Positions 1 to 64,000 of a stretch of 64,000 nt of DNA are shown here, one piece after another. The translations under genes and the position numbers were made by a program. The notes beneath the pieces are model-generated. The model was not told the origin of the DNA. It did not search any database and was given only the letters and a program-made list of their open reading frames with translations. Positions within the stretch are counted from its first letter, which is position 1. Every line of letters starts with the position of its first letter. Origin of the DNA: Dehalococcoidia bacterium (GTDB taxonomy: Bacteria > Chloroflexota > Dehalococcoidia > Lucifugimonadales > Lucifugimonadaceae); the NCBI GenBank assembly GCA_022451965.1, contig JAKUNJ010000005.1:85465-149464 (forward strand). Reading direction: 5' to 3'.

Positions 1-144
1 AACTCCTGGAATAATTAATCCTTTACTTTCAGAGATTATTTTTTCATTAAAAGTAATTTCATTATTAGGGTTAAATTTATCGACTGCTTTTTTAACGCTA
101 TGAAAGTTTGCAGATTTTGTATCTAATATTGATATGTCAGACAT
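1..144 (-). CDS. hisH: Imidazole glycerol phosphate synthase, glutaminase subunit HisH (5' part only)
   Basis: Only the first 48 codons are present; the gene runs off the left edge of the window. Translation from the ATG at 144 gives MSDISILDTKSANFHSVKKA and continues to a GLIIPGV segment. This matches the HisH N-terminus, where a hydrophobic strand precedes a (Y)GxxNxxSV(K/Q)KA segment and then the LILPGVG loop of class I glutamine amidotransferases. HisH supplies ammonia to HisF in histidine biosynthesis. The catalytic Cys-His-Glu triad lies outside the window. The start is 3 bases beyond the stop of the cobalamin adenosyltransferase gene, so the two are probably co-transcribed. Confidence 0.8.
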   Translation of the reverse strand, partial: MSDISILDTKSANFHSVKKAVDKFNPNNEITFNEKIISESKGLIIPGV

Positions 145-147
145 TAT

Positions 148-708
148 TTATTCCGTTGCTCTTAGATATTCACTATCCCTATCAATATATCTAGCTATGA
201 TAAAAAGTAAATCACTTAATCTATTTAGGTAAATAAGTATATTTTTATTATTTAATAGTTTTAAGTCCTTAACTTTGACACAAAGTCTTTCTGATTTTCT
301 ACAAGAAGTTCTAGCTATATCTATAAAAGATGATAATAAGCTGCCTCCAGGAAGTACAAAATAATTTATTTTAGGGGTTATCGATTGATATTTATCAATA
401 ATTTGTTCAATTTCTAATATCATTTCTTCTGTTAGATAATTATATTTTTTCTTTAATTCATCATACTTTTCAGTTGGACAGGCAATTTCAGAAGATATTA
501 TAAAAAGTTTTCTTTGTAACTTAATTATTATTTCTGAAATTTCTTTATCTTTACTTTCTGATGATAAGGAATAAGCTGCACCTAAGTTAGAAATACATTC
601 ATCAATTGCTCCATAGCATTCAACTCTTGCATCAAGTTTTGAAACTTTTTTGCCGAATAATAAAAAAGTTTCTCCTTTATCTCCGTTTTTTGTATATAGT
701 CTAGCCAA
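148..708 (-). CDS. Cob(I)alamin adenosyltransferase, PduO/MMAB type
   Basis: The 186-residue protein transfers the adenosyl group of ATP to cob(I)alamin to make coenzyme B12. It shows the family marks in order: TKNGDKGET at the N-terminus (the TKxGDxGxT ATP loop), RVECYGAIDECISNLG around residues 28-43, VLPGGS followed by the ARTSCRKSER segment near residue 135, and YLNRLSDLLFIIAR at the C-terminus. The predicted start is a TTG, and the protein then begins as PduO-type enzymes usually do. Cobalamin-dependent partners are not visible here. It lies directly upstream of hisH on the same strand and is divergent from the iscA-like gene; the 101-bp gap between them is AT-rich and probably holds both promoters. 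Confidence 0.9.
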   Translation of the reverse strand: MARLYTKNGDKGETFLLFGKKVSKLDARVECYGAIDECISNLGAAYSLSSESKDKEISEIIIKLQRKLFIISSEIACPTEKYDELKKKYNYLTEEMILEIEQIIDKYQSITPKINYFVLPGGSLLSSFIDIARTSCRKSERLCVKVKDLKLLNNKNILIYLNRLSDLLFIIARYIDRDSEYLRATE

Positions 709-809
709 ATCTTTTTTTTTATGTTTTTTTTTATATAATAAATACTACAATGATTTTATAATCATGGCATTAATCCTGTATAGGAATTAGCATAAAAAGC
801 TCTATAAAT

Positions 810-1157
810 ATGACTAGTAAAATCCCACTAAATACAATAAAGATTTCTGAAAAGGCTTCTCAGAAGGTTAAAGAGTTTGCTGCTAGAGATTCATTGAATA
901 AATTTGGTTTGAAAGTAGCTGTTAGAGCAGGTGGATGCTCAGGGCTTGAATATGTTCTTGATATAGTTGATGGTCCTGATGAAAATGATAAAGTAATAAC
1001 TCAAAATGGACTAGAAGTTTATATTCCTAAGAAAGCATATGTTTTTTTAGCTGGAACCTTCCTTGATTATACTGATGGACTCAATGGAAAAGGATTTGAG
1101 TTTGTAAATCCTAATGCTAAATCATCATGCGGATGTGGAGACTCTTTTTCTGTCTAA
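810..1157 (+). CDS. HesB/IscA/ErpA family iron-sulfur cluster carrier
   Basis: This 115-residue A-type carrier receives Fe-S clusters and delivers them to apo-proteins. The three conserved ligand cysteines are present: Cys43 in RAGGCSGLEY, and Cys107 and Cys109 in SSCGCGDSF at the C-terminus. Length and cysteine spacing are normal for the family. Whether it is IscA, SufA or ErpA cannot be decided from sequence alone. The stop codon is directly followed by ygfZ, whose product also acts in Fe-S protein maturation, so the pair probably forms a small Fe-S operon. The main SUF operon lies separately at 38203-42226. Confidence 0.92.
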   Translation: MTSKIPLNTIKISEKASQKVKEFAARDSLNKFGLKVAVRAGGCSGLEYVLDIVDGPDENDKVITQNGLEVYIPKKAYVFLAGTFLDYTDGLNGKGFEFVNPNAKSSCGCGDSFSV

Positions 1158-1158
1158 A

Positions 1159-2001
1159 ATGAAAAGTCTTAAGAACCTAATTTATCGGTTTAATTACCCA
1201 CTATGTAATGTTTTATCAGGAGTTGAATCGTATAAATTAAGTGGAATAGATGCAATTTCTTTTTTGGATAGAATATCAACAAATAAAATTGAAAATAAAT
1301 TAAATAATAATTCTTCTAAAACAATACTAACCAATAATAAAGGTTCAATCATTGACATACTAAACTATAAAGTCTTAGATGAGAAAAATATTTTATTTAC
1401 AATCGAGTCTAATAATTCCAAAACTATTGAATACTTAAAAAGCTTAATAATATTAGAAGATGTAGAAATTGTTAAGAATAGAATTCTTTCAAAGGTTTCT
1501 ATTTATTCTAAAGATAAATTATCTGATAATTTAAATTTTTCTTCATATGATTTTTTTTATCAAGAAGTTTTAGAATCCTTATATGTATATGAGATATATG
1601 TAGAAAAAAAATTACATGAATCAATGTTATCTGAATTTCAGATTATAGATGAAAATAAGAAACAATTAATTGACATACATAATAATAAATTTGAATTTGA
1701 TCCTAAATTAGAAAAAATTAACCCTTTAGAAACAGGACTTTATGATTATGTTTCTTTCAACAAAGGGTGTTATGTTGGTCAAGAAGTTATAGCACGTCTT
1801 CATAACTACCAAAAAGTATCAAGAAGTATAACTAAATTCTACTCAAATCATAAATTATCTATTAATACTATTTTTAAGACTAAAAATAATATTTCCGGAA
1901 AAATTATAAGTATAGTTAAAGAAGATAAAAGCTATATTGGACTTTGTTTAGTGAAAAAAAAAGATATAGAAAGTGTGTCAGAAAATTATATTTTGATTTA
2001 A
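1159..2001 (+). CDS. ygfZ: YgfZ/GcvT-like folate-binding protein for Fe-S enzyme maturation
   Basis: The family signature KGCYVGQEVIARLHN is intact near residues 205-220. It contains the functionally important cysteine of the K-G-C-Y-x-G-Q-E motif that separates YgfZ from the glycine-cleavage T-protein. YgfZ is a tetrahydrofolate-binding protein needed for the activity of some Fe-S enzymes. I place the start at the ATG at 1159, one base after the iscA-like stop; an upstream ATG at 1114 would overlap the conserved C-terminus of that gene and is unlikely. The product is about 280 residues, slightly short for the family. The stop interlocks with that of fabL on the opposite strand. Confidence 0.85.
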   Translation: MKSLKNLIYRFNYPLCNVLSGVESYKLSGIDAISFLDRISTNKIENKLNNNSSKTILTNNKGSIIDILNYKVLDEKNILFTIESNNSKTIEYLKSLIILEDVEIVKNRILSKVSIYSKDKLSDNLNFSSYDFFYQEVLESLYVYEIYVEKKLHESMLSEFQIIDENKKQLIDIHNNKFEFDPKLEKINPLETGLYDYVSFNKGCYVGQEVIARLHNYQKVSRSITKFYSNHKLSINTIFKTKNNISGKIISIVKEDKSYIGLCLVKKKDIESVSENYILI

Positions 2002-2750
2002 CGAAGAAGAAGCGTGTCTCCTCCGTCAACAAGGATATTTTGCCCTACAATCATATCACCTGCTTCCGAGCATAGATATATAACAACTTTTGCTACATCA
2101 TTTGTTAGAAGTTTTCTCTGTTTAGGATTTTTCCTATTTAGAATTTTATTAATTTCCTCTTGATTAGGGAAATGTTTTATTGCATCAGTATCTAAAAGAG
2201 AGGCAGAAATAGAATTTACACTAATATCCCTAGAGGCTAAATCATATGCCAGATATCTTGTAACTGATTCTAGAGCTGCTTTTGAGACACCAATAGAAAA
2301 ATAATTATTTAGTACTTTAGTAGAACCAGGAGAGCTAATATTTATAATTTTACCTTTTTTATTAATATTAGAATAAAGATTTCTTGATAATATCCAAGGA
2401 CCTTTTACATTGACTTGCATAGTCCAATCCCAGTGTTTTTCTGTAGTATCAATAGAGTTTTTCATAACTCCTGAAGCTGCATTATTAATTAAATAATCAA
2501 ACTTTATTTTCTCCTTAATTATAATTTCAGAAAAATCTTCAATATTTTTAGTACTCAACAAATTTAGTTTGAAATATTTTGCAGTTACTCCAAATTTTTC
2601 AATTTCTATCTTAAGTTTTTTTGATTCACTAATACTTCTAGAATAAGTAAAAATTACGTTACAATCATTTCTTGCAAATTCTAAGCATAGCTCTTTACCC
2701 AAACCTCTAGTTCCACCTGTAATTAATACAGTTTTATTTTTTAATATCAT
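1998..2750 (-). CDS. fabL: Enoyl-[acyl-carrier-protein] reductase III (FabL)
   Basis: This short-chain dehydrogenase-fold protein of 250 residues would reduce trans-2-enoyl-ACP with NAD(P)H, the last step of each fatty acid elongation cycle. The N-terminal TGGTRGLG nucleotide loop and the NNAAS motif are typical SDR. The catalytic region is not the classical YxxxK: it reads NYFSIGVSKAALE, with Tyr and Lys separated by six residues, the spacing of enoyl-ACP reductases. The following segments (RYLA, NSISASLLDTDAIKHFPN, DMIVGQNILVDGG) closely parallel Bacillus FabL. Its start overlaps the fabG stop by 4 bases, and plsX lies upstream, so it fits a type II fatty acid synthesis operon. Confidence 0.87.
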   Translation of the reverse strand: MILKNKTVLITGGTRGLGKELCLEFARNDCNVIFTYSRSISESKKLKIEIEKFGVTAKYFKLNLLSTKNIEDFSEIIIKEKIKFDYLINNAASGVMKNSIDTTEKHWDWTMQVNVKGPWILSRNLYSNINKKGKIINISSPGSTKVLNNYFSIGVSKAALESVTRYLAYDLASRDISVNSISASLLDTDAIKHFPNQEEINKILNRKNPKQRKLLTNDVAKVVIYLCSEAGDMIVGQNILVDGGDTLLLR

Positions 2751-3490
2751 ATAGCCATACCACCATCGACTCTAATTATCTCTCCTGTTATATATCTAGC
2801 TTCTTCTCTAGACAAAAAAGCTGCTATTGGAGCAATTTCATCAGGTTCCCCGAATCTTTGCATGGGAATCCATGACATCACTTCATTCTTTACTTTATCT
2901 GAAAGTACATCTGTAGTAGCAGTAGATATATATCCAGGTGCTATAACATTTACAGTTATATTTCTAGTTGCCACTTCTTTAGCAACTGATTTTGTAAAAG
3001 AATGAATTCCTGCTTTTGAAGCAGAATAATTTGACTGACCAATATTACCTCTTATACCTACAACAGAAGAAATATTTATGACTCTTCCCCATCTATTTTT
3101 TATCATATTGTTTATACAAAGCTTGGTACAATAAAAAGTCCCTTTGAGGTTTGTATCTATGACTTTATCAAAATCTTCAGGCTTCATTCTCATTAGTAAT
3201 GAATCTGAAATAATACCTGCGTTATTATATAGTATTTCTACTGGTCCTAAAGAATTTTCTACTTGTTTAATCATTTCTTGTACCTCTTCAAGTTTTGAAA
3301 CATTAGCTTTTACTATCATCCCCGAAGAGCCTCTTTTATTTATTTCTTTTAAAACTTCTTCAGCATCTTCTTTATGAGAATTATAATTTATAGCTATTTT
3401 ATGTCCTTGTTCTGCAAGTCGTAGAGCTATAGCTCTTCCTATCCCTCTTGAGGCTCCAGTAATTAATACTATTCTTGGTAATTCTTCCAT
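2747..3490 (-). CDS. fabG: 3-oxoacyl-[acyl-carrier-protein] reductase (FabG)
   Basis: This 247-residue classical SDR should reduce 3-oxoacyl-ACP with NADPH. Visible motifs are the Rossmann loop TGASRGIGRAIA, NNAG near residue 90, the catalytic Ser in INISS, and YSASKAG with the YxxxK pair. The end carries YITGEIIRVDGGMAI, typical of FabG. The start overlaps the plsX stop by a single base and the stop overlaps the fabL start, so the three genes are translationally coupled. This context makes FabG more likely than a general SDR. Confidence 0.92.
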   Translation of the reverse strand: MEELPRIVLITGASRGIGRAIALRLAEQGHKIAINYNSHKEDAEEVLKEINKRGSSGMIVKANVSKLEEVQEMIKQVENSLGPVEILYNNAGIISDSLLMRMKPEDFDKVIDTNLKGTFYCTKLCINNMIKNRWGRVINISSVVGIRGNIGQSNYSASKAGIHSFTKSVAKEVATRNITVNVIAPGYISTATTDVLSDKVKNEVMSWIPMQRFGEPDEIAPIAAFLSREEARYITGEIIRVDGGMAI

Positions 3491-4491
3491 TATTTTCCTT
3501 TAGTTTCAGATCTTATTTTATTAATAGCCTCAATTTGCTTACTAACCCAATCATTTTCAATTGTAATTCTAGCTGTATTAATAGCACTAACGATAGTGTC
3601 TATTTTTGATGCTCCATGACCTATTATACCTATCCCTTTAATACCAAATATAGGTCCTCCTCCATATGACTCTGAGACTATATTTGTTTTATTAAAAATT
3701 TCTTTAGCTAAATCTTTGTCACCATTTTTATATAAAATTTCATTTGATATTTTTTTCCCTAATCCTTCAGTTATTTTCAGTAATATATTCCCTACAAATC
3801 CATCACAAATAACCACATCTACTTTACTTTCAAATAAGTCTTCTGGCTCTATATTACCTACAAAATTTAGAGAGCTTTTAGATAGTAATTCAAATGAATC
3901 TTTTATAAGCATATTTCCTTTACCTTCTTCAGAGCCAACAGATAATAAAGCTACTTTAGGATTATCTTTATTAAACATCAATTTAGAAACTTGATTACCA
4001 ATTGCCGCAAAGTCGACTAGTTGAGTAGATTTGGTATCAACATTTGATCCCAAATCTAAAATGATCATTTCAGGAGAATAACCTATGACTGGTCCACCAA
4101 TTGAACCCCTTTCAATTCCATCAATTGTCCCAAATAAGATTGTTGCAGCAGCTAAGCTAGCTCCTGAAGAACCCATACTAACAAATCCGTCAGCATGCCC
4201 TTTCTTGACTAATCCAGCAGATACAAAAACTGATGCTTTCGGCTTAGACCGAAAAGCATGAACAGGACTTTCTCCTTCCATAACAATTCCTTCAGAAGGT
4301 ATGATTTTCATTTTTTCAGATATTTCTTGAGGATATTTTTCAAGCTCTTTTTGAATTTTTTTTAGATCTCCCACTAGAGCTACATTAATTCCTAATTCTG
4401 TAATTGCTCTAATAGCAGCTGGAACCGTAACACTGGGACCTATATCTCCACCCATGGCATCTAAAGCTATAACTCCATTAAATTTTTCCAT
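3490..4491 (-). CDS. plsX: Phosphate acyltransferase PlsX
   Basis: The 333-residue protein makes acyl phosphate from acyl-ACP and phosphate, the entry to phospholipid synthesis by the PlsX/PlsY route. Recognition rests on the N-terminal IALDAMGGDIGPSVTVPAA segment and later family segments such as EGESPVHAFRSKPKASVFV and CDGFVGNILLKITEG. The length is normal. A clear AGAGGA ribosome-binding site lies just upstream of the ATG. In many bacteria plsX sits next to fab genes, as here, where fabG and fabL follow and a MaoC-like dehydratase pair precedes. Confidence 0.95.
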   Translation of the reverse strand: MEKFNGVIALDAMGGDIGPSVTVPAAIRAITELGINVALVGDLKKIQKELEKYPQEISEKMKIIPSEGIVMEGESPVHAFRSKPKASVFVSAGLVKKGHADGFVSMGSSGASLAAATILFGTIDGIERGSIGGPVIGYSPEMIILDLGSNVDTKSTQLVDFAAIGNQVSKLMFNKDNPKVALLSVGSEEGKGNMLIKDSFELLSKSSLNFVGNIEPEDLFESKVDVVICDGFVGNILLKITEGLGKKISNEILYKNGDKDLAKEIFNKTNIVSESYGGGPIFGIKGIGIIGHGASKIDTIVSAINTARITIENDWVSKQIEAINKIRSETKGK

Positions 4492-4503
4492 TTTATTCCT
4501 CTT

Positions 4504-4869
4504 TTATTCTGTTGTGAATGAAGCCGAAACAACTTCCTCACCACTTTCGTTCATACATAGAATTTTAATATTTTTCCCAATTCCTTCAATACTATTTTCT
4601 TTATGGAATATTCTTATTTTTTCTTCTGAATATACAGGATTCTTAAATCTTCCTTCAAAATTTGAATTATTGAACCAATCTTCAGAATAGTATTTATATA
4701 GATACTCCATAATTATAGAAAGAGTTAGCATTCCATGAGCTATTCTTTTCTTAAATTGACTTTTTTCTGCAAATTCTTCATCCAAATGAATTGGGTTAAA
4801 ATCCTTTGATGCAGAGGCATAGTCATTGATCATTTGTTGAGTAACTACTATTTCAAAAAAATCTTTAAT
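4504..4869 (-). CDS. MaoC-like (R)-hydratase, HadB-like subunit, probable ATT start
   Basis: This single-hotdog MaoC protein carries the hydratase 2 motif: YASASKDFNPIHLDEEFA followed by RIAHGML, with the catalytic Asp and His of DFNPIH. An ATG exists at 4833, but it would remove the first strand (EIVVTQQ) and lacks a ribosome-binding site. In frame upstream, an ATT at 4869 sits 6 bases after a perfect AGGAG and overlaps the TAA stop of the preceding gene, which looks like translational coupling. From that ATT the product is 121 residues. Together with its upstream neighbour it resembles the HadA/HadB pair of mycobacterial FAS-II, and its position beside plsX, fabG and fabL suggests 3-hydroxyacyl-ACP dehydratase. 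That function is inferred. Confidence 0.75.
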   Translation of the reverse strand: MKDFFEIVVTQQMINDYASASKDFNPIHLDEEFAEKSQFKKRIAHGMLTLSIIMEYLYKYYSEDWFNNSNFEGRFKNPVYSEEKIRIFHKENSIEGIGKNIKILCMNESGEEVVSASFTTE

Positions 4870-5254
4870 TTTTTTCTCCTAAATCACTTATTAAGATTGT
4901 ACTAATTGATTCTCCTAAATTAATTTTAGAACCATCTCTGTATTGAATCTTAATTTTTATAAAGAAATTTCCTCTTCTTTCTGTTTTTGAAACTATTTCT
5001 GGATAGGCAAAAACCGTTTCTTTTTCATTGATCTTTTTAATCCATTTTACTGTTTGATTCAAATGAACTGCGCCTTCTTCTAAATTTATATCTTCCAATA
5101 GAATTCCAAAACTGGTTGAAATTAAGTAGAAAGGGGAATGATTTCTAATATCTCTATTTTTTATAGCTTTAGAATATGCATCTGAGGATTTTTCATCATA
5201 AGTGATTTCATATGGTCCAAATTTATGACCAATTTCAAATTCCTTAATTGCCAT
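4865..5254 (-). CDS. MaoC-like dehydratase N-terminal-type protein, HadA-like subunit
   Basis: The 129-residue protein begins IKEFEIGHKFGPYEITYDEK and has the length and layout of the MaoC_dehydrat_N hotdog family (the FAS1-like dehydratase domain). It lacks the DxNPIH catalytic motif found in the next gene. This non-catalytic/catalytic pairing is the pattern of the heterodimeric HadAB and HadBC dehydratases. The start ATG follows an AGAGGA site and overlaps the 3' end of the ResA-like gene, and its stop overlaps the ATT start of the HadB-like gene. The proposed role is to form the acyl-binding half of a 3-hydroxyacyl-ACP dehydratase. Substrate and partner are inferred from context only. Confidence 0.65.
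   Translation of the reverse strand: MAIKEFEIGHKFGPYEITYDEKSSDAYSKAIKNRDIRNHSPFYLISTSFGILLEDINLEEGAVHLNQTVKWIKKINEKETVFAYPEIVSKTERRGNFFIKIKIQYRDGSKINLGESISTILISDLGEKN
4876..4880 (-). promoter_or_regulatory. Ribosome-binding site AGGAG that decides an ATT start
   Basis: On the minus strand AGGAG is followed by six A residues and then ATT at 4869. The next in-frame ATG is 36 bases further on and has no such site before it. The ATT overlaps the stop of the HadA-like gene (AATTAA). Confidence 0.6.
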
Positions 5255-5828
5255 TATCTTTATCCTCTTGCAAAAGTCTCTCTAGGTAACCGTCTAATGA
5301 TTTTTTATTATTAGGACCATTTATCTTAAATGCAAATGATCCATCGCTTTTAACAAAAAATTTTTCAGGTACAGCTATTACTCCAAAGTCTACTGCAGTA
5401 CTACCATTATTATCAATTATTATATCGTACTGAATATCGTATTTATTTATAAATTCTTGGATTTCATTAGGTTGATCCCAGACCGCAATTCCAACGAAAT
5501 TTATTCCCCTAAAACTCCATTCTTTTTGAGCATCAGATAAAATATACGCCTCTTTGATGCATGGACCGCACCAAGAAGACCAAAAATCAATCACTAATGG
5601 TTTACCTTTATAATCAGATAAATTTATCCTTTTACCATCAATAGTTTCTAAACTAAATTTAGTACCTTCTGGAGCAGAAATAGAAACTTCTCCCAGTATA
5701 CTATTTACTCCCAAATTTATTTTTGGAGTTTTTTCACTAACACTTCCAGCAATCATTAATGAAAAAAATAAAACTAGAAAGAGAAAAGAAATTATTATTA
5801 TTAGATTTTTAGAATTAATTATTTTCAA
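5244..5828 (-). CDS. ResA/TlpA/CcmG-like membrane-anchored thioredoxin
   Basis: One N-terminal transmembrane anchor (residues about 8-28) is followed by an extracytoplasmic thioredoxin-like domain. The redox motif is WSSWCGPC, and the LSDYKGKPLVIDFWSSWC context and the cis-proline region (VIAVPEKFFV) are typical of ResA/TlpA. Such proteins keep apocytochrome c haem-binding cysteines reduced for haem attachment. It lies in the same run as ccmF and ccmH, just downstream of ACIII, which needs at least six c-type haems. The start overlaps the 3' end of the preceding exported-protein gene by 14 bases. Confidence 0.87.
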   Translation of the reverse strand: MKIINSKNLIIIISFLFLVLFFSLMIAGSVSEKTPKINLGVNSILGEVSISAPEGTKFSLETIDGKRINLSDYKGKPLVIDFWSSWCGPCIKEAYILSDAQKEWSFRGINFVGIAVWDQPNEIQEFINKYDIQYDIIIDNNGSTAVDFGVIAVPEKFFVKSDGSFAFKINGPNNKKSLDGYLERLLQEDKDNGN

Positions 5829-6588
5829 TTTTTTTTCTTCTATTTATAAAAAATCTAATAATAAAAAAAAATATTATGAAATTAATCATAATTAAGATTA
5901 TTACCAAATTTAATATTTCGTAATTTAGACTACCTGTTATTTTATTTATGAATGAGCTTGGAATATCTTTCATTTCAATATTCAAGTAATCACCCTTTGA
6001 GTAATTTTCTCCTATATATTCATCAAAAATATTTGATGAAATATTTATTTGTTTTGAGAAATCAATATTATTTCCCAAAATTACTCCAGCTCCTTCAGGA
6101 ATAATTATCTTAAAATTATTTGCTCCATGCGGTAAATGTAAAGGAAATAATAGTTCCGATGATTTATATTTGATATTAAAATTAAATATTAGATTATACT
6201 CTCCAGGAGGAATATCAGATGTTATAGCAAAGCCTTTTGATAGTTCTATCAAGTTACCGTCCGGAAGGTCTGTTTCTACGTATAAATCAGAAAAACCTTC
6301 AGGTAAACTAAACCTTAGAAAATTCATACCCGTAGATGCAACGTCTGTAAAATTAGGAGAAAATATCATATCTGTAGGATTTTCAATCTTAACTGCTGTG
6401 ATTACTGATAATACTTGATCATTTTGATTAACAGATAAAATTGACATATTGTATTCTTTTATATTTATTTCATTAATGTCCAACGATTCATTTGCATAAA
6501 TATAATTTGAATAATTATTAAAATTAAGTGCTAATATAATCCATAAAAATACAAAGTTAGAGATCCTGATTCTATTCATCATTTTCAT
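5815..6588 (-). CDS. Exported, C-terminally membrane-anchored protein of unknown function
   Basis: I do not recognise the family. The protein has a signal-like N-terminus (basic stretch, then a hydrophobic segment to about residue 25), an extracytoplasmic body of about 190 residues rich in beta-type segments, and a C-terminal transmembrane helix followed by the basic tail RRKKIENN. I place the start at 6588, the first of three ATG codons close together, because a longer form from 6621 would cover most of the 35-aa gene upstream; the exact ATG is uncertain. Its place between ccmF and the ResA-like gene suggests a role in cytochrome c assembly at the outer face of the membrane. This is inference from position only. 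Confidence 0.6.
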   Translation of the reverse strand: MKMMNRIRISNFVFLWIILALNFNNYSNYIYANESLDINEINIKEYNMSILSVNQNDQVLSVITAVKIENPTDMIFSPNFTDVASTGMNFLRFSLPEGFSDLYVETDLPDGNLIELSKGFAITSDIPPGEYNLIFNFNIKYKSSELLFPLHLPHGANNFKIIIPEGAGVILGNNIDFSKQINISSNIFDEYIGENYSKGDYLNIEMKDIPSSFINKITGSLNYEILNLVIILIMINFIIFFFIIRFFINRRKKIENN

Positions 6589-6679
6589 CTTTATCTTTCT
6601 TTTTATAAAAAGGGCTAACAATTAGATATGTTGAAAATAAAACTAATAAAAGAAATATTACTGAGAATAATAATTCCAT
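6572..6679 (-). CDS. Small single-pass membrane protein (35 aa) in the cytochrome c maturation run
   Basis: On the minus strand an AAAGGA site precedes the ATG at 6679. The product is 35 residues: a hydrophobic helix starting MELLFSVIFLLLVLFSTYL, a short turn, and a charged tail, ending at a TAG at 6572. It begins 2 bases after the ccmF stop and its 3' end overlaps the start of the next gene. Size, topology (one helix then a lysine/acidic tail) and position next to ccmF recall CcmD-like small proteins, but I cannot show homology. The good ribosome-binding site and tight packing support a real gene. Confidence 0.55.
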   Translation of the reverse strand: MELLFSVIFLLLVLFSTYLIVSPFYKKKDKDENDE

Positions 6680-6680
6680 T

Positions 6681-8630
6681 TTAATCCTTTTTAATTTTGG
6701 TTGGCCAAAGAGTTATTAATGTACCTAATATCAGTATAGGTCCTGATAACCAAATCCACCATGCTAATGGATTAATTGCAATTCTTATAGTCATATTATT
6801 ATCATCAATGAAATCCTTTGGAATAATATATAAATCCTCGATAGGACTACTTAGTATTCCTGATCTGACACTTATTTGATTATAATTTGGATAATAAGAG
6901 TGCATAGCTGTAATATTACCTATTTTTTCTTGTGTTTGATTATTAAAAATAGTAAATTTTGCTTTAGTAATAGAGTTCTCAGCTATAAATTCCTGTTCTA
7001 TTTGATTAAATGAAATTAAGTATTTATCAAATTTAATTTCATCATTTATAGACAGATTTAGGTCTAATCTTTCATCATAAAACTTTGTACCTACAACTCC
7101 AAAAGCCAAAGCTAATATAGCTATATGAACAACATATCCACCATTTCTTCCTCTATTTGAAATAATCATTCTAAGAAAAGATGGTAGTGGATTATATGAA
7201 TTGCCCATTCTTGATTTTGTACCTCCAATCCACTCTCGCATAATAATTGTTAGTACAAAGATTATAGATAAAAATGAAATTAGAGGGAAAAAATCTTTTA
7301 TACCTGATGCAAATAGATAAACACTAGATGCAATAGTTATTACAAAAGACGGTAGAAGTCTTAAAAAAACTGCTTTTTTTGTAGTTTTTCTCCATGATAA
7401 AATTGGACCAATACCCATAAGAATAATTATTAGTAGCAATATTGGTCCAGCTGTTTTATCAAAGTAAGGTGAAGAAACACTTATTTCTGTTCCATTTAGT
7501 AATATAGAAACTACTGGAAAAATTACTCCCCACAAAATTATTAATGAAGTTAAGACTAATAAAATATTATTTAATAAAAATGAAGACTCTCTAGATAAAT
7601 AGGATTCAATATTATTATCATTTTTGATTAAGTTTTGATAATTATAAATAATTGAAATAACACTATAAAAAGTCAAAACTATCATAAAAGATAGGAATAA
7701 AAAGCCTAAAGTTGATGCTGCAAAAGAATGAACTGATACCACGGGACCACCTCTATTAATGAATGTTCCGAGCAAGGCTAAAATAAAAGTAAGCGAAACT
7801 AAAATTATATTCCAAAGTCTGAACATACCTCTTCTTTCTTCTACCATGAGTGAATGAATTAAGGCAGTAAGAACTAACCAAGGCATCAAGCCAACATTTT
7901 CTATTGGATCCCATGCCCAATATCCTCCCCATCCTAAAATTGTGTATGCCCACCAGGCACCAATTAATAATCCTGCACCTAAAACTGCCCAAGAAATTAA
8001 GCACCATATTCTTAATATCGAATACCATGGAGCTTTTCCAGATTTATCGAATAAAGATCCTTGACATAATACAAAAGGTATAGAAATTGAGGCAAGCCCT
8101 GACATTAAAAGAGGAGGATGAATGTACATGCCTGGATGCCGTAGCAAAGGGTTAATACCTTTACCATTTTCAGGAATAAATTCTGAAACTTCAAAAGGAT
8201 TCGCAAAAAATATTAAAACCATTAGATAAAATAAGGTAATGAAGGAAAGAATTGAGCAAGGGTAATTTAATTTTTCTTTTATAATATTTTTTGCGAACTT
8301 ATACATAATTCCGCTAAGTAAAACATGAACTAGAAGAATATATAATAGTGACCCTTCATTTCCAGAATAAAAGGCTACTAAAGTGAGAGCTCTATTCATA
8401 TCTAGACTTGAATGATTAGCAACATATATATTAGAAAAATCATTACTCAAGAAAGAGTAAATTAATGCAAATGCACTTAATGAAACCATCAATATTATTA
8501 AGTAGAAACTCCTCTTGGCACTCTTGATAATATTTTGATTATTTAATTTTTCGCCTATAAAAAAAAATAATGTTGCATGGATTGAAAGTACCAAGCCGAG
8601 TAGCATAATATAGAAACCGAAATTATTCAT
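6681..8630 (-). CDS. ccmF: Cytochrome c haem lyase subunit CcmF
   Basis: This 649-residue polytopic membrane protein carries the haem-handling tryptophan-rich motif GWGGYWAWDPIENVGLMPWL (residues about 230-250), followed by the conserved LALLGTFINRGG(P)VVSVHSFA region. Both are diagnostic of CcmF, which passes haem to apocytochromes in System I maturation. Conserved His residues occur in LRHPGMYIHPP and ALIHS. The length is in the usual range. It follows ccmH by 5 bases. The haem-export and chaperone genes ccmA, ccmB, ccmC and ccmE are not in this window. Confidence 0.95.
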   Translation of the reverse strand: MNNFGFYIMLLGLVLSIHATLFFFIGEKLNNQNIIKSAKRSFYLIILMVSLSAFALIYSFLSNDFSNIYVANHSSLDMNRALTLVAFYSGNEGSLLYILLVHVLLSGIMYKFAKNIIKEKLNYPCSILSFITLFYLMVLIFFANPFEVSEFIPENGKGINPLLRHPGMYIHPPLLMSGLASISIPFVLCQGSLFDKSGKAPWYSILRIWCLISWAVLGAGLLIGAWWAYTILGWGGYWAWDPIENVGLMPWLVLTALIHSLMVEERRGMFRLWNIILVSLTFILALLGTFINRGGPVVSVHSFAASTLGFLFLSFMIVLTFYSVISIIYNYQNLIKNDNNIESYLSRESSFLLNNILLVLTSLIILWGVIFPVVSILLNGTEISVSSPYFDKTAGPILLLIIILMGIGPILSWRKTTKKAVFLRLLPSFVITIASSVYLFASGIKDFFPLISFLSIIFVLTIIMREWIGGTKSRMGNSYNPLPSFLRMIISNRGRNGGYVVHIAILALAFGVVGTKFYDERLDLNLSINDEIKFDKYLISFNQIEQEFIAENSITKAKFTIFNNQTQEKIGNITAMHSYYPNYNQISVRSGILSSPIEDLYIIPKDFIDDNNMTIRIAINPLAWWIWLSGPILILGTLITLWPTKIKKD

Positions 8631-8635
8631 TAAGA

Positions 8636-9031
8636 TTATCTCGCTTTTTGTTTTCGGATATAGAATGAAAAAATTAGAATACTAAAAACCAATCCTATTA
8701 TTGGAACAATATATGCCAATAAATTGAATCCCGAAACAGAAGGATAGGCAAGCACATTTTCTCCATATCTTTCTACAAAATAATTTTTTATCTCACTTTC
8801 ATTATATCCTTCACCTATCTTTTCTTTGATAGAATTTTTCATATCTTCTGCAATTAATGATTGAGATTGGTCTAAAGTTTGACCATCGCATATAGGACAC
8901 ATTATTTCTTTTTCTAGCTTTATATATAAGTCTTCGTCAGATTGATTTACTGAGACCATACATGAAATGAAAACAAGAGTATAAAGGAATAAGATCTTTT
9001 TGATTGATATAAAATAACTAACGTAAGTCAT
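8636..9031 (-). CDS. ccmH: CcmH/CcmL-type apocytochrome c thiol reductase
   Basis: The protein has an N-terminal signal or anchor helix, the redox motif IMCPICDGQTLDQSQS (the family's (L/I)xCPxCxGQ(S/T)xxxS), the segment YFVERYGENVLAYPS (usual DFFVxRYGxFVLxxP), and a C-terminal transmembrane helix with a basic end. It works with CcmF to present reduced apocytochrome c. I place the start at the ATG at 9031, which overlaps the actE stop by 14 bases. A TTG at 9049 would give six more residues, and neither has a strong ribosome-binding site. Confidence 0.87.
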   Translation of the reverse strand: MTYVSYFISIKKILFLYTLVFISCMVSVNQSDEDLYIKLEKEIMCPICDGQTLDQSQSLIAEDMKNSIKEKIGEGYNESEIKNYFVERYGENVLAYPSVSGFNLLAYIVPIIGLVFSILIFSFYIRKQKAR

Positions 9032-9539
9032 CCCAAACATAATCAACAATAGATTTTATCTCTTCTTCAGTTAACATATTTTTGTAAGCTGGCATTAAAC
9101 CTGCTCCACCTTTTATGAAAACAACAGCATTTTCTTTACTCAGTTCTGATGATATCAAGTTTGCTGGATTTTTATGAGATTCACCTGTGACACTATACCA
9201 ATAGTTATCTTTTGAAGTTATCTGATCTGCAGCAGGTCCATATCCTCCACCATTATCTCCGTGACAGAATGCACAGTTTACAGAATACAGTTCATATCCA
9301 TCGTAATTAGATTGAACTTTTTTACTCATATTTAGTTCTGAATTTTCTCCAATATTTTTGAAAGGTACACTATCTGGATGTGCAGGGACTCTTGGAGGCT
9401 CTTGATCTCTGTATGCTTGGTTATAATGCATTTCACTAAATATTTCTACTGGATAAGTATTAGATTGCTGTATACATCCAGTAAATATAAAAAAAGATAA
9501 AATGTAAATTGCTATTAACTTTTTATTTATTAGGATCAA
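9018..9539 (-). CDS. actE: Alternative complex III subunit ActE, lipoprotein mono-haem cytochrome c
   Basis: The N-terminus is a lipoprotein signal ending in FTGC. The segment EIFSEMHYNQAYRDQEPPRV resembles the start of mature ActE proteins. One c-type haem motif, CAFCH, is present, with a likely axial Met in GLMPAYKNM near the C-terminus. The length is 173 residues. ActE is the mono-haem subunit that, with ActA, passes electrons out of the ACIII quinol oxidoreductase. The start is TTG, preceded by an AGAGGA site and 12 bases after the actD stop; the 3' end overlaps ccmH. Confidence 0.9.
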   Translation of the reverse strand: MILINKKLIAIYILSFFIFTGCIQQSNTYPVEIFSEMHYNQAYRDQEPPRVPAHPDSVPFKNIGENSELNMSKKVQSNYDGYELYSVNCAFCHGDNGGGYGPAADQITSKDNYWYSVTGESHKNPANLISSELSKENAVVFIKGGAGLMPAYKNMLTEEEIKSIVDYVWDDLR

Positions 9540-9551
9540 TATTTTTTCCTC

Positions 9552-10055
9552 TTATGCCATTTTTATATCTTCTGAACCTGTTTTTTCTAGAACTTTTCTA
9601 GCTTTGTCTAAATCTTTATCTTCTACTGTTATTACAACACCTATGTAACCTTCAGTTATTCTTGCATCATAGACTCCAGGATTGATATTAGGTAATCTTG
9701 ACTCAAAAATAATTCCAATTACACTAAAGATTACTGCTGCAAGCATAGTCATTTCATACATAATAATCAACATTGCGAAAATCGATAATATTGGCTTTCC
9801 ACCTGTAATCAGAGGGTATGCCAATTGGGTTGCTGTTGTAAGAAATAATGACAATGTAAATCCTATGATTGCACCAAAAGCTGGGAATCTAAATAATCTA
9901 TGCTGAGGGACATACTCACCAAATGCACCTTCAGGATATGGTGTTCCTGTAAGAACATCAAATGTGCCTCTCTCGAACCCAGAATCCTTAAGCCCATCCA
10001 TCGCATCAGCTGCATTATTTGGATCTACATATAAACCTAGAATACTCTTACTCAT
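9552..10055 (-). CDS. actD: Alternative complex III subunit ActD (DUF3341)
   Basis: This 167-residue protein has two transmembrane helices (residues about 58-80 and 95-118) joined by a short loop, with soluble ends. The DUF3341 features are clear: an N-terminal ferredoxin-like region (LYVDPNNAADAMDGLKDSGF), YPEGAFGEYVPQHRLFRFPAFGAIIG before helix 1, and IIFESRLPNINPGVYDARITEG after helix 2. ActD is an integral subunit of ACIII. The start has an AGAGGAT site inside the end of actC, so expression is coupled. Confidence 0.93.
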   Translation of the reverse strand: MSKSILGLYVDPNNAADAMDGLKDSGFERGTFDVLTGTPYPEGAFGEYVPQHRLFRFPAFGAIIGFTLSLFLTTATQLAYPLITGGKPILSIFAMLIIMYEMTMLAAVIFSVIGIIFESRLPNINPGVYDARITEGYIGVVITVEDKDLDKARKVLEKTGSEDIKMA

Positions 10056-10057
10056 AA

Positions 10058-11461
10058 TTAATCCTCTTCTTCTTCCTCTTCCTCTCTAAAAATAGTAGGA
10101 ACAGTTGCACGACCAATTTTTATTGAATCGCTAAATACTTCACTTTCTTTTTGTTCAAACAAAGGAACTAATGGAAAAACCCTTGAAAATAATAACATTA
10201 ACATAGTAACCCAGCAAAATGACCAAAATAAAACATACCATTCAAACCAACTAGGACTATAGGCTTCCCAAGTAAATACAAAAGGACTTTTTCTTGCAAG
10301 CCCAGGTACTATTATTAGAAATCGCTCTAACCACATTCCAATATTTACTAAAATAGAACTCCAAAACATAAGAGCAATATTAGTTCTTACTCTCTTGAAT
10401 AACCACATAGGCACAGGCAATATATAGCCCGTTAGTAAAAATGTAAGGAATAATATATTCCAAGGATATTGAAATATCTGCATTTCTCTCAAAGCTATTT
10501 CTGGAGCATCTAAACCATATAAAGCAAACAATAATTCAAGGAAAGTAAACCCCAACCAAGCTGTTGCAACTACTGTTAACAATCTGGCAAGAGCATCAAA
10601 ATGTTCTGGCCTTATAAAATCATTCCACCCCCAACCCCATCTCATTAATGCCATCATAGTGACCACTGCAGAAACACCTGAATGTACTGCTCCAATAACA
10701 AAATATGGAGCAAAAATAGTTGAATGCCAACCTTCAACGGCTGTTGTAACTGCAAAATCCCATGAAACTATAGAATGAACAGAAACAAATATGGGTAGCA
10801 TCAGCGCAGATAATAATATTCCTCCTACAACTTGCATTTTCCATTGTCTAGGATTACCTCTCCACCCTAAGGCTAAGATTGTGTAAAATCCCTTTCTAAA
10901 ACCAGTAGTTTTATCTCTAAGTACAGCCAAATCCGGAAGTAAAGCAACAAATAAAAATAATGTTGATCCAGTCAAGTATGTAGAAATAGCAATAGGATCC
11001 ATAAACAAAGGTGAACGAATATTTGGCCAAATTCCTCTTGCTGCATCATAAGGTATTAACCAATATACTATTCTCCAAGTTCTTCCAGCATGAATTAGTG
11101 GGAAAACTAGAGCAGTTGCAAGAGAAAAAATTGTTAGTATCTCAGCTGCTCTTGTTACAGGCCTTCTCCATTCTGCTTGAGTTATTCTTAGAATTGCTGA
11201 AATCATAATTCCTGCATGAGATATACCCACCCAAAAAACAAAAGTTGTAATATATAACCCCCAGTAAATAGGTCGATTAAGTCCAGTGACTCCAAGGCCA
11301 TATTTTATCTGAATACCAAAAAGTATAAATCCAATTACTACAAAGAAAAGTAAAACAGAAAATACTGGATACCACCATCTAGGAGTTTGAAGGGTACCAT
11401 TTAAGAGGACTCTATTAGTATATTCCTGACTTAATCTATTTTCATTATCTCTTTGTTGCAT
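10058..11461 (-). CDS. actC: Alternative complex III subunit ActC, NrfD/PsrC-type membrane protein
   Basis: This 467-residue protein has about ten transmembrane helices. The segment FVFWVGISHAGIMISAILRITQ is the quinol-site signature of ActC, with the conserved HAG, and RTWRIVYWLIPYD follows as in the family. The C-terminus is strongly acidic (EEEEEEED). ActC is one of two NrfD-like subunits; it binds menaquinol near the Fe-S subunit and may contain a proton pathway. The start has AGAGGA four bases upstream. The gene lies after actF and before actD, an order discussed in the findings. Confidence 0.9.
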   Translation of the reverse strand: MQQRDNENRLSQEYTNRVLLNGTLQTPRWWYPVFSVLLFFVVIGFILFGIQIKYGLGVTGLNRPIYWGLYITTFVFWVGISHAGIMISAILRITQAEWRRPVTRAAEILTIFSLATALVFPLIHAGRTWRIVYWLIPYDAARGIWPNIRSPLFMDPIAISTYLTGSTLFLFVALLPDLAVLRDKTTGFRKGFYTILALGWRGNPRQWKMQVVGGILLSALMLPIFVSVHSIVSWDFAVTTAVEGWHSTIFAPYFVIGAVHSGVSAVVTMMALMRWGWGWNDFIRPEHFDALARLLTVVATAWLGFTFLELLFALYGLDAPEIALREMQIFQYPWNILFLTFLLTGYILPVPMWLFKRVRTNIALMFWSSILVNIGMWLERFLIIVPGLARKSPFVFTWEAYSPSWFEWYVLFWSFCWVTMLMLLFSRVFPLVPLFEQKESEVFSDSIKIGRATVPTIFREEEEEEED

Positions 11462-11473
11462 TTTTTCCTCTAA

Positions 11474-12862
11474 TTAATCTGGTTTAGCTACTCTAATTCC
11501 ATTTGCTTTTATATACTTAACAGGAGTAGCTAATAAATTAAACTGTTGTACCTCCCAAACACCAATAATAGGCACAATTCTTGTAATAGCTATAAGAACC
11601 AAAACAACAGCACCTGCAGATCCCAATATGGTTAGAATATCCCATATGTCCGGATAAAGAGTTTCAGGGATCACTGAAAGCCATTTATCATGAATCAATT
11701 TTGGATCTACTGACCAAGCTGGCACATATAATCTTATTCTTTCAAAAAATACTCCTAATAAAGCTATACAAGCTCCTATGAAAGGACCATTTATTGAATT
11801 TCTCACTTTATTCCATATCAACCACCACCAAGGAAGTATAAAACTAAAAAGCATCCCAAGAAAGAATACATACATCATTGGACCTCTAATTAGTAGGTCT
11901 AACCATGCTATGTCAGACATAGATTTACCGTACCAAAAAACAATAAATGCTGAATAGAAAAAATAAATCCACATGAGGCTAGTAGCAAACATAAGTCTTC
12001 CTAATGCCCAAAATACATTTATATTTAAGTAGTTATCATAATTTCCATATTTTCTAACTATCCAAGCTAAAATTATTACTAATGCAACACCACCTTGAAT
12101 ACCACCCATTGCATGTGACATAGGATATATAGCATCTCTCCAACCAGGGACCATACTCAAGCTAAAGTCTATTGAAATCACTACATGAACAAATATATAA
12201 ATAAAAAAGTAAAGAGTACTCATTATCCCGACTCTCATACGGAGTGTACTCCATTGCACAGTTGTACCTATAAATCCTCCTGCTAAGAAATTTCCTAATT
12301 TTTTTCTAAATCCAGATGAATTATCTCTCATTAGAGCAAAGTCGGGTAGAGCTGAAACGTATAATAATCCAATACCTGCAATTGCGAGCATTATCAGGCT
12401 CAAGAAATCCCAAAAATGTGGGCTATAAACGGGCGCTTCGAACCAAATAGATCTTCTTCTTGCTCCCTCAACAACTAATGGTGGGAGCATCCATAATAAA
12501 GGGATCATGATTATGATATTAATGAGAACTCCTGATGCACCAATTACATGAGCAATCCTTGATACAGGTCTTGCCCAATTAGCCTTGGCTATAAAAGGAG
12601 CAATAGCGACCATTGGAGCTCCGCCAGTAACACTAAAAATAAAAGCTAAACTTGCTGCTACGTATCCCCATTGAGTTTGGTCGTTACCATCTAAGAAGAA
12701 TTTACCTAGCAGGCCAATCAAACCAAGAATACCAAGTATAGCTGTAATAGAAGCCAATTTCTTGAAAAAAGAACTTCCTTTTACAGTTGTCTGAATTAGC
12801 TCATCCTTGACAATTTTAGGTTCGCTAGGAGGCCAATCCATATGATGTTCATTAGTGCTCAT
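11474..12862 (-). CDS. actF: Alternative complex III subunit ActF, second NrfD/PsrC-type membrane protein
   Basis: This 462-residue protein of about ten transmembrane helices is paralogous to ActC but lacks its HAGxxISAI quinol signature. The N-terminal soluble part (about 35 residues) precedes helix 1. Segments APMVAIAPFIAKANWARPVSR, SALPDFALMRDNSSGFRK and HAMGGIQGGVALV are of the kind seen in ActF. ActF is thought to take part in energy coupling rather than quinol binding. The start overlaps the end of the Fe-S subunit gene by 11 bases. I separate ActC from ActF by the HAG motif; a swap of the two names is possible but unlikely. Confidence 0.85.
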   Translation of the reverse strand: MSTNEHHMDWPPSEPKIVKDELIQTTVKGSSFFKKLASITAILGILGLIGLLGKFFLDGNDQTQWGYVAASLAFIFSVTGGAPMVAIAPFIAKANWARPVSRIAHVIGASGVLINIIIMIPLLWMLPPLVVEGARRRSIWFEAPVYSPHFWDFLSLIMLAIAGIGLLYVSALPDFALMRDNSSGFRKKLGNFLAGGFIGTTVQWSTLRMRVGIMSTLYFFIYIFVHVVISIDFSLSMVPGWRDAIYPMSHAMGGIQGGVALVIILAWIVRKYGNYDNYLNINVFWALGRLMFATSLMWIYFFYSAFIVFWYGKSMSDIAWLDLLIRGPMMYVFFLGMLFSFILPWWWLIWNKVRNSINGPFIGACIALLGVFFERIRLYVPAWSVDPKLIHDKWLSVIPETLYPDIWDILTILGSAGAVVLVLIAITRIVPIIGVWEVQQFNLLATPVKYIKANGIRVAKPD

Positions 12863-13604
12863 CTTTTGTAGCCTTTTCTCCTAAATCTTTATACTTAAGT
12901 GGATCTACAGTAGCCAAATATATTACGTTTGGATCAGTATTCAATTGAGGCATAAGTGTGTATTTTCTATCACTTTCACTCTTTGCTAGCTTTGAGACTT
13001 CACTGTTAGGATCATTGAGATCTCCAAATACTATTGCATTTGTTGAACAAGCTTCTTGGCAGGCTGTCTGTATTTCGCCATCTTGTAAATCTCTATTTTC
13101 TTCCTTAGCCTTTCTTGTCCCTCTTCTGATTCTTTGGACGCAGAAACTACACTTCTCCATAATTCCTCTACTTCGAATAGTTACATCTGGGTTTAAGTGA
13201 TTTCTTAAATCTTCAGGCCAAGCTGGTTCCCAATAGTTAAAAAACCTTACAGTATAAGGACAGCCGTTTGCACAGTATCTTGTTCCAACACATCTATTAT
13301 AAACTTGTATATTCATTCCCTCATTGTTATGGTAAGTCGCATAGACAGGACATACAGGTTCACAAGGGGCATTAGCACAATGTTGACATAATACGGGTAT
13401 AAATCGAGCTTTGACATCAGGGAATTCTCCTTCCCAATACCTTTCAATTCTTAACCAAGACATTACTCTAGCTCTTTCAAATTTATTTTGATCATTTAAG
13501 GGGATATTATTTTCTACTTGACAAGCAGTGACACAACCACTGCATCCATTACATTTATCTGTATCGATTACCATTCCCCAACTTCTTTTTTCTTCAGTTA
13601 CCAT
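12852..13604 (-). CDS. actB2: Alternative complex III iron-sulfur subunit (ActB Fe-S part)
   Basis: This 250-residue ferredoxin-like protein has four cysteine groups: CNGCSGCVTAC, CQHCANAPCEPVCP, CVGTRYCANGCP, and CSFC with a later CQEAC. These are the ligands expected for three [4Fe-4S] clusters and one [3Fe-4S] cluster that carry electrons from quinol towards the haem subunits. In many ACIII operons this part is fused to the molybdopterin-like part as one ActB; here it is a separate gene with its own AAGGA site and ATG, 43 bases after the upstream stop. Confidence 0.92.
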   Translation of the reverse strand: MVTEEKRSWGMVIDTDKCNGCSGCVTACQVENNIPLNDQNKFERARVMSWLRIERYWEGEFPDVKARFIPVLCQHCANAPCEPVCPVYATYHNNEGMNIQVYNRCVGTRYCANGCPYTVRFFNYWEPAWPEDLRNHLNPDVTIRSRGIMEKCSFCVQRIRRGTRKAKEENRDLQDGEIQTACQEACSTNAIVFGDLNDPNSEVSKLAKSESDRKYTLMPQLNTDPNVIYLATVDPLKYKDLGEKATKDEH

Positions 13605-13647
13605 AAATTTTTTCCTTATTATCTAGATCAAATATAATTTTTCATTT

Positions 13648-15960
13648 TCAATGACTTTCATCATCATGCCCTTCATCGTGATGCTCTCTGAAATTAAGCA
13701 TTTCTTGATACTTATGATGGTTTTCTTCTTCAGCTTCATGAGCAGTTTGCCCAGGAGCAACAACCAATACAGGAACACCTGGCTCAGCAGGGAAAGCTTC
13801 AACAGTTCCTTCAAATTTTGGTAATTTTTCGTTTCCACCAGCTCTTTTCATTGAAACTTTTGTTGAAGCCCAAGCATGTGCACCAGAATCCTCATCTTTT
13901 AATCCTGATAATATTTTGAGAACATTTGAACCTCTATCAGAAGCGTATCTACCACCTTTGAGAGTTCCTTGTCCTGTTGGAACACATAATGTACCTGGTT
14001 GCACTGCTGGATGAGGATATGCTAAACATTTGATTTCACCAGAGTCAGACTTCAAGTAAATAATATCTCCTTCTTTTATATTTAGTTCACTTGCTTGTTT
14101 TGAATTGATTTCAACCCAAGTTTGCCAAGCAGCTGAGGTTATACCATCAGCAGACTGTTGTGCCCATGGAGAATTTGATAATCTTCCATCTGATAGAACA
14201 TTTGTGAAAGGTATTAAGTGAAACTCATCTCCATAAGTATTGTCGATCTCTGAAAAGTTACTATTATTTTTTAATTCAAATGGATTTTTTAGTCTAATTT
14301 TTTTCTGGTCAGCAACTTCTTTTGTGTTCCAGAATCCACCTCGCTGCTGAATTCCATTCATGAAAGAAGATTTATTTTCAGCTTGAACAGATCCAGTCCC
14401 ATTTGAATTATCGTATTCATTATCAAAAACTTTTTTTACAATTGATTTATTACTACTTCCTATTGAGGGTTCAAGTTCTATAAGTTTATCAACATAACTA
14501 ACAGAGCCACTAGCTCCAGGACCTTCCTTGACAACTACGGGCTGTTGTAATGAAATAGCCTTAAAGCCAGGCAATGGATTGGGTATTTCAGATCCCCATT
14601 CTTCAAAAAATGATGTTTCTGGTATGATTATGTCTGATAAATCAAGAGTTTCATTCATTATGTTTCCAAAAGAAATTACATTTTCGACATTTGAAAGTGC
14701 TCCCTTTACATCAAGTGAGTTAGGCATTAGATAAGCTAAATCTACCCCTTTAATGATCACTGTATCAACATATCCTGCTCGCCACTGCGCTAATTCTTCC
14801 TCCCAATTTTCTATTGAATTTGGTTTATTTGAGCCTCCTATGAAATCAGACTGAACTTCAGGATTTAGGATAACTCCGCCTTGTTTTCCAACCGAACCTA
14901 AAAGAATGTTAAGCGCAAGAGCATTATAGGTATTAAATTTACCGTTAGTATATGCTGATGTTGACCCTCCTGCTAAAACTATAGAATTACCTTCAGAAAT
15001 TCTTTCAGCTGTTTCTATTATTTTCTTTGCAGAAACACCAGTTCTACTTTGGACATCTGCTGGAGTAAATCCAAATTCTACTTTTCCCTCAGGAAATTTA
15101 TTTAAGTAATCATTTATTTGAGACTCTGGAACAAGCTTATTCTGAATTATTACATTTGCAATAGAAAGTGCGATATCAGCCTCAGTTCCTGGCTTAGGAG
15201 AAATCCACAAATCAGAGTTAGCTGAAGTTAATGAGAACCTTGGTTCTACATGAGCTATAAATCCTCTATTTCCTGATCTAAGTTTTCCAAAAGCCTTTCC
15301 ATATCCTGCAGGTGAAATCCAGTTTTCAATCCAATCTGCACCAAATGAAAGTACATTATCAGCATTGGAGATGTCAAAATGAGGTATTTCTTCTGATTCA
15401 AAAAGTTCTGAAATAACTTCATGAAAATTATATTCTTCAAGTGGTTCAAATGTGAGATATCTACCACCTCTAGACTCTGCAAATTTTTGAGACACCCAGC
15501 CTTGAGTACTTCTAGTAGGATTCGTTACAACTACAATCTTTTTGTCTTTTGAAGTTGCATCTTTAATCAGCTTATCTGCTTGAGATTTTGTAACATTTGA
15601 AAGTATACCTTGTTTTGATCTTCTTACTTGATGATCATGCAATCTGTCAGGATTATAATGAAGCTGAATTGCGGCATCAAGATTTGACCTGGCTCCACCT
15701 CTATTTACAGGATGATCAGGGTTACCTTTAATTTTCTTTATTCTTCCTTCTAATACTCTTACTAAAATACCATCCCCAGAAGCTCCATCATTCCAAGATG
15801 TTGCATACCATGTATCTATTCCTCTAACTAAATCCTCAGGCATATCAACTGGACTTTGAACAAGTAATTCTTGTTCAGGAATTGAGCACGCAGCAAAAAT
15901 AACTGCTCCAGCAGCTGATTTTCCACTCAAGGATAGAAATTCTCTTCTATTTAGTTTCAT
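13648..15960 (-). CDS. actB1: Alternative complex III molybdopterin-oxidoreductase-like subunit (ActB large part), Tat exported
   Basis: This 770-residue protein starts with a twin-arginine signal (NRREFLSLSG) and FAACS at about residue 25, which could be a lipobox-like site. The body has the fold-level marks of molybdopterin oxidoreductases (for example VNRGGARSNLDAAIQLHYNPDRL and SDIIIPETSFFEEWG), but in ACIII this subunit is known to lack the cofactor. The C-terminus is His/Asp/Glu-rich (HHDEGHDDESH), a possible metal-binding tail. An AGAGGT site precedes the ATG. It should sit outside the membrane holding the Fe-S subunit. Confidence 0.9.
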   Translation of the reverse strand: MKLNRREFLSLSGKSAAGAVIFAACSIPEQELLVQSPVDMPEDLVRGIDTWYATSWNDGASGDGILVRVLEGRIKKIKGNPDHPVNRGGARSNLDAAIQLHYNPDRLHDHQVRRSKQGILSNVTKSQADKLIKDATSKDKKIVVVTNPTRSTQGWVSQKFAESRGGRYLTFEPLEEYNFHEVISELFESEEIPHFDISNADNVLSFGADWIENWISPAGYGKAFGKLRSGNRGFIAHVEPRFSLTSANSDLWISPKPGTEADIALSIANVIIQNKLVPESQINDYLNKFPEGKVEFGFTPADVQSRTGVSAKKIIETAERISEGNSIVLAGGSTSAYTNGKFNTYNALALNILLGSVGKQGGVILNPEVQSDFIGGSNKPNSIENWEEELAQWRAGYVDTVIIKGVDLAYLMPNSLDVKGALSNVENVISFGNIMNETLDLSDIIIPETSFFEEWGSEIPNPLPGFKAISLQQPVVVKEGPGASGSVSYVDKLIELEPSIGSSNKSIVKKVFDNEYDNSNGTGSVQAENKSSFMNGIQQRGGFWNTKEVADQKKIRLKNPFELKNNSNFSEIDNTYGDEFHLIPFTNVLSDGRLSNSPWAQQSADGITSAAWQTWVEINSKQASELNIKEGDIIYLKSDSGEIKCLAYPHPAVQPGTLCVPTGQGTLKGGRYASDRGSNVLKILSGLKDEDSGAHAWASTKVSMKRAGGNEKLPKFEGTVEAFPAEPGVPVLVVAPGQTAHEAEEENHHKYQEMLNFREHHDEGHDDESH

Positions 15961-15975
15961 AAAATACCTCTAATA

Positions 15976-16710
15976 TCAATGATGGCATGCTGCACAATCA
16001 GTTGGACCACCATTTTTTCTATGACAATTAACACACTGTCCCATTTTTAAGGGTTCGACCTGATAAACTTTTTCCATATTCGCAACATCTCCATGACATG
16101 TAGAACATACTTGAGAAGCTGGAACTTTTTCTTCTCCTGAAATGTCTAAATAATCTGGAACATTTCCTATTGCAGACGGATTATTAGTTAAGTAGTTGAT
16201 ATGAGCTGAATGAACAAACCTAACATGATCAGGCATTCTATGAACTCTTCTCCAATTAATTGGAGAGGCCATTTCTGAATCTACCACAACCTGACTGGTT
16301 TGTTCATCTTCATAAATACCTGAATACATTCTTAATTTTTGTAAGTCTTCACTATCAGGACTACCTACAGCTCTATGACAGCTCGCACAAAGCTCGACAG
16401 CTGGTATATGCGCAGAAGCAGCCTTTGCAACAGTTCTGTGACAGTAAGTACAATCCATTCCTAACCCACCGTCTTCTATTGGAGCTGCATGCTTAGTATG
16501 AGGAAAATTTATAGGTTGATCGAATGTTTGTTCAAATCCTAATACAGGTAACGGCTGACCAAGCCAAGCATTGAATAGTCCAGCCAAAAGAATTGAAACA
16601 ATTGCTAAGGTTGTAAGACCTCCTATTCCTACAAGAGGCACTAGAACCTTAACCCAAATAGGAGTAGTCCTATCAAGTTCCCTAATTCTTTCTATAATCT
16701 TCTTTAAGAT
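15976..16710 (-). CDS. actA: Alternative complex III subunit ActA, pentahaem cytochrome c, probable ATC start
   Basis: Five CxxCH haem motifs are visible: CTYCH, CASCH, CSTCH, CVNCH and CAACH, the last four residues from the end (CAACHH). This is the ActA pattern. A GTG at 16641 has no ribosome-binding site and would start inside the membrane anchor. In frame upstream, an ATC at 16710 lies 6 bases after a perfect AGGAG and adds LKKIIERIRELDRTTPIWVK, a charged cytoplasmic end before the transmembrane helix (about residues 20-42). From that codon the product is 244 residues. No ATG, GTG or TTG lies between 16710 and 16641 in frame. Confidence 0.85.
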   Translation of the reverse strand: MLKKIIERIRELDRTTPIWVKVLVPLVGIGGLTTLAIVSILLAGLFNAWLGQPLPVLGFEQTFDQPINFPHTKHAAPIEDGGLGMDCTYCHRTVAKAASAHIPAVELCASCHRAVGSPDSEDLQKLRMYSGIYEDEQTSQVVVDSEMASPINWRRVHRMPDHVRFVHSAHINYLTNNPSAIGNVPDYLDISGEEKVPASQVCSTCHGDVANMEKVYQVEPLKMGQCVNCHRKNGGPTDCAACHH

Positions 16711-16716
16711 TTTTAT

Positions 16717-16721
16717 CTCCT
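16717..16721 (-). promoter_or_regulatory. Ribosome-binding site AGGAG that decides an ATC start of actA
   Basis: The minus strand reads AGGAG, then ATAAAA, then ATC at 16710, followed in frame by the ActA N-terminal anchor. The only canonical alternative, GTG at 16641, has no comparable site. Confidence 0.6.
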
Positions 16722-16737
16722 GATTTTAATTATATTT

Positions 16738-17031
16738 CTATTGCCAAAAACTGGGATAAATCCTTTGTAATACTTCATAAAAATTGAAATAAGCTAAAGT
16801 AAAAAAAGTAATTATTGAAGCAAGTCCCAAGAAACCTACTATATAAAAAATAGGTCTCAGCTTATTAAATTTTTCTGGAATCGTTTTAGTTGCTACTGCT
16901 GATGGAATAATAGCATGAGCAATTAAGAAACTAGGCCCTGTAATAAAAGCAGACAAAAGAGCTAAAGTTAAGAATGTAATATTGTTACCAATTAAATTCC
17001 ACTCAGCTGCTGTTGGTGCATACGGATCCAT
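16738..17031 (-). CDS. Small membrane protein leading the ACIII operon
   Basis: This 97-residue protein has two long hydrophobic segments (residues about 18-40 and 62-85) and a conserved-looking loop of KTIPEKFNKLRPIFY. I do not recognise the family. It is the first gene of the ACIII run, 27 bases before the actA start, with a strong AGGAGG site nine bases before the ATG. Its place suggests an accessory or assembly subunit of ACIII. The gene is divergent from the 2-oxoacid dehydrogenase genes. The 178-bp gap between them (17032-17209) is AT-rich and must hold both promoters, but I cannot pick a clear one. Confidence 0.7.
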   Translation of the reverse strand: MDPYAPTAAEWNLIGNNITFLTLALLSAFITGPSFLIAHAIIPSAVATKTIPEKFNKLRPIFYIVGFLGLASIITFFTLAYFNFYEVLQRIYPSFWQ

Positions 17032-17209
17032 CTCTAAGTTCCTCCTGATTTTTAAGAAAATTTATTAATGTATATACAATCTTAAATCATTGTATAAAAT
17101 TTTTCTTTAAAAGAACTATTCTTTTTTAGAAAATTTAGCAAAAAATAGTTAATTAGATTAAACTATAAAAAATTAGAATATTCTATAAAAAAATGTCTTG
17201 GAGTAAATT

Positions 17210-18205
17210 TTGATTAAAGAAGATAAATTGATTTGGATATATGAAACAATGTGTCGTATAAGATTTTTTGAAGAATCTATGCTTGAACAAACTTATAAAG
17301 GTAATTCAATGGGGGTAACTCATCCATCAGATGGACAAGAAGCTGTTCCTACAGGAATATGTGCTCATTTATCTAATAGAGATTGGATTGGTTCTACCCA
17401 CAGAGGGCATGGACATTGCATAGCAAAAGGATTAGAAACAGATAAAATGATGGCAGAAATAATGGGGAAACATACGGGAAATTGTAAAGGTAAAGGTGGC
17501 TCAATGCATATAGCGGACTTTTCTAAAGGGATGCTAGGAGCAAATGCTATTGTAGGTGCTTCAATACCTTTAGCTGTTGGGGCAGCTCTTACAGCAAAAT
17601 ATCAGGGAAAGGAAAAAGATTCTATTGGTGTGGCTTTCTTTGGAGACGGTGCATCTTCTCAAGGAGTGCTACATGAATCAATGAACCTTGCTTCAATTTG
17701 GAAGCTGCCAGTAATTTTTGCTTGTGAAAATAATCAATATGCTGAAGCTACTCCGTCTTGGTATGCAGTCTCAGTTGAAGATATTGCCGATAGAGCTAGC
17801 TCCTATAATATTCCAGGTGTTGTAGTAGATGGAATGGATGTATTTGAAGTTTATGAAGCTGCGGAGGAAGCGGTAATTAGAGCTAGGTCAGGTAATGGTC
17901 CAACTTTGCTTGAATTAAAAACATATCGATATCATGGTCATTTTCATGCTGATCAACCGGAAAAATATAGAACTTCTTTGGAAGAAAAAGAGTGGCATAA
18001 GAAAGATTGTATTAAGAATTTTGAGAAAAGAGTTATTACACAAAAAATATTTACAAAAGCAAAACTCGATAAGATAAAAAAACAAATTCAACAAGAAATA
18101 GATAATGCTGTTGACTTTGCACTTTCAAGCCCACTTCCACCTAAAGAAGTATTATATGAAGATGTATATGTAAACTATTCAAATGATCTCAGAGGTCTAA
18201 GATAA
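17210..18205 (+). CDS. Thiamine diphosphate-dependent 2-oxoacid (pyruvate/acetoin-type) dehydrogenase E1 alpha subunit
   Basis: This 331-residue protein carries the TPP-binding motif starting GDGASSQG and ending ACENN, the phosphorylation-loop-like YRYHGHFHADQPEKYR region, and GGSMHIADF. E1 alpha pairs with the beta subunit 17 bases downstream to decarboxylate pyruvate or a related 2-oxo compound and load lipoyl-E2. The start is TTG six bases after GGAG. No E2 or E3 gene follows, so the rest of the complex is encoded elsewhere. The substrate could be pyruvate, acetoin or another 2-oxoacid; sequence alone does not decide. Confidence 0.9.
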   Translation: MIKEDKLIWIYETMCRIRFFEESMLEQTYKGNSMGVTHPSDGQEAVPTGICAHLSNRDWIGSTHRGHGHCIAKGLETDKMMAEIMGKHTGNCKGKGGSMHIADFSKGMLGANAIVGASIPLAVGAALTAKYQGKEKDSIGVAFFGDGASSQGVLHESMNLASIWKLPVIFACENNQYAEATPSWYAVSVEDIADRASSYNIPGVVVDGMDVFEVYEAAEEAVIRARSGNGPTLLELKTYRYHGHFHADQPEKYRTSLEEKEWHKKDCIKNFEKRVITQKIFTKAKLDKIKKQIQQEIDNAVDFALSSPLPPKEVLYEDVYVNYSNDLRGLR

Positions 18206-18222
18206 TTTTAGGAGATTAAGAA

Positions 18223-19281
18223 ATGCAAGTGAACGCTAATAATATAGGGCCAGGATTCCAAGTTGCAGGAAAAGAATTAAGATATAGAGATGCTTTTAAT
18301 GAAACATTAAGAAAAGAACTAGAATTCGATGAGAATGTTTTTATCATAGGTGAAGATATATCTGGTGGATTTGATAAAGATACTAAGAAACCACTTGATG
18401 CATGGGGCGGACCATTTGCGGCTACTAAAGGTCTGGTTCAAGATTTTGGTGTTGAAAGAATTATGGATGCACCTATTTCAGAAGCTGGATTTGTTGGTGC
18501 AGCAATAGGTGCAGCTCTAACTGGATTGAGGCCTGTTGTTGATCTAATGTATTTTGATTTTACAACTGTTGCATTCGATCAACTATTATCTAATGCAGCA
18601 AAAAGTAGATATATGTTTGGAGGTCAAACAAAAGTGCCTCTAACCCTATTTGCAAGATCGGGAAGTGGAACTGGTCACGCTGCACAACATTCAAGTGCAT
18701 TCTACTCTATTTTAGCTCATATACCTGGATTGAAGGTTGTAACTCCTTCAGACCCTTATTCTGTAAAAGGATTACTTTCAGCTGCTATTAGAGATGATGA
18801 TCCTGTTTTTGTTGTGAATGATAAAAAGCTAATTAATATGACCGGATTTGTTCCAGATCAAGATTATCAGATTGAGCTAGGAAATGGTCGATATCTTAGA
18901 TCCGGAGATGATATTACACTGGTTGGTATGAGTTATACATCAGTAGTTTGTAAAGAAGCATCAGAAAAACTAGAAAAAATAGGAATTGATGCTGAAGTTA
19001 TAGATTTGATGTCTTTATCTCCATTAGATGAGGATATAATAATTGATTCAGTCAAAAAAACTAATAGGATTGTGATTGTAGATGAAGATAATCCTAGGGC
19101 AAGTATGGCAAGTGAAATAGCTGCAATTGTTTCAGATAAAGCTTTTGATTACTTAGATGCACCTATAAAGAGAGTTACAGCACCTCATACTCCAGTTCCC
19201 TACAGTAAGGGTTTAGAGGATGAGTTTATGCCAGACAGTAATGATGTCGTTAAGACTGTACAGAATATTCTAAATCTTTAA
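18223..19281 (+). CDS. 2-oxoacid (pyruvate/acetoin-type) dehydrogenase E1 beta subunit
   Basis: This 352-residue transketolase-fold partner of E1 alpha has conserved segments VFIIGEDISGG, ERIMDAPISEAGFVGAAIGAALTGLRPVVDLMYFDF and the Gly-rich GSGTGHAAQHS loop. The C-terminal domain ends with VTAPHTPVPYSKGLEDEFMP, typical of E1 beta. An AGGAG site precedes the ATG. The first 15 residues extend beyond the usual start, but the ribosome-binding site supports the ATG chosen. The 3' end overlaps the convergent DUF971 gene by 12 bases. Confidence 0.92.
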   Translation: MQVNANNIGPGFQVAGKELRYRDAFNETLRKELEFDENVFIIGEDISGGFDKDTKKPLDAWGGPFAATKGLVQDFGVERIMDAPISEAGFVGAAIGAALTGLRPVVDLMYFDFTTVAFDQLLSNAAKSRYMFGGQTKVPLTLFARSGSGTGHAAQHSSAFYSILAHIPGLKVVTPSDPYSVKGLLSAAIRDDDPVFVVNDKKLINMTGFVPDQDYQIELGNGRYLRSGDDITLVGMSYTSVVCKEASEKLEKIGIDAEVIDLMSLSPLDEDIIIDSVKKTNRIVIVDEDNPRASMASEIAAIVSDKAFDYLDAPIKRVTAPHTPVPYSKGLEDEFMPDSNDVVKTVQNILNL

Positions 19282-19611
19282 GTCTGATAGCAATTTATTT
19301 TTATCTGCGCATAAAACCACCTCATCATTAAGCGCGTAACTGAGCAGGCTATTATAAGGATAAATTCCTGTTTCGTGTCCATCGGACCATAAAAATTGTA
19401 GAGCATATTTACCAACTGTAAGATATTCAACAATAATTATGTCATCAGGAATTTCAGATACGCTTATGAGCTTTCTTCCAGTTAACTCTTCAACACAATT
19501 TGCACATGCGCATTGAAGTCTTAAGTATTTATATGGGTATTTACATGAGACTTCATTTTCCCAAATTATTTCTAACCCATCACTTAATCTATTTACACTT
19601 TTTGGTTCCAT
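19270..19611 (-). CDS. DUF971 (gamma-butyrobetaine hydroxylase-like N-terminal domain) protein
   Basis: The 113-residue protein is a single DUF971 domain, recognised by LRLQCACANCVEELTGRKLI with its three cysteines and by ALQFLWSDGHETGIYPYNSL. In other organisms the domain stands alone or is fused to Mrp/ApbC or HCF101 Fe-S carriers, so a link with iron-sulfur delivery is possible but not shown here. It is convergent with, and overlaps, the E1 beta gene. Confidence 0.85.
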   Translation of the reverse strand: MEPKSVNRLSDGLEIIWENEVSCKYPYKYLRLQCACANCVEELTGRKLISVSEIPDDIIIVEYLTVGKYALQFLWSDGHETGIYPYNSLLSYALNDEVVLCADKNKLLSDLKI

Positions 19612-19664
19612 AAATAATATAATCCTAATGATATCTTATTCACTGCATGAATATTATATTACCA

Positions 19665-19683
19665 GTAAGTAATTAAAACTTAC
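19665..19683. promoter_or_regulatory. Inverted repeat GTAAGT-N7-ACTTAC upstream of the pxp/OadB operon
   Basis: Perfect 6-bp arms are separated by 7 bp, ending 31 bases before the ATG at 19715. It lies in the 103-bp gap shared with the divergent DUF971 gene. Symmetry and position suggest an operator for a dimeric regulator. No regulator gene lies next to it. Confidence 0.35.
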
Positions 19684-19714
19684 AGAAAAATCTTGAAAAA
19701 TTAAAGGGGATAAA

Positions 19715-20773
19715 ATGAGTGAAAATATTAGAGTTGGGGTTATTGGAGCAGGTGGTAATACAACATTAAAACATATCCCTCTTTTACAAAAGATTCCAGG
19801 AGTAGAGATTGTTTCTGTAGCAAATAGATCCATTAAGTCTTCAAGTGAAGTCGCTTCTCAGTTTGAAATAAAGAATTATTTTGACAATTGGATAAATGTT
19901 GTTGATGATAATTCATTAGATGCTATAGTTATCGGTACTTGGCCATACCTCCACAAAAGACTTTCAATAGAAGCACTTGAATCAGGTAAACATGTCCTAT
20001 GTGAAGCTAGAATGTGTATGAATGCACAAGAAGCTCAAGAAATGTTAGATGTATCTCAAATGTATCCTAATCTTGTCTCACAGATTGTACCAGCTCCTCA
20101 TACATTGCCTGTAGATAAGACAATAAAGAGATTAATTTCCTCTGGTTATATTGGAGATCTAGTAAATTTAAGAGGTATAGTAACTGCAGGAAATGATTTT
20201 CCAAAAGATAATGAAGATTATCATTGGAGAAATAATAGAGATTTATCTGGTAATAATATTATGCAAATGGGAATTTGGTACGAAGCAATTATGAGATGGC
20301 TTGGACCAGCAAAATCTGTTTCAGCTAATGCTCAAACCATTAATAATCCAAGATTAGACGAATCAGGAAATTATGTGTTTACTGATATTCCAGATCACTT
20401 AGATGTTATTTGTGAAATGATTGCAGGTGGAACAGCTAATCTACAATTTACTATGGTTTCGGGAATGGCTCCTGAATCTGAAATGTGGATTCATGGAACA
20501 AAAGGTACTTTGGTTTTGAAAACAGAAACTACAGCAGATGCTGGAGCTCCAAAATTAGTACTTATGGGTGCAGAAAAAGGTCAAAAATCATTAGAAGTAA
20601 TTTCTATCCCGAAAAATGAAATTGGTGAATGGAGAGTAGAAGAGGAATTCATAAATGCTATTAGAGGTAAAGAAATTATTACTCATACATCTTTTACTGA
20701 CGGAGTTAAGTATATGAAGTTCACAGATGCAATTTATGATTCCTTTAGTACAGGCCAAAAAATAGTTATCTAA
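19715..20773 (+). CDS. Gfo/Idh/MocA-family oxidoreductase
   Basis: This 352-residue protein has an N-terminal Rossmann domain (RVGVIGAGGN, then VSVANRS) and a C-terminal alpha/beta domain (GIWYEAIMRWLGPAKSVSA, GTKGTLVLKTE). Members oxidise or reduce sugar-like substrates with NAD(P). The usual EKP motif, whose Lys is catalytic in many members, reads HVLCEARMCMN here, so this Lys is absent. Either the chemistry is changed or the protein is not a dehydrogenase. A strong AAAGGGGAT site precedes the ATG. It is the first gene of an eight-gene operon; the next gene starts 5 bases downstream. Confidence 0.85.
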   Translation: MSENIRVGVIGAGGNTTLKHIPLLQKIPGVEIVSVANRSIKSSSEVASQFEIKNYFDNWINVVDDNSLDAIVIGTWPYLHKRLSIEALESGKHVLCEARMCMNAQEAQEMLDVSQMYPNLVSQIVPAPHTLPVDKTIKRLISSGYIGDLVNLRGIVTAGNDFPKDNEDYHWRNNRDLSGNNIMQMGIWYEAIMRWLGPAKSVSANAQTINNPRLDESGNYVFTDIPDHLDVICEMIAGGTANLQFTMVSGMAPESEMWIHGTKGTLVLKTETTADAGAPKLVLMGAEKGQKSLEVISIPKNEIGEWRVEEEFINAIRGKEIITHTSFTDGVKYMKFTDAIYDSFSTGQKIVI

Positions 20774-20778
20774 ATTAT

Positions 20779-21546
20779 ATGAAAAAATTTATAGACATAA
20801 ATGCCGATATTGGAGAATCGTTTGGCAGTTATAAACTTGGTTTTGACGAAGAAATAATTAAATATATTTCTTCTGCTAATATAGCTACAGGCTTTCATGC
20901 AGGTGATCCAAATTGGATGAATCATACTATAAATTTGTCTCTAAAAGAAGGTGTATCAATTGGGGCTCATCCTTCCTATCCAGATTTATCTGGATTTGGT
21001 AGAAGAGATATGAATCTTAATCCTGACGAAATCAAGAATATTATTAAGTATCAGGTTGGTTCAATGTTGGGTTTTGTAGATATAGAAAAATTACAGCATG
21101 TTAAACCTCATGGAGCTTTATACAATAAAGCAGTCAAAGATAAAGATATTGCAAAAGCAATAATTGAATCAATTAAATCAGTAAGTACAGAATTAATACA
21201 CGTTGTTTTAGCAGGATCATTATGGGAGAATTTAGCAAATGAAGCTAATGTTAAGTATGTCAGAGAAACATATGCCGACAGAGAATTTATGTCTGATGGA
21301 TCCTTGACTCCAAGATCAATTCATGGCTCTGTTATTGAAAATACTACTAGAATTATTGAAAGAACTTTGAAACTTATCAAAACAGGTAATGTAGACTCAT
21401 TTCAAGGCGATGAAATATCAATAAAATTTGACTCAATATGTCTTCATGGTGACACTAAAGGGTCTGTGCAAATTGCCAAAGAAATAAGTGAATCTCTTAA
21501 AAAGAATAATATAGGCATCAAATCAATGTCTAACATTTTGGCATGA
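20779..21546 (+). CDS. pxpA: 5-oxoprolinase subunit A (PxpA, LamB/YcsF family)
   Basis: This 255-residue protein begins with DINADIGESFGSYKLG, followed by NIATGFHAGDPNWM, IGAHPSYPDLSGFGRR and HVKPHGALYN, all diagnostic of the LamB/YcsF family. PxpA acts with PxpB and PxpC in ATP-dependent opening of 5-oxoproline to glutamate. Its stop overlaps the pxpB start, and pxpC follows, so the full set is present. The order A-B-C is compact, and the genes continue straight into a biotin carrier and sodium-pump subunit. Confidence 0.95.
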   Translation: MKKFIDINADIGESFGSYKLGFDEEIIKYISSANIATGFHAGDPNWMNHTINLSLKEGVSIGAHPSYPDLSGFGRRDMNLNPDEIKNIIKYQVGSMLGFVDIEKLQHVKPHGALYNKAVKDKDIAKAIIESIKSVSTELIHVVLAGSLWENLANEANVKYVRETYADREFMSDGSLTPRSIHGSVIENTTRIIERTLKLIKTGNVDSFQGDEISIKFDSICLHGDTKGSVQIAKEISESLKKNNIGIKSMSNILA

Positions 21547-22211
21547 AAAAAATTAGCATTAATTTTCACGGGGACTCAACATTAATACTTAGTTTTGGTG
21601 AAATTATTGATGAAAAATTGAATATTGAAGTACATAAATGTACTGATTTTCTTAATAGTAAAATACTTAATTGTTCTTATGTTATTGATATATATCCTAC
21701 TTATAATTCTATAGTAATTGATTATGACCCCCAAAAAATATTTTATGAAGATATAAAAAAAGAAATAGAAATATTATTATCAGAAATAGATATATCTAAT
21801 GATGAAATTATTACTCCAAAGATTATAAATATTCCAGTAAAATATGGAGGTGATAATGGACCTGATCTTAAAAGAATGTCCCAATCTCTTAAGATTTCAG
21901 AGGATGAAATAATAAAAATTCATAGTTCTATAAATTATAGAGTTTATATGTTAGGGTTTATGCCTGGTTTTCCATATTTGGGAGGATTGGATAAAAAAAT
22001 ATCATTCCCCAGGCTAAATAAACCAAGATTATCTGTACCTAGTGGTTCAGTTGGAATTGCAGGTGACCAAACAGGTGTTTACCCTTTTAAGTCACCTGGA
22101 GGTTGGAATATTATAGGTAAAACTAAATTGAAATTATTTGATAGATCTAATGATCCTCCAAACTTAATTTCAACAGGAAGCTATATCAAGTTTACAATAG
22201 ACAATGATTAA
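21543..22211 (+). CDS. pxpB: 5-oxoprolinase subunit B (PxpB, KipI/AHS1 family)
   Basis: This 222-residue protein carries the AHS1 signature: YMLGFMPGFPYLGGLD (residues about 135-150), RLNKPRLSVPSGSVGIAGDQ, and TGVYPFKSPGGWNIIG. AHS1 and AHS2 domains are homologous to the carboxyltransferase domain of urea carboxylase, and in stand-alone form act in 5-oxoprolinase (PxpB/PxpC). The start overlaps the pxpA stop by 4 bases and the stop overlaps the pxpC start by 8 bases, so the subunits should be made in equal amounts. Confidence 0.94.
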   Translation: MKKISINFHGDSTLILSFGEIIDEKLNIEVHKCTDFLNSKILNCSYVIDIYPTYNSIVIDYDPQKIFYEDIKKEIEILLSEIDISNDEIITPKIINIPVKYGGDNGPDLKRMSQSLKISEDEIIKIHSSINYRVYMLGFMPGFPYLGGLDKKISFPRLNKPRLSVPSGSVGIAGDQTGVYPFKSPGGWNIIGKTKLKLFDRSNDPPNLISTGSYIKFTIDND

Positions 22212-23241
22212 TATTATTAACTCTGGATTATTTTCAAGTTTTCAAGATTTAGGTAGATTTGGTAAAAAGTCTTTGGGAGTTTCTCAATCAGGTAGCTTAG
22301 ACAAATATTCTTTTATGATATCTAATATTTTGTGTGGAAATAAGATTAATGAAGGAGCAATTGAGATTATTGGTGGTGGATTTTTATGTGAATTTTTGAA
22401 TTCTGTTTCAATTTCAGTTTCAGGTCCAATTGGTTATTATCTAATTAATAATAAGTGTGTACCTATTAATTCTTCAATTAAGGTAAATAAAAATGATGTT
22501 TTAATGATTCCTTCAAATGAAAATGGTAACGTTTTTTATTTTTCTATTGCTGGAGGCTTTGATATTGAAGAAATTATAGGTTCATATTCATATCACCAAC
22601 CTTCTAATATTACTGACAAACTCAAGATATCTTCTGGCCAAAATTATCTTATGAAAAAACCAAATTCTGAATTCCAAAAAATGATAAGTCCGTCCTTTTA
22701 TCAAAAATATCTTAAACCAGTAAATGATATAAGTATAATTTTTGATAAAAAAATAGAAGAAAAAAATAAAAAAATAGTTAATAAATTACTTTCAAATGAA
22801 TTTACTATTTCTGATCAATTATCAAGACAGGGAATCAAGCTCAATTGTAAGGAAAAATTGGTTCATAGAATTGGAAATGAGATTTCTTCAGGAGTATCCC
22901 TAGGAACTGTACAATTACCTCCAAACGGAGAACCTATTATTTTACTAAATGATTCTCAAACAACTGGAGGATATACTAAACTTGGAAGGATTCCTGATTT
23001 TGAAATATCGAGAATTGTACAAAGTAAAACTTTTAGTAAAATAAAATTCAAAAAGACTGATATTTATCAATCTAGTGAAGTTATGAAATCTATGGATTCA
23101 GAATTTAATTCGATAAAATTTTCTGATTATTTTTTATCTATTCACAAAATAAAAGACTCTTTTGTTTCAGTTCAAATTTCTGAAAATGGTAGTATAATAG
23201 CCATATCCAATGAACAACTAATAAATATTAATAAGGAATGA
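22204..23241 (+). CDS. pxpC: 5-oxoprolinase subunit C (PxpC, KipA/AHS2 family)
   Basis: This 345-residue protein starts with INSGLFSSFQDLGRFGKKSL then GVSQSGSLD, the AHS2 N-terminal signature, and near its end has QLPPNGEPIILLNDSQTTGGY, the other conserved block. The domain is homologous to part of the urea carboxylase carboxyltransferase domain, and databases often name it a biotin-dependent carboxyltransferase. The next gene encodes an OadG-like membrane protein 3 bases downstream, then a biotin carrier, which makes a carboxybiotin-linked role worth considering. Confidence 0.93.
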   Translation: MINIINSGLFSSFQDLGRFGKKSLGVSQSGSLDKYSFMISNILCGNKINEGAIEIIGGGFLCEFLNSVSISVSGPIGYYLINNKCVPINSSIKVNKNDVLMIPSNENGNVFYFSIAGGFDIEEIIGSYSYHQPSNITDKLKISSGQNYLMKKPNSEFQKMISPSFYQKYLKPVNDISIIFDKKIEEKNKKIVNKLLSNEFTISDQLSRQGIKLNCKEKLVHRIGNEISSGVSLGTVQLPPNGEPIILLNDSQTTGGYTKLGRIPDFEISRIVQSKTFSKIKFKKTDIYQSSEVMKSMDSEFNSIKFSDYFLSIHKIKDSFVSVQISENGSIIAISNEQLININKE

Positions 23242-23244
23242 TTT

Positions 23245-23628
23245 GTGGATAATGTTTTGATAGATGGCTTTTACTTGTCGGGTATAGGTACTTTAGTTGT
23301 TTTTTTAGTTCTGATCTTGTTACTGATTTCAATTAAGATTATTACATTCTTTGAAAATAAAAATAATTTAGATGAATTGGAAATTTCTCAAAATTCTGTG
23401 AAGCAAAATAAAACAAAAGGATTGATAAATATTGCTGCGGCCATGGCTGTAGGTTTATATAAAAAAGAGAAAACTAACTTAAATGATGTTGCGGCTGCGG
23501 TAGCAGTTAGTTTATATAAGAAAGATAACCTTTCAGAATCTAAATTGGTTGAACCATATTTGGTGGAATCTTCATGGGTAACAATTAACAGATCAAGAAT
23601 GTTATCAAGAAAAAATAGAAGGATATAA
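23245..23628 (+). CDS. OadG-like small membrane subunit with internal AAAxAVxLYKK repeat
   Basis: This 127-residue protein has one N-terminal helix (residues about 10-35), then a soluble tail in which IAAAMAVGLYKK (63-74) is repeated as VAAAVAVSLYKK (82-93). Such Ala-rich amphipathic stretches after one membrane helix are seen in gamma/delta chains of sodium-pumping decarboxylases, which link the biotin carrier and carboxyltransferase to the beta subunit. The start is GTG after an AAGGA site. Homology is by layout and by context (next to a biotin carrier and OadB), so the family call is moderate. Confidence 0.65.
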   Translation: MDNVLIDGFYLSGIGTLVVFLVLILLLISIKIITFFENKNNLDELEISQNSVKQNKTKGLINIAAAMAVGLYKKEKTNLNDVAAAVAVSLYKKDNLSESKLVEPYLVESSWVTINRSRMLSRKNRRI

Positions 23629-23632
23629 AATT

Positions 23633-24085
23633 TTGTCTAGAAAATATAATCTAAAGATAAATAATCAGAGCTTTTTAGTTGAAATATTGAGTGAGTATGA
23701 AGGGATATTTAAAGTCAATGTAAATGGTACTATTGTTGAGGTAATGGATACTTCAATATCTTCAGATGTACCAATAAAAAATAATTACTCAGATCAAGAA
23801 AATAACTCTCAAATACAACTAGATACTGAAAAAGAAAATATTTCTCCCAATCAATCAAATGATAAAAGAAATTCTGGTCAAATTAAGGCAATGATGCCAG
23901 GAAAAGTATTAGAGATTTTAGTAGAAATAGGTGATGAAGTATCATTAGGTACTCCACTTATGATTGTTGAATCAATGAAAATGGAGAATACGATTAGCTC
24001 TACTATGTCAGGTAAAGTAAGCAATATATTTATATCAATTGATGACAGTGTTCAATATGATCAAATCATGATTGAAATTGAATAA
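23633..24085 (+). CDS. Biotin carboxyl carrier protein of a decarboxylase/carboxylase
   Basis: This 150-residue protein ends in a lipoyl/biotinyl domain. MMPGKVLEILVEIGDEV leads to the biotinylation motif ESMKMENT, where Lys116 should carry biotin. A low-complexity Asn/Ser/Glu linker (about residues 40-85) joins it to an N-terminal domain (residues about 5-40) of the kind found before biotinyl domains in decarboxylase alpha-chain tails. The start is TTG after GAAGG; an in-frame ATT just before it is another possible start. Its neighbours are OadG-like and OadB, so it should shuttle CO2 as carboxybiotin to the sodium pump. Confidence 0.92.
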   Translation: MSRKYNLKINNQSFLVEILSEYEGIFKVNVNGTIVEVMDTSISSDVPIKNNYSDQENNSQIQLDTEKENISPNQSNDKRNSGQIKAMMPGKVLEILVEIGDEVSLGTPLMIVESMKMENTISSTMSGKVSNIFISIDDSVQYDQIMIEIE

Positions 24086-24106
24086 TAATCTAACGAAAGA
24101 AATTTT

Positions 24107-25306
24107 ATGATTGAATATATTGAACCATTACTCGAAGGAATAGAAGATCTAATATCAAATCCTGGAATGGTTATAATGTGGTTAATTTCTGGATTACTTT
24201 ATTATTTTGGAATTTATAAAAAGAAGGAACCTCTTTTACTAATTCCAATATCAACTGGAATATTGTTAGCAAACCTACCTATGGGTGAACTTTTGAGAAC
24301 AGGAGGAAATGGAGAGCCCGAAGGATTTATTAGGATTTTTCAAAATATAGGAATGTCAACAGATGTACTCCCTCTACTTATTTTTCTTGGTATGGGTGCT
24401 TTGACTGATTTTGAACCAGTTTTATCTAATCCCAAAACTCTGTTGTTAGGTGCAGCTGCACAGTTTGGAGTTTTTATTGCCTTAGTGGGGGCGCTATTAA
24501 TTAGTTTGACTCCCATTTTTGATTTTGGACTTTTAGAAGCAGCATCAATCGGAATAATTGGTGGAGCTGATGGTCCTACTACCATATTTATATCAACTAG
24601 AATGAGAGAAATAGGCGAAAGTATTGTAAATTATGATATTAAAGATATTGTTGGAGCTACTGCAGTAGCAGCCTATTCCTATATGGCCTTAGTTCCAATA
24701 ATTCAACCACCAATAATTAGGCTTTTTACTACAAAAAAAGAAAGACTAATTCGCATGGAATATTCTTCTAAAAATATTACTAAGAAAACTAAGATAATTT
24801 TTCCAATTACTACAATTATTATTGTAAGTATTTTAGTACCTGATGCATCTCCTTTGATTTCTATAATGATGTTTGGTAATTTACTTAGAGAGTCAGGAGT
24901 TGTAGATAGACTAGCTAAAACTGCTCAAAATGAATTGATGAATGTTGTAATTATATTATTAGGTCTCTCTGTTGGAGCAACTATGCCCGCAAAAGTTTTC
25001 TTAAGAGTTGAAACTATTTCAATTTTTATTCTAGGACTAGCATCTTTTATAATTGCTACTATTTCAGGAATTTTATTAGCAAAATTAATGAATTTATTTC
25101 TCAATAAGCCTATCAATCCGATGATAGGAGCAGCAGGTGTGTCTGCAGTACCTATGGCTGCTAGAGTTGTTCAAAATGAAGCTTCTAGAGAAGACCCTGA
25201 TAATTATTTACTTATGCATGCAATGGGACCAAATATAGCTGGAGTAATTGGTACAGCCACCGTAGCAGGTGTATTGTTAGCCGTAGTTCCACAATTAGTG
25301 AGTTGA
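24107..25306 (+). CDS. oadB: Sodium-translocating decarboxylase beta subunit (OadB/MmdB/GcdB family)
   Basis: This 399-residue polytopic protein decarboxylates carboxybiotin while exporting Na+. The motif IGGADGPTTIF (residues 151-161) contains Asp155, matching the Asp essential in Klebsiella OadB. A second block, NPMIGAAGVSAVPMAAR (337-353), keeps Asn337, Gly341, Ser346 and Arg353 at the spacing of the Klebsiella residues N373, G377, S382 and R389. The pump core therefore looks functional. The carboxyltransferase alpha subunit that normally completes the complex is not in the window; pxpABC occupies its place in the operon. Confidence 0.95.
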   Translation: MIEYIEPLLEGIEDLISNPGMVIMWLISGLLYYFGIYKKKEPLLLIPISTGILLANLPMGELLRTGGNGEPEGFIRIFQNIGMSTDVLPLLIFLGMGALTDFEPVLSNPKTLLLGAAAQFGVFIALVGALLISLTPIFDFGLLEAASIGIIGGADGPTTIFISTRMREIGESIVNYDIKDIVGATAVAAYSYMALVPIIQPPIIRLFTTKKERLIRMEYSSKNITKKTKIIFPITTIIIVSILVPDASPLISIMMFGNLLRESGVVDRLAKTAQNELMNVVIILLGLSVGATMPAKVFLRVETISIFILGLASFIIATISGILLAKLMNLFLNKPINPMIGAAGVSAVPMAARVVQNEASREDPDNYLLMHAMGPNIAGVIGTATVAGVLLAVVPQLVS

Positions 25307-25313
25307 TTCTTTA

Positions 25314-26069
25314 ATGGAACTATCTATCTATATTTATATAACTCTTTTTATTTTATGTTCCTTAATTGGATTCTTCGGTGGGCTTTTGGGAATTGCTTTA
25401 GGAGCTGTAAGATTACCTATTATTATTTTTCTTGGAGTTGAACCAATAATTGCCGCATCAACTAATCTTTTGGCTGTTATTTTTGGCTCAACCGCAGGTT
25501 TATTCCCTGCAATAAAGCAAAAAAGAGTTCCAATAAAATCTAGTATTAATATTGCTATCCCTTCTATGATAGCCGCTTTTTTGGGAGGATACTTTGCTGT
25601 AAACTTGTCTGAGTTTTTTCTACTATTAATAATAATAATTTGTCTGATAATTTCTGGTACAGTAATGATTTTTTATAAAGCTGAAGCTAAGGCAATCACG
25701 AACGATAAAAAGAGTAGATTTAAGGAATTATTAGTTGGAGTATTAGTATCTTATTTTGGAGGTATTGTGGGTTTGGCTTTAGGAGTCTTGAGAGTTCCAG
25801 CATTAGTATATTTCCTAAGAATGAATATTAAGACAGCAGGTGGAATAAACCTTTTTTTATCAGTTTTAGTTGGAGTTTCTGCCTATTTAGGACATTCTTT
25901 TTCTGGGAAATTTGATTATATATTAGTATTTTGTGTGGTTTGTCCAACTATTATAGGGATGTATTTCGGATCTAAGTTTGTACAAATTGCTAACCAGGAA
26001 CAGCTTAGAATATTATTGGGAGTAATTTTGATTTTATTATCTTTATTTATGACTTTAAGACTTCTATAG
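25314..26069 (+). CDS. TauE/SafE (TSUP) family permease
   Basis: This 251-residue protein has about eight hydrophobic segments in two homologous halves: FFGGLLGIALGAVRLPIIIF near residue 20 and GGIVGLALGVLRVPALVYF near residue 145. This duplicated Gly-rich motif marks the TSUP family, whose members move sulfite, sulfoacetate and other small organic anions, often outwards. It closes the pxp/OadB operon 7 bases after oadB and ends in a bidirectional hairpin. By context it may move the substrate or product of the operon; the actual solute is unknown. Confidence 0.88.
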   Translation: MELSIYIYITLFILCSLIGFFGGLLGIALGAVRLPIIIFLGVEPIIAASTNLLAVIFGSTAGLFPAIKQKRVPIKSSINIAIPSMIAAFLGGYFAVNLSEFFLLLIIIICLIISGTVMIFYKAEAKAITNDKKSRFKELLVGVLVSYFGGIVGLALGVLRVPALVYFLRMNIKTAGGINLFLSVLVGVSAYLGHSFSGKFDYILVFCVVCPTIIGMYFGSKFVQIANQEQLRILLGVILILLSLFMTLRLL

Positions 26070-26095
26070 ATGGATTTCTGTTACCATCTATAGAA
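26062..26095. terminator. Bidirectional hairpin terminator between tauE-like gene and sodN
   Basis: Perfect 12-bp arms (TTCTATAGATGG and its complement) enclose a 10-base loop. The hairpin begins inside the last codons of the permease gene and ends 11 bases before the end of the convergent sodN gene. Confidence 0.7.
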
Positions 26096-26106
26096 ATCTG
26101 AGTAAT

Positions 26107-26532
26107 TTATTTTTTAGTTTCCCAAAAAATATCCCCAATCTCTTCTAAAGCAGCCTTAAACTCTTTTGCTTTATCAAGATCAACATTGACTTTTACATAA
26201 GATCCTAGCTTACATGCATTCCAAACTTTTTCATGAAGATCAGGATATTTTTCTAAATGCTCAGGTTTAAAATAGTCTGTCCATATAACTAAAATATCAT
26301 CTTTAGCTTTTTTTGCATGTTCTTCTTTTGCAGCTACATATCTGGCCATTGAGTTGCCTAGTGAAGCGGAAGGTCCGCTTGAAAAATCTAATTCTTCAAG
26401 TAATTCTGTCATTCTTACTACTGTCTGTGCAGCTTGAATGGCATCCTTAGGATCATATATTCCACATGGAATATCACAATGACAGGTAACTTCGGTTATA
26501 GGTAAAATTTTATCTAGTAGATTAGCTAACAT
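26107..26532 (-). CDS. sodN: Nickel superoxide dismutase
   Basis: This 141-residue precursor contains the nickel hook HCDIPCGIYDP. Removal of the first 17 residues would expose His18 as the mature N-terminus, giving His1, Cys2 and Cys6 as Ni ligands, exactly as in known NiSODs. The rest (FSSGPSASLGNSMARYVAAKEEHA, IWTDYFKPEHL) is typical of the four-helix-bundle enzyme. It removes superoxide and needs cleavage by the protease encoded divergently 44 bp away. An AAGGAG site precedes the ATG. Confidence 0.96.
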   Translation of the reverse strand: MLANLLDKILPITEVTCHCDIPCGIYDPKDAIQAAQTVVRMTELLEELDFSSGPSASLGNSMARYVAAKEEHAKKAKDDILVIWTDYFKPEHLEKYPDLHEKVWNACKLGSYVKVNVDLDKAKEFKAALEEIGDIFWETKK

Positions 26533-26541
26533 TTTTTCTCC

Positions 26542-26569
26542 TTGTTATTATTATTTCTATATTTATAAA
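26542..26569 (+). promoter_or_regulatory. Candidate sodX promoter TTGTTA-N16-TATAAA
   Basis: The hexamers lie in the 44-bp gap between the divergent sodN and sodX starts; a perfect TATAAT also occurs at 26571-26576, abutting the ATG. If TATAAA is the -10 element, the sodX message would start at or near its first ATG and be leaderless. Either element overlaps the sodN leader. Confidence 0.3.
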
Positions 26570-26576
26570 ATATAAT

Positions 26577-27029
26577 ATGCTAATTTTTTTTAATTTCATG
26601 TTGTCTATGCTTAAAAAATCTATAAATAAAATAATTTTTAGAAATAGATACATAAAAATAAAAATTAAAGGGTCTAGTATGGCTCCTAAGTTTGTAGAAA
26701 ATCAAACCTATATTGTTGATAAGAATTTTAGGGTTTCAAAATTAAATAGATATCAACCTATTGTTTTTTTTTGTGATATACACAATTTATATCACCTCAA
26801 ACGACTAGTGGCATTTCCTGGTGAAAGAGTTCAGATAATCAATAGAAATATTTATGTTGATAATAAAAAAATTTCTGATGACATTTATAATTTTAGTCTT
26901 AATAATTTAGTATCAAAAAACTCATTTTTTTGTATATCTGATAACTCTTATTATGTGGGTTTAAATTGTGATTCTTTGAAAAATGGAAATATTTCAAATG
27001 ATAAGATAATAGGAATTATAGTTACCTAA
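26577..27029 (+). CDS. sodX: Nickel-type superoxide dismutase maturation protease (SodX, S24/S26 family)
   Basis: This protein of up to 150 residues has the S26 peptidase core: the catalytic Ser in IKIKGSSMAPKF and the catalytic Lys in HLKRLVAFPGE, followed by CISDNSYYVG. It should cleave the SodN leader to expose the nickel-binding His. There is no clear membrane anchor. Start choice is uncertain: ATG codons at 26577, 26598 and 26607 are in frame, none has a Shine-Dalgarno site, and a promoter -10 lies directly upstream of the first. The stop interlocks with that of hpnE. Confidence 0.88.
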   Translation: MLIFFNFMLSMLKKSINKIIFRNRYIKIKIKGSSMAPKFVENQTYIVDKNFRVSKLNRYQPIVFFCDIHNLYHLKRLVAFPGERVQIINRNIYVDNKKISDDIYNFSLNNLVSKNSFFCISDNSYYVGLNCDSLKNGNISNDKIIGIIVT

Positions 27030-28297
27030 AATTCGTTCCGCACCAATATGTCCGAAGATAAGCAAGCTGATTCCATAGTATTAGGTAATTTATCAATGAT
27101 CCAATCTCCAACAAAATGAATGTTTTTTATTCTTAATAGTTTTTTAGCGTCATTTGTTCTTTGAGTAGCTTTTGGAGATCTTATTACTAAACTTGAGATA
27201 GTTCTAACATCATTATTTATACATAGTTGTTCTCTTATTTTTTTTTCAAAATTTCTTGTAAGATCAGAGTTTTTAACTTTCAAAAGATCATCTGTATCAC
27301 TTAGAGATATGATTATTTTTTGTGAAAAAGTATTAAATTCGTTACTATCTTGTGAAAATACCCACTCTAAATCTGAGTTTGAAAAAGCAACATAATCCTC
27401 ATCCATAACTTTTTTATTGAACCAATAAACAATATTAATTATGGAAGAGTTAATAATTTTTATATTTTCTTTTCGAATCTCCATAAGATTAATTGTGCTT
27501 TCAAGATTTGTTCCTATTATTACTTTCTTTGATTTAAATTTATTCTTTTTAGTTTCAATTATTATATTTTCATTTTTTTTATTGATTTTTTCTACTTTTT
27601 CAAAAATTATTTTCGAATTATTTTTTGAAATAAATTCCTTAAAAGGCTTTTCAATAATTTTTAAAATTGGTTTTTTTGAATATCTAATAGAAATATTTTT
27701 TTTTGGATCAAAAATCATATACTTGAATAAGTTATAAGCATCATGATTATCAAATTTTTCTAAACTAATATTGAATGCTGGTTTACAAATTATTTCCCAA
27801 AATTTTTTTATAGTTTCTTCATTCTGTTTATTTTGTTTTAACCAAAATGAAAATGGAATTTTTTTTTCATTTTTGGTATTGAGTGATTTCAGTTTTATTA
27901 GTCCATATAAGACAGAAAGTCTATTTTTGAAGCTTAAACTTTTATAACTTAAAACACTTGATATTAAAGATAGGGGATATATACTAATTTTTGATTTAAT
28001 ATAAAATTTTTTATTATTATCAATGACTGGAATTTCTAAATTTCTCTTATTTTCAAAATGATTTTCTAATTTAAATTTCTTAATAATTTTATAGAAATTT
28101 TGGTATGTTTCTAAAAAAATATGTTGTCCAATATCAATTTCACCATATTTATTTGATATATAGCCAGCTCTACCACCTAGATTTTTTTTTTGTTCAAAAA
28201 TCTGCACCTCGTAGCCTTTTTCAATTAGCTTAATAGCACAGTAAATAGTTGAAATTCCGCAACCGATTATTGAAATCTTTTCTTTTTGGTTCTTCAT
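27026..28297 (-). CDS. hpnE: Hydroxysqualene dehydroxylase-like FAD-dependent oxidase (HpnE)
   Basis: This 423-residue amine-oxidase/phytoene-desaturase fold protein has the FAD dinucleotide loop ISIIGCGISTIYCAIKL, then the GGRAGY motif and IGQHIFLETYQNF, a segment typical of HpnE. The C-terminus has IHFVGDWI and PNTMESACLSSD, the second FAD contact. HpnE reduces hydroxysqualene to squalene in bacteria lacking squalene synthase. Its start overlaps the hpnC stop by 4 bases. A role in carotenoid desaturation cannot be fully excluded. Confidence 0.82.
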   Translation of the reverse strand: MKNQKEKISIIGCGISTIYCAIKLIEKGYEVQIFEQKKNLGGRAGYISNKYGEIDIGQHIFLETYQNFYKIIKKFKLENHFENKRNLEIPVIDNNKKFYIKSKISIYPLSLISSVLSYKSLSFKNRLSVLYGLIKLKSLNTKNEKKIPFSFWLKQNKQNEETIKKFWEIICKPAFNISLEKFDNHDAYNLFKYMIFDPKKNISIRYSKKPILKIIEKPFKEFISKNNSKIIFEKVEKINKKNENIIIETKKNKFKSKKVIIGTNLESTINLMEIRKENIKIINSSIINIVYWFNKKVMDEDYVAFSNSDLEWVFSQDSNEFNTFSQKIIISLSDTDDLLKVKNSDLTRNFEKKIREQLCINNDVRTISSLVIRSPKATQRTNDAKKLLRIKNIHFVGDWIIDKLPNTMESACLSSDILVRNEF

Positions 28298-29193
28298 TTT
28301 AGTAAAAATGTCTTGATAATTGAATTTATAATTATATAAATTTTATCTAATCTATTTGTTTTTGGTTTATTATGTAAAGATTTATATGAATAGGTTTTTA
28401 TTTTTTTGAGAACTTTTTCACCAGAATCTAGGAAAATTTGTATTAATATTGCATCTTTTTTTCTTAATAATCTAGGTAAACACTTTCCAGAATTATAAAG
28501 ATTTTTATTTATATTTATCATCTCATCTAAAAATCTGTTAAACTTTCTTTTTGATATTTCATCAAATTCAAATTTATTTTCAAATATATCCTTAGAAATA
28601 TTATTTTTGGTCATTATTTCAATTGGCATATATACTCTTCCAATTTTTTTATCCTTAATAATATCTTGTAAAAAATTTGTTATTTGTAGTCCACTACAAA
28701 TGTAGTTTGAAAGCTTGACTAGTTTTTTATCTTTATAGCCTAAAATAGCTAAAACAATTTCACCTACTGGATTTGCAGAAAATTCACAATACTCTAATAA
28801 TTCCTTAATGTTTTTATATTCTTTTTTTTCTTGATCAATTTTATTGGCTTTAATTAATCTCAGAAAAGGATTGATCTCTAAATTATGTTTTTTAATTGTT
28901 TTTTGTAATGCTATGAAGGTTGGCAAAGTTGCTTTATTTTCAAATGCTTTTTTTAATTCTTTTTCCCAAATGTTTAGCTCTAGTTCTTTGTTTCCATTTG
29001 AATCATCACCGATAAAATCAACACCTCTGGAAAATGCATACAAACTCAAAAAATCATTCATTTTTTCTTTACCTATAAAAAACATTAGAACAGGAAAGTT
29101 TTCATAGTTATCTTTAGCAATTTTATGGCAAATTTTTAATGATTCACTATACGAAACTCTTTCTTTTTTTATTGGGAAAAGTAAATTATTCAT
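28294..29193 (-). CDS. hpnC: Squalene/phytoene synthase family protein, HpnC-like
   Basis: The 299-residue protein matches the HpnC pattern: SLKICHKIAKDNYENFPV at the start, FSRGVDFIGDD as the first acidic motif, CEFSANPVGEIVLAILGY in the middle and QITNFLQDIIKDKKIGRVYM as the second acidic motif. HpnC converts presqualene diphosphate to hydroxysqualene. Its usual partner HpnD, which makes presqualene diphosphate, is not in this cluster. The region is unusually rich in A/T and Lys/Asn codons even for this window. Confidence 0.83.
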   Translation of the reverse strand: MNNLLFPIKKERVSYSESLKICHKIAKDNYENFPVLMFFIGKEKMNDFLSLYAFSRGVDFIGDDSNGNKELELNIWEKELKKAFENKATLPTFIALQKTIKKHNLEINPFLRLIKANKIDQEKKEYKNIKELLEYCEFSANPVGEIVLAILGYKDKKLVKLSNYICSGLQITNFLQDIIKDKKIGRVYMPIEIMTKNNISKDIFENKFEFDEISKRKFNRFLDEMININKNLYNSGKCLPRLLRKKDAILIQIFLDSGEKVLKKIKTYSYKSLHNKPKTNRLDKIYIIINSIIKTFLLK

Positions 29194-29197
29194 TTGA

Positions 29198-29851
29198 CTA
29201 TAGTTTTGATATTTTAGATAAAATTTTTTTTTGTTGAAGCTCTCCTAAAAATTTTCTGATATGCAATCTATAGAATAAAAAAAGCTTGAAAAACTCCTTA
29301 ACTTTTTCAATACCTTCTAATTTATGAGAATTTTCCAATGGGAATCCGTTATTTATAATTCTTATGATAGAAAAATTGTGATTTTCAGGATTAACTAATT
29401 TTGATATTTTATTAGAATTATTATCTATAAAATTAGCTTTTATATTCTCATTTATCCATTTTTTGGCATTTCTTCTTTTTGAAATATCTTTATTGAATTC
29501 TAATTCCAATCCTGATCCTATTCTGTGCTTGATATTTTCTAATTCCAAGACATCACAAATTGATTTATTTAGATCATGGGATGTCTCTATCCATCTATCT
29601 GCACGAGGAATTGACCAGTCTACGGGTTTAGAATTAATAACTAAAGTTTCTTTTGCAACTATTATTTCATTATTAGTTATTTCTTCATTTGTCTGAACGG
29701 CAAAATCTATTGAAATTATATTCTTAGGTTTTTTATTATCTATAATATTTTTTAGCTCAAAAAGATCGTCATTTTTCTTTATTTTGTAAACTATACTTTG
29801 TTTATCATTATTTATAAATTTAAGTTTTTTATTTAGAATTATTAGGTTCAT
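29198..29851 (-). CDS. Unknown protein, possibly a degenerate nucleoside-phosphorylase-like (HpnG-like) protein
   Basis: I do not firmly recognise this 217-residue protein. Two stretches recall purine nucleoside phosphorylase folds: IISIDFAVQTNEEITNNEII, comparable with the Gly-rich FGxAGGLxxxLxxGDIVV strand-loop, and FSIIRIINNGFPLEN near residue 170, comparable with the (F)xxLRxISD strand. The glycines of the first motif are lost. Hopanoid clusters often carry the phosphorylase HpnG, which would fit a gene between a polyprenyl synthetase and hpnC. A diverged or inactive HpnG is my best guess. It starts at an ATG one base after the upstream stop. Confidence 0.35.
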   Translation of the reverse strand: MNLIILNKKLKFINNDKQSIVYKIKKNDDLFELKNIIDNKKPKNIISIDFAVQTNEEITNNEIIVAKETLVINSKPVDWSIPRADRWIETSHDLNKSICDVLELENIKHRIGSGLELEFNKDISKRRNAKKWINENIKANFIDNNSNKISKLVNPENHNFSIIRIINNGFPLENSHKLEGIEKVKEFFKLFLFYRLHIRKFLGELQQKKILSKISKL

Positions 29852-30874
29852 TTATGCCTTTCTATACATAAGAAAAGTATTTATTTGATCTAATATATTT
29901 TTATAATTTTGATCTATTTCTAGATTACGTATAGTACGATTGCATTCATTAAACTTGGATTTTAGAATATCTTTACAATAAAATTCAACCTTATATTTTT
30001 CCATTAATTTTAGAATTAAATCTTTAGAATGTTCGTTAATATTTTCTGATAAGAATATATTTTCAATAATTCTCTTGTCATCTTTTTCAGCGGATTGAAT
30101 TAGATGCAATATTGGTAAAGATTTTTTTTTCTTCAAAATATCACTACCAACAGGTTTACCTAATTCTTTATCTCCCCAGATACCTAGGTAATCATCCTTA
30201 ATTTGAAAAATTTGACCAAATAGTTTGCCTAGAAGAGAAAAATTTGAGATATTTTTTTTGCTAGTTTTTTCTAAGCTAGATCCTAAAATAGCTGATGTTT
30301 CTATAAGTGCACCAGTTTTTTTTTGTATCATATCAAGATAATTTTCTACATTGATTTCAAACTCATTTTCATATGAAATATCAAGAAATTGACCTTCTAT
30401 TACTGATAGACAAGTTCTGGATATTAACTTTCTGAGGAATATTTTTTTGTGATCAAGTTTATTAGGTAATAAATTTATTGATTTACTAGCTAGTGCGTGC
30501 ATAGAATTTCCTGAAATAATACCTTTAGATTCTCCCCAAATTTTCCAAACTGTTTTTCTATTTCTCCTAATTTCATCTCTGTCTTCAATATCATCATGAA
30601 TTAGAGAAAAATTATGGAATAATTCAATTGACATAGCCAATGGTAAAACGTTATTTTTTTCCCCACCTAATGATTCGTTTACTAACATCATTAATGAAGG
30701 CCTAAATGCCTTACCGAAGCTTTGTGATTTCTTTCCATTCTCATCTATCCAACCTAAAAAGTACTTATGACTGAAGTACAAATCATCTTGCAGGTCTTTA
30801 TAGAAAGACTTTGTGTAAGTAAATATTTCATTTTGATATTGATCAAAAATTTTCGGTAATGACAACTTATTCAT
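29852..30874 (-). CDS. Polyprenyl diphosphate synthase (FPP/GGPP-type)
   Basis: This 340-residue trans-isoprenyl synthase shows the first aspartate-rich motif in SLIHDDIEDRDEIRRN and the second in QIKDDYLGIWGD, with the GKPVGSDILKKKKSLP loop after it. The DDIED spacing is of the DDxxD type without a two-residue insertion. The chain length of the product cannot be read with confidence. Heading a run with hpnC and hpnE suggests it supplies farnesyl diphosphate for squalene. The ATG lies after two TATAAT-like boxes on the minus strand. Confidence 0.9.
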   Translation of the reverse strand: MNKLSLPKIFDQYQNEIFTYTKSFYKDLQDDLYFSHKYFLGWIDENGKKSQSFGKAFRPSLMMLVNESLGGEKNNVLPLAMSIELFHNFSLIHDDIEDRDEIRRNRKTVWKIWGESKGIISGNSMHALASKSINLLPNKLDHKKIFLRKLISRTCLSVIEGQFLDISYENEFEINVENYLDMIQKKTGALIETSAILGSSLEKTSKKNISNFSLLGKLFGQIFQIKDDYLGIWGDKELGKPVGSDILKKKKSLPILHLIQSAEKDDKRIIENIFLSENINEHSKDLILKLMEKYKVEFYCKDILKSKFNECNRTIRNLEIDQNYKNILDQINTFLMYRKA

Positions 30875-30895
30875 ATGAATTCTAATTATAAGTAA

Positions 30896-30901
30896 ATTAT
30901 A
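30896..30901 (-). promoter_or_regulatory. TATAAT -10 candidate for the squalene-gene operon
   Basis: A perfect TATAAT reads on the minus strand 22 bases before the polyprenyl synthase ATG; a second copy lies at 30885-30890. No convincing -35 element was found at the usual distance. Confidence 0.35.
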
Positions 30902-30953
30902 TCCTTCATATTACCTTTATAACAATATTGACTAATAATATAAAATAATAATA

Positions 30954-30978
30954 TATCTTATAAATAAGTTATAAGATA
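30954..30978. promoter_or_regulatory. Inverted repeat TATCTTATAA-N5-TTATAAGATA, candidate HspR-like operator
   Basis: Perfect 10-bp arms with a 5-bp spacer lie in the 175-bp gap between the divergent squalene operon and the hspR-clpC genes, 38 bases upstream of the hspR -10 box. It resembles in form, but not in sequence, the HAIR repeats bound by HspR. Autoregulation is inferred. Confidence 0.4.
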
Positions 30979-31016
30979 ATATATATATAAGGTATCATAT
31001 TATATTAATTTTATGT

Positions 31017-31022
31017 TATAAT
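31017..31022 (+). promoter_or_regulatory. TATAAT -10 candidate for hspR-clpC
   Basis: A perfect TATAAT is followed by the ribosome-binding site GAAAGG at 31036-31041 and the proposed ATT start at 31050, a normal leader length. The -35 region is not recognisable. Confidence 0.4.
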
Positions 31023-31035
31023 AAAAACTATATAA

Positions 31036-31041
31036 GAAAGG
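31036..31041 (+). promoter_or_regulatory. Ribosome-binding site GAAAGG that decides an ATT start of hspR
   Basis: GAAAGG is followed by 8 bases (TTAAAAAA) and ATT at 31050. The next in-frame canonical codon, TTG at 31110, would remove the first half of the helix-turn-helix. Confidence 0.6.
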
Positions 31042-31049
31042 TTAAAAAA

Positions 31050-31400
31050 ATTAGTTTTTCAAGAGAAGATCCAGTATATGGGATAGGAATAGTTGCAAAA
31101 ATTGTAGGGTTGCATCAGCAAACCTTAAGAAATTATGAACGTTGGAATTTAGTTATTCCTTACAGATCTCCGGGTGGAACTAGATATTATTCAATAATCG
31201 ATATTGAAAAAATTGAGAAAGTTAAGGATTGGATTGAAAAATTTGGTATTAATCGTGCTGGAATTGAAATAATTACTGATTTGATGAAAGAAATAAGTGA
31301 TCTAGAAGAAAAAATTAGCTATTTAGAATCAGAGCTTATTCGATATAAGAGTAGAGGGTCAATGAAAGAACTACCAGAAAGAAATAGGAGATTTTTATGA
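31050..31400 (+). CDS. hspR: MerR-family transcriptional regulator, HspR-like, probable ATT start
   Basis: The protein is an N-terminal MerR helix-turn-helix followed by a coiled coil. From the ATT at 31050 it reads ISFSREDPVYGIGIVAKIVG, then LHQQTLRNYERWNLVIPYRS and PGGTRYYSIIDIEKI, the HspR pattern (PVYxISVAAxLVGxHPQTLRxYE). The coiled coil (EISDLEEKISYLESEL) is near the end; the whole is 116 residues. A TTG at 31110 would delete helix 1 of the DNA-binding motif. HspR represses chaperone genes in Actinobacteria; here the next gene, overlapping by 4 bases, is a Clp ATPase, so control of clpC is likely. An inverted repeat lies upstream. Confidence 0.82.
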   Translation: MSFSREDPVYGIGIVAKIVGLHQQTLRNYERWNLVIPYRSPGGTRYYSIIDIEKIEKVKDWIEKFGINRAGIEIITDLMKEISDLEEKISYLESELIRYKSRGSMKELPERNRRFL

Positions 31401-33916
31401 TAACTTCAGAAATATGGTCTAAAGATTCAATGGATGAAAATCTAAGAGAAGTTTACGACATAGGTAGGCATTATGTGGATCAAGTTTATAATAGTCATTA
31501 CTACACATTAGATCACCTAATGCTTGCTCTACTTGATAATAAAAGAGCTGTGGAGATCTTAATGACTGCAATAAATGCACCTGAGGATAGAAAAAAGAAG
31601 TTTTTAGTTTCTTATAAATCTAGAATTGGTCAAAAAATAAAATCTATGGGTAACTATGATCAATTAGATTTTATTCCAAATATAATGAATCCTATTTATG
31701 AATTTTCAATTAAGCAAGCAGAGTTTAACCACATGCAAGAAATATCCGTAGATTTAGTGCTAATGGGTATAGTTCAGGTAGTCAAGAATTATCCATATGA
31801 ACTTCCATTTGAAACACAAAATCTTATTCTAGGATCTCGCTTGACTGTTGGTAATTTAGCTGCAGCAATTAATGTTGTAAATTCACAAAGACCTGATAGT
31901 ACACATTATAATGATCAAAAAGAATCTGTTAATTTTGACGATGTAAAAAATAGTTCAGAAGAAGATAAGCCTAAATATGAAAATCTAGATAAATATTCTA
32001 TAGATCTTACTGCTTTAGCACGTGAAAATCTTATAGATCCAATAATAGGGAGAGAAAAAGAAATAAAAAGAGTGCAGCAGATTCTTTCAAGAAGAACTAA
32101 GAATAATCCAGTTGTAATTGGTGATGCAGGTGTAGGTAAAACCGCTATAGCAGAAGGTTTAGCACTAAATATTGTAGGAGGTAATGTGCCAAATTCTATG
32201 AAAGGAAAAAGGCTACTTTCATTACAATTGGGTCAATTATTAGCTGGAACTGGCGTAAGAGGGGAGTTTGAAGAAAGACTTCAATCTATCTTAAAAGAGA
32301 TGGAAGAGGCCAAAGGTGAAATCATTCTCTTTATTGATGAGATTCATACTGTTGTTGGAGCTGGTTCTGGTGGTGGTGCTCTTGATGCATCTAATATGAT
32401 GAAACCTGCACTAGCAAGAGGTAAACTCCAAACAATTGGTGCGACAACACCTGATGAATATAGAAAGTATATTGAATCAGATCAGGCGCTTGAGAGAAGA
32501 TTTTCTCCAGTTTCTATAAATGAGCCTAATATTTCTGATTCAATTAGTATGCTTGAAGGTCTAAGATCTAAATATGAAAATCATCATGGACTAAAAATTT
32601 CTGATGAAGCCATAAAATCAGCTGTTATACTTTCTGATAGATACGTTAAGAATAGATTTTTGCCTGATAAGGCAATTGATCTTATGGATGAAGCATTATC
32701 CAGAGCAAATATTGATAATCCAGATATACCATCACAAATTATTGATTATGATAAACAAATTGAATCTTTCCAAGAAGAAGAGGATTTCCTGTTTTCAAAA
32801 AATGATGATTCGTCAGCAGATGAGATAAGAAAGAAACGAATTTTACTACTAGAAAAGAGGAAAAAAGAATTTGAAAAGTGGAAATTTAATAATCGTCTTA
32901 TAGAGATTGTCAAAGCGGAACATGTTGCAAAGATCGTAGCTGATAAAACTGGTATTCCTGTCGATAACTTAGTTGAAAAAGAGGCTAATAAATTATTAAA
33001 ACTAGAAGAAAGGCTTCATGAAAGAGTTATAGGGCAAACTAATGCAGTTGAAAGTATATCAAATGCAATAAGAAGGAGCAGGGCAGGATTACAAGATCCC
33101 ACTAAACCTATTGGTTCTTTCATTTTTTTAGGACCGACAGGCGTAGGAAAAACAGAATTAGCCAAATCACTAGCAGAGTTTTTATTTGATGATGAAAATA
33201 GTATGATTCGAGTTGATATGTCAGAATACAAAGAGAGTTATTCAATGGCAAGATTGATAGGGGCTCCTCCAGGATATGTAGGATATGATGATGCTGGACA
33301 GTTAACTGAATCTGTCAGAAGAAATCCTTACAGTGTTATACTTTTCGATGAGGTAGAAAAAGCACATCAAGATATATTTAATGTGCTCCTTCAAGTACTT
33401 GATGATGGAAGACTCACAGATGGTCAAGGAAGAACAGTAGATTTTACAAATACAGTGATTATAATGACATCAAATATAGGTACAAATGTTGTAGGTAAAG
33501 AAGCTTTGGGCTTTAATAAAAAATCTGAAAAATCTGAAGAAGAAATATCTGATGCAGTAAATGAAGCCCTAAAATCATACTTCAGACCAGAATTCTTGAA
33601 TAGAATTGATGAAATTATTATTTTTGACTCCCTATCTAAAGCTGATTTATATAAGATCGTTGATAAAGTATTTTCTGAATTATCAATTAAATTATCAAAA
33701 TTAGGTATAAGAATAACAGCTGGTAGAAAAGTTAAAGATTGGGTCGCCGAAAAAGGATTTGATAAATTTTATGGTGCAAGGCCTTTGAAAAGACTACTTC
33801 AAAAACAAATAGAAAATAAAATTTCTAAAATGATAATAGCAAAAGAAGTAAAGAATGGAGACACAATTTCTCTCAGACTTAAGGAAGATCAGATAATAAT
33901 ATCTAAGAAATTATAA
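31397..33916 (+). CDS. clpC: ATP-dependent Clp protease ATP-binding subunit, ClpC type
   Basis: This 839-residue AAA+ unfoldase has an N-terminal Clp-N domain (to about residue 150), a first ATPase with Walker A GDAGVGKT at about 242, a short middle region (about 445-510), and a second ATPase with GPTGVGKTE at about 579. The short middle domain and the EALGFNKK loop before YFRPEFLNRIDE favour ClpC (a ClpP partner) over ClpB, which has a long coiled middle domain. The ATG overlaps the hspR stop. A stress-response role under HspR control is inferred. Confidence 0.9.
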   Translation: MITSEIWSKDSMDENLREVYDIGRHYVDQVYNSHYYTLDHLMLALLDNKRAVEILMTAINAPEDRKKKFLVSYKSRIGQKIKSMGNYDQLDFIPNIMNPIYEFSIKQAEFNHMQEISVDLVLMGIVQVVKNYPYELPFETQNLILGSRLTVGNLAAAINVVNSQRPDSTHYNDQKESVNFDDVKNSSEEDKPKYENLDKYSIDLTALARENLIDPIIGREKEIKRVQQILSRRTKNNPVVIGDAGVGKTAIAEGLALNIVGGNVPNSMKGKRLLSLQLGQLLAGTGVRGEFEERLQSILKEMEEAKGEIILFIDEIHTVVGAGSGGGALDASNMMKPALARGKLQTIGATTPDEYRKYIESDQALERRFSPVSINEPNISDSISMLEGLRSKYENHHGLKISDEAIKSAVILSDRYVKNRFLPDKAIDLMDEALSRANIDNPDIPSQIIDYDKQIESFQEEEDFLFSKNDDSSADEIRKKRILLLEKRKKEFEKWKFNNRLIEIVKAEHVAKIVADKTGIPVDNLVEKEANKLLKLEERLHERVIGQTNAVESISNAIRRSRAGLQDPTKPIGSFIFLGPTGVGKTELAKSLAEFLFDDENSMIRVDMSEYKESYSMARLIGAPPGYVGYDDAGQLTESVRRNPYSVILFDEVEKAHQDIFNVLLQVLDDGRLTDGQGRTVDFTNTVIIMTSNIGTNVVGKEALGFNKKSEKSEEEISDAVNEALKSYFRPEFLNRIDEIIIFDSLSKADLYKIVDKVFSELSIKLSKLGIRITAGRKVKDWVAEKGFDKFYGARPLKRLLQKQIENKISKMIIAKEVKNGDTISLRLKEDQIIISKKL

Positions 33917-33922
33917 AAATAT

Positions 33923-35074
33923 ATGAAACCTTCAAAAAAAATATTAGCGATAATTCTTGCTGCTGGTCAGTCTAAGAGATTTAAGAGTAACAAACTTTTT
34001 TTTGAAATAGATGGTAAACCTGTACTTCAAAGAACTATTGAAAATATTAATGGTGTAGATGAAATTATGTCAATTTTGATTGTTGGTAATAAACAAAATA
34101 AATCCGATATTAAAAGTTTATTAGATCAAATAAAATCAAAAAAGCAGGTGTACTCTATTTCAGGTGGAAATTCTAGAGCAGATTCTCTAGTATGTGCTAT
34201 TAATTTTATTAATGAAAATAAACTTAAATTTGACTTTTTAGTTATTCATGATGGAGCTAGGCCTTTTGCTAAAAAAGAAATTTTTAATGAAGGACTGAGA
34301 TATATAAATGATTATGATTCGGTAATATTTGGACTAACACCAACAGATACTATAAAAAAAATTACCGATGATAATTTTGTTGAAAAAACTCTTATTAGAG
34401 ACAAATTAATAAATGTTCAAACTCCTCAATTTTTCAAGGATAAAGTTCTTATAGAAAGCATTAAATTCAATCAAGACTTGAATTTGGTTACAGATGATTC
34501 TTCTTTTTTAGATGATACAAAATACAAGGTAAAAGTATTACCTGGGGATATAAATAATATAAAAATTACAACTCAAAATGATGTAATGAACTCTACTTTT
34601 TATGGTATTGGATATGATTTGCATAAACTTATCCCTTTTGAAAAATTGAGACTTGGAGGTATAGACATAGATTTTCCTTTCAAGCTAGAAGGTCATTCTG
34701 ATGGAGATGTATTAATTCATTCCATAATTGATTCTTTACTAGGTGCATGCAATCTAGGAGATATAGGAAAGTTCTATCCTTCAACTAAAAAAGAACTTAA
34801 GAACATAGACTCTACTCAAATGCTAGCTGAGATTTCAGATTTTGTTTATAAGAAAGGTTTTGAGCTTATATATTTGGATGTAACAGTTATTGCTCAGAAG
34901 CCTAGAATATCAAATTACACAGAGAAAATGAAAATAAGCCTTTCTAATATTCTTAATATTAGTGTAAATAATATAAATATTAAAAGTACTAGTACAGATA
35001 ATATGGGTATAATTGGATCTGAAAAAGCAATTGCAAGTCAAACAATAGCAACTATCAAGAAAAATTATAAATAA
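33923..35074 (+). CDS. ispDF: Bifunctional IspD/IspF enzyme of the MEP isoprenoid pathway
   Basis: The 383-residue fusion has an IspD cytidylyltransferase domain (residues 1 to about 220; IILAAGQSKRFKSNK nucleotide loop, VIHDGARPF) and an IspF cyclodiphosphate synthase domain (from about 227; YGIGYDLHKLIPFEKLRLGG, EGHSDGDVLIHSIIDSLLGA, STDNMGIIGSEKAIASQ). The metal-binding Asp-x-His of IspF reads GYDLHKL. Together they perform the third and fifth steps of the non-mevalonate route and would feed the polyprenyl synthase upstream. It starts 7 bases after clpC. Confidence 0.93.
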   Translation: MKPSKKILAIILAAGQSKRFKSNKLFFEIDGKPVLQRTIENINGVDEIMSILIVGNKQNKSDIKSLLDQIKSKKQVYSISGGNSRADSLVCAINFINENKLKFDFLVIHDGARPFAKKEIFNEGLRYINDYDSVIFGLTPTDTIKKITDDNFVEKTLIRDKLINVQTPQFFKDKVLIESIKFNQDLNLVTDDSSFLDDTKYKVKVLPGDINNIKITTQNDVMNSTFYGIGYDLHKLIPFEKLRLGGIDIDFPFKLEGHSDGDVLIHSIIDSLLGACNLGDIGKFYPSTKKELKNIDSTQMLAEISDFVYKKGFELIYLDVTVIAQKPRISNYTEKMKISLSNILNISVNNINIKSTSTDNMGIIGSEKAIASQTIATIKKNYK

Positions 35075-35077
35075 TTT

Positions 35078-36412
35078 ATGTTTTTGTATAATTCACTTAC
35101 TAGAAAAAAAGAAAAACTAATAAAAAAAAATGTAAAAATGTATGTTTGTGGAGTTACTGTATATGACAGACCTCATCTAGGCCATGCCTTATCTACTGTT
35201 ACATTTGATGTTCTACACAGATACCTAGAATATAAAGGATATAAGGTAACTAGGGTTCAAAATTTTACAGATGTTGATGACAAAATAATTAATAAATCTA
35301 AAGAATTAAGTATAACTGCCCAAGAAGTTGCTGATAGATATATTGAAACTTTTTTTGAAGATATGGATGCATTAGGAGTCAGAAGAGCTGATGTTCATCC
35401 ACGAGCAACAGAAGATATGAATGAAATAATTGAACTTATATCTTCCTTAATAGATAAAAAAGCAGCATATAGTTCTAATGGTAGTGTTTATTTTGATGTT
35501 TCTTTTGCATCCGACTATGGTAAATTATCCGGACGTAATATTGAAGAAGAGATTGACGGAACAAGAATTGAAAATGATCCTGATAAAAAAAATGTAGAAG
35601 ATTTTGCTCTCTGGAAAAAGGCTCCAGCTAGTGAGCCTCATTGGAAAAGTCCTTGGGGAATCGGTAGGCCAGGTTGGCATATTGAATGTTCAGCAATGGC
35701 AAAAAAACACTTAGGAGATACTATAGATATTCATGGGGGAGGTTTAGATTTGGTTTTTCCTCATCATGAAAATGAAATTGTTCAGAGTGAGTCTGCATCA
35801 GGGCTAAAACCTTTTTCAAAAATATGGGTTCATAATGGATTACTAAAGAGATCAGGTGATGAAAAAATGAGTAAATCTCTTGGAAACTCATTTGATGTTA
35901 GGGATGCTCTAGGCCAATATTCTGGTAATTCTATAAGACTTTGGATTTTACAAAGTCATTACAGGCAACCCAGTACTCTAGATGATGATTCATTATTAAT
36001 TGCCCAAAAATCATATCAAAGAATAGAAAGAGCATTATTATTAGATGGATCAAAAGGTTTTAATTCTAAAAATTTTTTGAATGAATTTGAATCCTCAATG
36101 GATGATGATTTGGGAACACCTTCTGCAATAGCAACAATTTTTAATTTGGTTCATGAAATTAACGTTTGTAATTCAAAAAAACAAGGTATTTATGAGGGAG
36201 TAATTTTGCTAAAAAAAATGTTAGATATTTTAGGATTTGATACCAAAACAAATCATATTGAAGATGAAGAAATAAATAAATTATTAGAAAAAAGAAACAA
36301 ATACAGAGACGAAAAAAATTATCAAGAAGCAGACAAAATAAGAGATTATCTATTAGAAATGGATGTTGAAATTTTAGATTCTAGAGAAGGCTCATCTTAT
36401 AGAAAAATCTAA
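35078..36412 (+). CDS. cysS: Cysteinyl-tRNA synthetase
   Basis: This 444-residue class I synthetase has the HIGH-type motif as HLGH (residues 33-36) in VCGVTVYDRPHLGHA, the zinc site with GWHIECSAMA and HGGGLDLVFPHHENE, and the KMSKS loop as KMSKSLGN near residue 262. The anticodon-binding domain follows and ends in RREGSSYRKI-like residues (LDSREGSSYRKI). The start ATG is 3 bases after the ispDF stop. The stop interlocks with secG on the other strand. Confidence 0.97.
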   Translation: MFLYNSLTRKKEKLIKKNVKMYVCGVTVYDRPHLGHALSTVTFDVLHRYLEYKGYKVTRVQNFTDVDDKIINKSKELSITAQEVADRYIETFFEDMDALGVRRADVHPRATEDMNEIIELISSLIDKKAAYSSNGSVYFDVSFASDYGKLSGRNIEEEIDGTRIENDPDKKNVEDFALWKKAPASEPHWKSPWGIGRPGWHIECSAMAKKHLGDTIDIHGGGLDLVFPHHENEIVQSESASGLKPFSKIWVHNGLLKRSGDEKMSKSLGNSFDVRDALGQYSGNSIRLWILQSHYRQPSTLDDDSLLIAQKSYQRIERALLLDGSKGFNSKNFLNEFESSMDDDLGTPSAIATIFNLVHEINVCNSKKQGIYEGVILLKKMLDILGFDTKTNHIEDEEINKLLEKRNKYRDEKNYQEADKIRDYLLEMDVEILDSREGSSYRKI

Positions 36413-36621
36413 AATCTAACATTCAAAACTGCAATTCCTACAAATACTATTATAAGAAGGATTGTAAGCCGAAATAATATTTGCTCAATTCCTCTCCTTG
36501 ATCTGAATGAGCCGTCGGATTGACCGAACAAACCTGCTGAACTCCCTCTCGTTTGAAGTAAAATCACAATTACAATAATAACTGCAAAAACCATCATTAG
36601 TATTGAAAATATTAGGTCCAA
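36409..36621 (-). CDS. secG: Preprotein translocase subunit SecG
   Basis: This 70-residue protein has two membrane helices (residues about 3-22 and 48-67) joined by a loop with RGSSAGLFGQSDGSFRSRRG, matching the SecG pattern (LLQxxKGxGLGxxFGG...). SecG assists SecYE in protein export. The start is TTG with an AAGGAT site. It lies 9 bases after gatB, so both are probably one transcript. Confidence 0.9.
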   Translation of the reverse strand: MDLIFSILMMVFAVIIVIVILLQTRGSSAGLFGQSDGSFRSRRGIEQILFRLTILLIIVFVGIAVLNVRF

Positions 36622-36630
36622 ATTACATCC

Positions 36631-38094
36631 TTATTGTTTTTTTTGTTCTAAATTTTTTGATATCAATTCCATTGAAATTTTAGGATCAGCTTGTCCCTTT
36701 GTTTCTTTCATTACTTGTCCTAGAATAAACTTTTTAGACTGTTCTTTACCTGCTAAAAAGTCTTCTACAGCTTTCGGATTATTTTCAATTATATTATTAA
36801 TTTTATCTTCTAGCTCATTTGAGTTAGATATTATTCCTAAATTTTGGTTAGAAATAATATCTTCAGCTTTTTTTCCAGTATTCCACATTTCTTCAAATAC
36901 TGACTTAAGGATTTTATTATTTATAGTATTTTTATTATAAATATCAATCAATTTTGATAAATCTTTGGGTTCGAATTTTATATTTTTAAATGTTATATCT
37001 GTATCTAGATTTAATAACCTATTAAATTCTCCATTCATAATATTTGCAATATATTTTATTGTTTCATTATTATAAAATTTCTTAGAAATGTTACTAATTG
37101 TTTCTTCAAAAAAATTAGAAAAATTTATTTCATCGCTAAGTAATTTTGCATCATAATCACTTAACTCAAATACTTTAATGTACTTTTCTTTCCTTTTTTC
37201 AGGAAGAACAGGTAATTTTTCTCTTATGTTATTAATCCAGTTATCCGTTAATCGTAGCGGGGGGATATCGGGCTCTGGGAAATATCTATAATCATTAGAT
37301 TCTTCTTTTGTTCTTTGAGATATTGTGATAGATTTTTCTTCAATCCAACCTCTTGTTTCTTGGATAATGGATTCTTTATTTTTTATACATTCTATTTGTC
37401 TATTTATTTCATAATTAATTGCTTCGGCAACTGCTGAAATTCTGTTCATATTCTTGATTTCTACTTTTGTTCCAAGAATTTCAGAGCCTTTTTCTCTAAT
37501 ACTTATATTTGCATCACACCTAAATGATCCCTCTTCCATATTTGCAGAACCTACCTCTATATATCTAATTATCTGCTGAAGTTTCTCAATGTATTCGATT
37601 ACTTCTTTGGAAGAACTTAAGTCAGGTTCAGTAACAATTTCCATCAATGGAGTTCCAGATCTATTGATATCTAATAAACTATAATTTTCATTTTTTGAGT
37701 TAATATGGGTCAATTTTGCAACATCTTCTTCCATGTGAACTCTATTAATTCTAATTTTCTTATGATTTGAAAGTAATAGACTACCTTCTGTACATATTGG
37801 TTGATCAAACTGAGAAATTTGATAACCTTTCATTAAATCTGGATAAAAATATTGTTTTCTATCAAATTTGGTAAATTTTGAGATATGGCAATCTAGTGCT
37901 AGTCCAATTTTTACTGCACTTTCAATTGCTTTTTTATTGACAACCGGCAAAGCACCAGGTAATCCCATAGAAGTAGGGTCTACTAAAGTATTCGGTTCAG
38001 AATTTTGATACTTAGCACTTGACATGCTAAACATCTTAGAATTTGTATTTAGTTGAACGTGAGTCTCTAAGCCAATAACTGCTTCGTATTCCAT
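36631..38094 (-). CDS. gatB: Aspartyl/glutamyl-tRNA(Asn/Gln) amidotransferase subunit B
   Basis: This 487-residue protein begins YEAVIGLETHVQLNTNSKMF and has DPTSMGLPGALPVVN, RKQYFYPDLMKGYQISQFD and NRSGTPLMEIVTEPD, all diagnostic of GatB. The C-terminal YqeY-like tail domain ends in KFILGQVMKETKGQADP. GatB joins GatA and GatC to convert misacylated Glu-tRNA(Gln). GatA and GatC are not in the window. No Shine-Dalgarno site is visible before the ATG. Confidence 0.96.
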   Translation of the reverse strand: MEYEAVIGLETHVQLNTNSKMFSMSSAKYQNSEPNTLVDPTSMGLPGALPVVNKKAIESAVKIGLALDCHISKFTKFDRKQYFYPDLMKGYQISQFDQPICTEGSLLLSNHKKIRINRVHMEEDVAKLTHINSKNENYSLLDINRSGTPLMEIVTEPDLSSSKEVIEYIEKLQQIIRYIEVGSANMEEGSFRCDANISIREKGSEILGTKVEIKNMNRISAVAEAINYEINRQIECIKNKESIIQETRGWIEEKSITISQRTKEESNDYRYFPEPDIPPLRLTDNWINNIREKLPVLPEKRKEKYIKVFELSDYDAKLLSDEINFSNFFEETISNISKKFYNNETIKYIANIMNGEFNRLLNLDTDITFKNIKFEPKDLSKLIDIYNKNTINNKILKSVFEEMWNTGKKAEDIISNQNLGIISNSNELEDKINNIIENNPKAVEDFLAGKEQSKKFILGQVMKETKGQADPKISMELISKNLEQKKQ

Positions 38095-38155
38095 AATAAA
38101 TTTTGAAAGATAATATTTAGTCTAAGAAATCATTTTATATTAGTTATTATAAGAT

Positions 38156-38161
38156 TATAAT
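38156..38161 (+). promoter_or_regulatory. TATAAT -10 candidate for the suf operon
   Basis: A perfect TATAAT lies 41 bases before the sufB ATG in the 108-bp gap divergent from gatB. An AGGAG site at 38190-38194 follows. No clear -35 or Fe-S regulator site was seen. Confidence 0.4.
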
Positions 38162-38202
38162 AGTAATAGGTAGATAAAAAAATATTTCAGGAGTAACTAT
38201 TT

Positions 38203-39666
38203 ATGCCTACACCAGACAGTATATCAAGAGAAACAGATCTCTCAGGAATGGAATACAAATGGGGATTTACAACTGATGTTGATACAGAACTCGCACCCAA
38301 AGGTATTAATGAATCGATAGTTGAGCTTATATCAACAAAAAAAGGAGAGCCACAATGGATGCTTGATTGGAGAATGAGAGCATACAAACATTGGGAAAAA
38401 ATACATAAACAACAAAAAGAGCCAACTTGGGCTAAAGTAAATTATCCTCCAATAGATTATCAAGATATATACTATTATGCAGCTCCAAAATCTATGACTG
38501 AAACGCCCAAATCATTAGATGATGTAGATCCTGAAATGCTAGAAACTTTTGATAAATTAGGTATCCCTATTAATGAAAGAGAAAAACTTGCCGGTGTAGC
38601 AGTTGACGCAGTTTTTGATTCGGTTTCAGTTGCTAATACTTTAGATGATCAACTGAAAGATATGGGAATAATTTTTTGTTCTTTCAATGATGCAGTAAAG
38701 AACCATCCTGATTTGGTGAAAAAGTATATAGGATCTGTTGTACCATATTCTGATAATTTCTTTTCATCACTAAACTCAGCTGTATTTTCAGATGGATCAT
38801 TTGCATATATTCCCCCTGGAGTAAGGTGTCCCGTAGAATTAATGACTTACTTTAGAATTAATACTGAGGGATCTGGTCAGTTTGAAAGAACATTGATAAT
38901 TGCTGATGAAAATGCTTATGTCTCATATCTTGAAGGTTGTACTGCTCCTTTTAGAAAAACTTCACAACTACATGCTGCAGTTGTTGAATTAGTGGCTCTA
39001 GAAAATTCAGAAATTAAATATTCAACTGTTCAAAATTGGTTTCCCGGAACTAAAGAAGGAGAAGGAGGAGTATATAATTTTGTAACAAAAAGGGGTAAAG
39101 CTAGTAAAAATTCAAAAATATCTTGGACTCAAGTAGAGACTGGATCTGCCATAACCTGGAAATATCCGTCTGTAATATTACAAGGTGATAATTCAACGGG
39201 AGAATTTTATTCAGTTGCTTTAGCAAATAATCACCAGCAAGCAGATACAGGAACAAAGATGATTCATATTGGTAAAAATACTAAATCTACAGTAGTATCC
39301 AAAGGTATATCAGCAGGAAAAGGTCAAAATACTTATAGAGGGCAAATAAAAATAATGCCCTCAGCAGACGGAGCTATGAATCATACTCAATGTGATTCTC
39401 TCTTAATTGGTGATAAATGTGGAGCACATACTGTTCCATATATTGAAGTTAAGAATTCTTCTGCTAGATTAGAGCATGAAGCATCCACCTCAAAAGTATC
39501 AGAGGATCAATTGTTTTATTTGATGTCAAGAGGATTGTCTGAAGAAGAGGCTAATCATATGATTATCACAGGTTGGAGTAAAGATGTTATTAAGGAACTA
39601 CCTTTTGAATTTTCGCTTGAAGCTTCTCAATTGCTTAAAGTTAGTCTTGAAGGCGCAGTGGGATAA
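38203..39666 (+). CDS. sufB: Fe-S cluster assembly scaffold protein SufB
   Basis: This 487-residue SufBD-family protein has segments [64 protein letters not shown] and the C-terminal [20 protein letters not shown] then [13 protein letters not shown], typical of SufB. It forms the scaffold with SufC and SufD. AGGAG lies nine bases before the ATG. It heads the operon sufB-C-D-U; 50 bases separate it from sufC, including a small hairpin. Confidence 0.97.
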
Positions 39667-39716
39667 AAATTTGGCGAGCCAAAAACTAAAAATACTTTTG
39701 AATTGGAGATAATAAT

Positions 39717-40475
39717 TTGTTAAAAATCAGTAACTTAAAAGCAAAAGTCATCGATAATGATGAGATGATATTGAATGGTATAAATCTTGAGGTTAACGAA
39801 GGTGAGATTCATGCCATAATGGGGCCAAATGGTTCTGGGAAAAGTACATTAGCTAACGTATTAGCAGGAAGACCAGATTATGAAATAACTAATGGAGATA
39901 TACATTTCAATACACAATTAATCAATGATTTACCTCCTGACGAGAGATCTCATCTAGGAATGTTTCTAGCGTTCCAATATCCATCGGAAATTCCAGGAGT
40001 GAGGTCCTTCCAAATGCTGAAGTCATCTCTAGACGCAAAAAAAGATTATCATAATGAAAAAAAATTATCAGTAAGGGAATTCTCTAAACTCTACGATCAA
40101 AAAGTTAAAGACTTGGGTATTGATGTTGATCTAACTAAAAGATCCTTAAACTTTGGTTTCTCAGGTGGTGAAAAGAAAAAAAATGAGATTCTTCAATTAT
40201 CTGTTTTAGAACCTAGTCTGGCTATACTTGATGAAACTGACTCAGGATTAGATGTTGATGCTTTGAGAGAAGTTTCTGAGGGGGTTAATGCTCTTAAATC
40301 TTCTAACAGGTCTTTCATAATAGTTACTCACTATCAAAGAATATTAAATTATATAGAACCTGATTTTGTTCACATTTTAGTTGATGGCTCTATAGTCAAG
40401 TCAGGAGATAAGAATTTAGCTTTAGATATTGAAAATAATGGATATGAAAAAATTATATCAGGGATAGAAAAATAA
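39717..40475 (+). CDS. sufC: Fe-S cluster assembly ATPase SufC
   Basis: This 252-residue ABC-type ATPase has Walker A GPNGSGKST (residues about 36-44), a signature motif in NFGFSGGEKKKNEILQ, Walker B LAILDETDSGLD, and the H-loop in IIVTHYQR. It drives shape change of SufB-SufD during cluster building. The start is TTG after GGAG; the sufD ATG is 2 bases after its stop. Confidence 0.96.
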   Translation: MLKISNLKAKVIDNDEMILNGINLEVNEGEIHAIMGPNGSGKSTLANVLAGRPDYEITNGDIHFNTQLINDLPPDERSHLGMFLAFQYPSEIPGVRSFQMLKSSLDAKKDYHNEKKLSVREFSKLYDQKVKDLGIDVDLTKRSLNFGFSGGEKKKNEILQLSVLEPSLAILDETDSGLDVDALREVSEGVNALKSSNRSFIIVTHYQRILNYIEPDFVHILVDGSIVKSGDKNLALDIENNGYEKIISGIEK

Positions 40476-40477
40476 TA

Positions 40478-41785
40478 ATGACAACAAAAGATTTTATCAG
40501 AAGTGCAAATAATATATTTGAACAAAATGAAATATCAAATATGCAAATAAATGAGCTTAAAAAAGATGGCTGGAAGAATTTTAGTGATTTTGGTATGCCT
40601 CCCAACAAACATACAGAAGAATTGTGGAAATATACAAATTTTTCAAAACTTCAAAATCTTAACTTTTCTAAACCATCTAAATCAACTTTTGATTTATCAA
40701 ATAATCTTAACGATTTGATAAATTTATCTTCAAATAATATATACATTGTTAATGGTTTCTATGATTCAGAAAAATCTAATTTTTCAAAAAATATTATTAT
40801 TGAGAATGAGAAAAATATTAATAAATTAGATTATTTAGTTTCTCACATGGGTACAATAGCAAAGAATGAAGAAAACGAAATGCTTGCCTTAAATTCCTCT
40901 CTTATGAGTGATCCTATATTTATTTCATTAAAAAATAATTCAACTGAAATTAGTACAAATATTTTTATCATATCTACTGATGATAAAATTACCTTTTCTT
41001 CTACTCCAAGACTTTTTATTGAAGCATCAGAAAATTCAAATTATGTAATAAATGAAATTCATATAAATCTATCCTCTGAAAAAAATCAAACTTTAGAAAT
41101 TCCAGTTTTAGAGTATTTGCTTCAAAAGAATTCTGAAATTAATCACAAAAGAATTCAACTATCTTCTGAAAGTTCATATTTTTTTAATTTCGATAGAGTA
41201 CAGCAAAATGAAAACTCAAAATTTAATTCGGTTTCATTTTCAACTTCAGGTGAGTTATCAAGATTTGATATTCACACTGATTTAATTGGAGAAAATTCAG
41301 AGTGTTCATTCCATGGATTATATATAACTGATAAAAATCAGCATCAAGAAAATGAAATATCAACAACTCATTCAGTAGGTAGATGTTCAAGTGATCAAAT
41401 GTTCAAAGGTATTTTAGCAGGAAAATCAAGAGCTGTTTTCAGTGGTAAGGTTCTAGTTAAGCAAGATGCCCAAAAAACTAAAGCTTTTCAAAAAGACTTA
41501 AACTTTCTATTATCTGAGGAGGCAGAAGTGGATACTAAGCCAAGCTTAGAAATTTACGCAGATGATGTTGAATGTAGTCATGGAGCTACGGCAGGTAATA
41601 TGGATAAAAGTATGCTATTTTATCTAGAGAGTAGGGGTATCAATAAAGATGAAGCAATGTCCATGCTCATTAAGGGATTTGCTCAAGAAATCATTGATGA
41701 ATTTGATGATATAAATATTATTTCTATCTTGGAAAGCATATTAGAAAATAAAATTAATATTCTAGATATTCAAGGAGTTATGTAA
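40478..41785 (+). CDS. sufD: Fe-S cluster assembly protein SufD
   Basis: This 435-residue SufBD-family protein contains RVQQNENSKF in the beta-helix and, near its end, KQDAQKTKAFQKDLNFLLSE and DVECSHGATAGNMDKSMLFY then LESRGINKDEAMSMLIKGFA, the SufD C-terminal block. The conserved His in SHGAT is present. It partners with SufB and SufC. The N-terminal half is poorly conserved and very Asn/Ser-rich. Confidence 0.94.
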   Translation: MTTKDFIRSANNIFEQNEISNMQINELKKDGWKNFSDFGMPPNKHTEELWKYTNFSKLQNLNFSKPSKSTFDLSNNLNDLINLSSNNIYIVNGFYDSEKSNFSKNIIIENEKNINKLDYLVSHMGTIAKNEENEMLALNSSLMSDPIFISLKNNSTEISTNIFIISTDDKITFSSTPRLFIEASENSNYVINEIHINLSSEKNQTLEIPVLEYLLQKNSEINHKRIQLSSESSYFFNFDRVQQNENSKFNSVSFSTSGELSRFDIHTDLIGENSECSFHGLYITDKNQHQENEISTTHSVGRCSSDQMFKGILAGKSRAVFSGKVLVKQDAQKTKAFQKDLNFLLSEEAEVDTKPSLEIYADDVECSHGATAGNMDKSMLFYLESRGINKDEAMSMLIKGFAQEIIDEFDDINIISILESILENKINILDIQGVM

Positions 41786-41788
41786 AAA

Positions 41789-42226
41789 ATGGTTAGCCAT
41801 GATTTAAATGATATGTATGAAGAAATAGTTATGGATCACTATCATAATCCTAGAAACACAGATGCATTACCTGAACCAGATTTTGAAGTAGAAAAAAATA
41901 ATCCATTTTGTGGAGATGAAATTAAAATTCAAATTTCTCTAGACAAAGATAATAAAACATCCGTTTGTGTAAGTGGAAGAGGATGTGCAATTTCCCAAGC
42001 ATCAGGTTCATTAATGGCCGAACAAATAAATTCAATTCCATATTCTGAGCTTCAAGAAAATGTAGATTTATTTAGAAAGCTTATCAAGAGTGAAACCTTA
42101 TCTGAAGAAGAGTTAGATAGGTTAGGAGATATATCTGCTTTGTCAGGTGTTAAGAAATTTCCTGTTAGAATAAAATGCGCTATGCTTTCCTGGGTAGCAC
42201 TAGAAGAAATTCTTAGAAAGAATTAA
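41789..42226 (+). CDS. sufU: SufU/NifU-like iron-sulfur scaffold or sulfur-transfer protein
   Basis: The 145-residue protein begins with YEEIVMDHYHNPRN and has three conserved Cys: in NNPFCGDEI, GRGCAISQASGSLMAEQI, and VRIKCAMLSW. The long insertion before the last Cys (LSEEELDRLGDISALSGVKKFPVR) is typical of SufU rather than IscU. SufU usually accepts sulfur from SufS, but sufS is missing from this operon. It starts 3 bases after sufD; its stop interlocks with the convergent epimerase gene. Confidence 0.93.
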   Translation: MVSHDLNDMYEEIVMDHYHNPRNTDALPEPDFEVEKNNPFCGDEIKIQISLDKDNKTSVCVSGRGCAISQASGSLMAEQINSIPYSELQENVDLFRKLIKSETLSEEELDRLGDISALSGVKKFPVRIKCAMLSWVALEEILRKN

Positions 42227-43137
42227 GAATTTACAGTTTTTAATAATCCTTCATCAATACTTGTAAAATTAAGATTTGGGATGAGATTTATTATTTTAGA
42301 ATTATCAAGATAAATATTGTTTATTTCACCTTTTATATTTGGTAAATATTTTGGATTTTTTTTATATTGTAATATCTCTTTTAATTTCAAGAATATATCA
42401 ATTATTTTAGTTTCTAAATTAGAAGAAATATTATATGTTCCTTCATATTTTCTTGAGCAAATTTCGTAGATTATTTTTACAATATCCTTAATATAAATGT
42501 AATCTCTAGTTGATGAACCATTTCCATAAATTGAGATATCTTCATTTCTTTTCATTAAGTTTATATATTTAGGTATAACATTTAAGTTTTTTTGATTTGG
42601 ACCATATATATTTGATGGTCTAATTATAGAAAATTTATTTTCCTCATTTTTGAGATACTTAATAGTTAATTTTTCTGCTTCCATTTTTGAAATTCCATAT
42701 GGAGAAATAGGATTAAGCAAATGGTTTTCATCTACTGGTAAATAATTTGGGGTTCCATAGACTGCACCCCCTGATGAAATTAATACAAAGAAACAGTCTC
42801 TTAAGTTTTGGATTGATTTAATAATATTCTCAGTTCCATCTATATTGGTTAAGTTATTATTTTGGGGATTCTTTATTGAATCTAATACGCTTGTTTGAGC
42901 TGCTGTATGAATTACTAAATCAGGTTTGAAATTTTCAATTATATTTGGAATTTTATTATCATTAATATCCAACTCAAATAAATTTATTGATTTATCATAA
43001 TTAATATCATTAACTTTATGTACATTGGATGAAAGATTATCAATAATCATAATGTTATTTTCAGAATAAAATTTCTGAACTAAGGAAAAGCCTAAAAATC
43101 CTAAGCCACCTGTAATTATTATATTTTTATTTTGCAA
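42223..43137 (-). CDS. NAD-dependent epimerase/dehydratase (UDP-glucose 4-epimerase-like)
   Basis: This 304-residue extended SDR has the TGGLGFLG loop, IDNLS after strand 2, HTAAQTSV, the Ser of SSGGAVYG and YGISKMEAEKL with the YxxxK pair. The substrate is probably a nucleotide sugar, given the NIYGPNQ segment and similarity to GalE-type enzymes. The start is TTG after an AGGAT site. The neighbouring THI5-like gene is 9 bases upstream. Confidence 0.87.
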   Translation of the reverse strand: MQNKNIIITGGLGFLGFSLVQKFYSENNIMIIDNLSSNVHKVNDINYDKSINLFELDINDNKIPNIIENFKPDLVIHTAAQTSVLDSIKNPQNNNLTNIDGTENIIKSIQNLRDCFFVLISSGGAVYGTPNYLPVDENHLLNPISPYGISKMEAEKLTIKYLKNEENKFSIIRPSNIYGPNQKNLNVIPKYINLMKRNEDISIYGNGSSTRDYIYIKDIVKIIYEICSRKYEGTYNISSNLETKIIDIFLKLKEILQYKKNPKYLPNIKGEINNIYLDNSKIINLIPNLNFTSIDEGLLKTVNS

Positions 43138-43146
43138 AATATGATC

Positions 43147-44028
43147 CTAAGCGTATTCAACAACATTATTAATATTATGATCTTTTGTAATTAAGTTTGA
43201 ATAATGAAATACTTCTAATGCCTTTTCGTATTCTTTATTTGATACTTCTATACTTGATTCCCAAGTTTTTAAGTTTTGATAATCATTTATAGCACCTGAA
43301 ATAGCTTCTATAGAAAAATCAGGGAAATATCTTTTAACTGTTTCTGCAACCTCATTTGGTTTAGTTGAATTTACCCATTTTTTTGATTTTTCAAATGCTT
43401 GAGAAAATTTTTTCCCCTCAGTACTATTAATCCATTTCTTTTCTGCACATAAACTAGAAAAAGCAACAGGACCTATCAATTCTCCAATCGAAGCTACTAT
43501 TTTACCTTGATTTTCTATAGATAGTTGATGGGGATAAGCTCCTTGTTCATGAAAAAAACTATTATCACTTTTTAAGTATTCACTTATCATTTCTGGAGTA
43601 GAAAGAACTTTATTATTAAGAATTTTTATTTTATCTAAATTAATATTTCTTTTAGCTAATGCAAATGACAACATAGCTTGGGGTTGCCCACCTCTAACAT
43701 AATAAAAATTATTTTCGTATAAATTTCTCCAATCAAAAGTATTTTGATTTTTAGAAATTATGAAAAAGCCATCCCTTGAGTTTATTAACGCAAAATGTTT
43801 TATTGATATATCTGTTTTATTTTCAAAATAATTCCAACTGGCTGATACTGCTGATTGAGCTACATCTATTTCATTCGATTTGATCTTATCGTATACATTA
43901 ATATTTGCTTCAGGAATATGATAAACTCCCTTTAGACCTTGATCTTCTAAAAAACCTCCATCCACAAGAGCTAAAAGTGGTGTATAAAAAACAGCATGTC
44001 TAGATGCAGTTATATTTATTGTTTTCAT
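43147..44028 (-). CDS. NMT1/THI5-like substrate-binding-fold protein without a signal peptide
   Basis: The 293-residue protein has the periplasmic-binding fold pattern of the NMT1/THI5 family: SRHAVFYTPLLALVDGGFLEDQGL at the start, IDVAQSAVSASWNYF, and FYYVRGGQPQAMLSFALA in the middle. There is no signal peptide or lipobox, and no ABC permease or ATPase is nearby, so it may be cytoplasmic and could be an enzyme, as yeast THI5 is. Ligand unknown. An AAGGA site precedes the ATG. The epimerase gene downstream is on the same strand. Confidence 0.65.
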   Translation of the reverse strand: MKTINITASRHAVFYTPLLALVDGGFLEDQGLKGVYHIPEANINVYDKIKSNEIDVAQSAVSASWNYFENKTDISIKHFALINSRDGFFIISKNQNTFDWRNLYENNFYYVRGGQPQAMLSFALAKRNINLDKIKILNNKVLSTPEMISEYLKSDNSFFHEQGAYPHQLSIENQGKIVASIGELIGPVAFSSLCAEKKWINSTEGKKFSQAFEKSKKWVNSTKPNEVAETVKRYFPDFSIEAISGAINDYQNLKTWESSIEVSNKEYEKALEVFHYSNLITKDHNINNVVEYA

Positions 44029-44085
44029 AATAATTCCTTTTTCTTATGAATTTATAAAAATAAATGTATATTTTTGAGAACATTT

Positions 44086-44091
44086 TATAAT
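44086..44091 (+). promoter_or_regulatory. TATAAT -10 candidate for rlmB
   Basis: A perfect TATAAT lies 35 bases before the TTG start of rlmB in the 98-bp gap between divergent genes; an AAAAGG site follows at 44115-44120. Confidence 0.35.
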
Positions 44092-44126
44092 AGAATTCAG
44101 TTTATAATTCATTCGAAAAGGCTAAT

Positions 44127-44900
44127 TTGTCACGATATTCAAGAAACAAAAGCAGTCTAAGACAAATAGAAGGAAGGCATGCTGTAATTGAAGCTTTATT
44201 ATCTAATAAAAAAGTTTCATTTATTGATCTTTCTGACTCAAATGATCAGAGTAAACAAATAGAAAAGATTCTTTATTTGGCAAAAGAAAAGAATATAAAG
44301 ATAAATTTCTTATCTAAAAAAACTCTTGAAAAAAAATCATCTACCAAAAAATCTCAAGGAGTTATTTTATATTTAGATGATAACTTTCAATCCTCAATAG
44401 AAGATATGATTTTTTTTGCTGACAAGAAAAATGAAGCACCATTAATTATTTTTCTTGACAGAATTCAAGATCCTCATAATCTCGGAGCAATTGCAAGGAC
44501 AGCGGAAGTTTTTGGAGCTCATGGTTTAGTAGTTCCTTCCAAAGAGTCTGCAAAGATATCTCCTGGCGCAATAAGGGCATCAGCAGGAGCTTTAGAACAC
44601 GTTCAATTTACAATAGTTAATTCAATTCAGAATACTCTAAAATATCTAAAAAAAATGAATTTTCAGATTTTTTCTTTAGATATGAAAGGAGAAAATATTT
44701 CAGAATTAAATGTTGATAAAAAACTACCAATTGCTCTTGTAGTAGGTTCAGAGCATAAAGGTGTATCTAGAGAAATTCTAAGTATTTCAGATAAAGTCTT
44801 GTCTATTCCAATGAAAGGAGAAATATCTTCTCTGAATGTTTCTGTAGCAACTGGAATAACGTTATATTCTTTATTTTCAAAGAAAGATTTCAATGGATAA
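44127..44900 (+). CDS. rlmB: TrmH/RlmB-family rRNA 2'-O-methyltransferase
   Basis: This 257-residue SPOUT methyltransferase has an N-terminal substrate-binding domain (IEGRHAVIEALL) and the three family motifs: LDRIQDPHNLGAIARTAEVFG, ALVVGSEHKGVS, and ISSLNVSVATGI near the end. RlmB methylates a guanosine of 23S rRNA; other TrmH members act on tRNA. The start is TTG after AAAAGG. The stop overlaps the MFS gene start by 8 bases. Confidence 0.9.
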   Translation: MSRYSRNKSSLRQIEGRHAVIEALLSNKKVSFIDLSDSNDQSKQIEKILYLAKEKNIKINFLSKKTLEKKSSTKKSQGVILYLDDNFQSSIEDMIFFADKKNEAPLIIFLDRIQDPHNLGAIARTAEVFGAHGLVVPSKESAKISPGAIRASAGALEHVQFTIVNSIQNTLKYLKKMNFQIFSLDMKGENISELNVDKKLPIALVVGSEHKGVSREILSISDKVLSIPMKGEISSLNVSVATGITLYSLFSKKDFNG

Positions 44901-46296
44901 AAAATTATTTCTTCTTATTTTTCCTGTAGTTTTTACAGCTAATATTTTTCTATTAGATTTTAATACTACAATAATAGCAATCCCTTCAATTACAGATGAA
45001 TTTGATCTATCTCTCAAAGTTGCTTCTTGGATAATACTTTCTGCCTCAATAATCTCGACTGCTTTATTGATGCCGATAGGAAGATTTGCTGACTTTATCA
45101 GTAGGAAACTATTTTATATATTTGCTTTGATTATTTCTCTAGTTGGTATATTTTCAGCCAGCTATGCATCTGATATTTATATCCTAATTTTATGTAAAAG
45201 TATCTCAGCTATAGGTACTACCGGTACATCTATTATGATGTTTGTGATTGTGACAGAAAATTTCCCAAAAAAATATCAAGGATTAGGATTGAGTTTTATT
45301 ACTACCTCAGTTGCTTTAGGAATGATGATAACTCCATTTATTGCAGGAATTCTTTTAGACAACTACGGTTGGAGATTCGCATTTAGATTGATTGGATTTA
45401 TAGGTATTTTTACTGTATTTATGGCATTACTTTTTGTGCCAAAAATGAAAAAACCTAAAGTAGATATCAAATCATTAGATATATTAGGGATGATATTTTT
45501 CATGATGATAATGACATTATTTGTTTTTATAATAAATGATCCTTTTTCTTTTGGATTTTTTTCAGTATTTCATATTATTGAAATAATTACTTTTTTAGGT
45601 TTGATTTTATTATTTTATATATATGAAAATAGGCACCCTAGACCCATATTAGATTTTAGTAATTATAAAAGTCCAGCTTATTTTTGGGGTTCTATTTCAA
45701 GGATGTTTGGTTTTATTGGATTTTCTATATTGATGTTCCTAAATCCTATCTTTTTACAAAAAGTGATTGGCCTAAGTGAAACTTCTGTAGGTATAACTTT
45801 ATTATATTCTGGAACAGGAACAGTTATTGCATCAGCTATATCAGGAAGATTGTCAGATAAATTTGGGCATAAAATTTTTACAATATCAGGAATGATTTTT
45901 TCAGCTTCTGCAAACTTATCCTTATCATTTATTGTTTTTGATTTTAGCTTATTTATATTTACGATACTAATGGTAATTAATGGTATTGGTATAGGTATGT
46001 GGATGGCTCCAAATATGAGTGCTGTACTTAGTAGTGTTAGAGAAAATCAATATGGCTCAGTAAGCGCTTATCTAAATCTTATTAGAAATATCGGAACTAC
46101 ATTTGGTCAAAGTTTAGCTGCTTCAATTATAATTATTTATTTAGCTTCTAGTTCAGTATCAATTCAACTTAGTGATATAAATCCAGAATCTTCTGATGAA
46201 ATATTAAGTTTATTTAGAAATGGTTGGACAACAACTTTAATTATTTCTAGTATCATAGTTTTTATATCTGCTTTTGCTTCATATAAAACAAAATGA
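44893..46296 (+). CDS. MFS transporter, DHA2/EmrB-like
   Basis: This 467-residue polytopic protein begins with a first helix carrying LDFNTTIIAIPSITDEFD, the DHA2-type pattern, and motif A as GRFADFISRKLFY. About 14 hydrophobic segments can be traced. Members export drugs or move organic acids by proton exchange. It overlaps rlmB and precedes an SDR, a tandem ABM protein and an enolase-superfamily gene, so it may import or export a compound handled by them. Substrate unknown. Confidence 0.87.
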   Translation: MDKKLFLLIFPVVFTANIFLLDFNTTIIAIPSITDEFDLSLKVASWIILSASIISTALLMPIGRFADFISRKLFYIFALIISLVGIFSASYASDIYILILCKSISAIGTTGTSIMMFVIVTENFPKKYQGLGLSFITTSVALGMMITPFIAGILLDNYGWRFAFRLIGFIGIFTVFMALLFVPKMKKPKVDIKSLDILGMIFFMMIMTLFVFIINDPFSFGFFSVFHIIEIITFLGLILLFYIYENRHPRPILDFSNYKSPAYFWGSISRMFGFIGFSILMFLNPIFLQKVIGLSETSVGITLLYSGTGTVIASAISGRLSDKFGHKIFTISGMIFSASANLSLSFIVFDFSLFIFTILMVINGIGIGMWMAPNMSAVLSSVRENQYGSVSAYLNLIRNIGTTFGQSLAASIIIIYLASSSVSIQLSDINPESSDEILSLFRNGWTTTLIISSIIVFISAFASYKTK

Positions 46297-46308
46297 AAAG
46301 GATTAAAT

Positions 46309-47052
46309 ATGAGTAGTTTAGAAAATAAAGTAGCAATTGTTACTGGAGGTGGTACAGGAATAGGAAAAGCTATTGCAAAGCTATTCTCTTTCGAAAAAGC
46401 TAAAGTTATTATTGCTTCAAGAAATCAAGAAAATCTTATTAATGCTGTAAATGATATTAGGCAAACAGGGAATGAAATAATTGATTACTACAAGACTGAT
46501 GTAACAAATACTGAAGATGTAGCCAATCTTTTTTCATTTACGTTTAATAAATATGGAGCTATTGATGTTTTAGTTAACAATAGTGGGGTAATGGATGGTA
46601 ATCCTATTGATCAAGTTTCAGATGAGCAATGGGAAAATGTTATATCAGTTAACGTAACAGGAACCTTCAAGTGCACTAGGGAAGGATTTAAGTATATGAA
46701 ATCTAGAGGAGGTAAGATTATAAATATTGGATCAATTGCTGGAGATTCTCCTAGAATGTTTTCATCTCCTTACACAACAAGTAAACATGCGATTAGAGGA
46801 TTAACAAAATCTGCGGCACTTGATGGTAGGGAATATGGAATTTCGGTCAGTTGCTTAAATCCAGGAAATACAATGGTAGAAAGAAGGTCAGATGGTCGAT
46901 CAGGGACTGGTAGAGATGAAGGTCCTGAAATATTGATTGATGCAAATGATATAGCAAGAACAGCACTACTGATGGCAACTCTGCCCGAAGGTACAAATAT
47001 GCTTGATGCGACAGTTTTACCTGTAAAACAAGAATTTATTGGTAGAGGTTAG
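46309..47052 (+). CDS. SDR-family NAD(P)-dependent oxidoreductase
   Basis: This 247-residue classical SDR has TGGGTGIGKAIAK, VNNSGV, the Ser of INIGSIAG and YTTSKHAIRG. It is not part of a fatty acid operon; its place between an MFS transporter and a tandem ABM/enolase pair suggests catabolism of a hydroxy or oxo compound. AAAGGA precedes the ATG. The terminal segment PVKQEFIGRG differs from the usual VDGG ending. Confidence 0.9.
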   Translation: MSSLENKVAIVTGGGTGIGKAIAKLFSFEKAKVIIASRNQENLINAVNDIRQTGNEIIDYYKTDVTNTEDVANLFSFTFNKYGAIDVLVNNSGVMDGNPIDQVSDEQWENVISVNVTGTFKCTREGFKYMKSRGGKIINIGSIAGDSPRMFSSPYTTSKHAIRGLTKSAALDGREYGISVSCLNPGNTMVERRSDGRSGTGRDEGPEILIDANDIARTALLMATLPEGTNMLDATVLPVKQEFIGRG

Positions 47053-47095
47053 CAAATAAATTCGTATAATAATAAAAAAAATGAGAGGGGTCTAT

Positions 47096-47794
47096 ATGTA
47101 TATTTTGATTGTAAGGCTTTCGGTAAAGGAAGATAAAATAGAGGAATTCATTAATGAATCTATTGGAGATGCCAAAGGTTCAGTGATAAATGAGCCTGGA
47201 TGTAGAAGATTTGATATTATTCAAGATGCGTCTGATCCAACTAAATTTGCTTTTTGTGAAGTTTATGACGATGAAGAAGCTTTCAAAGCGCATACAACTT
47301 ATGAACATTTTAAGGTTTGGGCTAAAAAAACTGAAGATGTATATTCTGCTGAAACTGAAGTCTCTTTTTGTAAACCTTTATACCCCAATAAGGATGTTAT
47401 TTGGGATTCTCTCAGAGAAAATTATTCAGACCATGAATATTTTTCAAATTCATCTCTTATGGTTATTGCAGCACCACAATATGTTAAGGAAGAAAATATT
47501 AATCAATTTATTGACTCAATAACCCTTGATAGTATTGGATCTACAAATGAGGAACCTGGTTGCTTAAGATTTGATGTATATCAAAATATAAATGATCCTA
47601 GTGAAATATATCTTTATGAAGTTTATTCTAATGATGATGCATTTGAGTATCACAGAGGAACACCACATATAAAAAAATGGCAGGAGACAGTTAAGGATAT
47701 GTATGACGAATCTAGAAAAGGTCAAAACGGAATAAGAGGAAAAAACATATGGCCTCCTGATAATTGGGAATGGAATTCTGGCCAACGAAAATAA
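47096..47794 (+). CDS. Tandem antibiotic biosynthesis monooxygenase (ABM) domain protein
   Basis: Two ABM-type ferredoxin-like domains lie in a row: residues 1 to about 95 (EPGCRRFDIIQDASDPTKF, then EVYDDEEAFKAH) and about 118-215 (EPGCLRFDVYQNINDPSEIY, then EVYSNDDAFEYH). The repeated EPGCxRFDxxQ motif shows an internal duplication. ABM proteins are small oxygenases, isomerases or binding proteins, usually as dimers, and a fused pair could act as a built-in dimer. I place the start at the ATG at 47096 because GAGAGGGG lies just before it; an ATG at 47081 would include that site. Confidence 0.82.
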   Translation: MYILIVRLSVKEDKIEEFINESIGDAKGSVINEPGCRRFDIIQDASDPTKFAFCEVYDDEEAFKAHTTYEHFKVWAKKTEDVYSAETEVSFCKPLYPNKDVIWDSLRENYSDHEYFSNSSLMVIAAPQYVKEENINQFIDSITLDSIGSTNEEPGCLRFDVYQNINDPSEIYLYEVYSNDDAFEYHRGTPHIKKWQETVKDMYDESRKGQNGIRGKNIWPPDNWEWNSGQRK

Positions 47795-47807
47795 TATGGA
47801 GTGAAAT

Positions 47808-48989
47808 ATGAAAGTAACAGGAGTAAAGACATATGTTATTGAAAATGAGTCTGCGCCAAGATCAGGTGGGGGTGAAGAAACTGGTAATTGGTATGTAGGT
47901 GGAAAGTATTTTCTTATTCTTGAACTTTCTACAGATGAAGGAATTATTGGTTTAGGTGAAAAGCTAACTGGAAGTTCATTCACTGGCGATATGAGCTGGA
48001 AAGATTTTAGATCTCAAATACAATTGGTACACGAAACAGTGGAAGCATTTGTAATAGGTAAAAATCCTTTTGATATAGAAAAAATTTATTATGATATGTA
48101 CGCTGGTAGGCACGATTATAGGCTACCTAGTTTACACTTTGGAATGGTTTTATCAGGAATAGAGATGGCATTGTGGGATATAGTTGGTAAAGCAACTAAT
48201 CAACCCATTTATAATTTACTTGGTGGTAAATGTTGGGATAAATTAAGAGCTTATGCATATATGCCACCAATACCCGAAGGAGATCCAGATAATGCAGGGA
48301 TAGTAGCTGAACAATTATTGAAAGATGGGAATACTGCCTGTAAATTTGATCCTTTCCACCCAATTACTGGTGTCCCAAGAGATATTAGCCTGAAAGAAAT
48401 AACATATACAGAAAATATTTTTAAGAGTATTAGGTCTGCAGTAGGTAATGAATTAGAAGTAGGATTAGGCACTCATGGACAACTAACTACATATAGTGCG
48501 ATAAGAGTTGCGAAAGCTATTGAGCCTTATCAACCTTTTTGGTTTGAAGAACCAGTTTCACCAGAAAATATAGACGAAATGGCTAGAGTAGCTGCTCATA
48601 CAAGTATACCTATAGCAACAGGAGAAAGACTTGCAACTATTTTTCAATTTTCTGAATTATTAAAAAAGCAAGCTGCCCAAATAATTCAAATTGATATTGG
48701 ACAGGCAGGAGGAATTTTAGTTGGTAAAAAAGTAGCAGCTATGGCTGAAGCAAACTATGCTGTTATTGCTCCTCATATGTACTGTGGTCCTGTTGCAGCA
48801 GCTGCAGCATTACAAGTAGCAACTTGTGCCCCTAATTTTATGATTGCAGAAGCAAATCAAGGTCCTCTTCATAAAAAAATATTTAAGGAACCAGTTGTAT
48901 TTGAAAATGGTTTTATAGAAATTCCGAAAGGACCAGGACTAGGTGTTGAATTTGATCCTAAAGTTTTAGAAAAGCATATAGTTAGCTAA
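47808..48989 (+). CDS. Enolase-superfamily (mandelate racemase/galactonate dehydratase-like) enzyme
   Basis: This 393-residue protein has the MR/MLE N-terminal capping domain and a TIM-barrel. Key parts are ACKFDPFHP, GLGTHGQLTTYSAIR (with a His as in galactonate dehydratase-like enzymes), FWFEEPVSPEN, ATGERLATIFQFSELL, IDIGQAGGI and IAPHMYCGPVAAAAA. Metal-binding Glu residues are seen in the EEP and TGE motifs. A sugar-acid dehydratase is likely. SAR202 genomes are known for expanded sets of this family. GGAG precedes the ATG. Confidence 0.87.
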   Translation: MKVTGVKTYVIENESAPRSGGGEETGNWYVGGKYFLILELSTDEGIIGLGEKLTGSSFTGDMSWKDFRSQIQLVHETVEAFVIGKNPFDIEKIYYDMYAGRHDYRLPSLHFGMVLSGIEMALWDIVGKATNQPIYNLLGGKCWDKLRAYAYMPPIPEGDPDNAGIVAEQLLKDGNTACKFDPFHPITGVPRDISLKEITYTENIFKSIRSAVGNELEVGLGTHGQLTTYSAIRVAKAIEPYQPFWFEEPVSPENIDEMARVAAHTSIPIATGERLATIFQFSELLKKQAAQIIQIDIGQAGGILVGKKVAAMAEANYAVIAPHMYCGPVAAAAALQVATCAPNFMIAEANQGPLHKKIFKEPVVFENGFIEIPKGPGLGVEFDPKVLEKHIVS

Positions 48990-49682
48990 TTAAAGTTCTA
49001 TAGTATTAAAACTTGGTTTCCCCATAAGAGTATTATTATGCATTTTACCCCCAAAATTTGCGTCTGAAATCCACATTTTATTACCCTTGATAGACATTCC
49101 ATGAGGGAAAGGATCATCTTCTTCTAGTTGGATTTCATTAATTACTGATCCATTGGTAATGTCATACTTAATAATTTTTTTTGTTGATGTATGAGCACAC
49201 CATATTCCTTGATCTTGTCTAGCAAGTCCATGTAATCTTTCTTCTCTAACAAGAAATCTACCAAGAATCTTGTATGTTTCTGCGTCTACCTTATATATAG
49301 CCTTAGGATTGAAAGCAGTAATCCAAATTATTCCATCATCCCACTCTAGTCCATGTACACCTCCTCCATCAGGAGTTTCAAATTTATCAATATAATCCCC
49401 AGTATTAATATTAAGTTTATAAATCAGACCTTTATGTGTATCAGTTTTCTTGAATGGTCTAGCTTGGGTCTCTCCATTTGAAGCTGTCCAAATATATCCT
49501 CCTCCAACAGTTATACCTGACCCATTTTCAGTAATTGTGGATAATCTATTTAAGATTTTCCCTGATTCTTCTAGTAAATAAATGTCATCTAATTCTTGAT
49601 CTATTACATACAATCCATCCTTAGTCCATTGAAGTCCATTAGGATGTTTACAAGGGGATTTAAATACTTCAGTGCTCAACAT
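48990..49682 (-). CDS. Beta-propeller (SMP-30/NHL-like) protein
   Basis: This protein of about 230 residues has repeated strands with G(L/I)xW and (A/V)(H)GLE/GMS turns: HPNGLQWTKDGLYVID, GGGVHGLEWDDGIIWITA, RLHGLARQDQGIWCA, PHGMSIKGNKMWISD. The repeats of about 45 residues suggest a five- or six-bladed propeller, as in SMP-30/gluconolactonase or glutaminyl-cyclase-like folds. There is no signal peptide. I place the start at the ATG at 49682, eight bases after GAGG. It is convergent with and directly abuts the enolase-superfamily gene and may act on the same compound. Confidence 0.65.
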   Translation of the reverse strand: MLSTEVFKSPCKHPNGLQWTKDGLYVIDQELDDIYLLEESGKILNRLSTITENGSGITVGGGYIWTASNGETQARPFKKTDTHKGLIYKLNINTGDYIDKFETPDGGGVHGLEWDDGIIWITAFNPKAIYKVDAETYKILGRFLVREERLHGLARQDQGIWCAHTSTKKIIKYDITNGSVINEIQLEEDDPFPHGMSIKGNKMWISDANFGGKMHNNTLMGKPSFNTIEL

Positions 49683-49775
49683 ACCCATAACCTCGCTTTA
49701 GTTTATTCATGTGATTATATAAAAATAATGCAATAATTATACAAACAATAATTAATTTTTATAAAGTATTTAAAA

Positions 49776-50447
49776 ATGTTTTCTTTTTTTAAAAAAAATA
49801 AAAAAGTAATGATCTTCATTGATGGATCAAATCTTTACCACGTACTCTTGAAGAATTGTGGTAGAAGTGATCTGAAATTTTATGATTTTGCAAAAAAGCT
49901 TACAGGTTCAAAAAGAAAATTAGAAAAAATATTTTATTACAACGTCAGACAAGAATTAGAAGGAAAAATTAAGATACCTGAGGAACAAAAAAAATTTCTA
50001 AACAGTCTTCGTAAAATTCCTAGATTTGAAGTCAAACTAGGTATCTGGAAAGAGCAAAATGGATCAATTGTAGAAAAAGGTGTTGATGTTATGCTAGCTA
50101 CTGATCTTGTTTTACATGCAGTAAAGAATAATTTTGATAGTGCAATAATTGTCAGTGGTGATGGAGATTTTTTCCCCGCAATAGAAACCGTTAAAAAAGA
50201 AGGTAAAAAAGTAGAAGTTGCTGCTTTTGAGTCCAACATTTCTAAAGAAGCAAGTGAATCTGCAGATAAAGTCTTGAAACTACATAAGTCTTATTTTATG
50301 GGTCTTTGGATGCCCAAAAGAAAACCTAGAAATTCAACTTACAGTAAAAGAAAAACTTCAAAAAAAATAAATTCTTCTTTTTCTTCAAATAGAAGTAAAT
50401 CTAATTCAATACAGAGAACTAATTCTTCAAGAAGGAAAATTTTGTAA
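49776..50447 (+). CDS. NYN-domain (LabA/DUF88-like) putative nuclease with basic tail
   Basis: The 223-residue protein begins with a PIN-like NYN domain: FIDGSNLYHVLLKN, GVDVMLATDLVLHA and SGDGDFFPAIETVKKEGKKVEV place the acidic residues expected for a metal-dependent RNase fold. The last about 45 residues are rich in Lys, Arg, Ser and Asn and may bind RNA. No Shine-Dalgarno site is seen. The following MFS gene starts 12 bases after its stop, with no obvious link in function. Confidence 0.85.
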   Translation: MFSFFKKNKKVMIFIDGSNLYHVLLKNCGRSDLKFYDFAKKLTGSKRKLEKIFYYNVRQELEGKIKIPEEQKKFLNSLRKIPRFEVKLGIWKEQNGSIVEKGVDVMLATDLVLHAVKNNFDSAIIVSGDGDFFPAIETVKKEGKKVEVAAFESNISKEASESADKVLKLHKSYFMGLWMPKRKPRNSTYSKRKTSKKINSSFSSNRSKSNSIQRTNSSRRKIL

Positions 50448-50459
50448 CGACATTATTCT

Positions 50460-51695
50460 ATGTTATTCAATAAGTTAAGTAATCTAAATATACCTTCACA
50501 AATTGTATTCACTATCATCCCATTAGGATTAATAATTATGGGAGATAGTATTTTGTATATAATTCTTCCATCTAATTATGAATATTTTCAAATAAAAGAA
50601 TTTTTGGGAATAGATGGAGGTTTTTGGGTTGGTTTTATATTATCAATAAATAGATTTATTAGATTTTTTTCTAATATTTTTTCTGTGAAAGTAATTAAAT
50701 CATTAGGTTTTAAAAATACTATGTATTTTGCTTCAATCTTAGGAGCAGGATCAACATTTGGATATGCAGTTTTTAAGGGAGTTTTCTTAATTATAATCAT
50801 GAGAATAATTTGGGGGATTTCATACTCATTATTCCGATTATGTTATCAATTGAAAATCTTTTCGTATGATTCATCAAATTTTGGTATAAATATTGGATTT
50901 TGCTTGAGTGTTCAAAGACTGGGTAGTTTTATAGCAGTCACTTTTGGGGTTTACTTAGCTACTGTATTTGGGCTTTTTAATATTCTTTTTCTGCTATCTA
51001 TATTCTTAATACCAGCATTTATTATTATTACAAAAATCAAAGAAATAGATCTTGCTAGAGTTTCTGATAATAAATTACGCTGGAATTTATTATTTTTTGA
51101 TTACTCTGATTTATTAAGAAGAAATATTTTACTTTTATCTTTTTTTAAGTTTTCATCATCTTTCACCTCCAATGGCTTAGCCATAGCTACAATTATCCCT
51201 TTCTTAATTAGTATTAATAAATCTTATTCTGTTGAATCTATTATTCTAATAGCTGGTCTAATTGTAGGATTCCGATGGATTGCTGATATTATCTCAGGAA
51301 TAATATTTGGTTATTTATCGGATAAATTTGGAAGGAAAAAAAATATAATTACTAGCTCTATTATAATGATAGTTGCTATAATATTTTCCATCTCAGGTAT
51401 AGAATTTTATCTAAGTATTTTTTGCATAGTAATGATGTTTTTTCTGAGTGTTTCACTTGAAACTTCACTAGATTCACAATTAGGTGATATTTCTCCAAAT
51501 AAACAAAAATCAAGTATTCTTTCTAGGTACTCTACATGGCAAGATTTAGGAGCAGCATTTGGACCAATAATTGGATACACTATAGGAATATATTTAGGTG
51601 TTCAATACGGATATATATTTTCTTTAATTTTGATTTTTTTGTGCTTATATTTTTATACTCTTAAATTTAAGAGCTCTACCAATCTAATTGATTAA
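50460..51695 (+). CDS. MFS transporter
   Basis: This 411-residue protein has about 12 hydrophobic segments. The second motif-A-like loop YLSDKFGRKKNII lies between helices 8 and 9 near residue 285, and the first half has a degenerate loop (VKVIKSLGFKNTM). Substrate unknown. No Shine-Dalgarno site is visible at the ATG. Its 3' end overlaps the convergent lipoprotein gene by 20 bases. Confidence 0.85.
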   Translation: MLFNKLSNLNIPSQIVFTIIPLGLIIMGDSILYIILPSNYEYFQIKEFLGIDGGFWVGFILSINRFIRFFSNIFSVKVIKSLGFKNTMYFASILGAGSTFGYAVFKGVFLIIIMRIIWGISYSLFRLCYQLKIFSYDSSNFGINIGFCLSVQRLGSFIAVTFGVYLATVFGLFNILFLLSIFLIPAFIIITKIKEIDLARVSDNKLRWNLLFFDYSDLLRRNILLLSFFKFSSSFTSNGLAIATIIPFLISINKSYSVESIILIAGLIVGFRWIADIISGIIFGYLSDKFGRKKNIITSSIIMIVAIIFSISGIEFYLSIFCIVMMFFLSVSLETSLDSQLGDISPNKQKSSILSRYSTWQDLGAAFGPIIGYTIGIYLGVQYGYIFSLILIFLCLYFYTLKFKSSTNLID

Positions 51696-52704
51696 AATTT
51701 TCATTTGAGTTTAAGATTATATTTTGATTTGATCCATCTCCATTCATTTTATAAATATCTCCTCTTCCATATGCGTCAGAAGTAAAAATAATACTTTTAT
51801 TTCTTTCAGACCAAGAAAGATTTTTTTCATTAACTTCATTATTAGTAAGTCTATTATTTTTACTATTTCTGATTTCATGTATATATATTTCATTATTTCC
51901 ATTTGAGTCACTTATATATAAAATTTTATTTCCTCCGTAGGCCCATTTAGCCTCAATAATATTAATATCTTCTTTTGGATGTATTTTTTTTATATTTTCT
52001 TTACTCATTTCTGAATAATTTGTAAAGTTTTCTAAAATCTTATGGATATCTTGAAAAATATAAATACTTCTAATGTCATTATTAGTTTTAGAAAAAAGTA
52101 TATACTCACCATTTGGACTCCAAACTGGATTTAAACCTTCTGATAGAAAAATTTCGTTTACTCCCCTTGGATTTGATATATAAATAGAATTTTCAATGGT
52201 ATAAACAATCCATTTATTATTAGGCGACCAAGATCCTAAATTCGCTTTTTTATCTGCTCTTGTTATAGGCAAGAAAGTTTCTGATTCCAAGTTATAAAGA
52301 TAAATATTACTATATTTTTTTTTACTTTCGAATTCTATTGCTATTTCTTTGGAATCTGGGGACCAGTCGTAATGTATAACATTACCAAAATTATTACTAA
52401 TTAATCTTAAGTTTATTCCCTCATTATCACTTATCCATAAATTTTTAGTATTATTTTTCTCTGATATAAAACTAAAGTATTGTTTATTTGGGGACCATTT
52501 TGGATTATAAGAGTTAGTACTTAAGTTAGTTATATACTTAAATCCTGGATCTCTTTCTTTTTGAATAAGAACTATCCTAGAAATGCCTTCAATAACTTCT
52601 TCAGCTAATATGTGCTCATTTAGACTTGATCGACACGAAGTCAAAAAGATCAAACATAATAGAAATAATGTAATTATCTTAAATTTTATAATATGTTTTT
52701 TCAT
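51676..52704 (-). CDS. TolB-like beta-propeller lipoprotein
   Basis: The 342-residue protein starts with a lipoprotein signal ending LTSC (residue about 24) and then shows about six repeats of the WSP(N/D)xxxI/Y type: YNPKWSPNKQYFSFIS, YDWSPDSKEIAIEF, GSWSPNNKWIVYT, PVWSPNGEYILFS, and WSERNKSIIFTSD. This is the PD40/TolB propeller. No Tol-Pal genes are nearby, so a sensor or binding role at the outer face is more likely than TolB itself. Function unknown. Confidence 0.8.
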   Translation of the reverse strand: MKKHIIKFKIITLFLLCLIFLTSCRSSLNEHILAEEVIEGISRIVLIQKERDPGFKYITNLSTNSYNPKWSPNKQYFSFISEKNNTKNLWISDNEGINLRLISNNFGNVIHYDWSPDSKEIAIEFESKKKYSNIYLYNLESETFLPITRADKKANLGSWSPNNKWIVYTIENSIYISNPRGVNEIFLSEGLNPVWSPNGEYILFSKTNNDIRSIYIFQDIHKILENFTNYSEMSKENIKKIHPKEDINIIEAKWAYGGNKILYISDSNGNNEIYIHEIRNSKNNRLTNNEVNEKNLSWSERNKSIIFTSDAYGRGDIYKMNGDGSNQNIILNSNENFNQLDW

Positions 52705-52764
52705 AAAAAGTTTTTTTTTGTAGTTTAACGATTATAATCAAAAATCAAATTTGATAGCATTTTA

Positions 52765-52770
52765 TATAAT
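52765..52770 (+). promoter_or_regulatory. TATAAT -10 candidate for the luciferase-like gene
   Basis: A perfect TATAAT lies 20 bases before the ATG of the flavin monooxygenase gene, followed by an AGAGGAT site. No -35 element at the proper distance is clear. Confidence 0.35.
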
Positions 52771-52790
52771 TTACATAATAAGAGGATAAA

Positions 52791-53966
52791 ATGAAATTTT
52801 CTTTTTTTTCAATGCCATTACATCTTCCTAACGAAAATCCATCATTGGCATTTAAACGAGATATGGATTTAATAAAATTAGCTGATGATTTAGGATACGA
52901 TGGTTTTTTTGTTGGTGAACATCATACTGCAGCCTGGGAAAATATTCCATCTCCTGAAATATTTTTATCAAAAGCCTCAGCATATGCTAAAAGAATGCAA
53001 TTAGGATCATCTTTGGTAAGCTTACCTTTTCATCATCCATTTAACGTTGCTGAAAGATTTGCGTTTTTAGATCATTTGACCGAAGGAAGAGCGGTGCTAG
53101 GAGTTGGTCCTTGTAGTTTACCTCCGGATGTAAAATTATATAATATTCCTCCTCAAGACTTAAATCCGATGATGAGAGAGTCACTAGAAATTATAGATTT
53201 ATTATTAAGGTCTGACGAACCAGTTAGCTATTCAGGGAAATTTTGGAATATAGAAGATATGTTTATACAATTAAAATCTTATCAGCAGCCTAGATTACCA
53301 TTTGCTACAGCATCAGTAGGTTCTGAAAGATCTCTAGAATTTGCCTCAATGTACGATATGCATATATGGTCATTAGCCTTAGAAATTACTCCCCCCAAAG
53401 CAATTCATTGGTCAAAACAATGGAAGAAAGTTGAAGAATTTGCTAACAGATTAGGAACATCTCCGTCAAAAGAAGATTCGAGAGTGGTTACTTATGTTCA
53501 TTTAGCTGAAACAACAAAGCAAGCATGGGATGAAGTTGAAAAAGCTATTGAAAGGGATATTCATGAATACTTTTATGTAATTGGAGGGCATGAAAGTTGG
53601 TTAATTGATCAGGATCAAGATCCTTATTCTCTTACTGCTAAAGAGATCGTAGAGTCTAGAAATTGGATAGTGGGAACTCCTGAAGATGCTATTAAGAAAA
53701 TTAATGAAATGAATGAAAAAGCAGATGGATTAGGTGGATTAATGTTCACGACTCATGAATGGACTAATAAGAATGCAATAAATAATTCTTTAGAACTTTT
53801 TGCTAGGTATGTTATGCCTGAATTTAAGGGTCATTCAAAATCAATCAAAAAAGCTTGGGAGCTAACAAAGAATGATAGAAAAAATAATAAAATACCAAGT
53901 TTATCATCTAAAGATTCTACTCCAAACTTAAGAGAACATAAATCAAATCTTTTCATAAATAGATAA
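52791..53966 (+). CDS. LLM-class (bacterial luciferase-like) flavin-dependent monooxygenase
   Basis: This 391-residue TIM-barrel flavoprotein has DLGYDGFFVGEHHTAAWENIPSPEIFLS near residue 35, RMQLGSSLVSLPFHHPFNVAERFAFLDHL and EGRAVLGVGPCSLPPD, the core of FMN-dependent monooxygenases. The C-terminal region includes IVGTPEDAIKKI. Such enzymes cut ring, sulfonate or ester bonds; SAR202 genomes are noted for many of them. The M20 peptidase gene follows after 1 base, so they may work on one substrate. Confidence 0.92.
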   Translation: MKFSFFSMPLHLPNENPSLAFKRDMDLIKLADDLGYDGFFVGEHHTAAWENIPSPEIFLSKASAYAKRMQLGSSLVSLPFHHPFNVAERFAFLDHLTEGRAVLGVGPCSLPPDVKLYNIPPQDLNPMMRESLEIIDLLLRSDEPVSYSGKFWNIEDMFIQLKSYQQPRLPFATASVGSERSLEFASMYDMHIWSLALEITPPKAIHWSKQWKKVEEFANRLGTSPSKEDSRVVTYVHLAETTKQAWDEVEKAIERDIHEYFYVIGGHESWLIDQDQDPYSLTAKEIVESRNWIVGTPEDAIKKINEMNEKADGLGGLMFTTHEWTNKNAINNSLELFARYVMPEFKGHSKSIKKAWELTKNDRKNNKIPSLSSKDSTPNLREHKSNLFINR

Positions 53967-53967
53967 A

Positions 53968-55329
53968 ATGATAACTGTTGAAAATCTATATTCTGAAATA
54001 GATAATAATTTAGATAGACTAATTTTACTGCATCAAAACTTAATAAAAATTCAATCTGTGAATTCAGGATATATGCCTACTGGAAATGAAACTGAAGTTG
54101 CTAATTTTTGTTCAAACTGGCTCAATGATTATGGTATAGACTCTACTATTCTTTCTAGAGATCCTAATAGAGGAAATCTAATTTCAGAATATCCTTATTC
54201 AAAAGGTAGTAAAAAACTTTTATTGATGTCTCATTCAGATGTTGTTCCAGTGGAAAATTATGATAAATGGGATAAAGATCCATTTAGTGCAGAACTTATC
54301 GAAGGAAAAATTTGGGGTAGAGGTTCATCAGATTGTAAAGGATTATTAGCTTCACAAATGATGGCACTTTCAATATTAGCGGAAAAGAAAATAAAACTTA
54401 ATGAGAAGGTAACTTTAGTATGCGGATCTGACGAAGAGCATGGAGGAAGATATGGATTTGGCTGGTTAGTAGACAACCATCCAGAACAATTAAGATATGA
54501 GTACGCAGTAAACGAAGGTGGTGGATCTCCAGTTACTATAGGAAATAATTTATATTATTTATTAGGAACTGGTGAAAAGGGAAGACTTGAGATAAAAATC
54601 ACTATTAAAGGTGAAAGCTCTCATGCTTCAGTGCCTTGGATGGGAACTAATGCAATGGGACCCACTGCTAATGCTATAACTGAAATATTAAATTACTCAC
54701 CTGAACTCGATTGCTCTACTGATATATTCAATTATCTAAATTTATTTGGTATTGAGACGAAACCTTCTATAAATAATATTGACCTAATTATTTCTGAAGC
54801 TTATGAAAAAAATCCTAGTTTAGGATCTCTGCTAAAAGCTCTATCAAGAATGACTATTACTCCTACAATTATTAAGGGTGGAATTAAGTCTAACTCAGTG
54901 CCAGAAAGTATTGAAATGATTCTAGATGTGCGAACTCTTCCTAATCAAAATGATATTGATGTTTCAGTAGCACTTGATAATCTACTTAAGGATATTCCTA
55001 ATCTTACATATGAAATAGATTATATGGCGAGACCCAATTCTTCCCCATTTGATACCGAACTTCTAGAAGCAATAAAAAAATCTCAAGCATTAAGTGTTGA
55101 AAGAGATGATATTCAGTGGATACCAGCTGTATCAAATGGCTTTACTGATTCAAGATTTACAAGAGATTTAGGGGTAATCACTTATGGCTTTAGAGGAACT
55201 CATCCTGATGATGATCCAAATACTGAGAATGTTCATGGTACTGATGAAAATTATGGAGTAAAATCGCTAGTTAGTTCTTCAAAAACAATGCTTGGAATCA
55301 TTTGGGAATTATGCGATCCTGTTACATAG
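53968..55329 (+). CDS. M20-family metallopeptidase/deacylase
   Basis: The 453-residue protein has the M20 metal-site motifs: MSHSDVVPV with metal-binding His and Asp, GRGSSDCKG with the bridging Asp, the Glu pair in [12 protein letters not shown], and a dimerisation domain insert with [10 protein letters not shown] final His lies in [11 protein letters not shown]. Members release acyl or peptidyl groups such as in ArgE, DapE and carboxypeptidases. The substrate is unknown. It follows the flavin monooxygenase by 1 base, and its 3' end overlaps ilvD on the other strand by 8 bases. Confidence 0.9.
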
Positions 55330-57022
55330 TTATTGCTCCTTTTGAAGCAGGTTGAACAAGTTTAATGTATTTACCTAGAGTGCCTCTATTATATAGCGGA
55401 GGTCTAGGCTTCCATTTAGAAAGTCTATTTTTTATTTCATTTTCATCTACCAATAAATTTAACTCAAATTTTTCTAGATTAATTTCTATAGAATCTCCAT
55501 TCTTAACTGCTGCAATAGGACCTCCAATAGCAGCTTCAGGACCTAAATGGCCTATTATTGCACCTGTGGATCCTCCAGAAAATCTTCCATCTGTCACAAG
55601 ATAAACACTTTCACTTAATCCTTGCCCGACAAGAGCACCTGTAATTGAAAGCATCTCTCTCATACCTGGGCCACCCTTTGGTCCCTCATATCTTATGATT
55701 ACTACATCACCTGCAATTATTTCTCTTTTTCTAAGAGCTTCCATTGCTTGTTCTTCTTGATCAAAAACTTTGGCCGGTCCAGTAAATTTTTTACCAAAAT
55801 CATGTCCTGCTACTTTTAGTACACAACCATCTGTAGCTAAATTGCCAAAAAGTGTAACTAAACCTCCTGTCTTAGAAATTGGATTGTCTACATGTCTTAC
55901 AATATTGTTTTCAGATAAATTAGGATCGACATCCATAAGATTTTCTTTAATTGTTTTGCCTGTAACAGTAAGTTCGTCACCATGTAAAAGTCCTGCATCT
56001 AAAAGTCTTTTCATTACTAGTGGAACCCCACCTACTTTATCTAAATCAAACATTACGTATTTACCACCAGGTTTCATATCAGCTAGAAGAGGCGTTCTCA
56101 TTGAGATTTCATGAATATCTTTTAGACTAAGTTTTACTCCAATTTCATTAGCTATAGCAGGTAAATGTAGAGCTGTATTAGTTGACCCCCCCATTGCCAC
56201 AACTAAAGTAACTGCATTTTCAAAAGCTTTTTTGGTTAAGATATCTGATGGTCTTATATTTTTTCTAACTAGATTCATTACCGCTATTCCAGCTTCTTTA
56301 GAGGAATCTTTTTTTCTTTGATCAACTGCTGCTTCTGATGCTGACCCAGGTAGACTTAATCCAAGTGCTTCACCTATACTTGACATAGTATTTGCAGTGA
56401 ACATTCCTCCGCATGAACCTGGACCAGGGCAGGCATTGATTTCAATTTCTTTTAGCTGTTCGTCATTAATTTCTCCAGATTGTCTTTTGCCTACAGCCTC
56501 AAAAGCACTGATTATAGTAAGATCTTCACCATTAAGGTGACCAGGTAAAATTGAACCACCATAAACAAAAACACTTGGTATATCTAATCTCGCCATTGCC
56601 ATCATCGCACCCGGTAAGGATTTATCACAGCCTGCTATTGCTACTAGGCCATCATATCTCTCAGCAAAACATACGGTTTCAATAGAATCAGCAATTATTT
56701 CTCTTGATACTAATGAACCTTTCATACCTTCAGTTCCCATAGATATTGCATCTGAGACTGTTATTGTTCCAAACTCAAAAGGAGTACCCTTGGAGTTACT
56801 TATGCCAATTTTTACTTCTTCAGCTAGTGGTCTTATGCCAGAATTACAAGGTGTAACCTCATTATGAGTTGATGCCACGCCTATGAATGGTGCGTTTATA
56901 TCATCATCTTTTAAACCCATGGCTCTCATCATTGATCTATGAGGTGCTCTTGCTACTCCTTCCGTTGTTTCCCAGCTTCTCCACTTTCCTAATTGTCTTT
57001 TTTCTTTTAATTTCTTTTTCAT
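55322..57022 (-). CDS. ilvD: Dihydroxy-acid dehydratase (IlvD)
   Basis: This protein of about 566 residues makes 2-oxoisovalerate and 2-oxo-3-methylvalerate for branched amino acids. The three Fe-S cysteines are in [27 protein letters not shown] and [16 protein letters not shown]; the C-terminal [20 protein letters not shown] is also typical. I take the ATG at 57022 because a GAGG(AG) site precedes it; the ATG at 57037 has none and adds LEEN-like residues outside the family start. Other ilv genes are not in the window. Confidence 0.95.
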
Positions 57023-57140
57023 GTTCTCCTCGAGCATATGAATTAATGAATTTTCTGTTTATTATTTTAAGGTAGTATATGACCCTATTGAATCATAAAA
57101 ATATACTATTTCATTATTTTATATATTATTGGAGAGTTTT

Positions 57141-59651
57141 ATGAGTAAAGTTTTAGATAAAGAAAAATTTAGACTACCTAATTTAGCTAGACCTATAAGA
57201 TATGAAATTCATCTATTGCCAAATTTAGAGAATCAAGTATTCAAAGGAACTGTAAATATTGAATTAAGTATTTTAGAGAATACATCATATATTTCACTAA
57301 ATGTTGCTGATATAGAAATATTAGATATGTCTCTTGAAAAAGATTCCGAAAAGATTTCCAATTGGGAAATTGATGAGGACTATGAAATCCTAAAAATCAA
57401 TTTCAAAGATATTATTCCTATAGGTAAGTATAACTTGTTTATAAAATATAATGGTATTTTGAATGATAAACTTAGAGGATTTTATCATTCTTCATTTACT
57501 GATGACAAAGGTCAAATCCAATCTATAGCTACAACTCAGTTTGAATCAACAGATGCAAGAAGGGCTTTTCCTTGTTTTGATGAACCAGATTATAAAGCAG
57601 TTTTTTCTGTCAAACTATCCGTTGAAAAGAATCAATTTTGTTTATCAAATGCTGAAATAAAGAATCAAAACGAAGATGAAAAAAATAATATTAAAATTGT
57701 AGAATTTGAAGATACAATTCCTATGTCTACTTATTTAGTAGCTTTTGTTGTGGGACCTTTTGAGGCTTCTAAAGCAGTGAACGTAGATGGAATTAACTTA
57801 AGAATTATTTATCCAAAAGGAAAAGGGCATTTATGTGATTTTGCTCTTGAATTAGGTGAATATGCATTGAGATATTTTTCAAACTACTACAAAATTCCTT
57901 ATCCTGGAGATAAATTGGATATGGTTGCAATTCCTGATTTTGCTGCTGGTGCAATGGAAAATCTTGGCTGTATTACTTATAGAGAAGCTTTACTTTTAGT
58001 TGATAAAAAACAAGCCACATCAAATGAATTGATAAGAATTGCAGATGTCATTTGTCATGAAATAGCTCATATGTGGTTTGGAGATTTAGTCACAATGAAA
58101 TGGTGGAATGGGATTTGGTTAAATGAAGCATTTGCAACATTTATGGCTACAAAAGCTGTAGCAGATTATAATGAGGATTGGGATAGATGGGCACAATTTT
58201 CATTAGAAAAATCTATGGCTATGGATATTGATTCACTAAGCACTACTAGAGCTATAGAATATCCAGTTATATCACCATCAGATGCAGATGGTATGTTTGA
58301 CTTAATAACTTATGAGAAAGGTGGCTCTATTCTAAGAATGCTTGAACAATTTTTAGGAGAAGACACTTTTCGACAAGGAGTATCAGATTATCTAACAAAA
58401 CATTCATTTTCTAACACTGAAACTGATGACCTTTGGAACGCATTAGAAGAATCCTCTAACCTTCCTGTAAAAAGCATGATGGATACTTGGATTTTTCAAC
58501 CAGGTCATCCAGTTATTTCATATAATCTAAATGGAAAAAATATAGTCTTAAATCAGAGTGTATTTAAGTATTTAAATAATAGTGAATCTGAATTAATTTG
58601 GAGTGTTCCAATATTCATTAAGTATAAGAATAAAGATTCTATAGAATATGAAAAATATTTGCTAGAAAATGAAAAAAGTGAAATTAAATTAAAATCTCAA
58701 ACTAAAGAAATTTTTCTAAATGCAAATGCTTATGGATTCTATAAAGTAAATAATAATTTTGAAAATAGTTTTAATGATATTGACGAATTTTCCTCTGAAG
58801 AAAAATATTCTATGATAGATGATTATTGGTCAATGGTACTCAATGGATCAAAAAATAAGGATGAATTCTTAAATTTTTCATCTATTTTTAAAAAAGAAAC
58901 TGATCCTGACATTTTGACATTACTATACTCTTGTTTTTCGAGTATAAATAGGGTTACAGAAAATAAAACACATTTACAAAGTATAGTTAGACCTATTTTT
59001 GAGAATTCTTTTGAAGAGCTAGACAAAATAAAAAATAGATCAACTAGAGAAATTCAATCTTTAGCAACATCTCTTAGAGCCCTAAGTATACTTATCAATG
59101 ATGATAGTAAAATATTGCTTTCTAAGCAAATATTTAAAGATTTTACAGAAAATAAATCTTTAAATTATGAACCAGATATAGTTTCTAGTGCGATTTCCAT
59201 TACAGCTCATTTTGGAAATTCTGAAACTTTTAATAATTATTTAGAGCTGATGGAAAATGCCAAAACACCTCAAGATGAAGTTAGATTCCAAAGAGCATTA
59301 GTTATTTTCAGGGAAGAAACTCAAATTAAGAAGGTTCATCAGCTTATCTTAGAAGATAAAATTCGTACTCAAGATGCACCTTACTTGCTAGCTGGGGCAC
59401 TAAATAATGAAAATAGTGGATGGTTGACATGGCAATTTATCATTAAAAATTGGGAAATCTTAACCAAAAAATTTCCAGAAAATTCAATTGTTAGGATGCT
59501 TTCAGGTATTAGGTCACTTAATCATAGAAAATATATGGATGAAATAAATAACTTTTTTAATCAAAAAGAAAGAATTTCTCAAGGTAAGCTACAACTAGAG
59601 CAACATTTAGAAAAACTTGAAATAAACGTGAATCTAAGAGAGAGAAACTAA
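57141..59651 (+). CDS. M1-family zinc aminopeptidase
   Basis: This protein of about 836 residues has the GAMEN substrate motif (GAMENLG near residue 270) and the zinc motif HEIAHMWFG (from about 306) with the downstream Glu in WLNEAFATF. It removes N-terminal residues from peptides. The long C-terminal helical domain (about 520-836) resembles tricorn-interacting/ERAP-type M1 enzymes. The ATG at 57141 has GGAG six bases upstream, so the TTG at 57129 is not used. Its stop interlocks with the convergent PAC2 gene. Confidence 0.94.
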   Translation: MSKVLDKEKFRLPNLARPIRYEIHLLPNLENQVFKGTVNIELSILENTSYISLNVADIEILDMSLEKDSEKISNWEIDEDYEILKINFKDIIPIGKYNLFIKYNGILNDKLRGFYHSSFTDDKGQIQSIATTQFESTDARRAFPCFDEPDYKAVFSVKLSVEKNQFCLSNAEIKNQNEDEKNNIKIVEFEDTIPMSTYLVAFVVGPFEASKAVNVDGINLRIIYPKGKGHLCDFALELGEYALRYFSNYYKIPYPGDKLDMVAIPDFAAGAMENLGCITYREALLLVDKKQATSNELIRIADVICHEIAHMWFGDLVTMKWWNGIWLNEAFATFMATKAVADYNEDWDRWAQFSLEKSMAMDIDSLSTTRAIEYPVISPSDADGMFDLITYEKGGSILRMLEQFLGEDTFRQGVSDYLTKHSFSNTETDDLWNALEESSNLPVKSMMDTWIFQPGHPVISYNLNGKNIVLNQSVFKYLNNSESELIWSVPIFIKYKNKDSIEYEKYLLENEKSEIKLKSQTKEIFLNANAYGFYKVNNNFENSFNDIDEFSSEEKYSMIDDYWSMVLNGSKNKDEFLNFSSIFKKETDPDILTLLYSCFSSINRVTENKTHLQSIVRPIFENSFEELDKIKNRSTREIQSLATSLRALSILINDDSKILLSKQIFKDFTENKSLNYEPDIVSSAISITAHFGNSETFNNYLELMENAKTPQDEVRFQRALVIFREETQIKKVHQLILEDKIRTQDAPYLLAGALNNENSGWLTWQFIIKNWEILTKKFPENSIVRMLSGIRSLNHRKYMDEINNFFNQKERISQGKLQLEQHLEKLEINVNLRERN

Positions 59652-60502
59652 TTATCCTCTAAATCTTTTAGAAAATTTTCAATTTCTGGGGGTAAATCTA
59701 ATTTGTCTTCTTGGTATTTATTTTCTTTTTCAAATTGTTTTATCATATCAGATACTTGATTATTATTTGCAAGATTTTTGTGTATGTCCTTGTACTGGCT
59801 TTCCCCTTTTTCTTTTTCAGGTAAATTGGTATCAAATTCATATATTTTTGATAAAATTTCTAGAAGTCTATAGGTAGCTAAAAAATCATCTTCAAGTTTT
59901 ATGTAAAGTGGAATATGAACCATTAATGACAAGGTTTCAATTGATAATTTTTCATGTAAAAATTGGGAAAGTTGAGACGTCATACTTGTAGGGCCTTGGT
60001 AATTAGAACTAGATTTCAAAGATTCATCTAAGGGACTTGGAGGGATCCATCCTTTATAACTGCCCGTTACTGGTAATGGCTTAGTATGAGGCACTGAATC
60101 AAACATACCTCCTATAGAAATATATCTTTTACCGTCTAATTTTTTGATGAGATCAATTATTGCTTCATTAAAATCTTCAGCAAAAGAGTGGGGTTCTAAC
60201 ATATAAATCAAGAAAATATTTTTTTCTGAAGGTAATCTTTTACCAAATACAACAGAATTAGGAATTCTTATTTTCCGTTTACCATTATCATTTAGTATTT
60301 CTGGTCTATAACGAGTCATATCATAATATTTACTTGGCCTTCGTAATTTTCCTAACTCTTCTAAATCAAAAACTTTTACAAGTCTACTGATGGCGTTATG
60401 TCCAACATTTCCAACGTTTATCCAAGGCCTTAAAATAGTTATAAAATGACTATCTTTATAACTCGAAATCGGTATATTTAAATCAAATTCTTCTTTATTC
60501 AA
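59648..60502 (-). CDS. PAC2-family protein (proteasome assembly chaperone-like)
   Basis: The 284-residue protein has the PAC2 start ITILRPWINVGNVGHNAISRLV (residues about 22-43) with FDLEELG, and later GKRYISIGGMFDSVPHTKPLPVTG and YQGPTSMTSQLSQF, all typical. PAC2 proteins are common in Actinobacteria, archaea and Chloroflexota; some are thought to be linked with ligases or proteasomes. The C-terminal about 50 residues are Glu/Lys-rich. The start is TTG with an AGGAT site 11 bases away. No proteasome gene lies in the window. Confidence 0.85.
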   Translation of the reverse strand: MNKEEFDLNIPISSYKDSHFITILRPWINVGNVGHNAISRLVKVFDLEELGKLRRPSKYYDMTRYRPEILNDNGKRKIRIPNSVVFGKRLPSEKNIFLIYMLEPHSFAEDFNEAIIDLIKKLDGKRYISIGGMFDSVPHTKPLPVTGSYKGWIPPSPLDESLKSSSNYQGPTSMTSQLSQFLHEKLSIETLSLMVHIPLYIKLEDDFLATYRLLEILSKIYEFDTNLPEKEKGESQYKDIHKNLANNNQVSDMIKQFEKENKYQEDKLDLPPEIENFLKDLEDN

Positions 60503-60631
60503 TATTTGAAATATCCTATGTTTATTAATAAATTCTACAATCTTATATTAATAAAATATATAAATAGACTAAATTTATTTAGATAAAAATACATTGAAAT
60601 AATTGGTATTTCATTTTATTATTTAAATTAA

Positions 60632-60647
60632 GAAGTAATAATACTTC
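60632..60647. repeat. Short inverted repeat GAAGTA-N4-TACTTC
   Basis: A perfect 6-bp dyad with a 4-base centre in the 319-bp non-coding gap (60503-60821), upstream of the folded element. It could be an operator or the base of a small hairpin. The rest of the gap up to 60660 is AT-rich, and I see nothing else in it. Confidence 0.3.
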
Positions 60648-60667
60648 ATTAAACTATTTATATGAAA

Positions 60668-60744
60668 GGAGGATATTTTAAATTGGATATTAATTATAAG
60701 CGGGGTGTCCTAATCTAAGGCGCCTAGAAGGTTAAGATACCTCC
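60668..60744 (+). promoter_or_regulatory. Folded leader element (three-way-junction-like) upstream of the Nudix gene, riboswitch or attenuator candidate
   Basis: The segment GGAGG-A-TATTTTAA (60668-60681) can pair with TTAAGATACCTCC (60732-60744), a 13-bp closing helix with one bulged A and one G-U. Inside, GGATA (60685-60689) pairs with TGTCC (60706-60710), and CTAAGG at 60715-60720 faces CCTAG at 60723-60727 in a small hairpin. An alternative hairpin AGGT-TAAGAT-ACCT (60729-60742) would break the closing helix. GGAGG could also be a ribosome-binding site for an 11-codon leader peptide from TTG at 60683 to TAA at 60718. I do not recognise a known riboswitch family. Confidence 0.45.
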
Positions 60745-60801
60745 ACTAAGGGTGAAATTATCCGGTAAGGAAAATCCTTACCCGATAATTTCACCCTTAG
60801 T
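60745..60801 (+). terminator. Very long hairpin (26-bp arms) directly before the Nudix gene
   Basis: Arms 60745-60770 and 60776-60801 are complementary at 25 of 26 positions (a C-C mismatch involving 60763), with a loop of only 5 bases (AAAAT). There is no T-run right after it; TTTTTT comes later, at 60815-60820, just before the ATG, preceded by an AAGAAGAG site. It may be an attenuator, an RNA-processing site or the core of a small RNA. The arm length is well beyond that of ordinary intrinsic terminators. Confidence 0.6.
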
Positions 60802-60821
60802 TTACTTAAGAAGAGTTTTTT

Positions 60822-61292
60822 ATGATCAAGCATTTCACAGCAACAGCTTTTGTTGTCCAAAATAATAAAATAGCCTTGCACTGGCACAGCAAAGTTTGTG
60901 AATGGCTACCTGCCGGAGGTCATGTCGAAAAAAATGAAAATCCTGTTCAAGCAGCCAAAAGAGAAGTAAAAGAAGAAATGGGAATTGACATTAGAATTAT
61001 CTCTCGTTCTAAATATAATTTTTTTGAAATAGATAATATTCCTTCTCCTGAAGTAATATTATTAGAATCTGTATTTGATAAAAATATTGGTAAGCATCAA
61101 CATATAGACTTTGTTTATTTTGCAGTTCCCATAGAAAATGCAGTCAAGTTAAGTAATCAATGGAAATGGTTAGATTCTAATGAACTGTTATCTCAAAATA
61201 AAATTACAAATTTTAATGGATTATCTAAATCTCCACCCGAAGATGTAATTAAGTTGGGGGTAGATGCAATAAAAAAGGTTCAAAATATATGA
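60822..61292 (+). CDS. Nudix hydrolase
   Basis: The 156-residue protein contains the Nudix box GGHVEKNENPVQAAKREVKE followed by EMGI, with the REVKEE metal site. The start KHFTATAFVVQNNKIALHWH and the later FVYFAVPIENA are typical strands of the fold. Substrate unknown; it could clear an oxidised nucleotide, NADH-type dinucleotide or sugar nucleotide. The gene sits directly after the folded leader element, so its expression may be under RNA-level control. A gene for a 105-aa protein follows. Confidence 0.9.
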   Translation: MIKHFTATAFVVQNNKIALHWHSKVCEWLPAGGHVEKNENPVQAAKREVKEEMGIDIRIISRSKYNFFEIDNIPSPEVILLESVFDKNIGKHQHIDFVYFAVPIENAVKLSNQWKWLDSNELLSQNKITNFNGLSKSPPEDVIKLGVDAIKKVQNI

Positions 61293-61302
61293 AAGGTTTA
61301 AT

Positions 61303-61620
61303 ATGTATCACATAAGAAGAGTATGGAAAATTAAAACAGGTCAGGCTCGAAGTGCAGCCAAATTAGTTAATGAAATAGCTAATGATTATTCAGATGCAGG
61401 TCAAAGAAATAAATCTTTAGTTTATTTTAATGGAGGGACATTACCATGTCCAAAAAATGAACTACATAGAGTTTATATGCAATGGACTGCTGATGTGATT
61501 GATTCTCCATACAGAGAAGGAAATAAAATCCCAACCTCAAGTGCTTATTCAAAATTGAATGAATTGGTAGATCATTCCGATGGACCTGGAACATGGGTAG
61601 AATTTTGGGAAGGAATCTAA
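61303..61620 (+). CDS. Unknown 105-aa protein, possible ABM-like dimeric alpha/beta-barrel
   Basis: I do not recognise a family with confidence. The start YHIRRVWKIKTGQARSAAKL and the final ELVDHSDGPGTWVEFWEGI suggest a single small alpha/beta domain; the first strand, helix and final VEFWE strand would suit a ferredoxin-like (ABM or NIPSNAP-like) fold. A GAAAGG site lies before the ATG, and the gene is 10 bases after the Nudix gene, so they are co-transcribed. The hairpin at 61625-61654 ends the unit. Confidence 0.5.
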   Translation: MYHIRRVWKIKTGQARSAAKLVNEIANDYSDAGQRNKSLVYFNGGTLPCPKNELHRVYMQWTADVIDSPYREGNKIPTSSAYSKLNELVDHSDGPGTWVEFWEGI

Positions 61621-61624
61621 GTCT

Positions 61625-61654
61625 AAAGGCAACTCTATGGCCTAAGTTGGCTTT
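61625..61654. terminator. Hairpin between convergent genes
   Basis: Arms AAAGGCAACT and AGTTGGCTTT pair at 9 of 10 positions around a 10-base loop. It starts 4 bases after the stop of the 105-aa gene and ends 21 bases before the end of the GarR-like gene, fitting a bidirectional terminator. Confidence 0.55.
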
Positions 61655-61675
61655 CAGTAAAAATTTACCAAGTAA

Positions 61676-62569
61676 CTAGTGTTTCTTAATTTCTACTCCT
61701 GCAAGTTGTTCTACATACTTAGCAATAGCAGAATGGTCACTTTTTCCTTCTCCTTGAATCATCAAGCTAGTCAGGACTTGTTGGAGATTTGATGTCACCT
61801 GTAGAGGAAGATTTAGATCTCTAGCAGCTTCCATAGCATTATTAATGTCTTTGTAATGTAGCTCAATTCTGAATCCAGGTTCAAAGTTTCTGTCAACCAT
61901 CATAGGGGCTTTAGCATTTATCACGTTTGAGCCTGCTAAACCTCCAGCTATAGCTTTATAAACTGTTTCTGGGTTCACTCCTGATTTTGCAGCTAATGTT
62001 AGTGCTTCAGCTAATGCATGAATATTTGCTCCAACACATATTTGATTAGCTAATTTTGTAACTTGTCCTGCTCCATGCGCCCCACATAATATAGCTGATT
62101 TACCAAGGATATCAAATAATGGCTTAGCTTGTTCAAAATGCTCAGCTGATCCTCCAACCATAATTGCTAATTCTCCAGATATTGCAAAAGGCTCTCCACC
62201 AGATACAGGAGCATCTAAAAAGTTTACTCCATTATCATCACAAGCTTTTCCAATTCTTTGAGAAACTCCAGGTGCTATAGAGCTCATATCAACTACTAAA
62301 TGGCCATTAGAGGCTCCTTCTATGACTCCCCCTTTTCCAGTAATAGCCGATTCGGCTTGAGGTCCATCTTGAACCATGGTAACTGTAATGTTTGCATTAG
62401 AAGAAGCTTCTGCTGCAGATTTGCATCCTGTTGCTCCTACTTTCTCAAGTTCTATAACTGGTTCTGGAAATAGGTCATAAACATAAAGTTCATAACCTCC
62501 TTCTATCAAGTTTTTTGCCATTGGTTTACCCATTATTCCTAAACCAACAAATGCTATCTTTTCTGCCAT
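61676..62569 (-). CDS. garR: 2-hydroxy-3-oxopropionate (tartronate semialdehyde) reductase-like 3-hydroxyacid dehydrogenase
   Basis: This 297-residue beta-hydroxyacid dehydrogenase has the Rossmann loop FVGLGIMGKPMAKNL, the substrate motif DAPVSGGEPFAISGELAIMVGG, and the catalytic Lys in GAGQVTKLANQICVG. The pattern favours GarR/GlxR over 3-hydroxyisobutyrate dehydrogenase, though related activities are possible. It may use products of sugar acids such as those released by the enolase-superfamily enzyme. A GGGAG site lies nine bases upstream of the ATG. The reductase gene at 62600 lies before it on the same strand. Confidence 0.85.
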   Translation of the reverse strand: MAEKIAFVGLGIMGKPMAKNLIEGGYELYVYDLFPEPVIELEKVGATGCKSAAEASSNANITVTMVQDGPQAESAITGKGGVIEGASNGHLVVDMSSIAPGVSQRIGKACDDNGVNFLDAPVSGGEPFAISGELAIMVGGSAEHFEQAKPLFDILGKSAILCGAHGAGQVTKLANQICVGANIHALAEALTLAAKSGVNPETVYKAIAGGLAGSNVINAKAPMMVDRNFEPGFRIELHYKDINNAMEAARDLNLPLQVTSNLQQVLTSLMIQGEGKSDHSAIAKYVEQLAGVEIKKH

Positions 62570-62599
62570 AATATAACTCCCTTTCTTTTGATAATTTTC

Positions 62600-63337
62600 C
62601 TAATCTTTCCAGAATCGTTCCTCTAAGAATGTAAATTCTGTGCCTTCTAATCTTTCCTTTACATCCTCAATCATTCCTGGATGACCGCAAGCATAAACAA
62701 TGGTCTCATCAGCTTTTAGCCCCCATTCTTTTAATCTATCTTCAACAAGATTATTAATTCTTCCCTCTAATCCGGTCCATCCATTATTCCTATCTTCACC
62801 TGGTCGACTTACAGATGTTTCAAATAAAACATTATCATAATTAGAAGCAAAGTTACTTAATTCTTCATCATAACCAAATTCATCTAAATAAGAAGCTCCC
62901 TCTAAAACAAAAAAATTACTTTGTTTTTGAATTGGATCTAATAGATGTTTTCTCATCATACTCACATAAGGCGCGATTCCAGTAACTGTTCCTACCATTA
63001 CATGGTTTTTAAAATCTGGTTTTAGCACAAATATTCCTTTTGCCCTTGGTCTCATAGTAACTGCATCCCCAACATTCAAATTATTTAAAAGTGGTGTTAA
63101 ATTTCCATCTGGTGGTGGTACAAGTTCAACAAATAATTCAATCTGTTCTTCGTCAGGTGAAGAAGCTATGGAATATGCTCTTTCAATACCTCCAGATCCA
63201 ATAGTACAATATTGACCAGGTTTGAAATCAAATTTTTCTTCAGGTTTCAACCACATTTTCCATAGATCTTCAGTTAGCTGTTCTCTTTTTGTGAGTTTAG
63301 CCCACATAAATTTACCTTTGACAACATTTAATGTCAT
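62600..63337 (-). CDS. Ferredoxin/flavodoxin-NADP+ reductase (FNR)
   Basis: This 245-residue flavoprotein has the FAD motif ERAYSIASSPDEEQIELFVE, the NADP-binding MVGTVTGIAPYVSMMRKHL and the C-terminal YACGHPGMIEDVKERL. FNR moves electrons between NADPH and ferredoxin or flavodoxin. It ends in FLEERFWKD, similar to the aromatic-ended bacterial Fpr group. An AGAGG site precedes the ATG. It is the first gene on the minus strand before garR, with a 193-bp gap to the divergent pyrR. Confidence 0.9.
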   Translation of the reverse strand: MTLNVVKGKFMWAKLTKREQLTEDLWKMWLKPEEKFDFKPGQYCTIGSGGIERAYSIASSPDEEQIELFVELVPPPDGNLTPLLNNLNVGDAVTMRPRAKGIFVLKPDFKNHVMVGTVTGIAPYVSMMRKHLLDPIQKQSNFFVLEGASYLDEFGYDEELSNFASNYDNVLFETSVSRPGEDRNNGWTGLEGRINNLVEDRLKEWGLKADETIVYACGHPGMIEDVKERLEGTEFTFLEERFWKD

Positions 63338-63485
63338 TTATAAACCTCTCAATCGATTATACGTTTTAATTTATTATCTGATATTTAATATATATTGTTA
63401 GATTGAAAATAGACACTATTTGAGAATATATCAAAAGTTTATCTATTGTAATAATTAAATAAATTGATAAGATCATGGTTGATCA

Positions 63486-63523
63486 ATTTTCTTTAATAGG
63501 GTTCAGAGAAACCTAAAGGAAGT
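63486..63523 (+). promoter_or_regulatory. PyrR-type RNA-binding hairpin covering the pyrR ribosome-binding site
   Basis: A hexaloop CAGAGA (63504-63509), matching the PyrR consensus CNGNGA, is closed by GGTT/AACC (63500-63503 with 63510-63513). A 5'-side bulge (63496-63499) follows, and then a lower stem of about 10 pairs, with two G-U, between 63486-63495 and 63514-63523. The 3' strand of this stem contains AAAGGAAG, the ribosome-binding site of pyrR. PyrR bound to uridine nucleotides would lock the site and repress its own translation. Confidence 0.7.
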
Positions 63524-63530
63524 AATACAT

Positions 63531-64000
63531 TTGGATAATAACCTAGTTCAATATAATAAAGTTCTGTTCGACGAGAACGATATTAGGCGTGCTATAGCTC
63601 GTTTATCTCATGAAATTATAGAATCTAATCAAGGCATTAATGATTTGATCCTATTAGGTATAAGGACTAGAGGTGAACATATTGCAAAAAGAATATCAAA
63701 TTCTATAAATTTATTCGAAAACACAAATATTGAATCTTTCAATATTGATATAAAAAATTTTAGAGATGATTTAAAAAATACTAAAAGAATTAGTGAATTA
63801 TTTATTGATGCAACTGTTCATGAAAAAAATTTGGTACTCGTAGATGATGTCCTATATACGGGAAGAACAATTAGGGCTTCTCTTGAAGCAATTTTCTCTT
63901 TAGGTAGACCAAAAAGTATTAAATTAGCAGCTTTAGTTGATAGAGGGCATAGAGAGGTTCCAATAAGGCCAGACTTTGTTGGAAAAAATATTCCAACCTC
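63531..64000 (+). CDS. pyrR: Bifunctional pyrimidine regulatory protein/uracil phosphoribosyltransferase PyrR (3' end missing)
   Basis: The first about 156 codons are present and the gene runs off the right edge. The start is TTG, 8 bases after AAAGGAAG. The sequence begins with VLFDENDIRRAIARLSHEI, has LLGIRTRGEHIAKRI, and the PRPP loop LVLVDDVLYTGRTIRASL, then LVDRGHREVPIRPDFVGKN, all clear PyrR marks. PyrR binds pyr leader RNA in response to UMP. The hairpin upstream of its own start is a likely target. Other pyr genes would be expected downstream, outside the window. Confidence 0.93.
   Translation, partial: MDNNLVQYNKVLFDENDIRRAIARLSHEIIESNQGINDLILLGIRTRGEHIAKRISNSINLFENTNIESFNIDIKNFRDDLKNTKRISELFIDATVHEKNLVLVDDVLYTGRTIRASLEAIFSLGRPKSIKLAALVDRGHREVPIRPDFVGKNIPT

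Follow-up and report, generated by a model that had tools for sequence, protein, structure and literature searches.

The biotin carrier protein (BCCP), OadG-like scaffold and OadB encoded beside pxpABC in a single operon may well replace biotin carboxylase (BC) in their host, with Na+-driven reverse carboxylation serving PxpBC and other carboxyltransferases. The broader proposal that marine Chloroflexota lineages have abolished ATP-dependent BC, and that Na+-driven reversal of OadB powers their fatty-acid synthesis and carboxylations including that of PxpBC, is plausible but somewhat doubtful. A proposal of OadB as a BC replacement was not found in the literature searched, most subscription journals lying outside the search, and the literature searched likewise yielded no description of a link between PxpBC, a biotin carrier and OadB. 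The window, here the whole stretch of 64,000 nucleotides that was analysed, contains the gene cluster.

Organization of the Operon

All genes of the cluster lie on the plus strand with a largest gap of 21 bases, and were assigned to families by Pfam and NCBIfam profile searches. The first encodes a Gfo/Idh/MocA oxidoreductase (19715..20773; PF01408, 7e-21), which adjoins pxpA at most loci of the family. Five bases downstream lies pxpA (LamB/YcsF; 20779..21546; PF03746, 302 bits; NF003814, 323 bits), which overlaps by 4 bases with pxpB (AHS1, carboxyltransferase subdomains C/D; 21543..22211; PF02682, 223 bits; TIGR00370, 202 bits, above the cut-off); this in turn overlaps by 8 bases with pxpC (AHS2, carboxyltransferase subdomains A/B; 22204..23241; PF02626, 170 bits). 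Spacers of 3, 4 and 21 bases precede the genes for the OadG-like scaffold (23245..23628), BCCP (23633..24085; PF00364, 58.5 bits) and the carboxybiotin/Na+ subunit OadB (24107..25306; PF03977, 469 bits), respectively. The last gene, which starts after a further 7 bases and is found close to oadB at nearly all family loci, encodes a TauE/SafE-family permease (25314..26069; PF01925, 136 bits). An earlier note on this DNA had described six genes on one strand with overlaps or gaps of at most 21 bases, a Gfo/Idh/MocA gene upstream and a TauE/SafE gene downstream, all of which is borne out; the word “fused” in its title does not apply, as the genes constitute an operon and no fusion.

OadB is encoded once in the host genome and retains the known Na+ and catalytic residues: Asp155, Asn337 and Ser346 do not vary across 24 relatives, Gly341 and Arg353 hardly vary, and Asp155 aligns with Asp203 of the solved Salmonella OadB, in agreement with the five residues listed previously. 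The ESMKM motif of the carrier was also read correctly, its biotin-accepting lysine being Lys116 (codon at 23978..23980, plus strand). This BCCP is the sole biotinyl carrier found in the host genome, where the remaining PF00364 matches are lipoyl E2 or HlyD-like proteins. The OadG assignment scores weakly, below the cut-offs of both profiles (22.0 bits where PF04277 requires 27; 33.2 bits, a narrow miss, where TIGR01195 requires 36.05), yet the predicted anatomy fits it: a membrane helix at the N terminus, a pair of IAAAxAVxLY helix repeats and a conserved tail with W....RSRM, in a layout conserved in relatives. Because detection of this tail by regular expression failed at some loci, the number of scaffolds counted is a lower bound.

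Carboxylase Components of the Host Genome

The host genome (1.25 Mb, 97.8% complete) contains no match to the BC profile PF02785, nor does that of any of eight congeners, an absence based on metagenome bins and this one model. The Thermotoga maritima genome used as a control likewise lacks BC. Four kinds of carboxyltransferase are nevertheless encoded by the host, namely an AccD-AccA fusion, an MmdA-like protein, an OadA-like protein of 506 aa without a biotin domain, and PxpBC. The presence of AccD-AccA and FabD implies a demand for carboxybiotin, and no ATP-dependent way of making it was detected. The alpha carboxyltransferase subunit, previously reported as missing, is indeed not encoded at the locus; genome-wide the claim does not hold, given the OadA-like and MmdA-like proteins encoded elsewhere.

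OadB and Biotin Carboxylase Across Relatives

OadB and BC tend towards mutual exclusion. Among 120 relatives, 74 possess only OadB and 23 only BC, with both present in 17 and neither in six (p 5e-9); the reciprocity persists with one genome per family (p 1.2e-4) and among genomes that are at least 90% complete (p 4e-6). Across the Chloroflexota, OadB occurs in 24 of 31 BC-lacking genomes versus 48 of 349 BC-bearing genomes (p 1e-13). The 17 relatives with both genes and the seven BC-lacking Chloroflexota with neither speak against a replacement. In the g9 genomes with both, BC sits within fused carboxylases of 1110–1205 aa, and the BC matches in g11 are weak and partial. The exchange also takes place around the same operon: in two genera without OadB it consists of pxpABC, an OadG tail and BCCP. 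In G010, G029 and G014, OadB is absent from both operon and genome and the OadG-like protein has no membrane helix, while a BC of 465 aa is encoded away from the operon in G010 and G014. From this reciprocity and exchange, we infer that OadB makes carboxybiotin at the cost of the Na+ gradient.

OadB is best known as a decarboxylase, and the direction in which it runs is not readable from its sequence. In the favoured mechanism, Na+ entry through OadB would drive carboxybiotin decarboxylation backwards, such that CO2 and BCCP-biotin would yield BCCP-carboxybiotin free of ATP, while the OadG tail would keep the soluble carboxyltransferases at the membrane. One charged BCCP could then supply the operon-encoded PxpBC and also AccD-AccA, for malonyl-CoA, and the MmdA-like and OadA-like proteins. 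Reversal of such pumps in vitro was reported by Dimroth and Hilpert in 1984 (cited in PMC10880623), and the Oad of Halomonas elongata is proposed to work as a carboxylase under a steep Na+ gradient (PMC7545133).

The carrier could instead be charged from oxaloacetate by OadA or from methylmalonyl-CoA by MmdA. A forward Na+ pump of this kind, in which the MmdA-like protein, the OadA-like protein or PxpBC loads BCCP with CO2 from a substrate (methylmalonyl-CoA, oxaloacetate and a carboxylated lactam were considered) and OadB decarboxylates it to export Na+, is consistent with the retention of all known OadB residues, with a Carboxyl_trans protein in all 120 relatives, and with the finding that many further bacteria, among them other Chloroflexota that lack BC, have OadB alongside MmdA or OadA and BCCP. 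It is nonetheless unlikely: BC, which is capable only of charging biotin, substitutes for OadB beside the same scaffold and carrier, and in BC-lacking cells a plain source of malonyl-CoA would also be missing despite FabD. An OadA-driven pump is rejected as a general role, because 43 OadB-bearing genomes lack both BC and OadA (PxpC is present in 41 of them), so that oxaloacetate-driven pumping cannot be general. Of the earlier suggestion that PxpBC decarboxylates a substrate and OadB then exports Na+, the link between PxpBC, carrier and OadB stands, whereas the direction is made less likely by the absence of BC, the reciprocity and the exchange.

Linkage of PxpABC to the Biotin Carrier

PxpA, PxpB and PxpC are all present together at the locus, and pxpC lies beside oadB at 47 of 57 OadB loci examined across the genus, family and order. 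As this adjacency is found in two gene arrangements, a chance neighbourhood is rejected, and the survey in relatives proposed in the earlier note shows the linkage of PxpBC, biotin carrier and OadB to be real and conserved. That note had counted an OadA-type protein elsewhere, combined with a lack of pxp linkage in relatives, against its own proposal; the former was found and the latter was not.

PxpABC has been described as an ATP-dependent 5-oxoprolinase (PMC13274462), and its genes could be neighbours only, with OadB, OadG and BCCP serving AccD-AccA and the MmdA-like and OadA-like proteins in either direction while a biotin-free PxpABC is merely co-transcribed. PxpABC without biotin genes is common, E. 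coli-type PxpABC having none adjoining; pxpC is not nearby at 10 of the 57 loci, and in G009 there is no linkage between PxpC and OadB (loci L045 and L156). Biotin-linked PxpC sequences are scattered over a long-branched tree rather than forming a clade separate from unlinked ones, a residue signature of biotin linkage was rejected as no distinguishing residues were found in the sequences compared, and PxpC in the host genus lacks an otherwise conserved glycine-rich loop (residues 137–139). This account is still rather improbable, considering that the link occurs in two arrangements and outlasts the loss of OadB with BCCP retained (g3 and g7 loci), that pxpABC with accB and accC neighbours recurs in unrelated phyla (Agrobacterium, Rhizobium, Lactiplantibacillus and haloarchaea), and that one PxpBC pair binds a BC complex, the mycobacterial proteins MSMEG_0435-0436 (PxpC/PxpB) being bound to a BC-containing long-chain acyl-CoA carboxylase in PDB 9yx5. 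The last two observations support the biotin link of PxpBC suggested earlier. A scan of viral contigs for PxpC gave no match.

In a fold search the predicted model of PxpC (pLDDT 82.6) resembled E. coli YbgK (Z 33.3) and the carboxyltransferase of urea amidolyase (Z 30.4); the PxpB model was poor (pLDDT 55) and was therefore kept out of the fold search. PxpBC may act as a carboxyltransferase, and the substrate of PxpBC and PxpA is probably 5-oxoproline or a related lactam or amide.

A transcarboxylase hub, in which the OadA-like protein (5S-like) charges BCCP from oxaloacetate, CO2 passes to AccD-AccA, the MmdA-like protein (12S-like) and PxpBC, and OadB merely vents or tops up the pool, would fit the presence in the host of candidates for all three propionibacterial transcarboxylase parts (5S-, 12S- and 1.3S-type, the last a separate BCCP) but is very unlikely, as the OadA-like protein scores 215 bits against the 5S model, far below its cut-off of 827, and cannot offer a general solution because it is absent from the 43 genomes above.

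Implications and Comparison With Known Systems

Producing malonyl-CoA by way of BC is regarded both as an ATP cost that nearly all life shares and as a target for drugs. If OadB does replace BC, a lineage paying for malonyl-CoA with Na+ would represent a new energetic solution, BC-lacking genomes including that of T. maritima would be explained, and OadB would act as a carboxylase in nature. PxpBC, described within an ATP-dependent 5-oxoprolinase, is in addition tied testably to biotin chemistry.

Compared with carboxylases composed of BC, BCCP and carboxyltransferase, the host has the latter two but no match to the ATP-dependent BC. The PxpC model aligns to the carboxyltransferase domain of urea carboxylase (5i8i, Z 30.4; 3va7, Z 22.2), whereas a fused BC domain is found neither at the locus nor in the host genome. 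E. coli YbgJKL-type PxpABC shares the three proteins, the overlapping genes and the predicted PxpC fold; in contrast, the set described here is linked to a biotin carrier and its PxpC falls far below the equivalog threshold (NF045499, 142 bits against 500). The pxpABC-accB-accC clusters also join PxpABC to a biotin carrier of its own, with oadB and a membrane-anchored scaffold replacing accC at this locus. The Na+-translocating decarboxylases OAD, MCD and GCD have the same OadB residues and a scaffold to which the OadG-like protein is a candidate counterpart, and in MCD and GCD the BCCP is likewise a separate protein; here, however, pxpABC occupies the place of the expected alpha subunit, and the system belongs to BC-less cells in which it most likely runs in the carboxylase direction. 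Comparable in this respect is the Oad of H. elongata, for which reverse use of OadB under saline conditions has been proposed, although there an OadA complex acts on pyruvate, while the system described here would be a general replacement for BC.

Organization and conservation of the operon

The genes pxpA, pxpB and pxpC, an oadG-like gene, the gene for a biotin carrier (BCCP) and oadB follow one another in the order and at the positions that an earlier note had given, flanked by a GFO gene upstream and a TauE gene downstream (window ~19715–26069). All are encoded on the + strand, with gaps of 3–21 bases or overlaps of 4–8 bases. Pfam and NCBIfam searches confirmed the families of all but the OadG-like protein, which scores under both sets of cut-offs and has a membrane helix, helix repeats and the family tail. 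The biotin-accepting motif of BCCP is ESMKM (Lys116). Alignment to the solved Salmonella OadB, where Asp203 and Ser382 are required for Na+ binding (PMC7274780), placed the residues listed previously; among 24 relatives, Asp155, Asn337 and Ser346 are invariant and Gly341 and Arg353 nearly so. A nickel superoxide dismutase gene lies immediately 3' of tauE (26107–26532, - strand), and a molybdopterin oxidoreductase, whose nearest match is the menaquinone reductase QrcB, is encoded at 13648–15960 (- strand). In most family members, one or two DapA/HpaI-family aldolase-like genes, missing in the window, separate oadB from tauE (for example at the fetched loci L047:8203–9093, L053:8019–8921 and L038:10286–11179).

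The suggested survey of relatives revealed a conserved linkage. Across 57 OadB loci from the genus, family and order, pxpC adjoins oadB on the same strand in 35 and pxpCBA is divergent from oadB-BCCP in 12, while pxpC is not nearby in 10, in some owing to contig ends. The retention of the same partners in two gene arrangements argues for a functional link. Genome G273 carries degraded extra OadB copies with stops next to an intact copy (G273:C17:50602–51427, - strand). In a wider contig scan, pxpABC adjoins OadB in only four Chloroflexi among 80 OadB loci, and OadA or MmdA lies next to OadB in most others. Chloroflexota outside the order that lack biotin carboxylase (BC, PF02785) possess OadB, mostly with BCCP and several with MmdA or OadA, and no pxp genes were found beside OadB at the loci examined. 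The pxp link is thus a trait of the order, while OadB without BC is more widespread.

Biotin enzymes of the genome

The genome of this marine Chloroflexota bacterium, possibly a member of SAR202 (1.25 Mb, 14 contigs, 97.8% complete), encodes one OadB, and a profile search returned no PF02785 match in it or in any of its eight congeners (8/8). The reported absence of an alpha subunit holds at the locus but not genome-wide, where a full search identified an OadA-like protein (506 aa, without biotin domain) and an MmdA-like carboxyltransferase, besides FabD and an AccD-AccA fusion. The latter is a single 552-aa protein in a genome without AccC (L036:6861–8519). A 454-aa protein (L035:7596–8960, contig C7), whose gene is flanked by those for the MmdA-like protein and malate dehydrogenase, has no Pfam or NCBIfam match. 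The operon BCCP is the only biotinyl carrier found, the remaining PF00364 matches being two lipoyl E2 proteins and one HlyD-like protein; it is therefore expected to serve all biotin enzymes of the cell. Apart from the carboxyltransferases, OadB is the only protein found that could add CO2 to this carrier or remove it.

Distribution of OadB and biotin carboxylase

Among 120 relatives, 74 have OadB only, 23 BC only, 17 both and 6 neither (Fisher 5e-9), these counts being of genomes rather than events, which sampling one genome per family merely softens (15, 17, 6 and 2, respectively; p 1.2e-4). Genomes at least 90% complete show the same tendency (29, 14, 9 and 1; p 4e-6). Across 380 Chloroflexota, OadB occurs in 24 of 31 BC-lacking versus 48 of 349 BC-bearing genomes, and all six PxpC-bearing, OadB-lacking relatives more than 70% complete (6/6) have BC. 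OadB and BC thus appear to replace each other among relatives. Genus g9 of the family encodes single-chain carboxylases of 1110–1205 aa with BC and carboxyltransferase domains (e.g., G025:C75 and G034:C8), and one genome of family f8 within the order (G079) encodes 13 proteins with a PYC_OADA domain.

The exchange can be followed around the same operon. Genera g3 (G010, G029) and g7 (G014) lack OadB, yet the order of the remaining genes is unchanged: pxpABC is followed by the gene for a short OadG-like protein and then by that for BCCP. A 465-aa BC is encoded away from the operon in G010 and G014, and structural comparison with solved proteins identifies that of G014 as a true biotin carboxylase; none was found in G029, a genome 61% complete. 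In a further possible case, G102, BCCP is divergent to pxpA and oadB is not there. A helix of the AAAIAVALA type and a tail of the form W...GR.R.M persist in the short OadG-like protein, which has lost the membrane helix. The scaffold has become soluble along with its partner. Since BC can only charge biotin, the role common to OadB and BC is read as carboxybiotin synthesis; alternatively, the direction of the reaction may have switched together with the exchange.

PxpBC and biotin chemistry

PxpABC has been described as an ATP-dependent 5-oxoprolinase with no biotin involved (PMC13274462). Structure comparison matched the predicted PxpC model (pLDDT 82.6) to E. coli YbgK, with Z 33.3 and an rmsd of 2.5 over 295, and to urea amidolyase, whose carboxyltransferase domain aligned with Z 30.4 and an rmsd of 2.8 over 301. 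Among 14 annotated plasmid pxp loci outside Chloroflexota, drawn from incomplete gene tables, BC adjoins pxp in eight (Rhizobiales, Lactiplantibacillus, haloarchaea); two biotin/lipoyl carriers lie at one further locus, and no such gene stands at the remaining five. In the Mycobacterium smegmatis long chain acyl-CoA carboxylase complex (PDB 9yx5), the PxpC/PxpB homologues MSMEG_0435-MSMEG_0436 are bound to a complex containing AccA3. Comparison of PxpC sequences yielded no residue distinguishing biotin-linked from unlinked proteins, and the biotin role of PxpBC here consequently rests on gene context. PxpC is fast-evolving in the genus and carries TDK at residues 137–139 (window 22204–23241) in place of GGG, the glycine-rich loop of nearly all other PxpC.

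Proposed mechanism and comparison with known systems

Whereas the earlier note proposed a forward Na+ pump, carboxybiotin synthesis would require OadB to run backwards: Na+ inflow would push CO2 onto the biotin of BCCP, the carboxybiotin would feed PxpBC and the remaining carboxyltransferases, and the OadG tail would keep these close. In sea water, two Na+ per turnover supply sufficient energy to form carboxybiotin. The direction, the Na+ coupling and the substrate of PxpBC are the weakest steps.

No description of OadB taking over from biotin carboxylase in nature, or of a pxpABC-OadB operon, was found in the literature searched. The component parts are known; PMC10880623 credits Dimroth and Hilpert (1984) with the in vitro reversal of such pumps, and in Halomonas elongata Oad supports carboxylation under a steep Na+ gradient (PMC7545133). 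Thermotoga maritima, included as a control, shows the same pattern of OadB present and BC absent, in agreement with the absence of BC previously noted in Thermotogales (PMC3199775).
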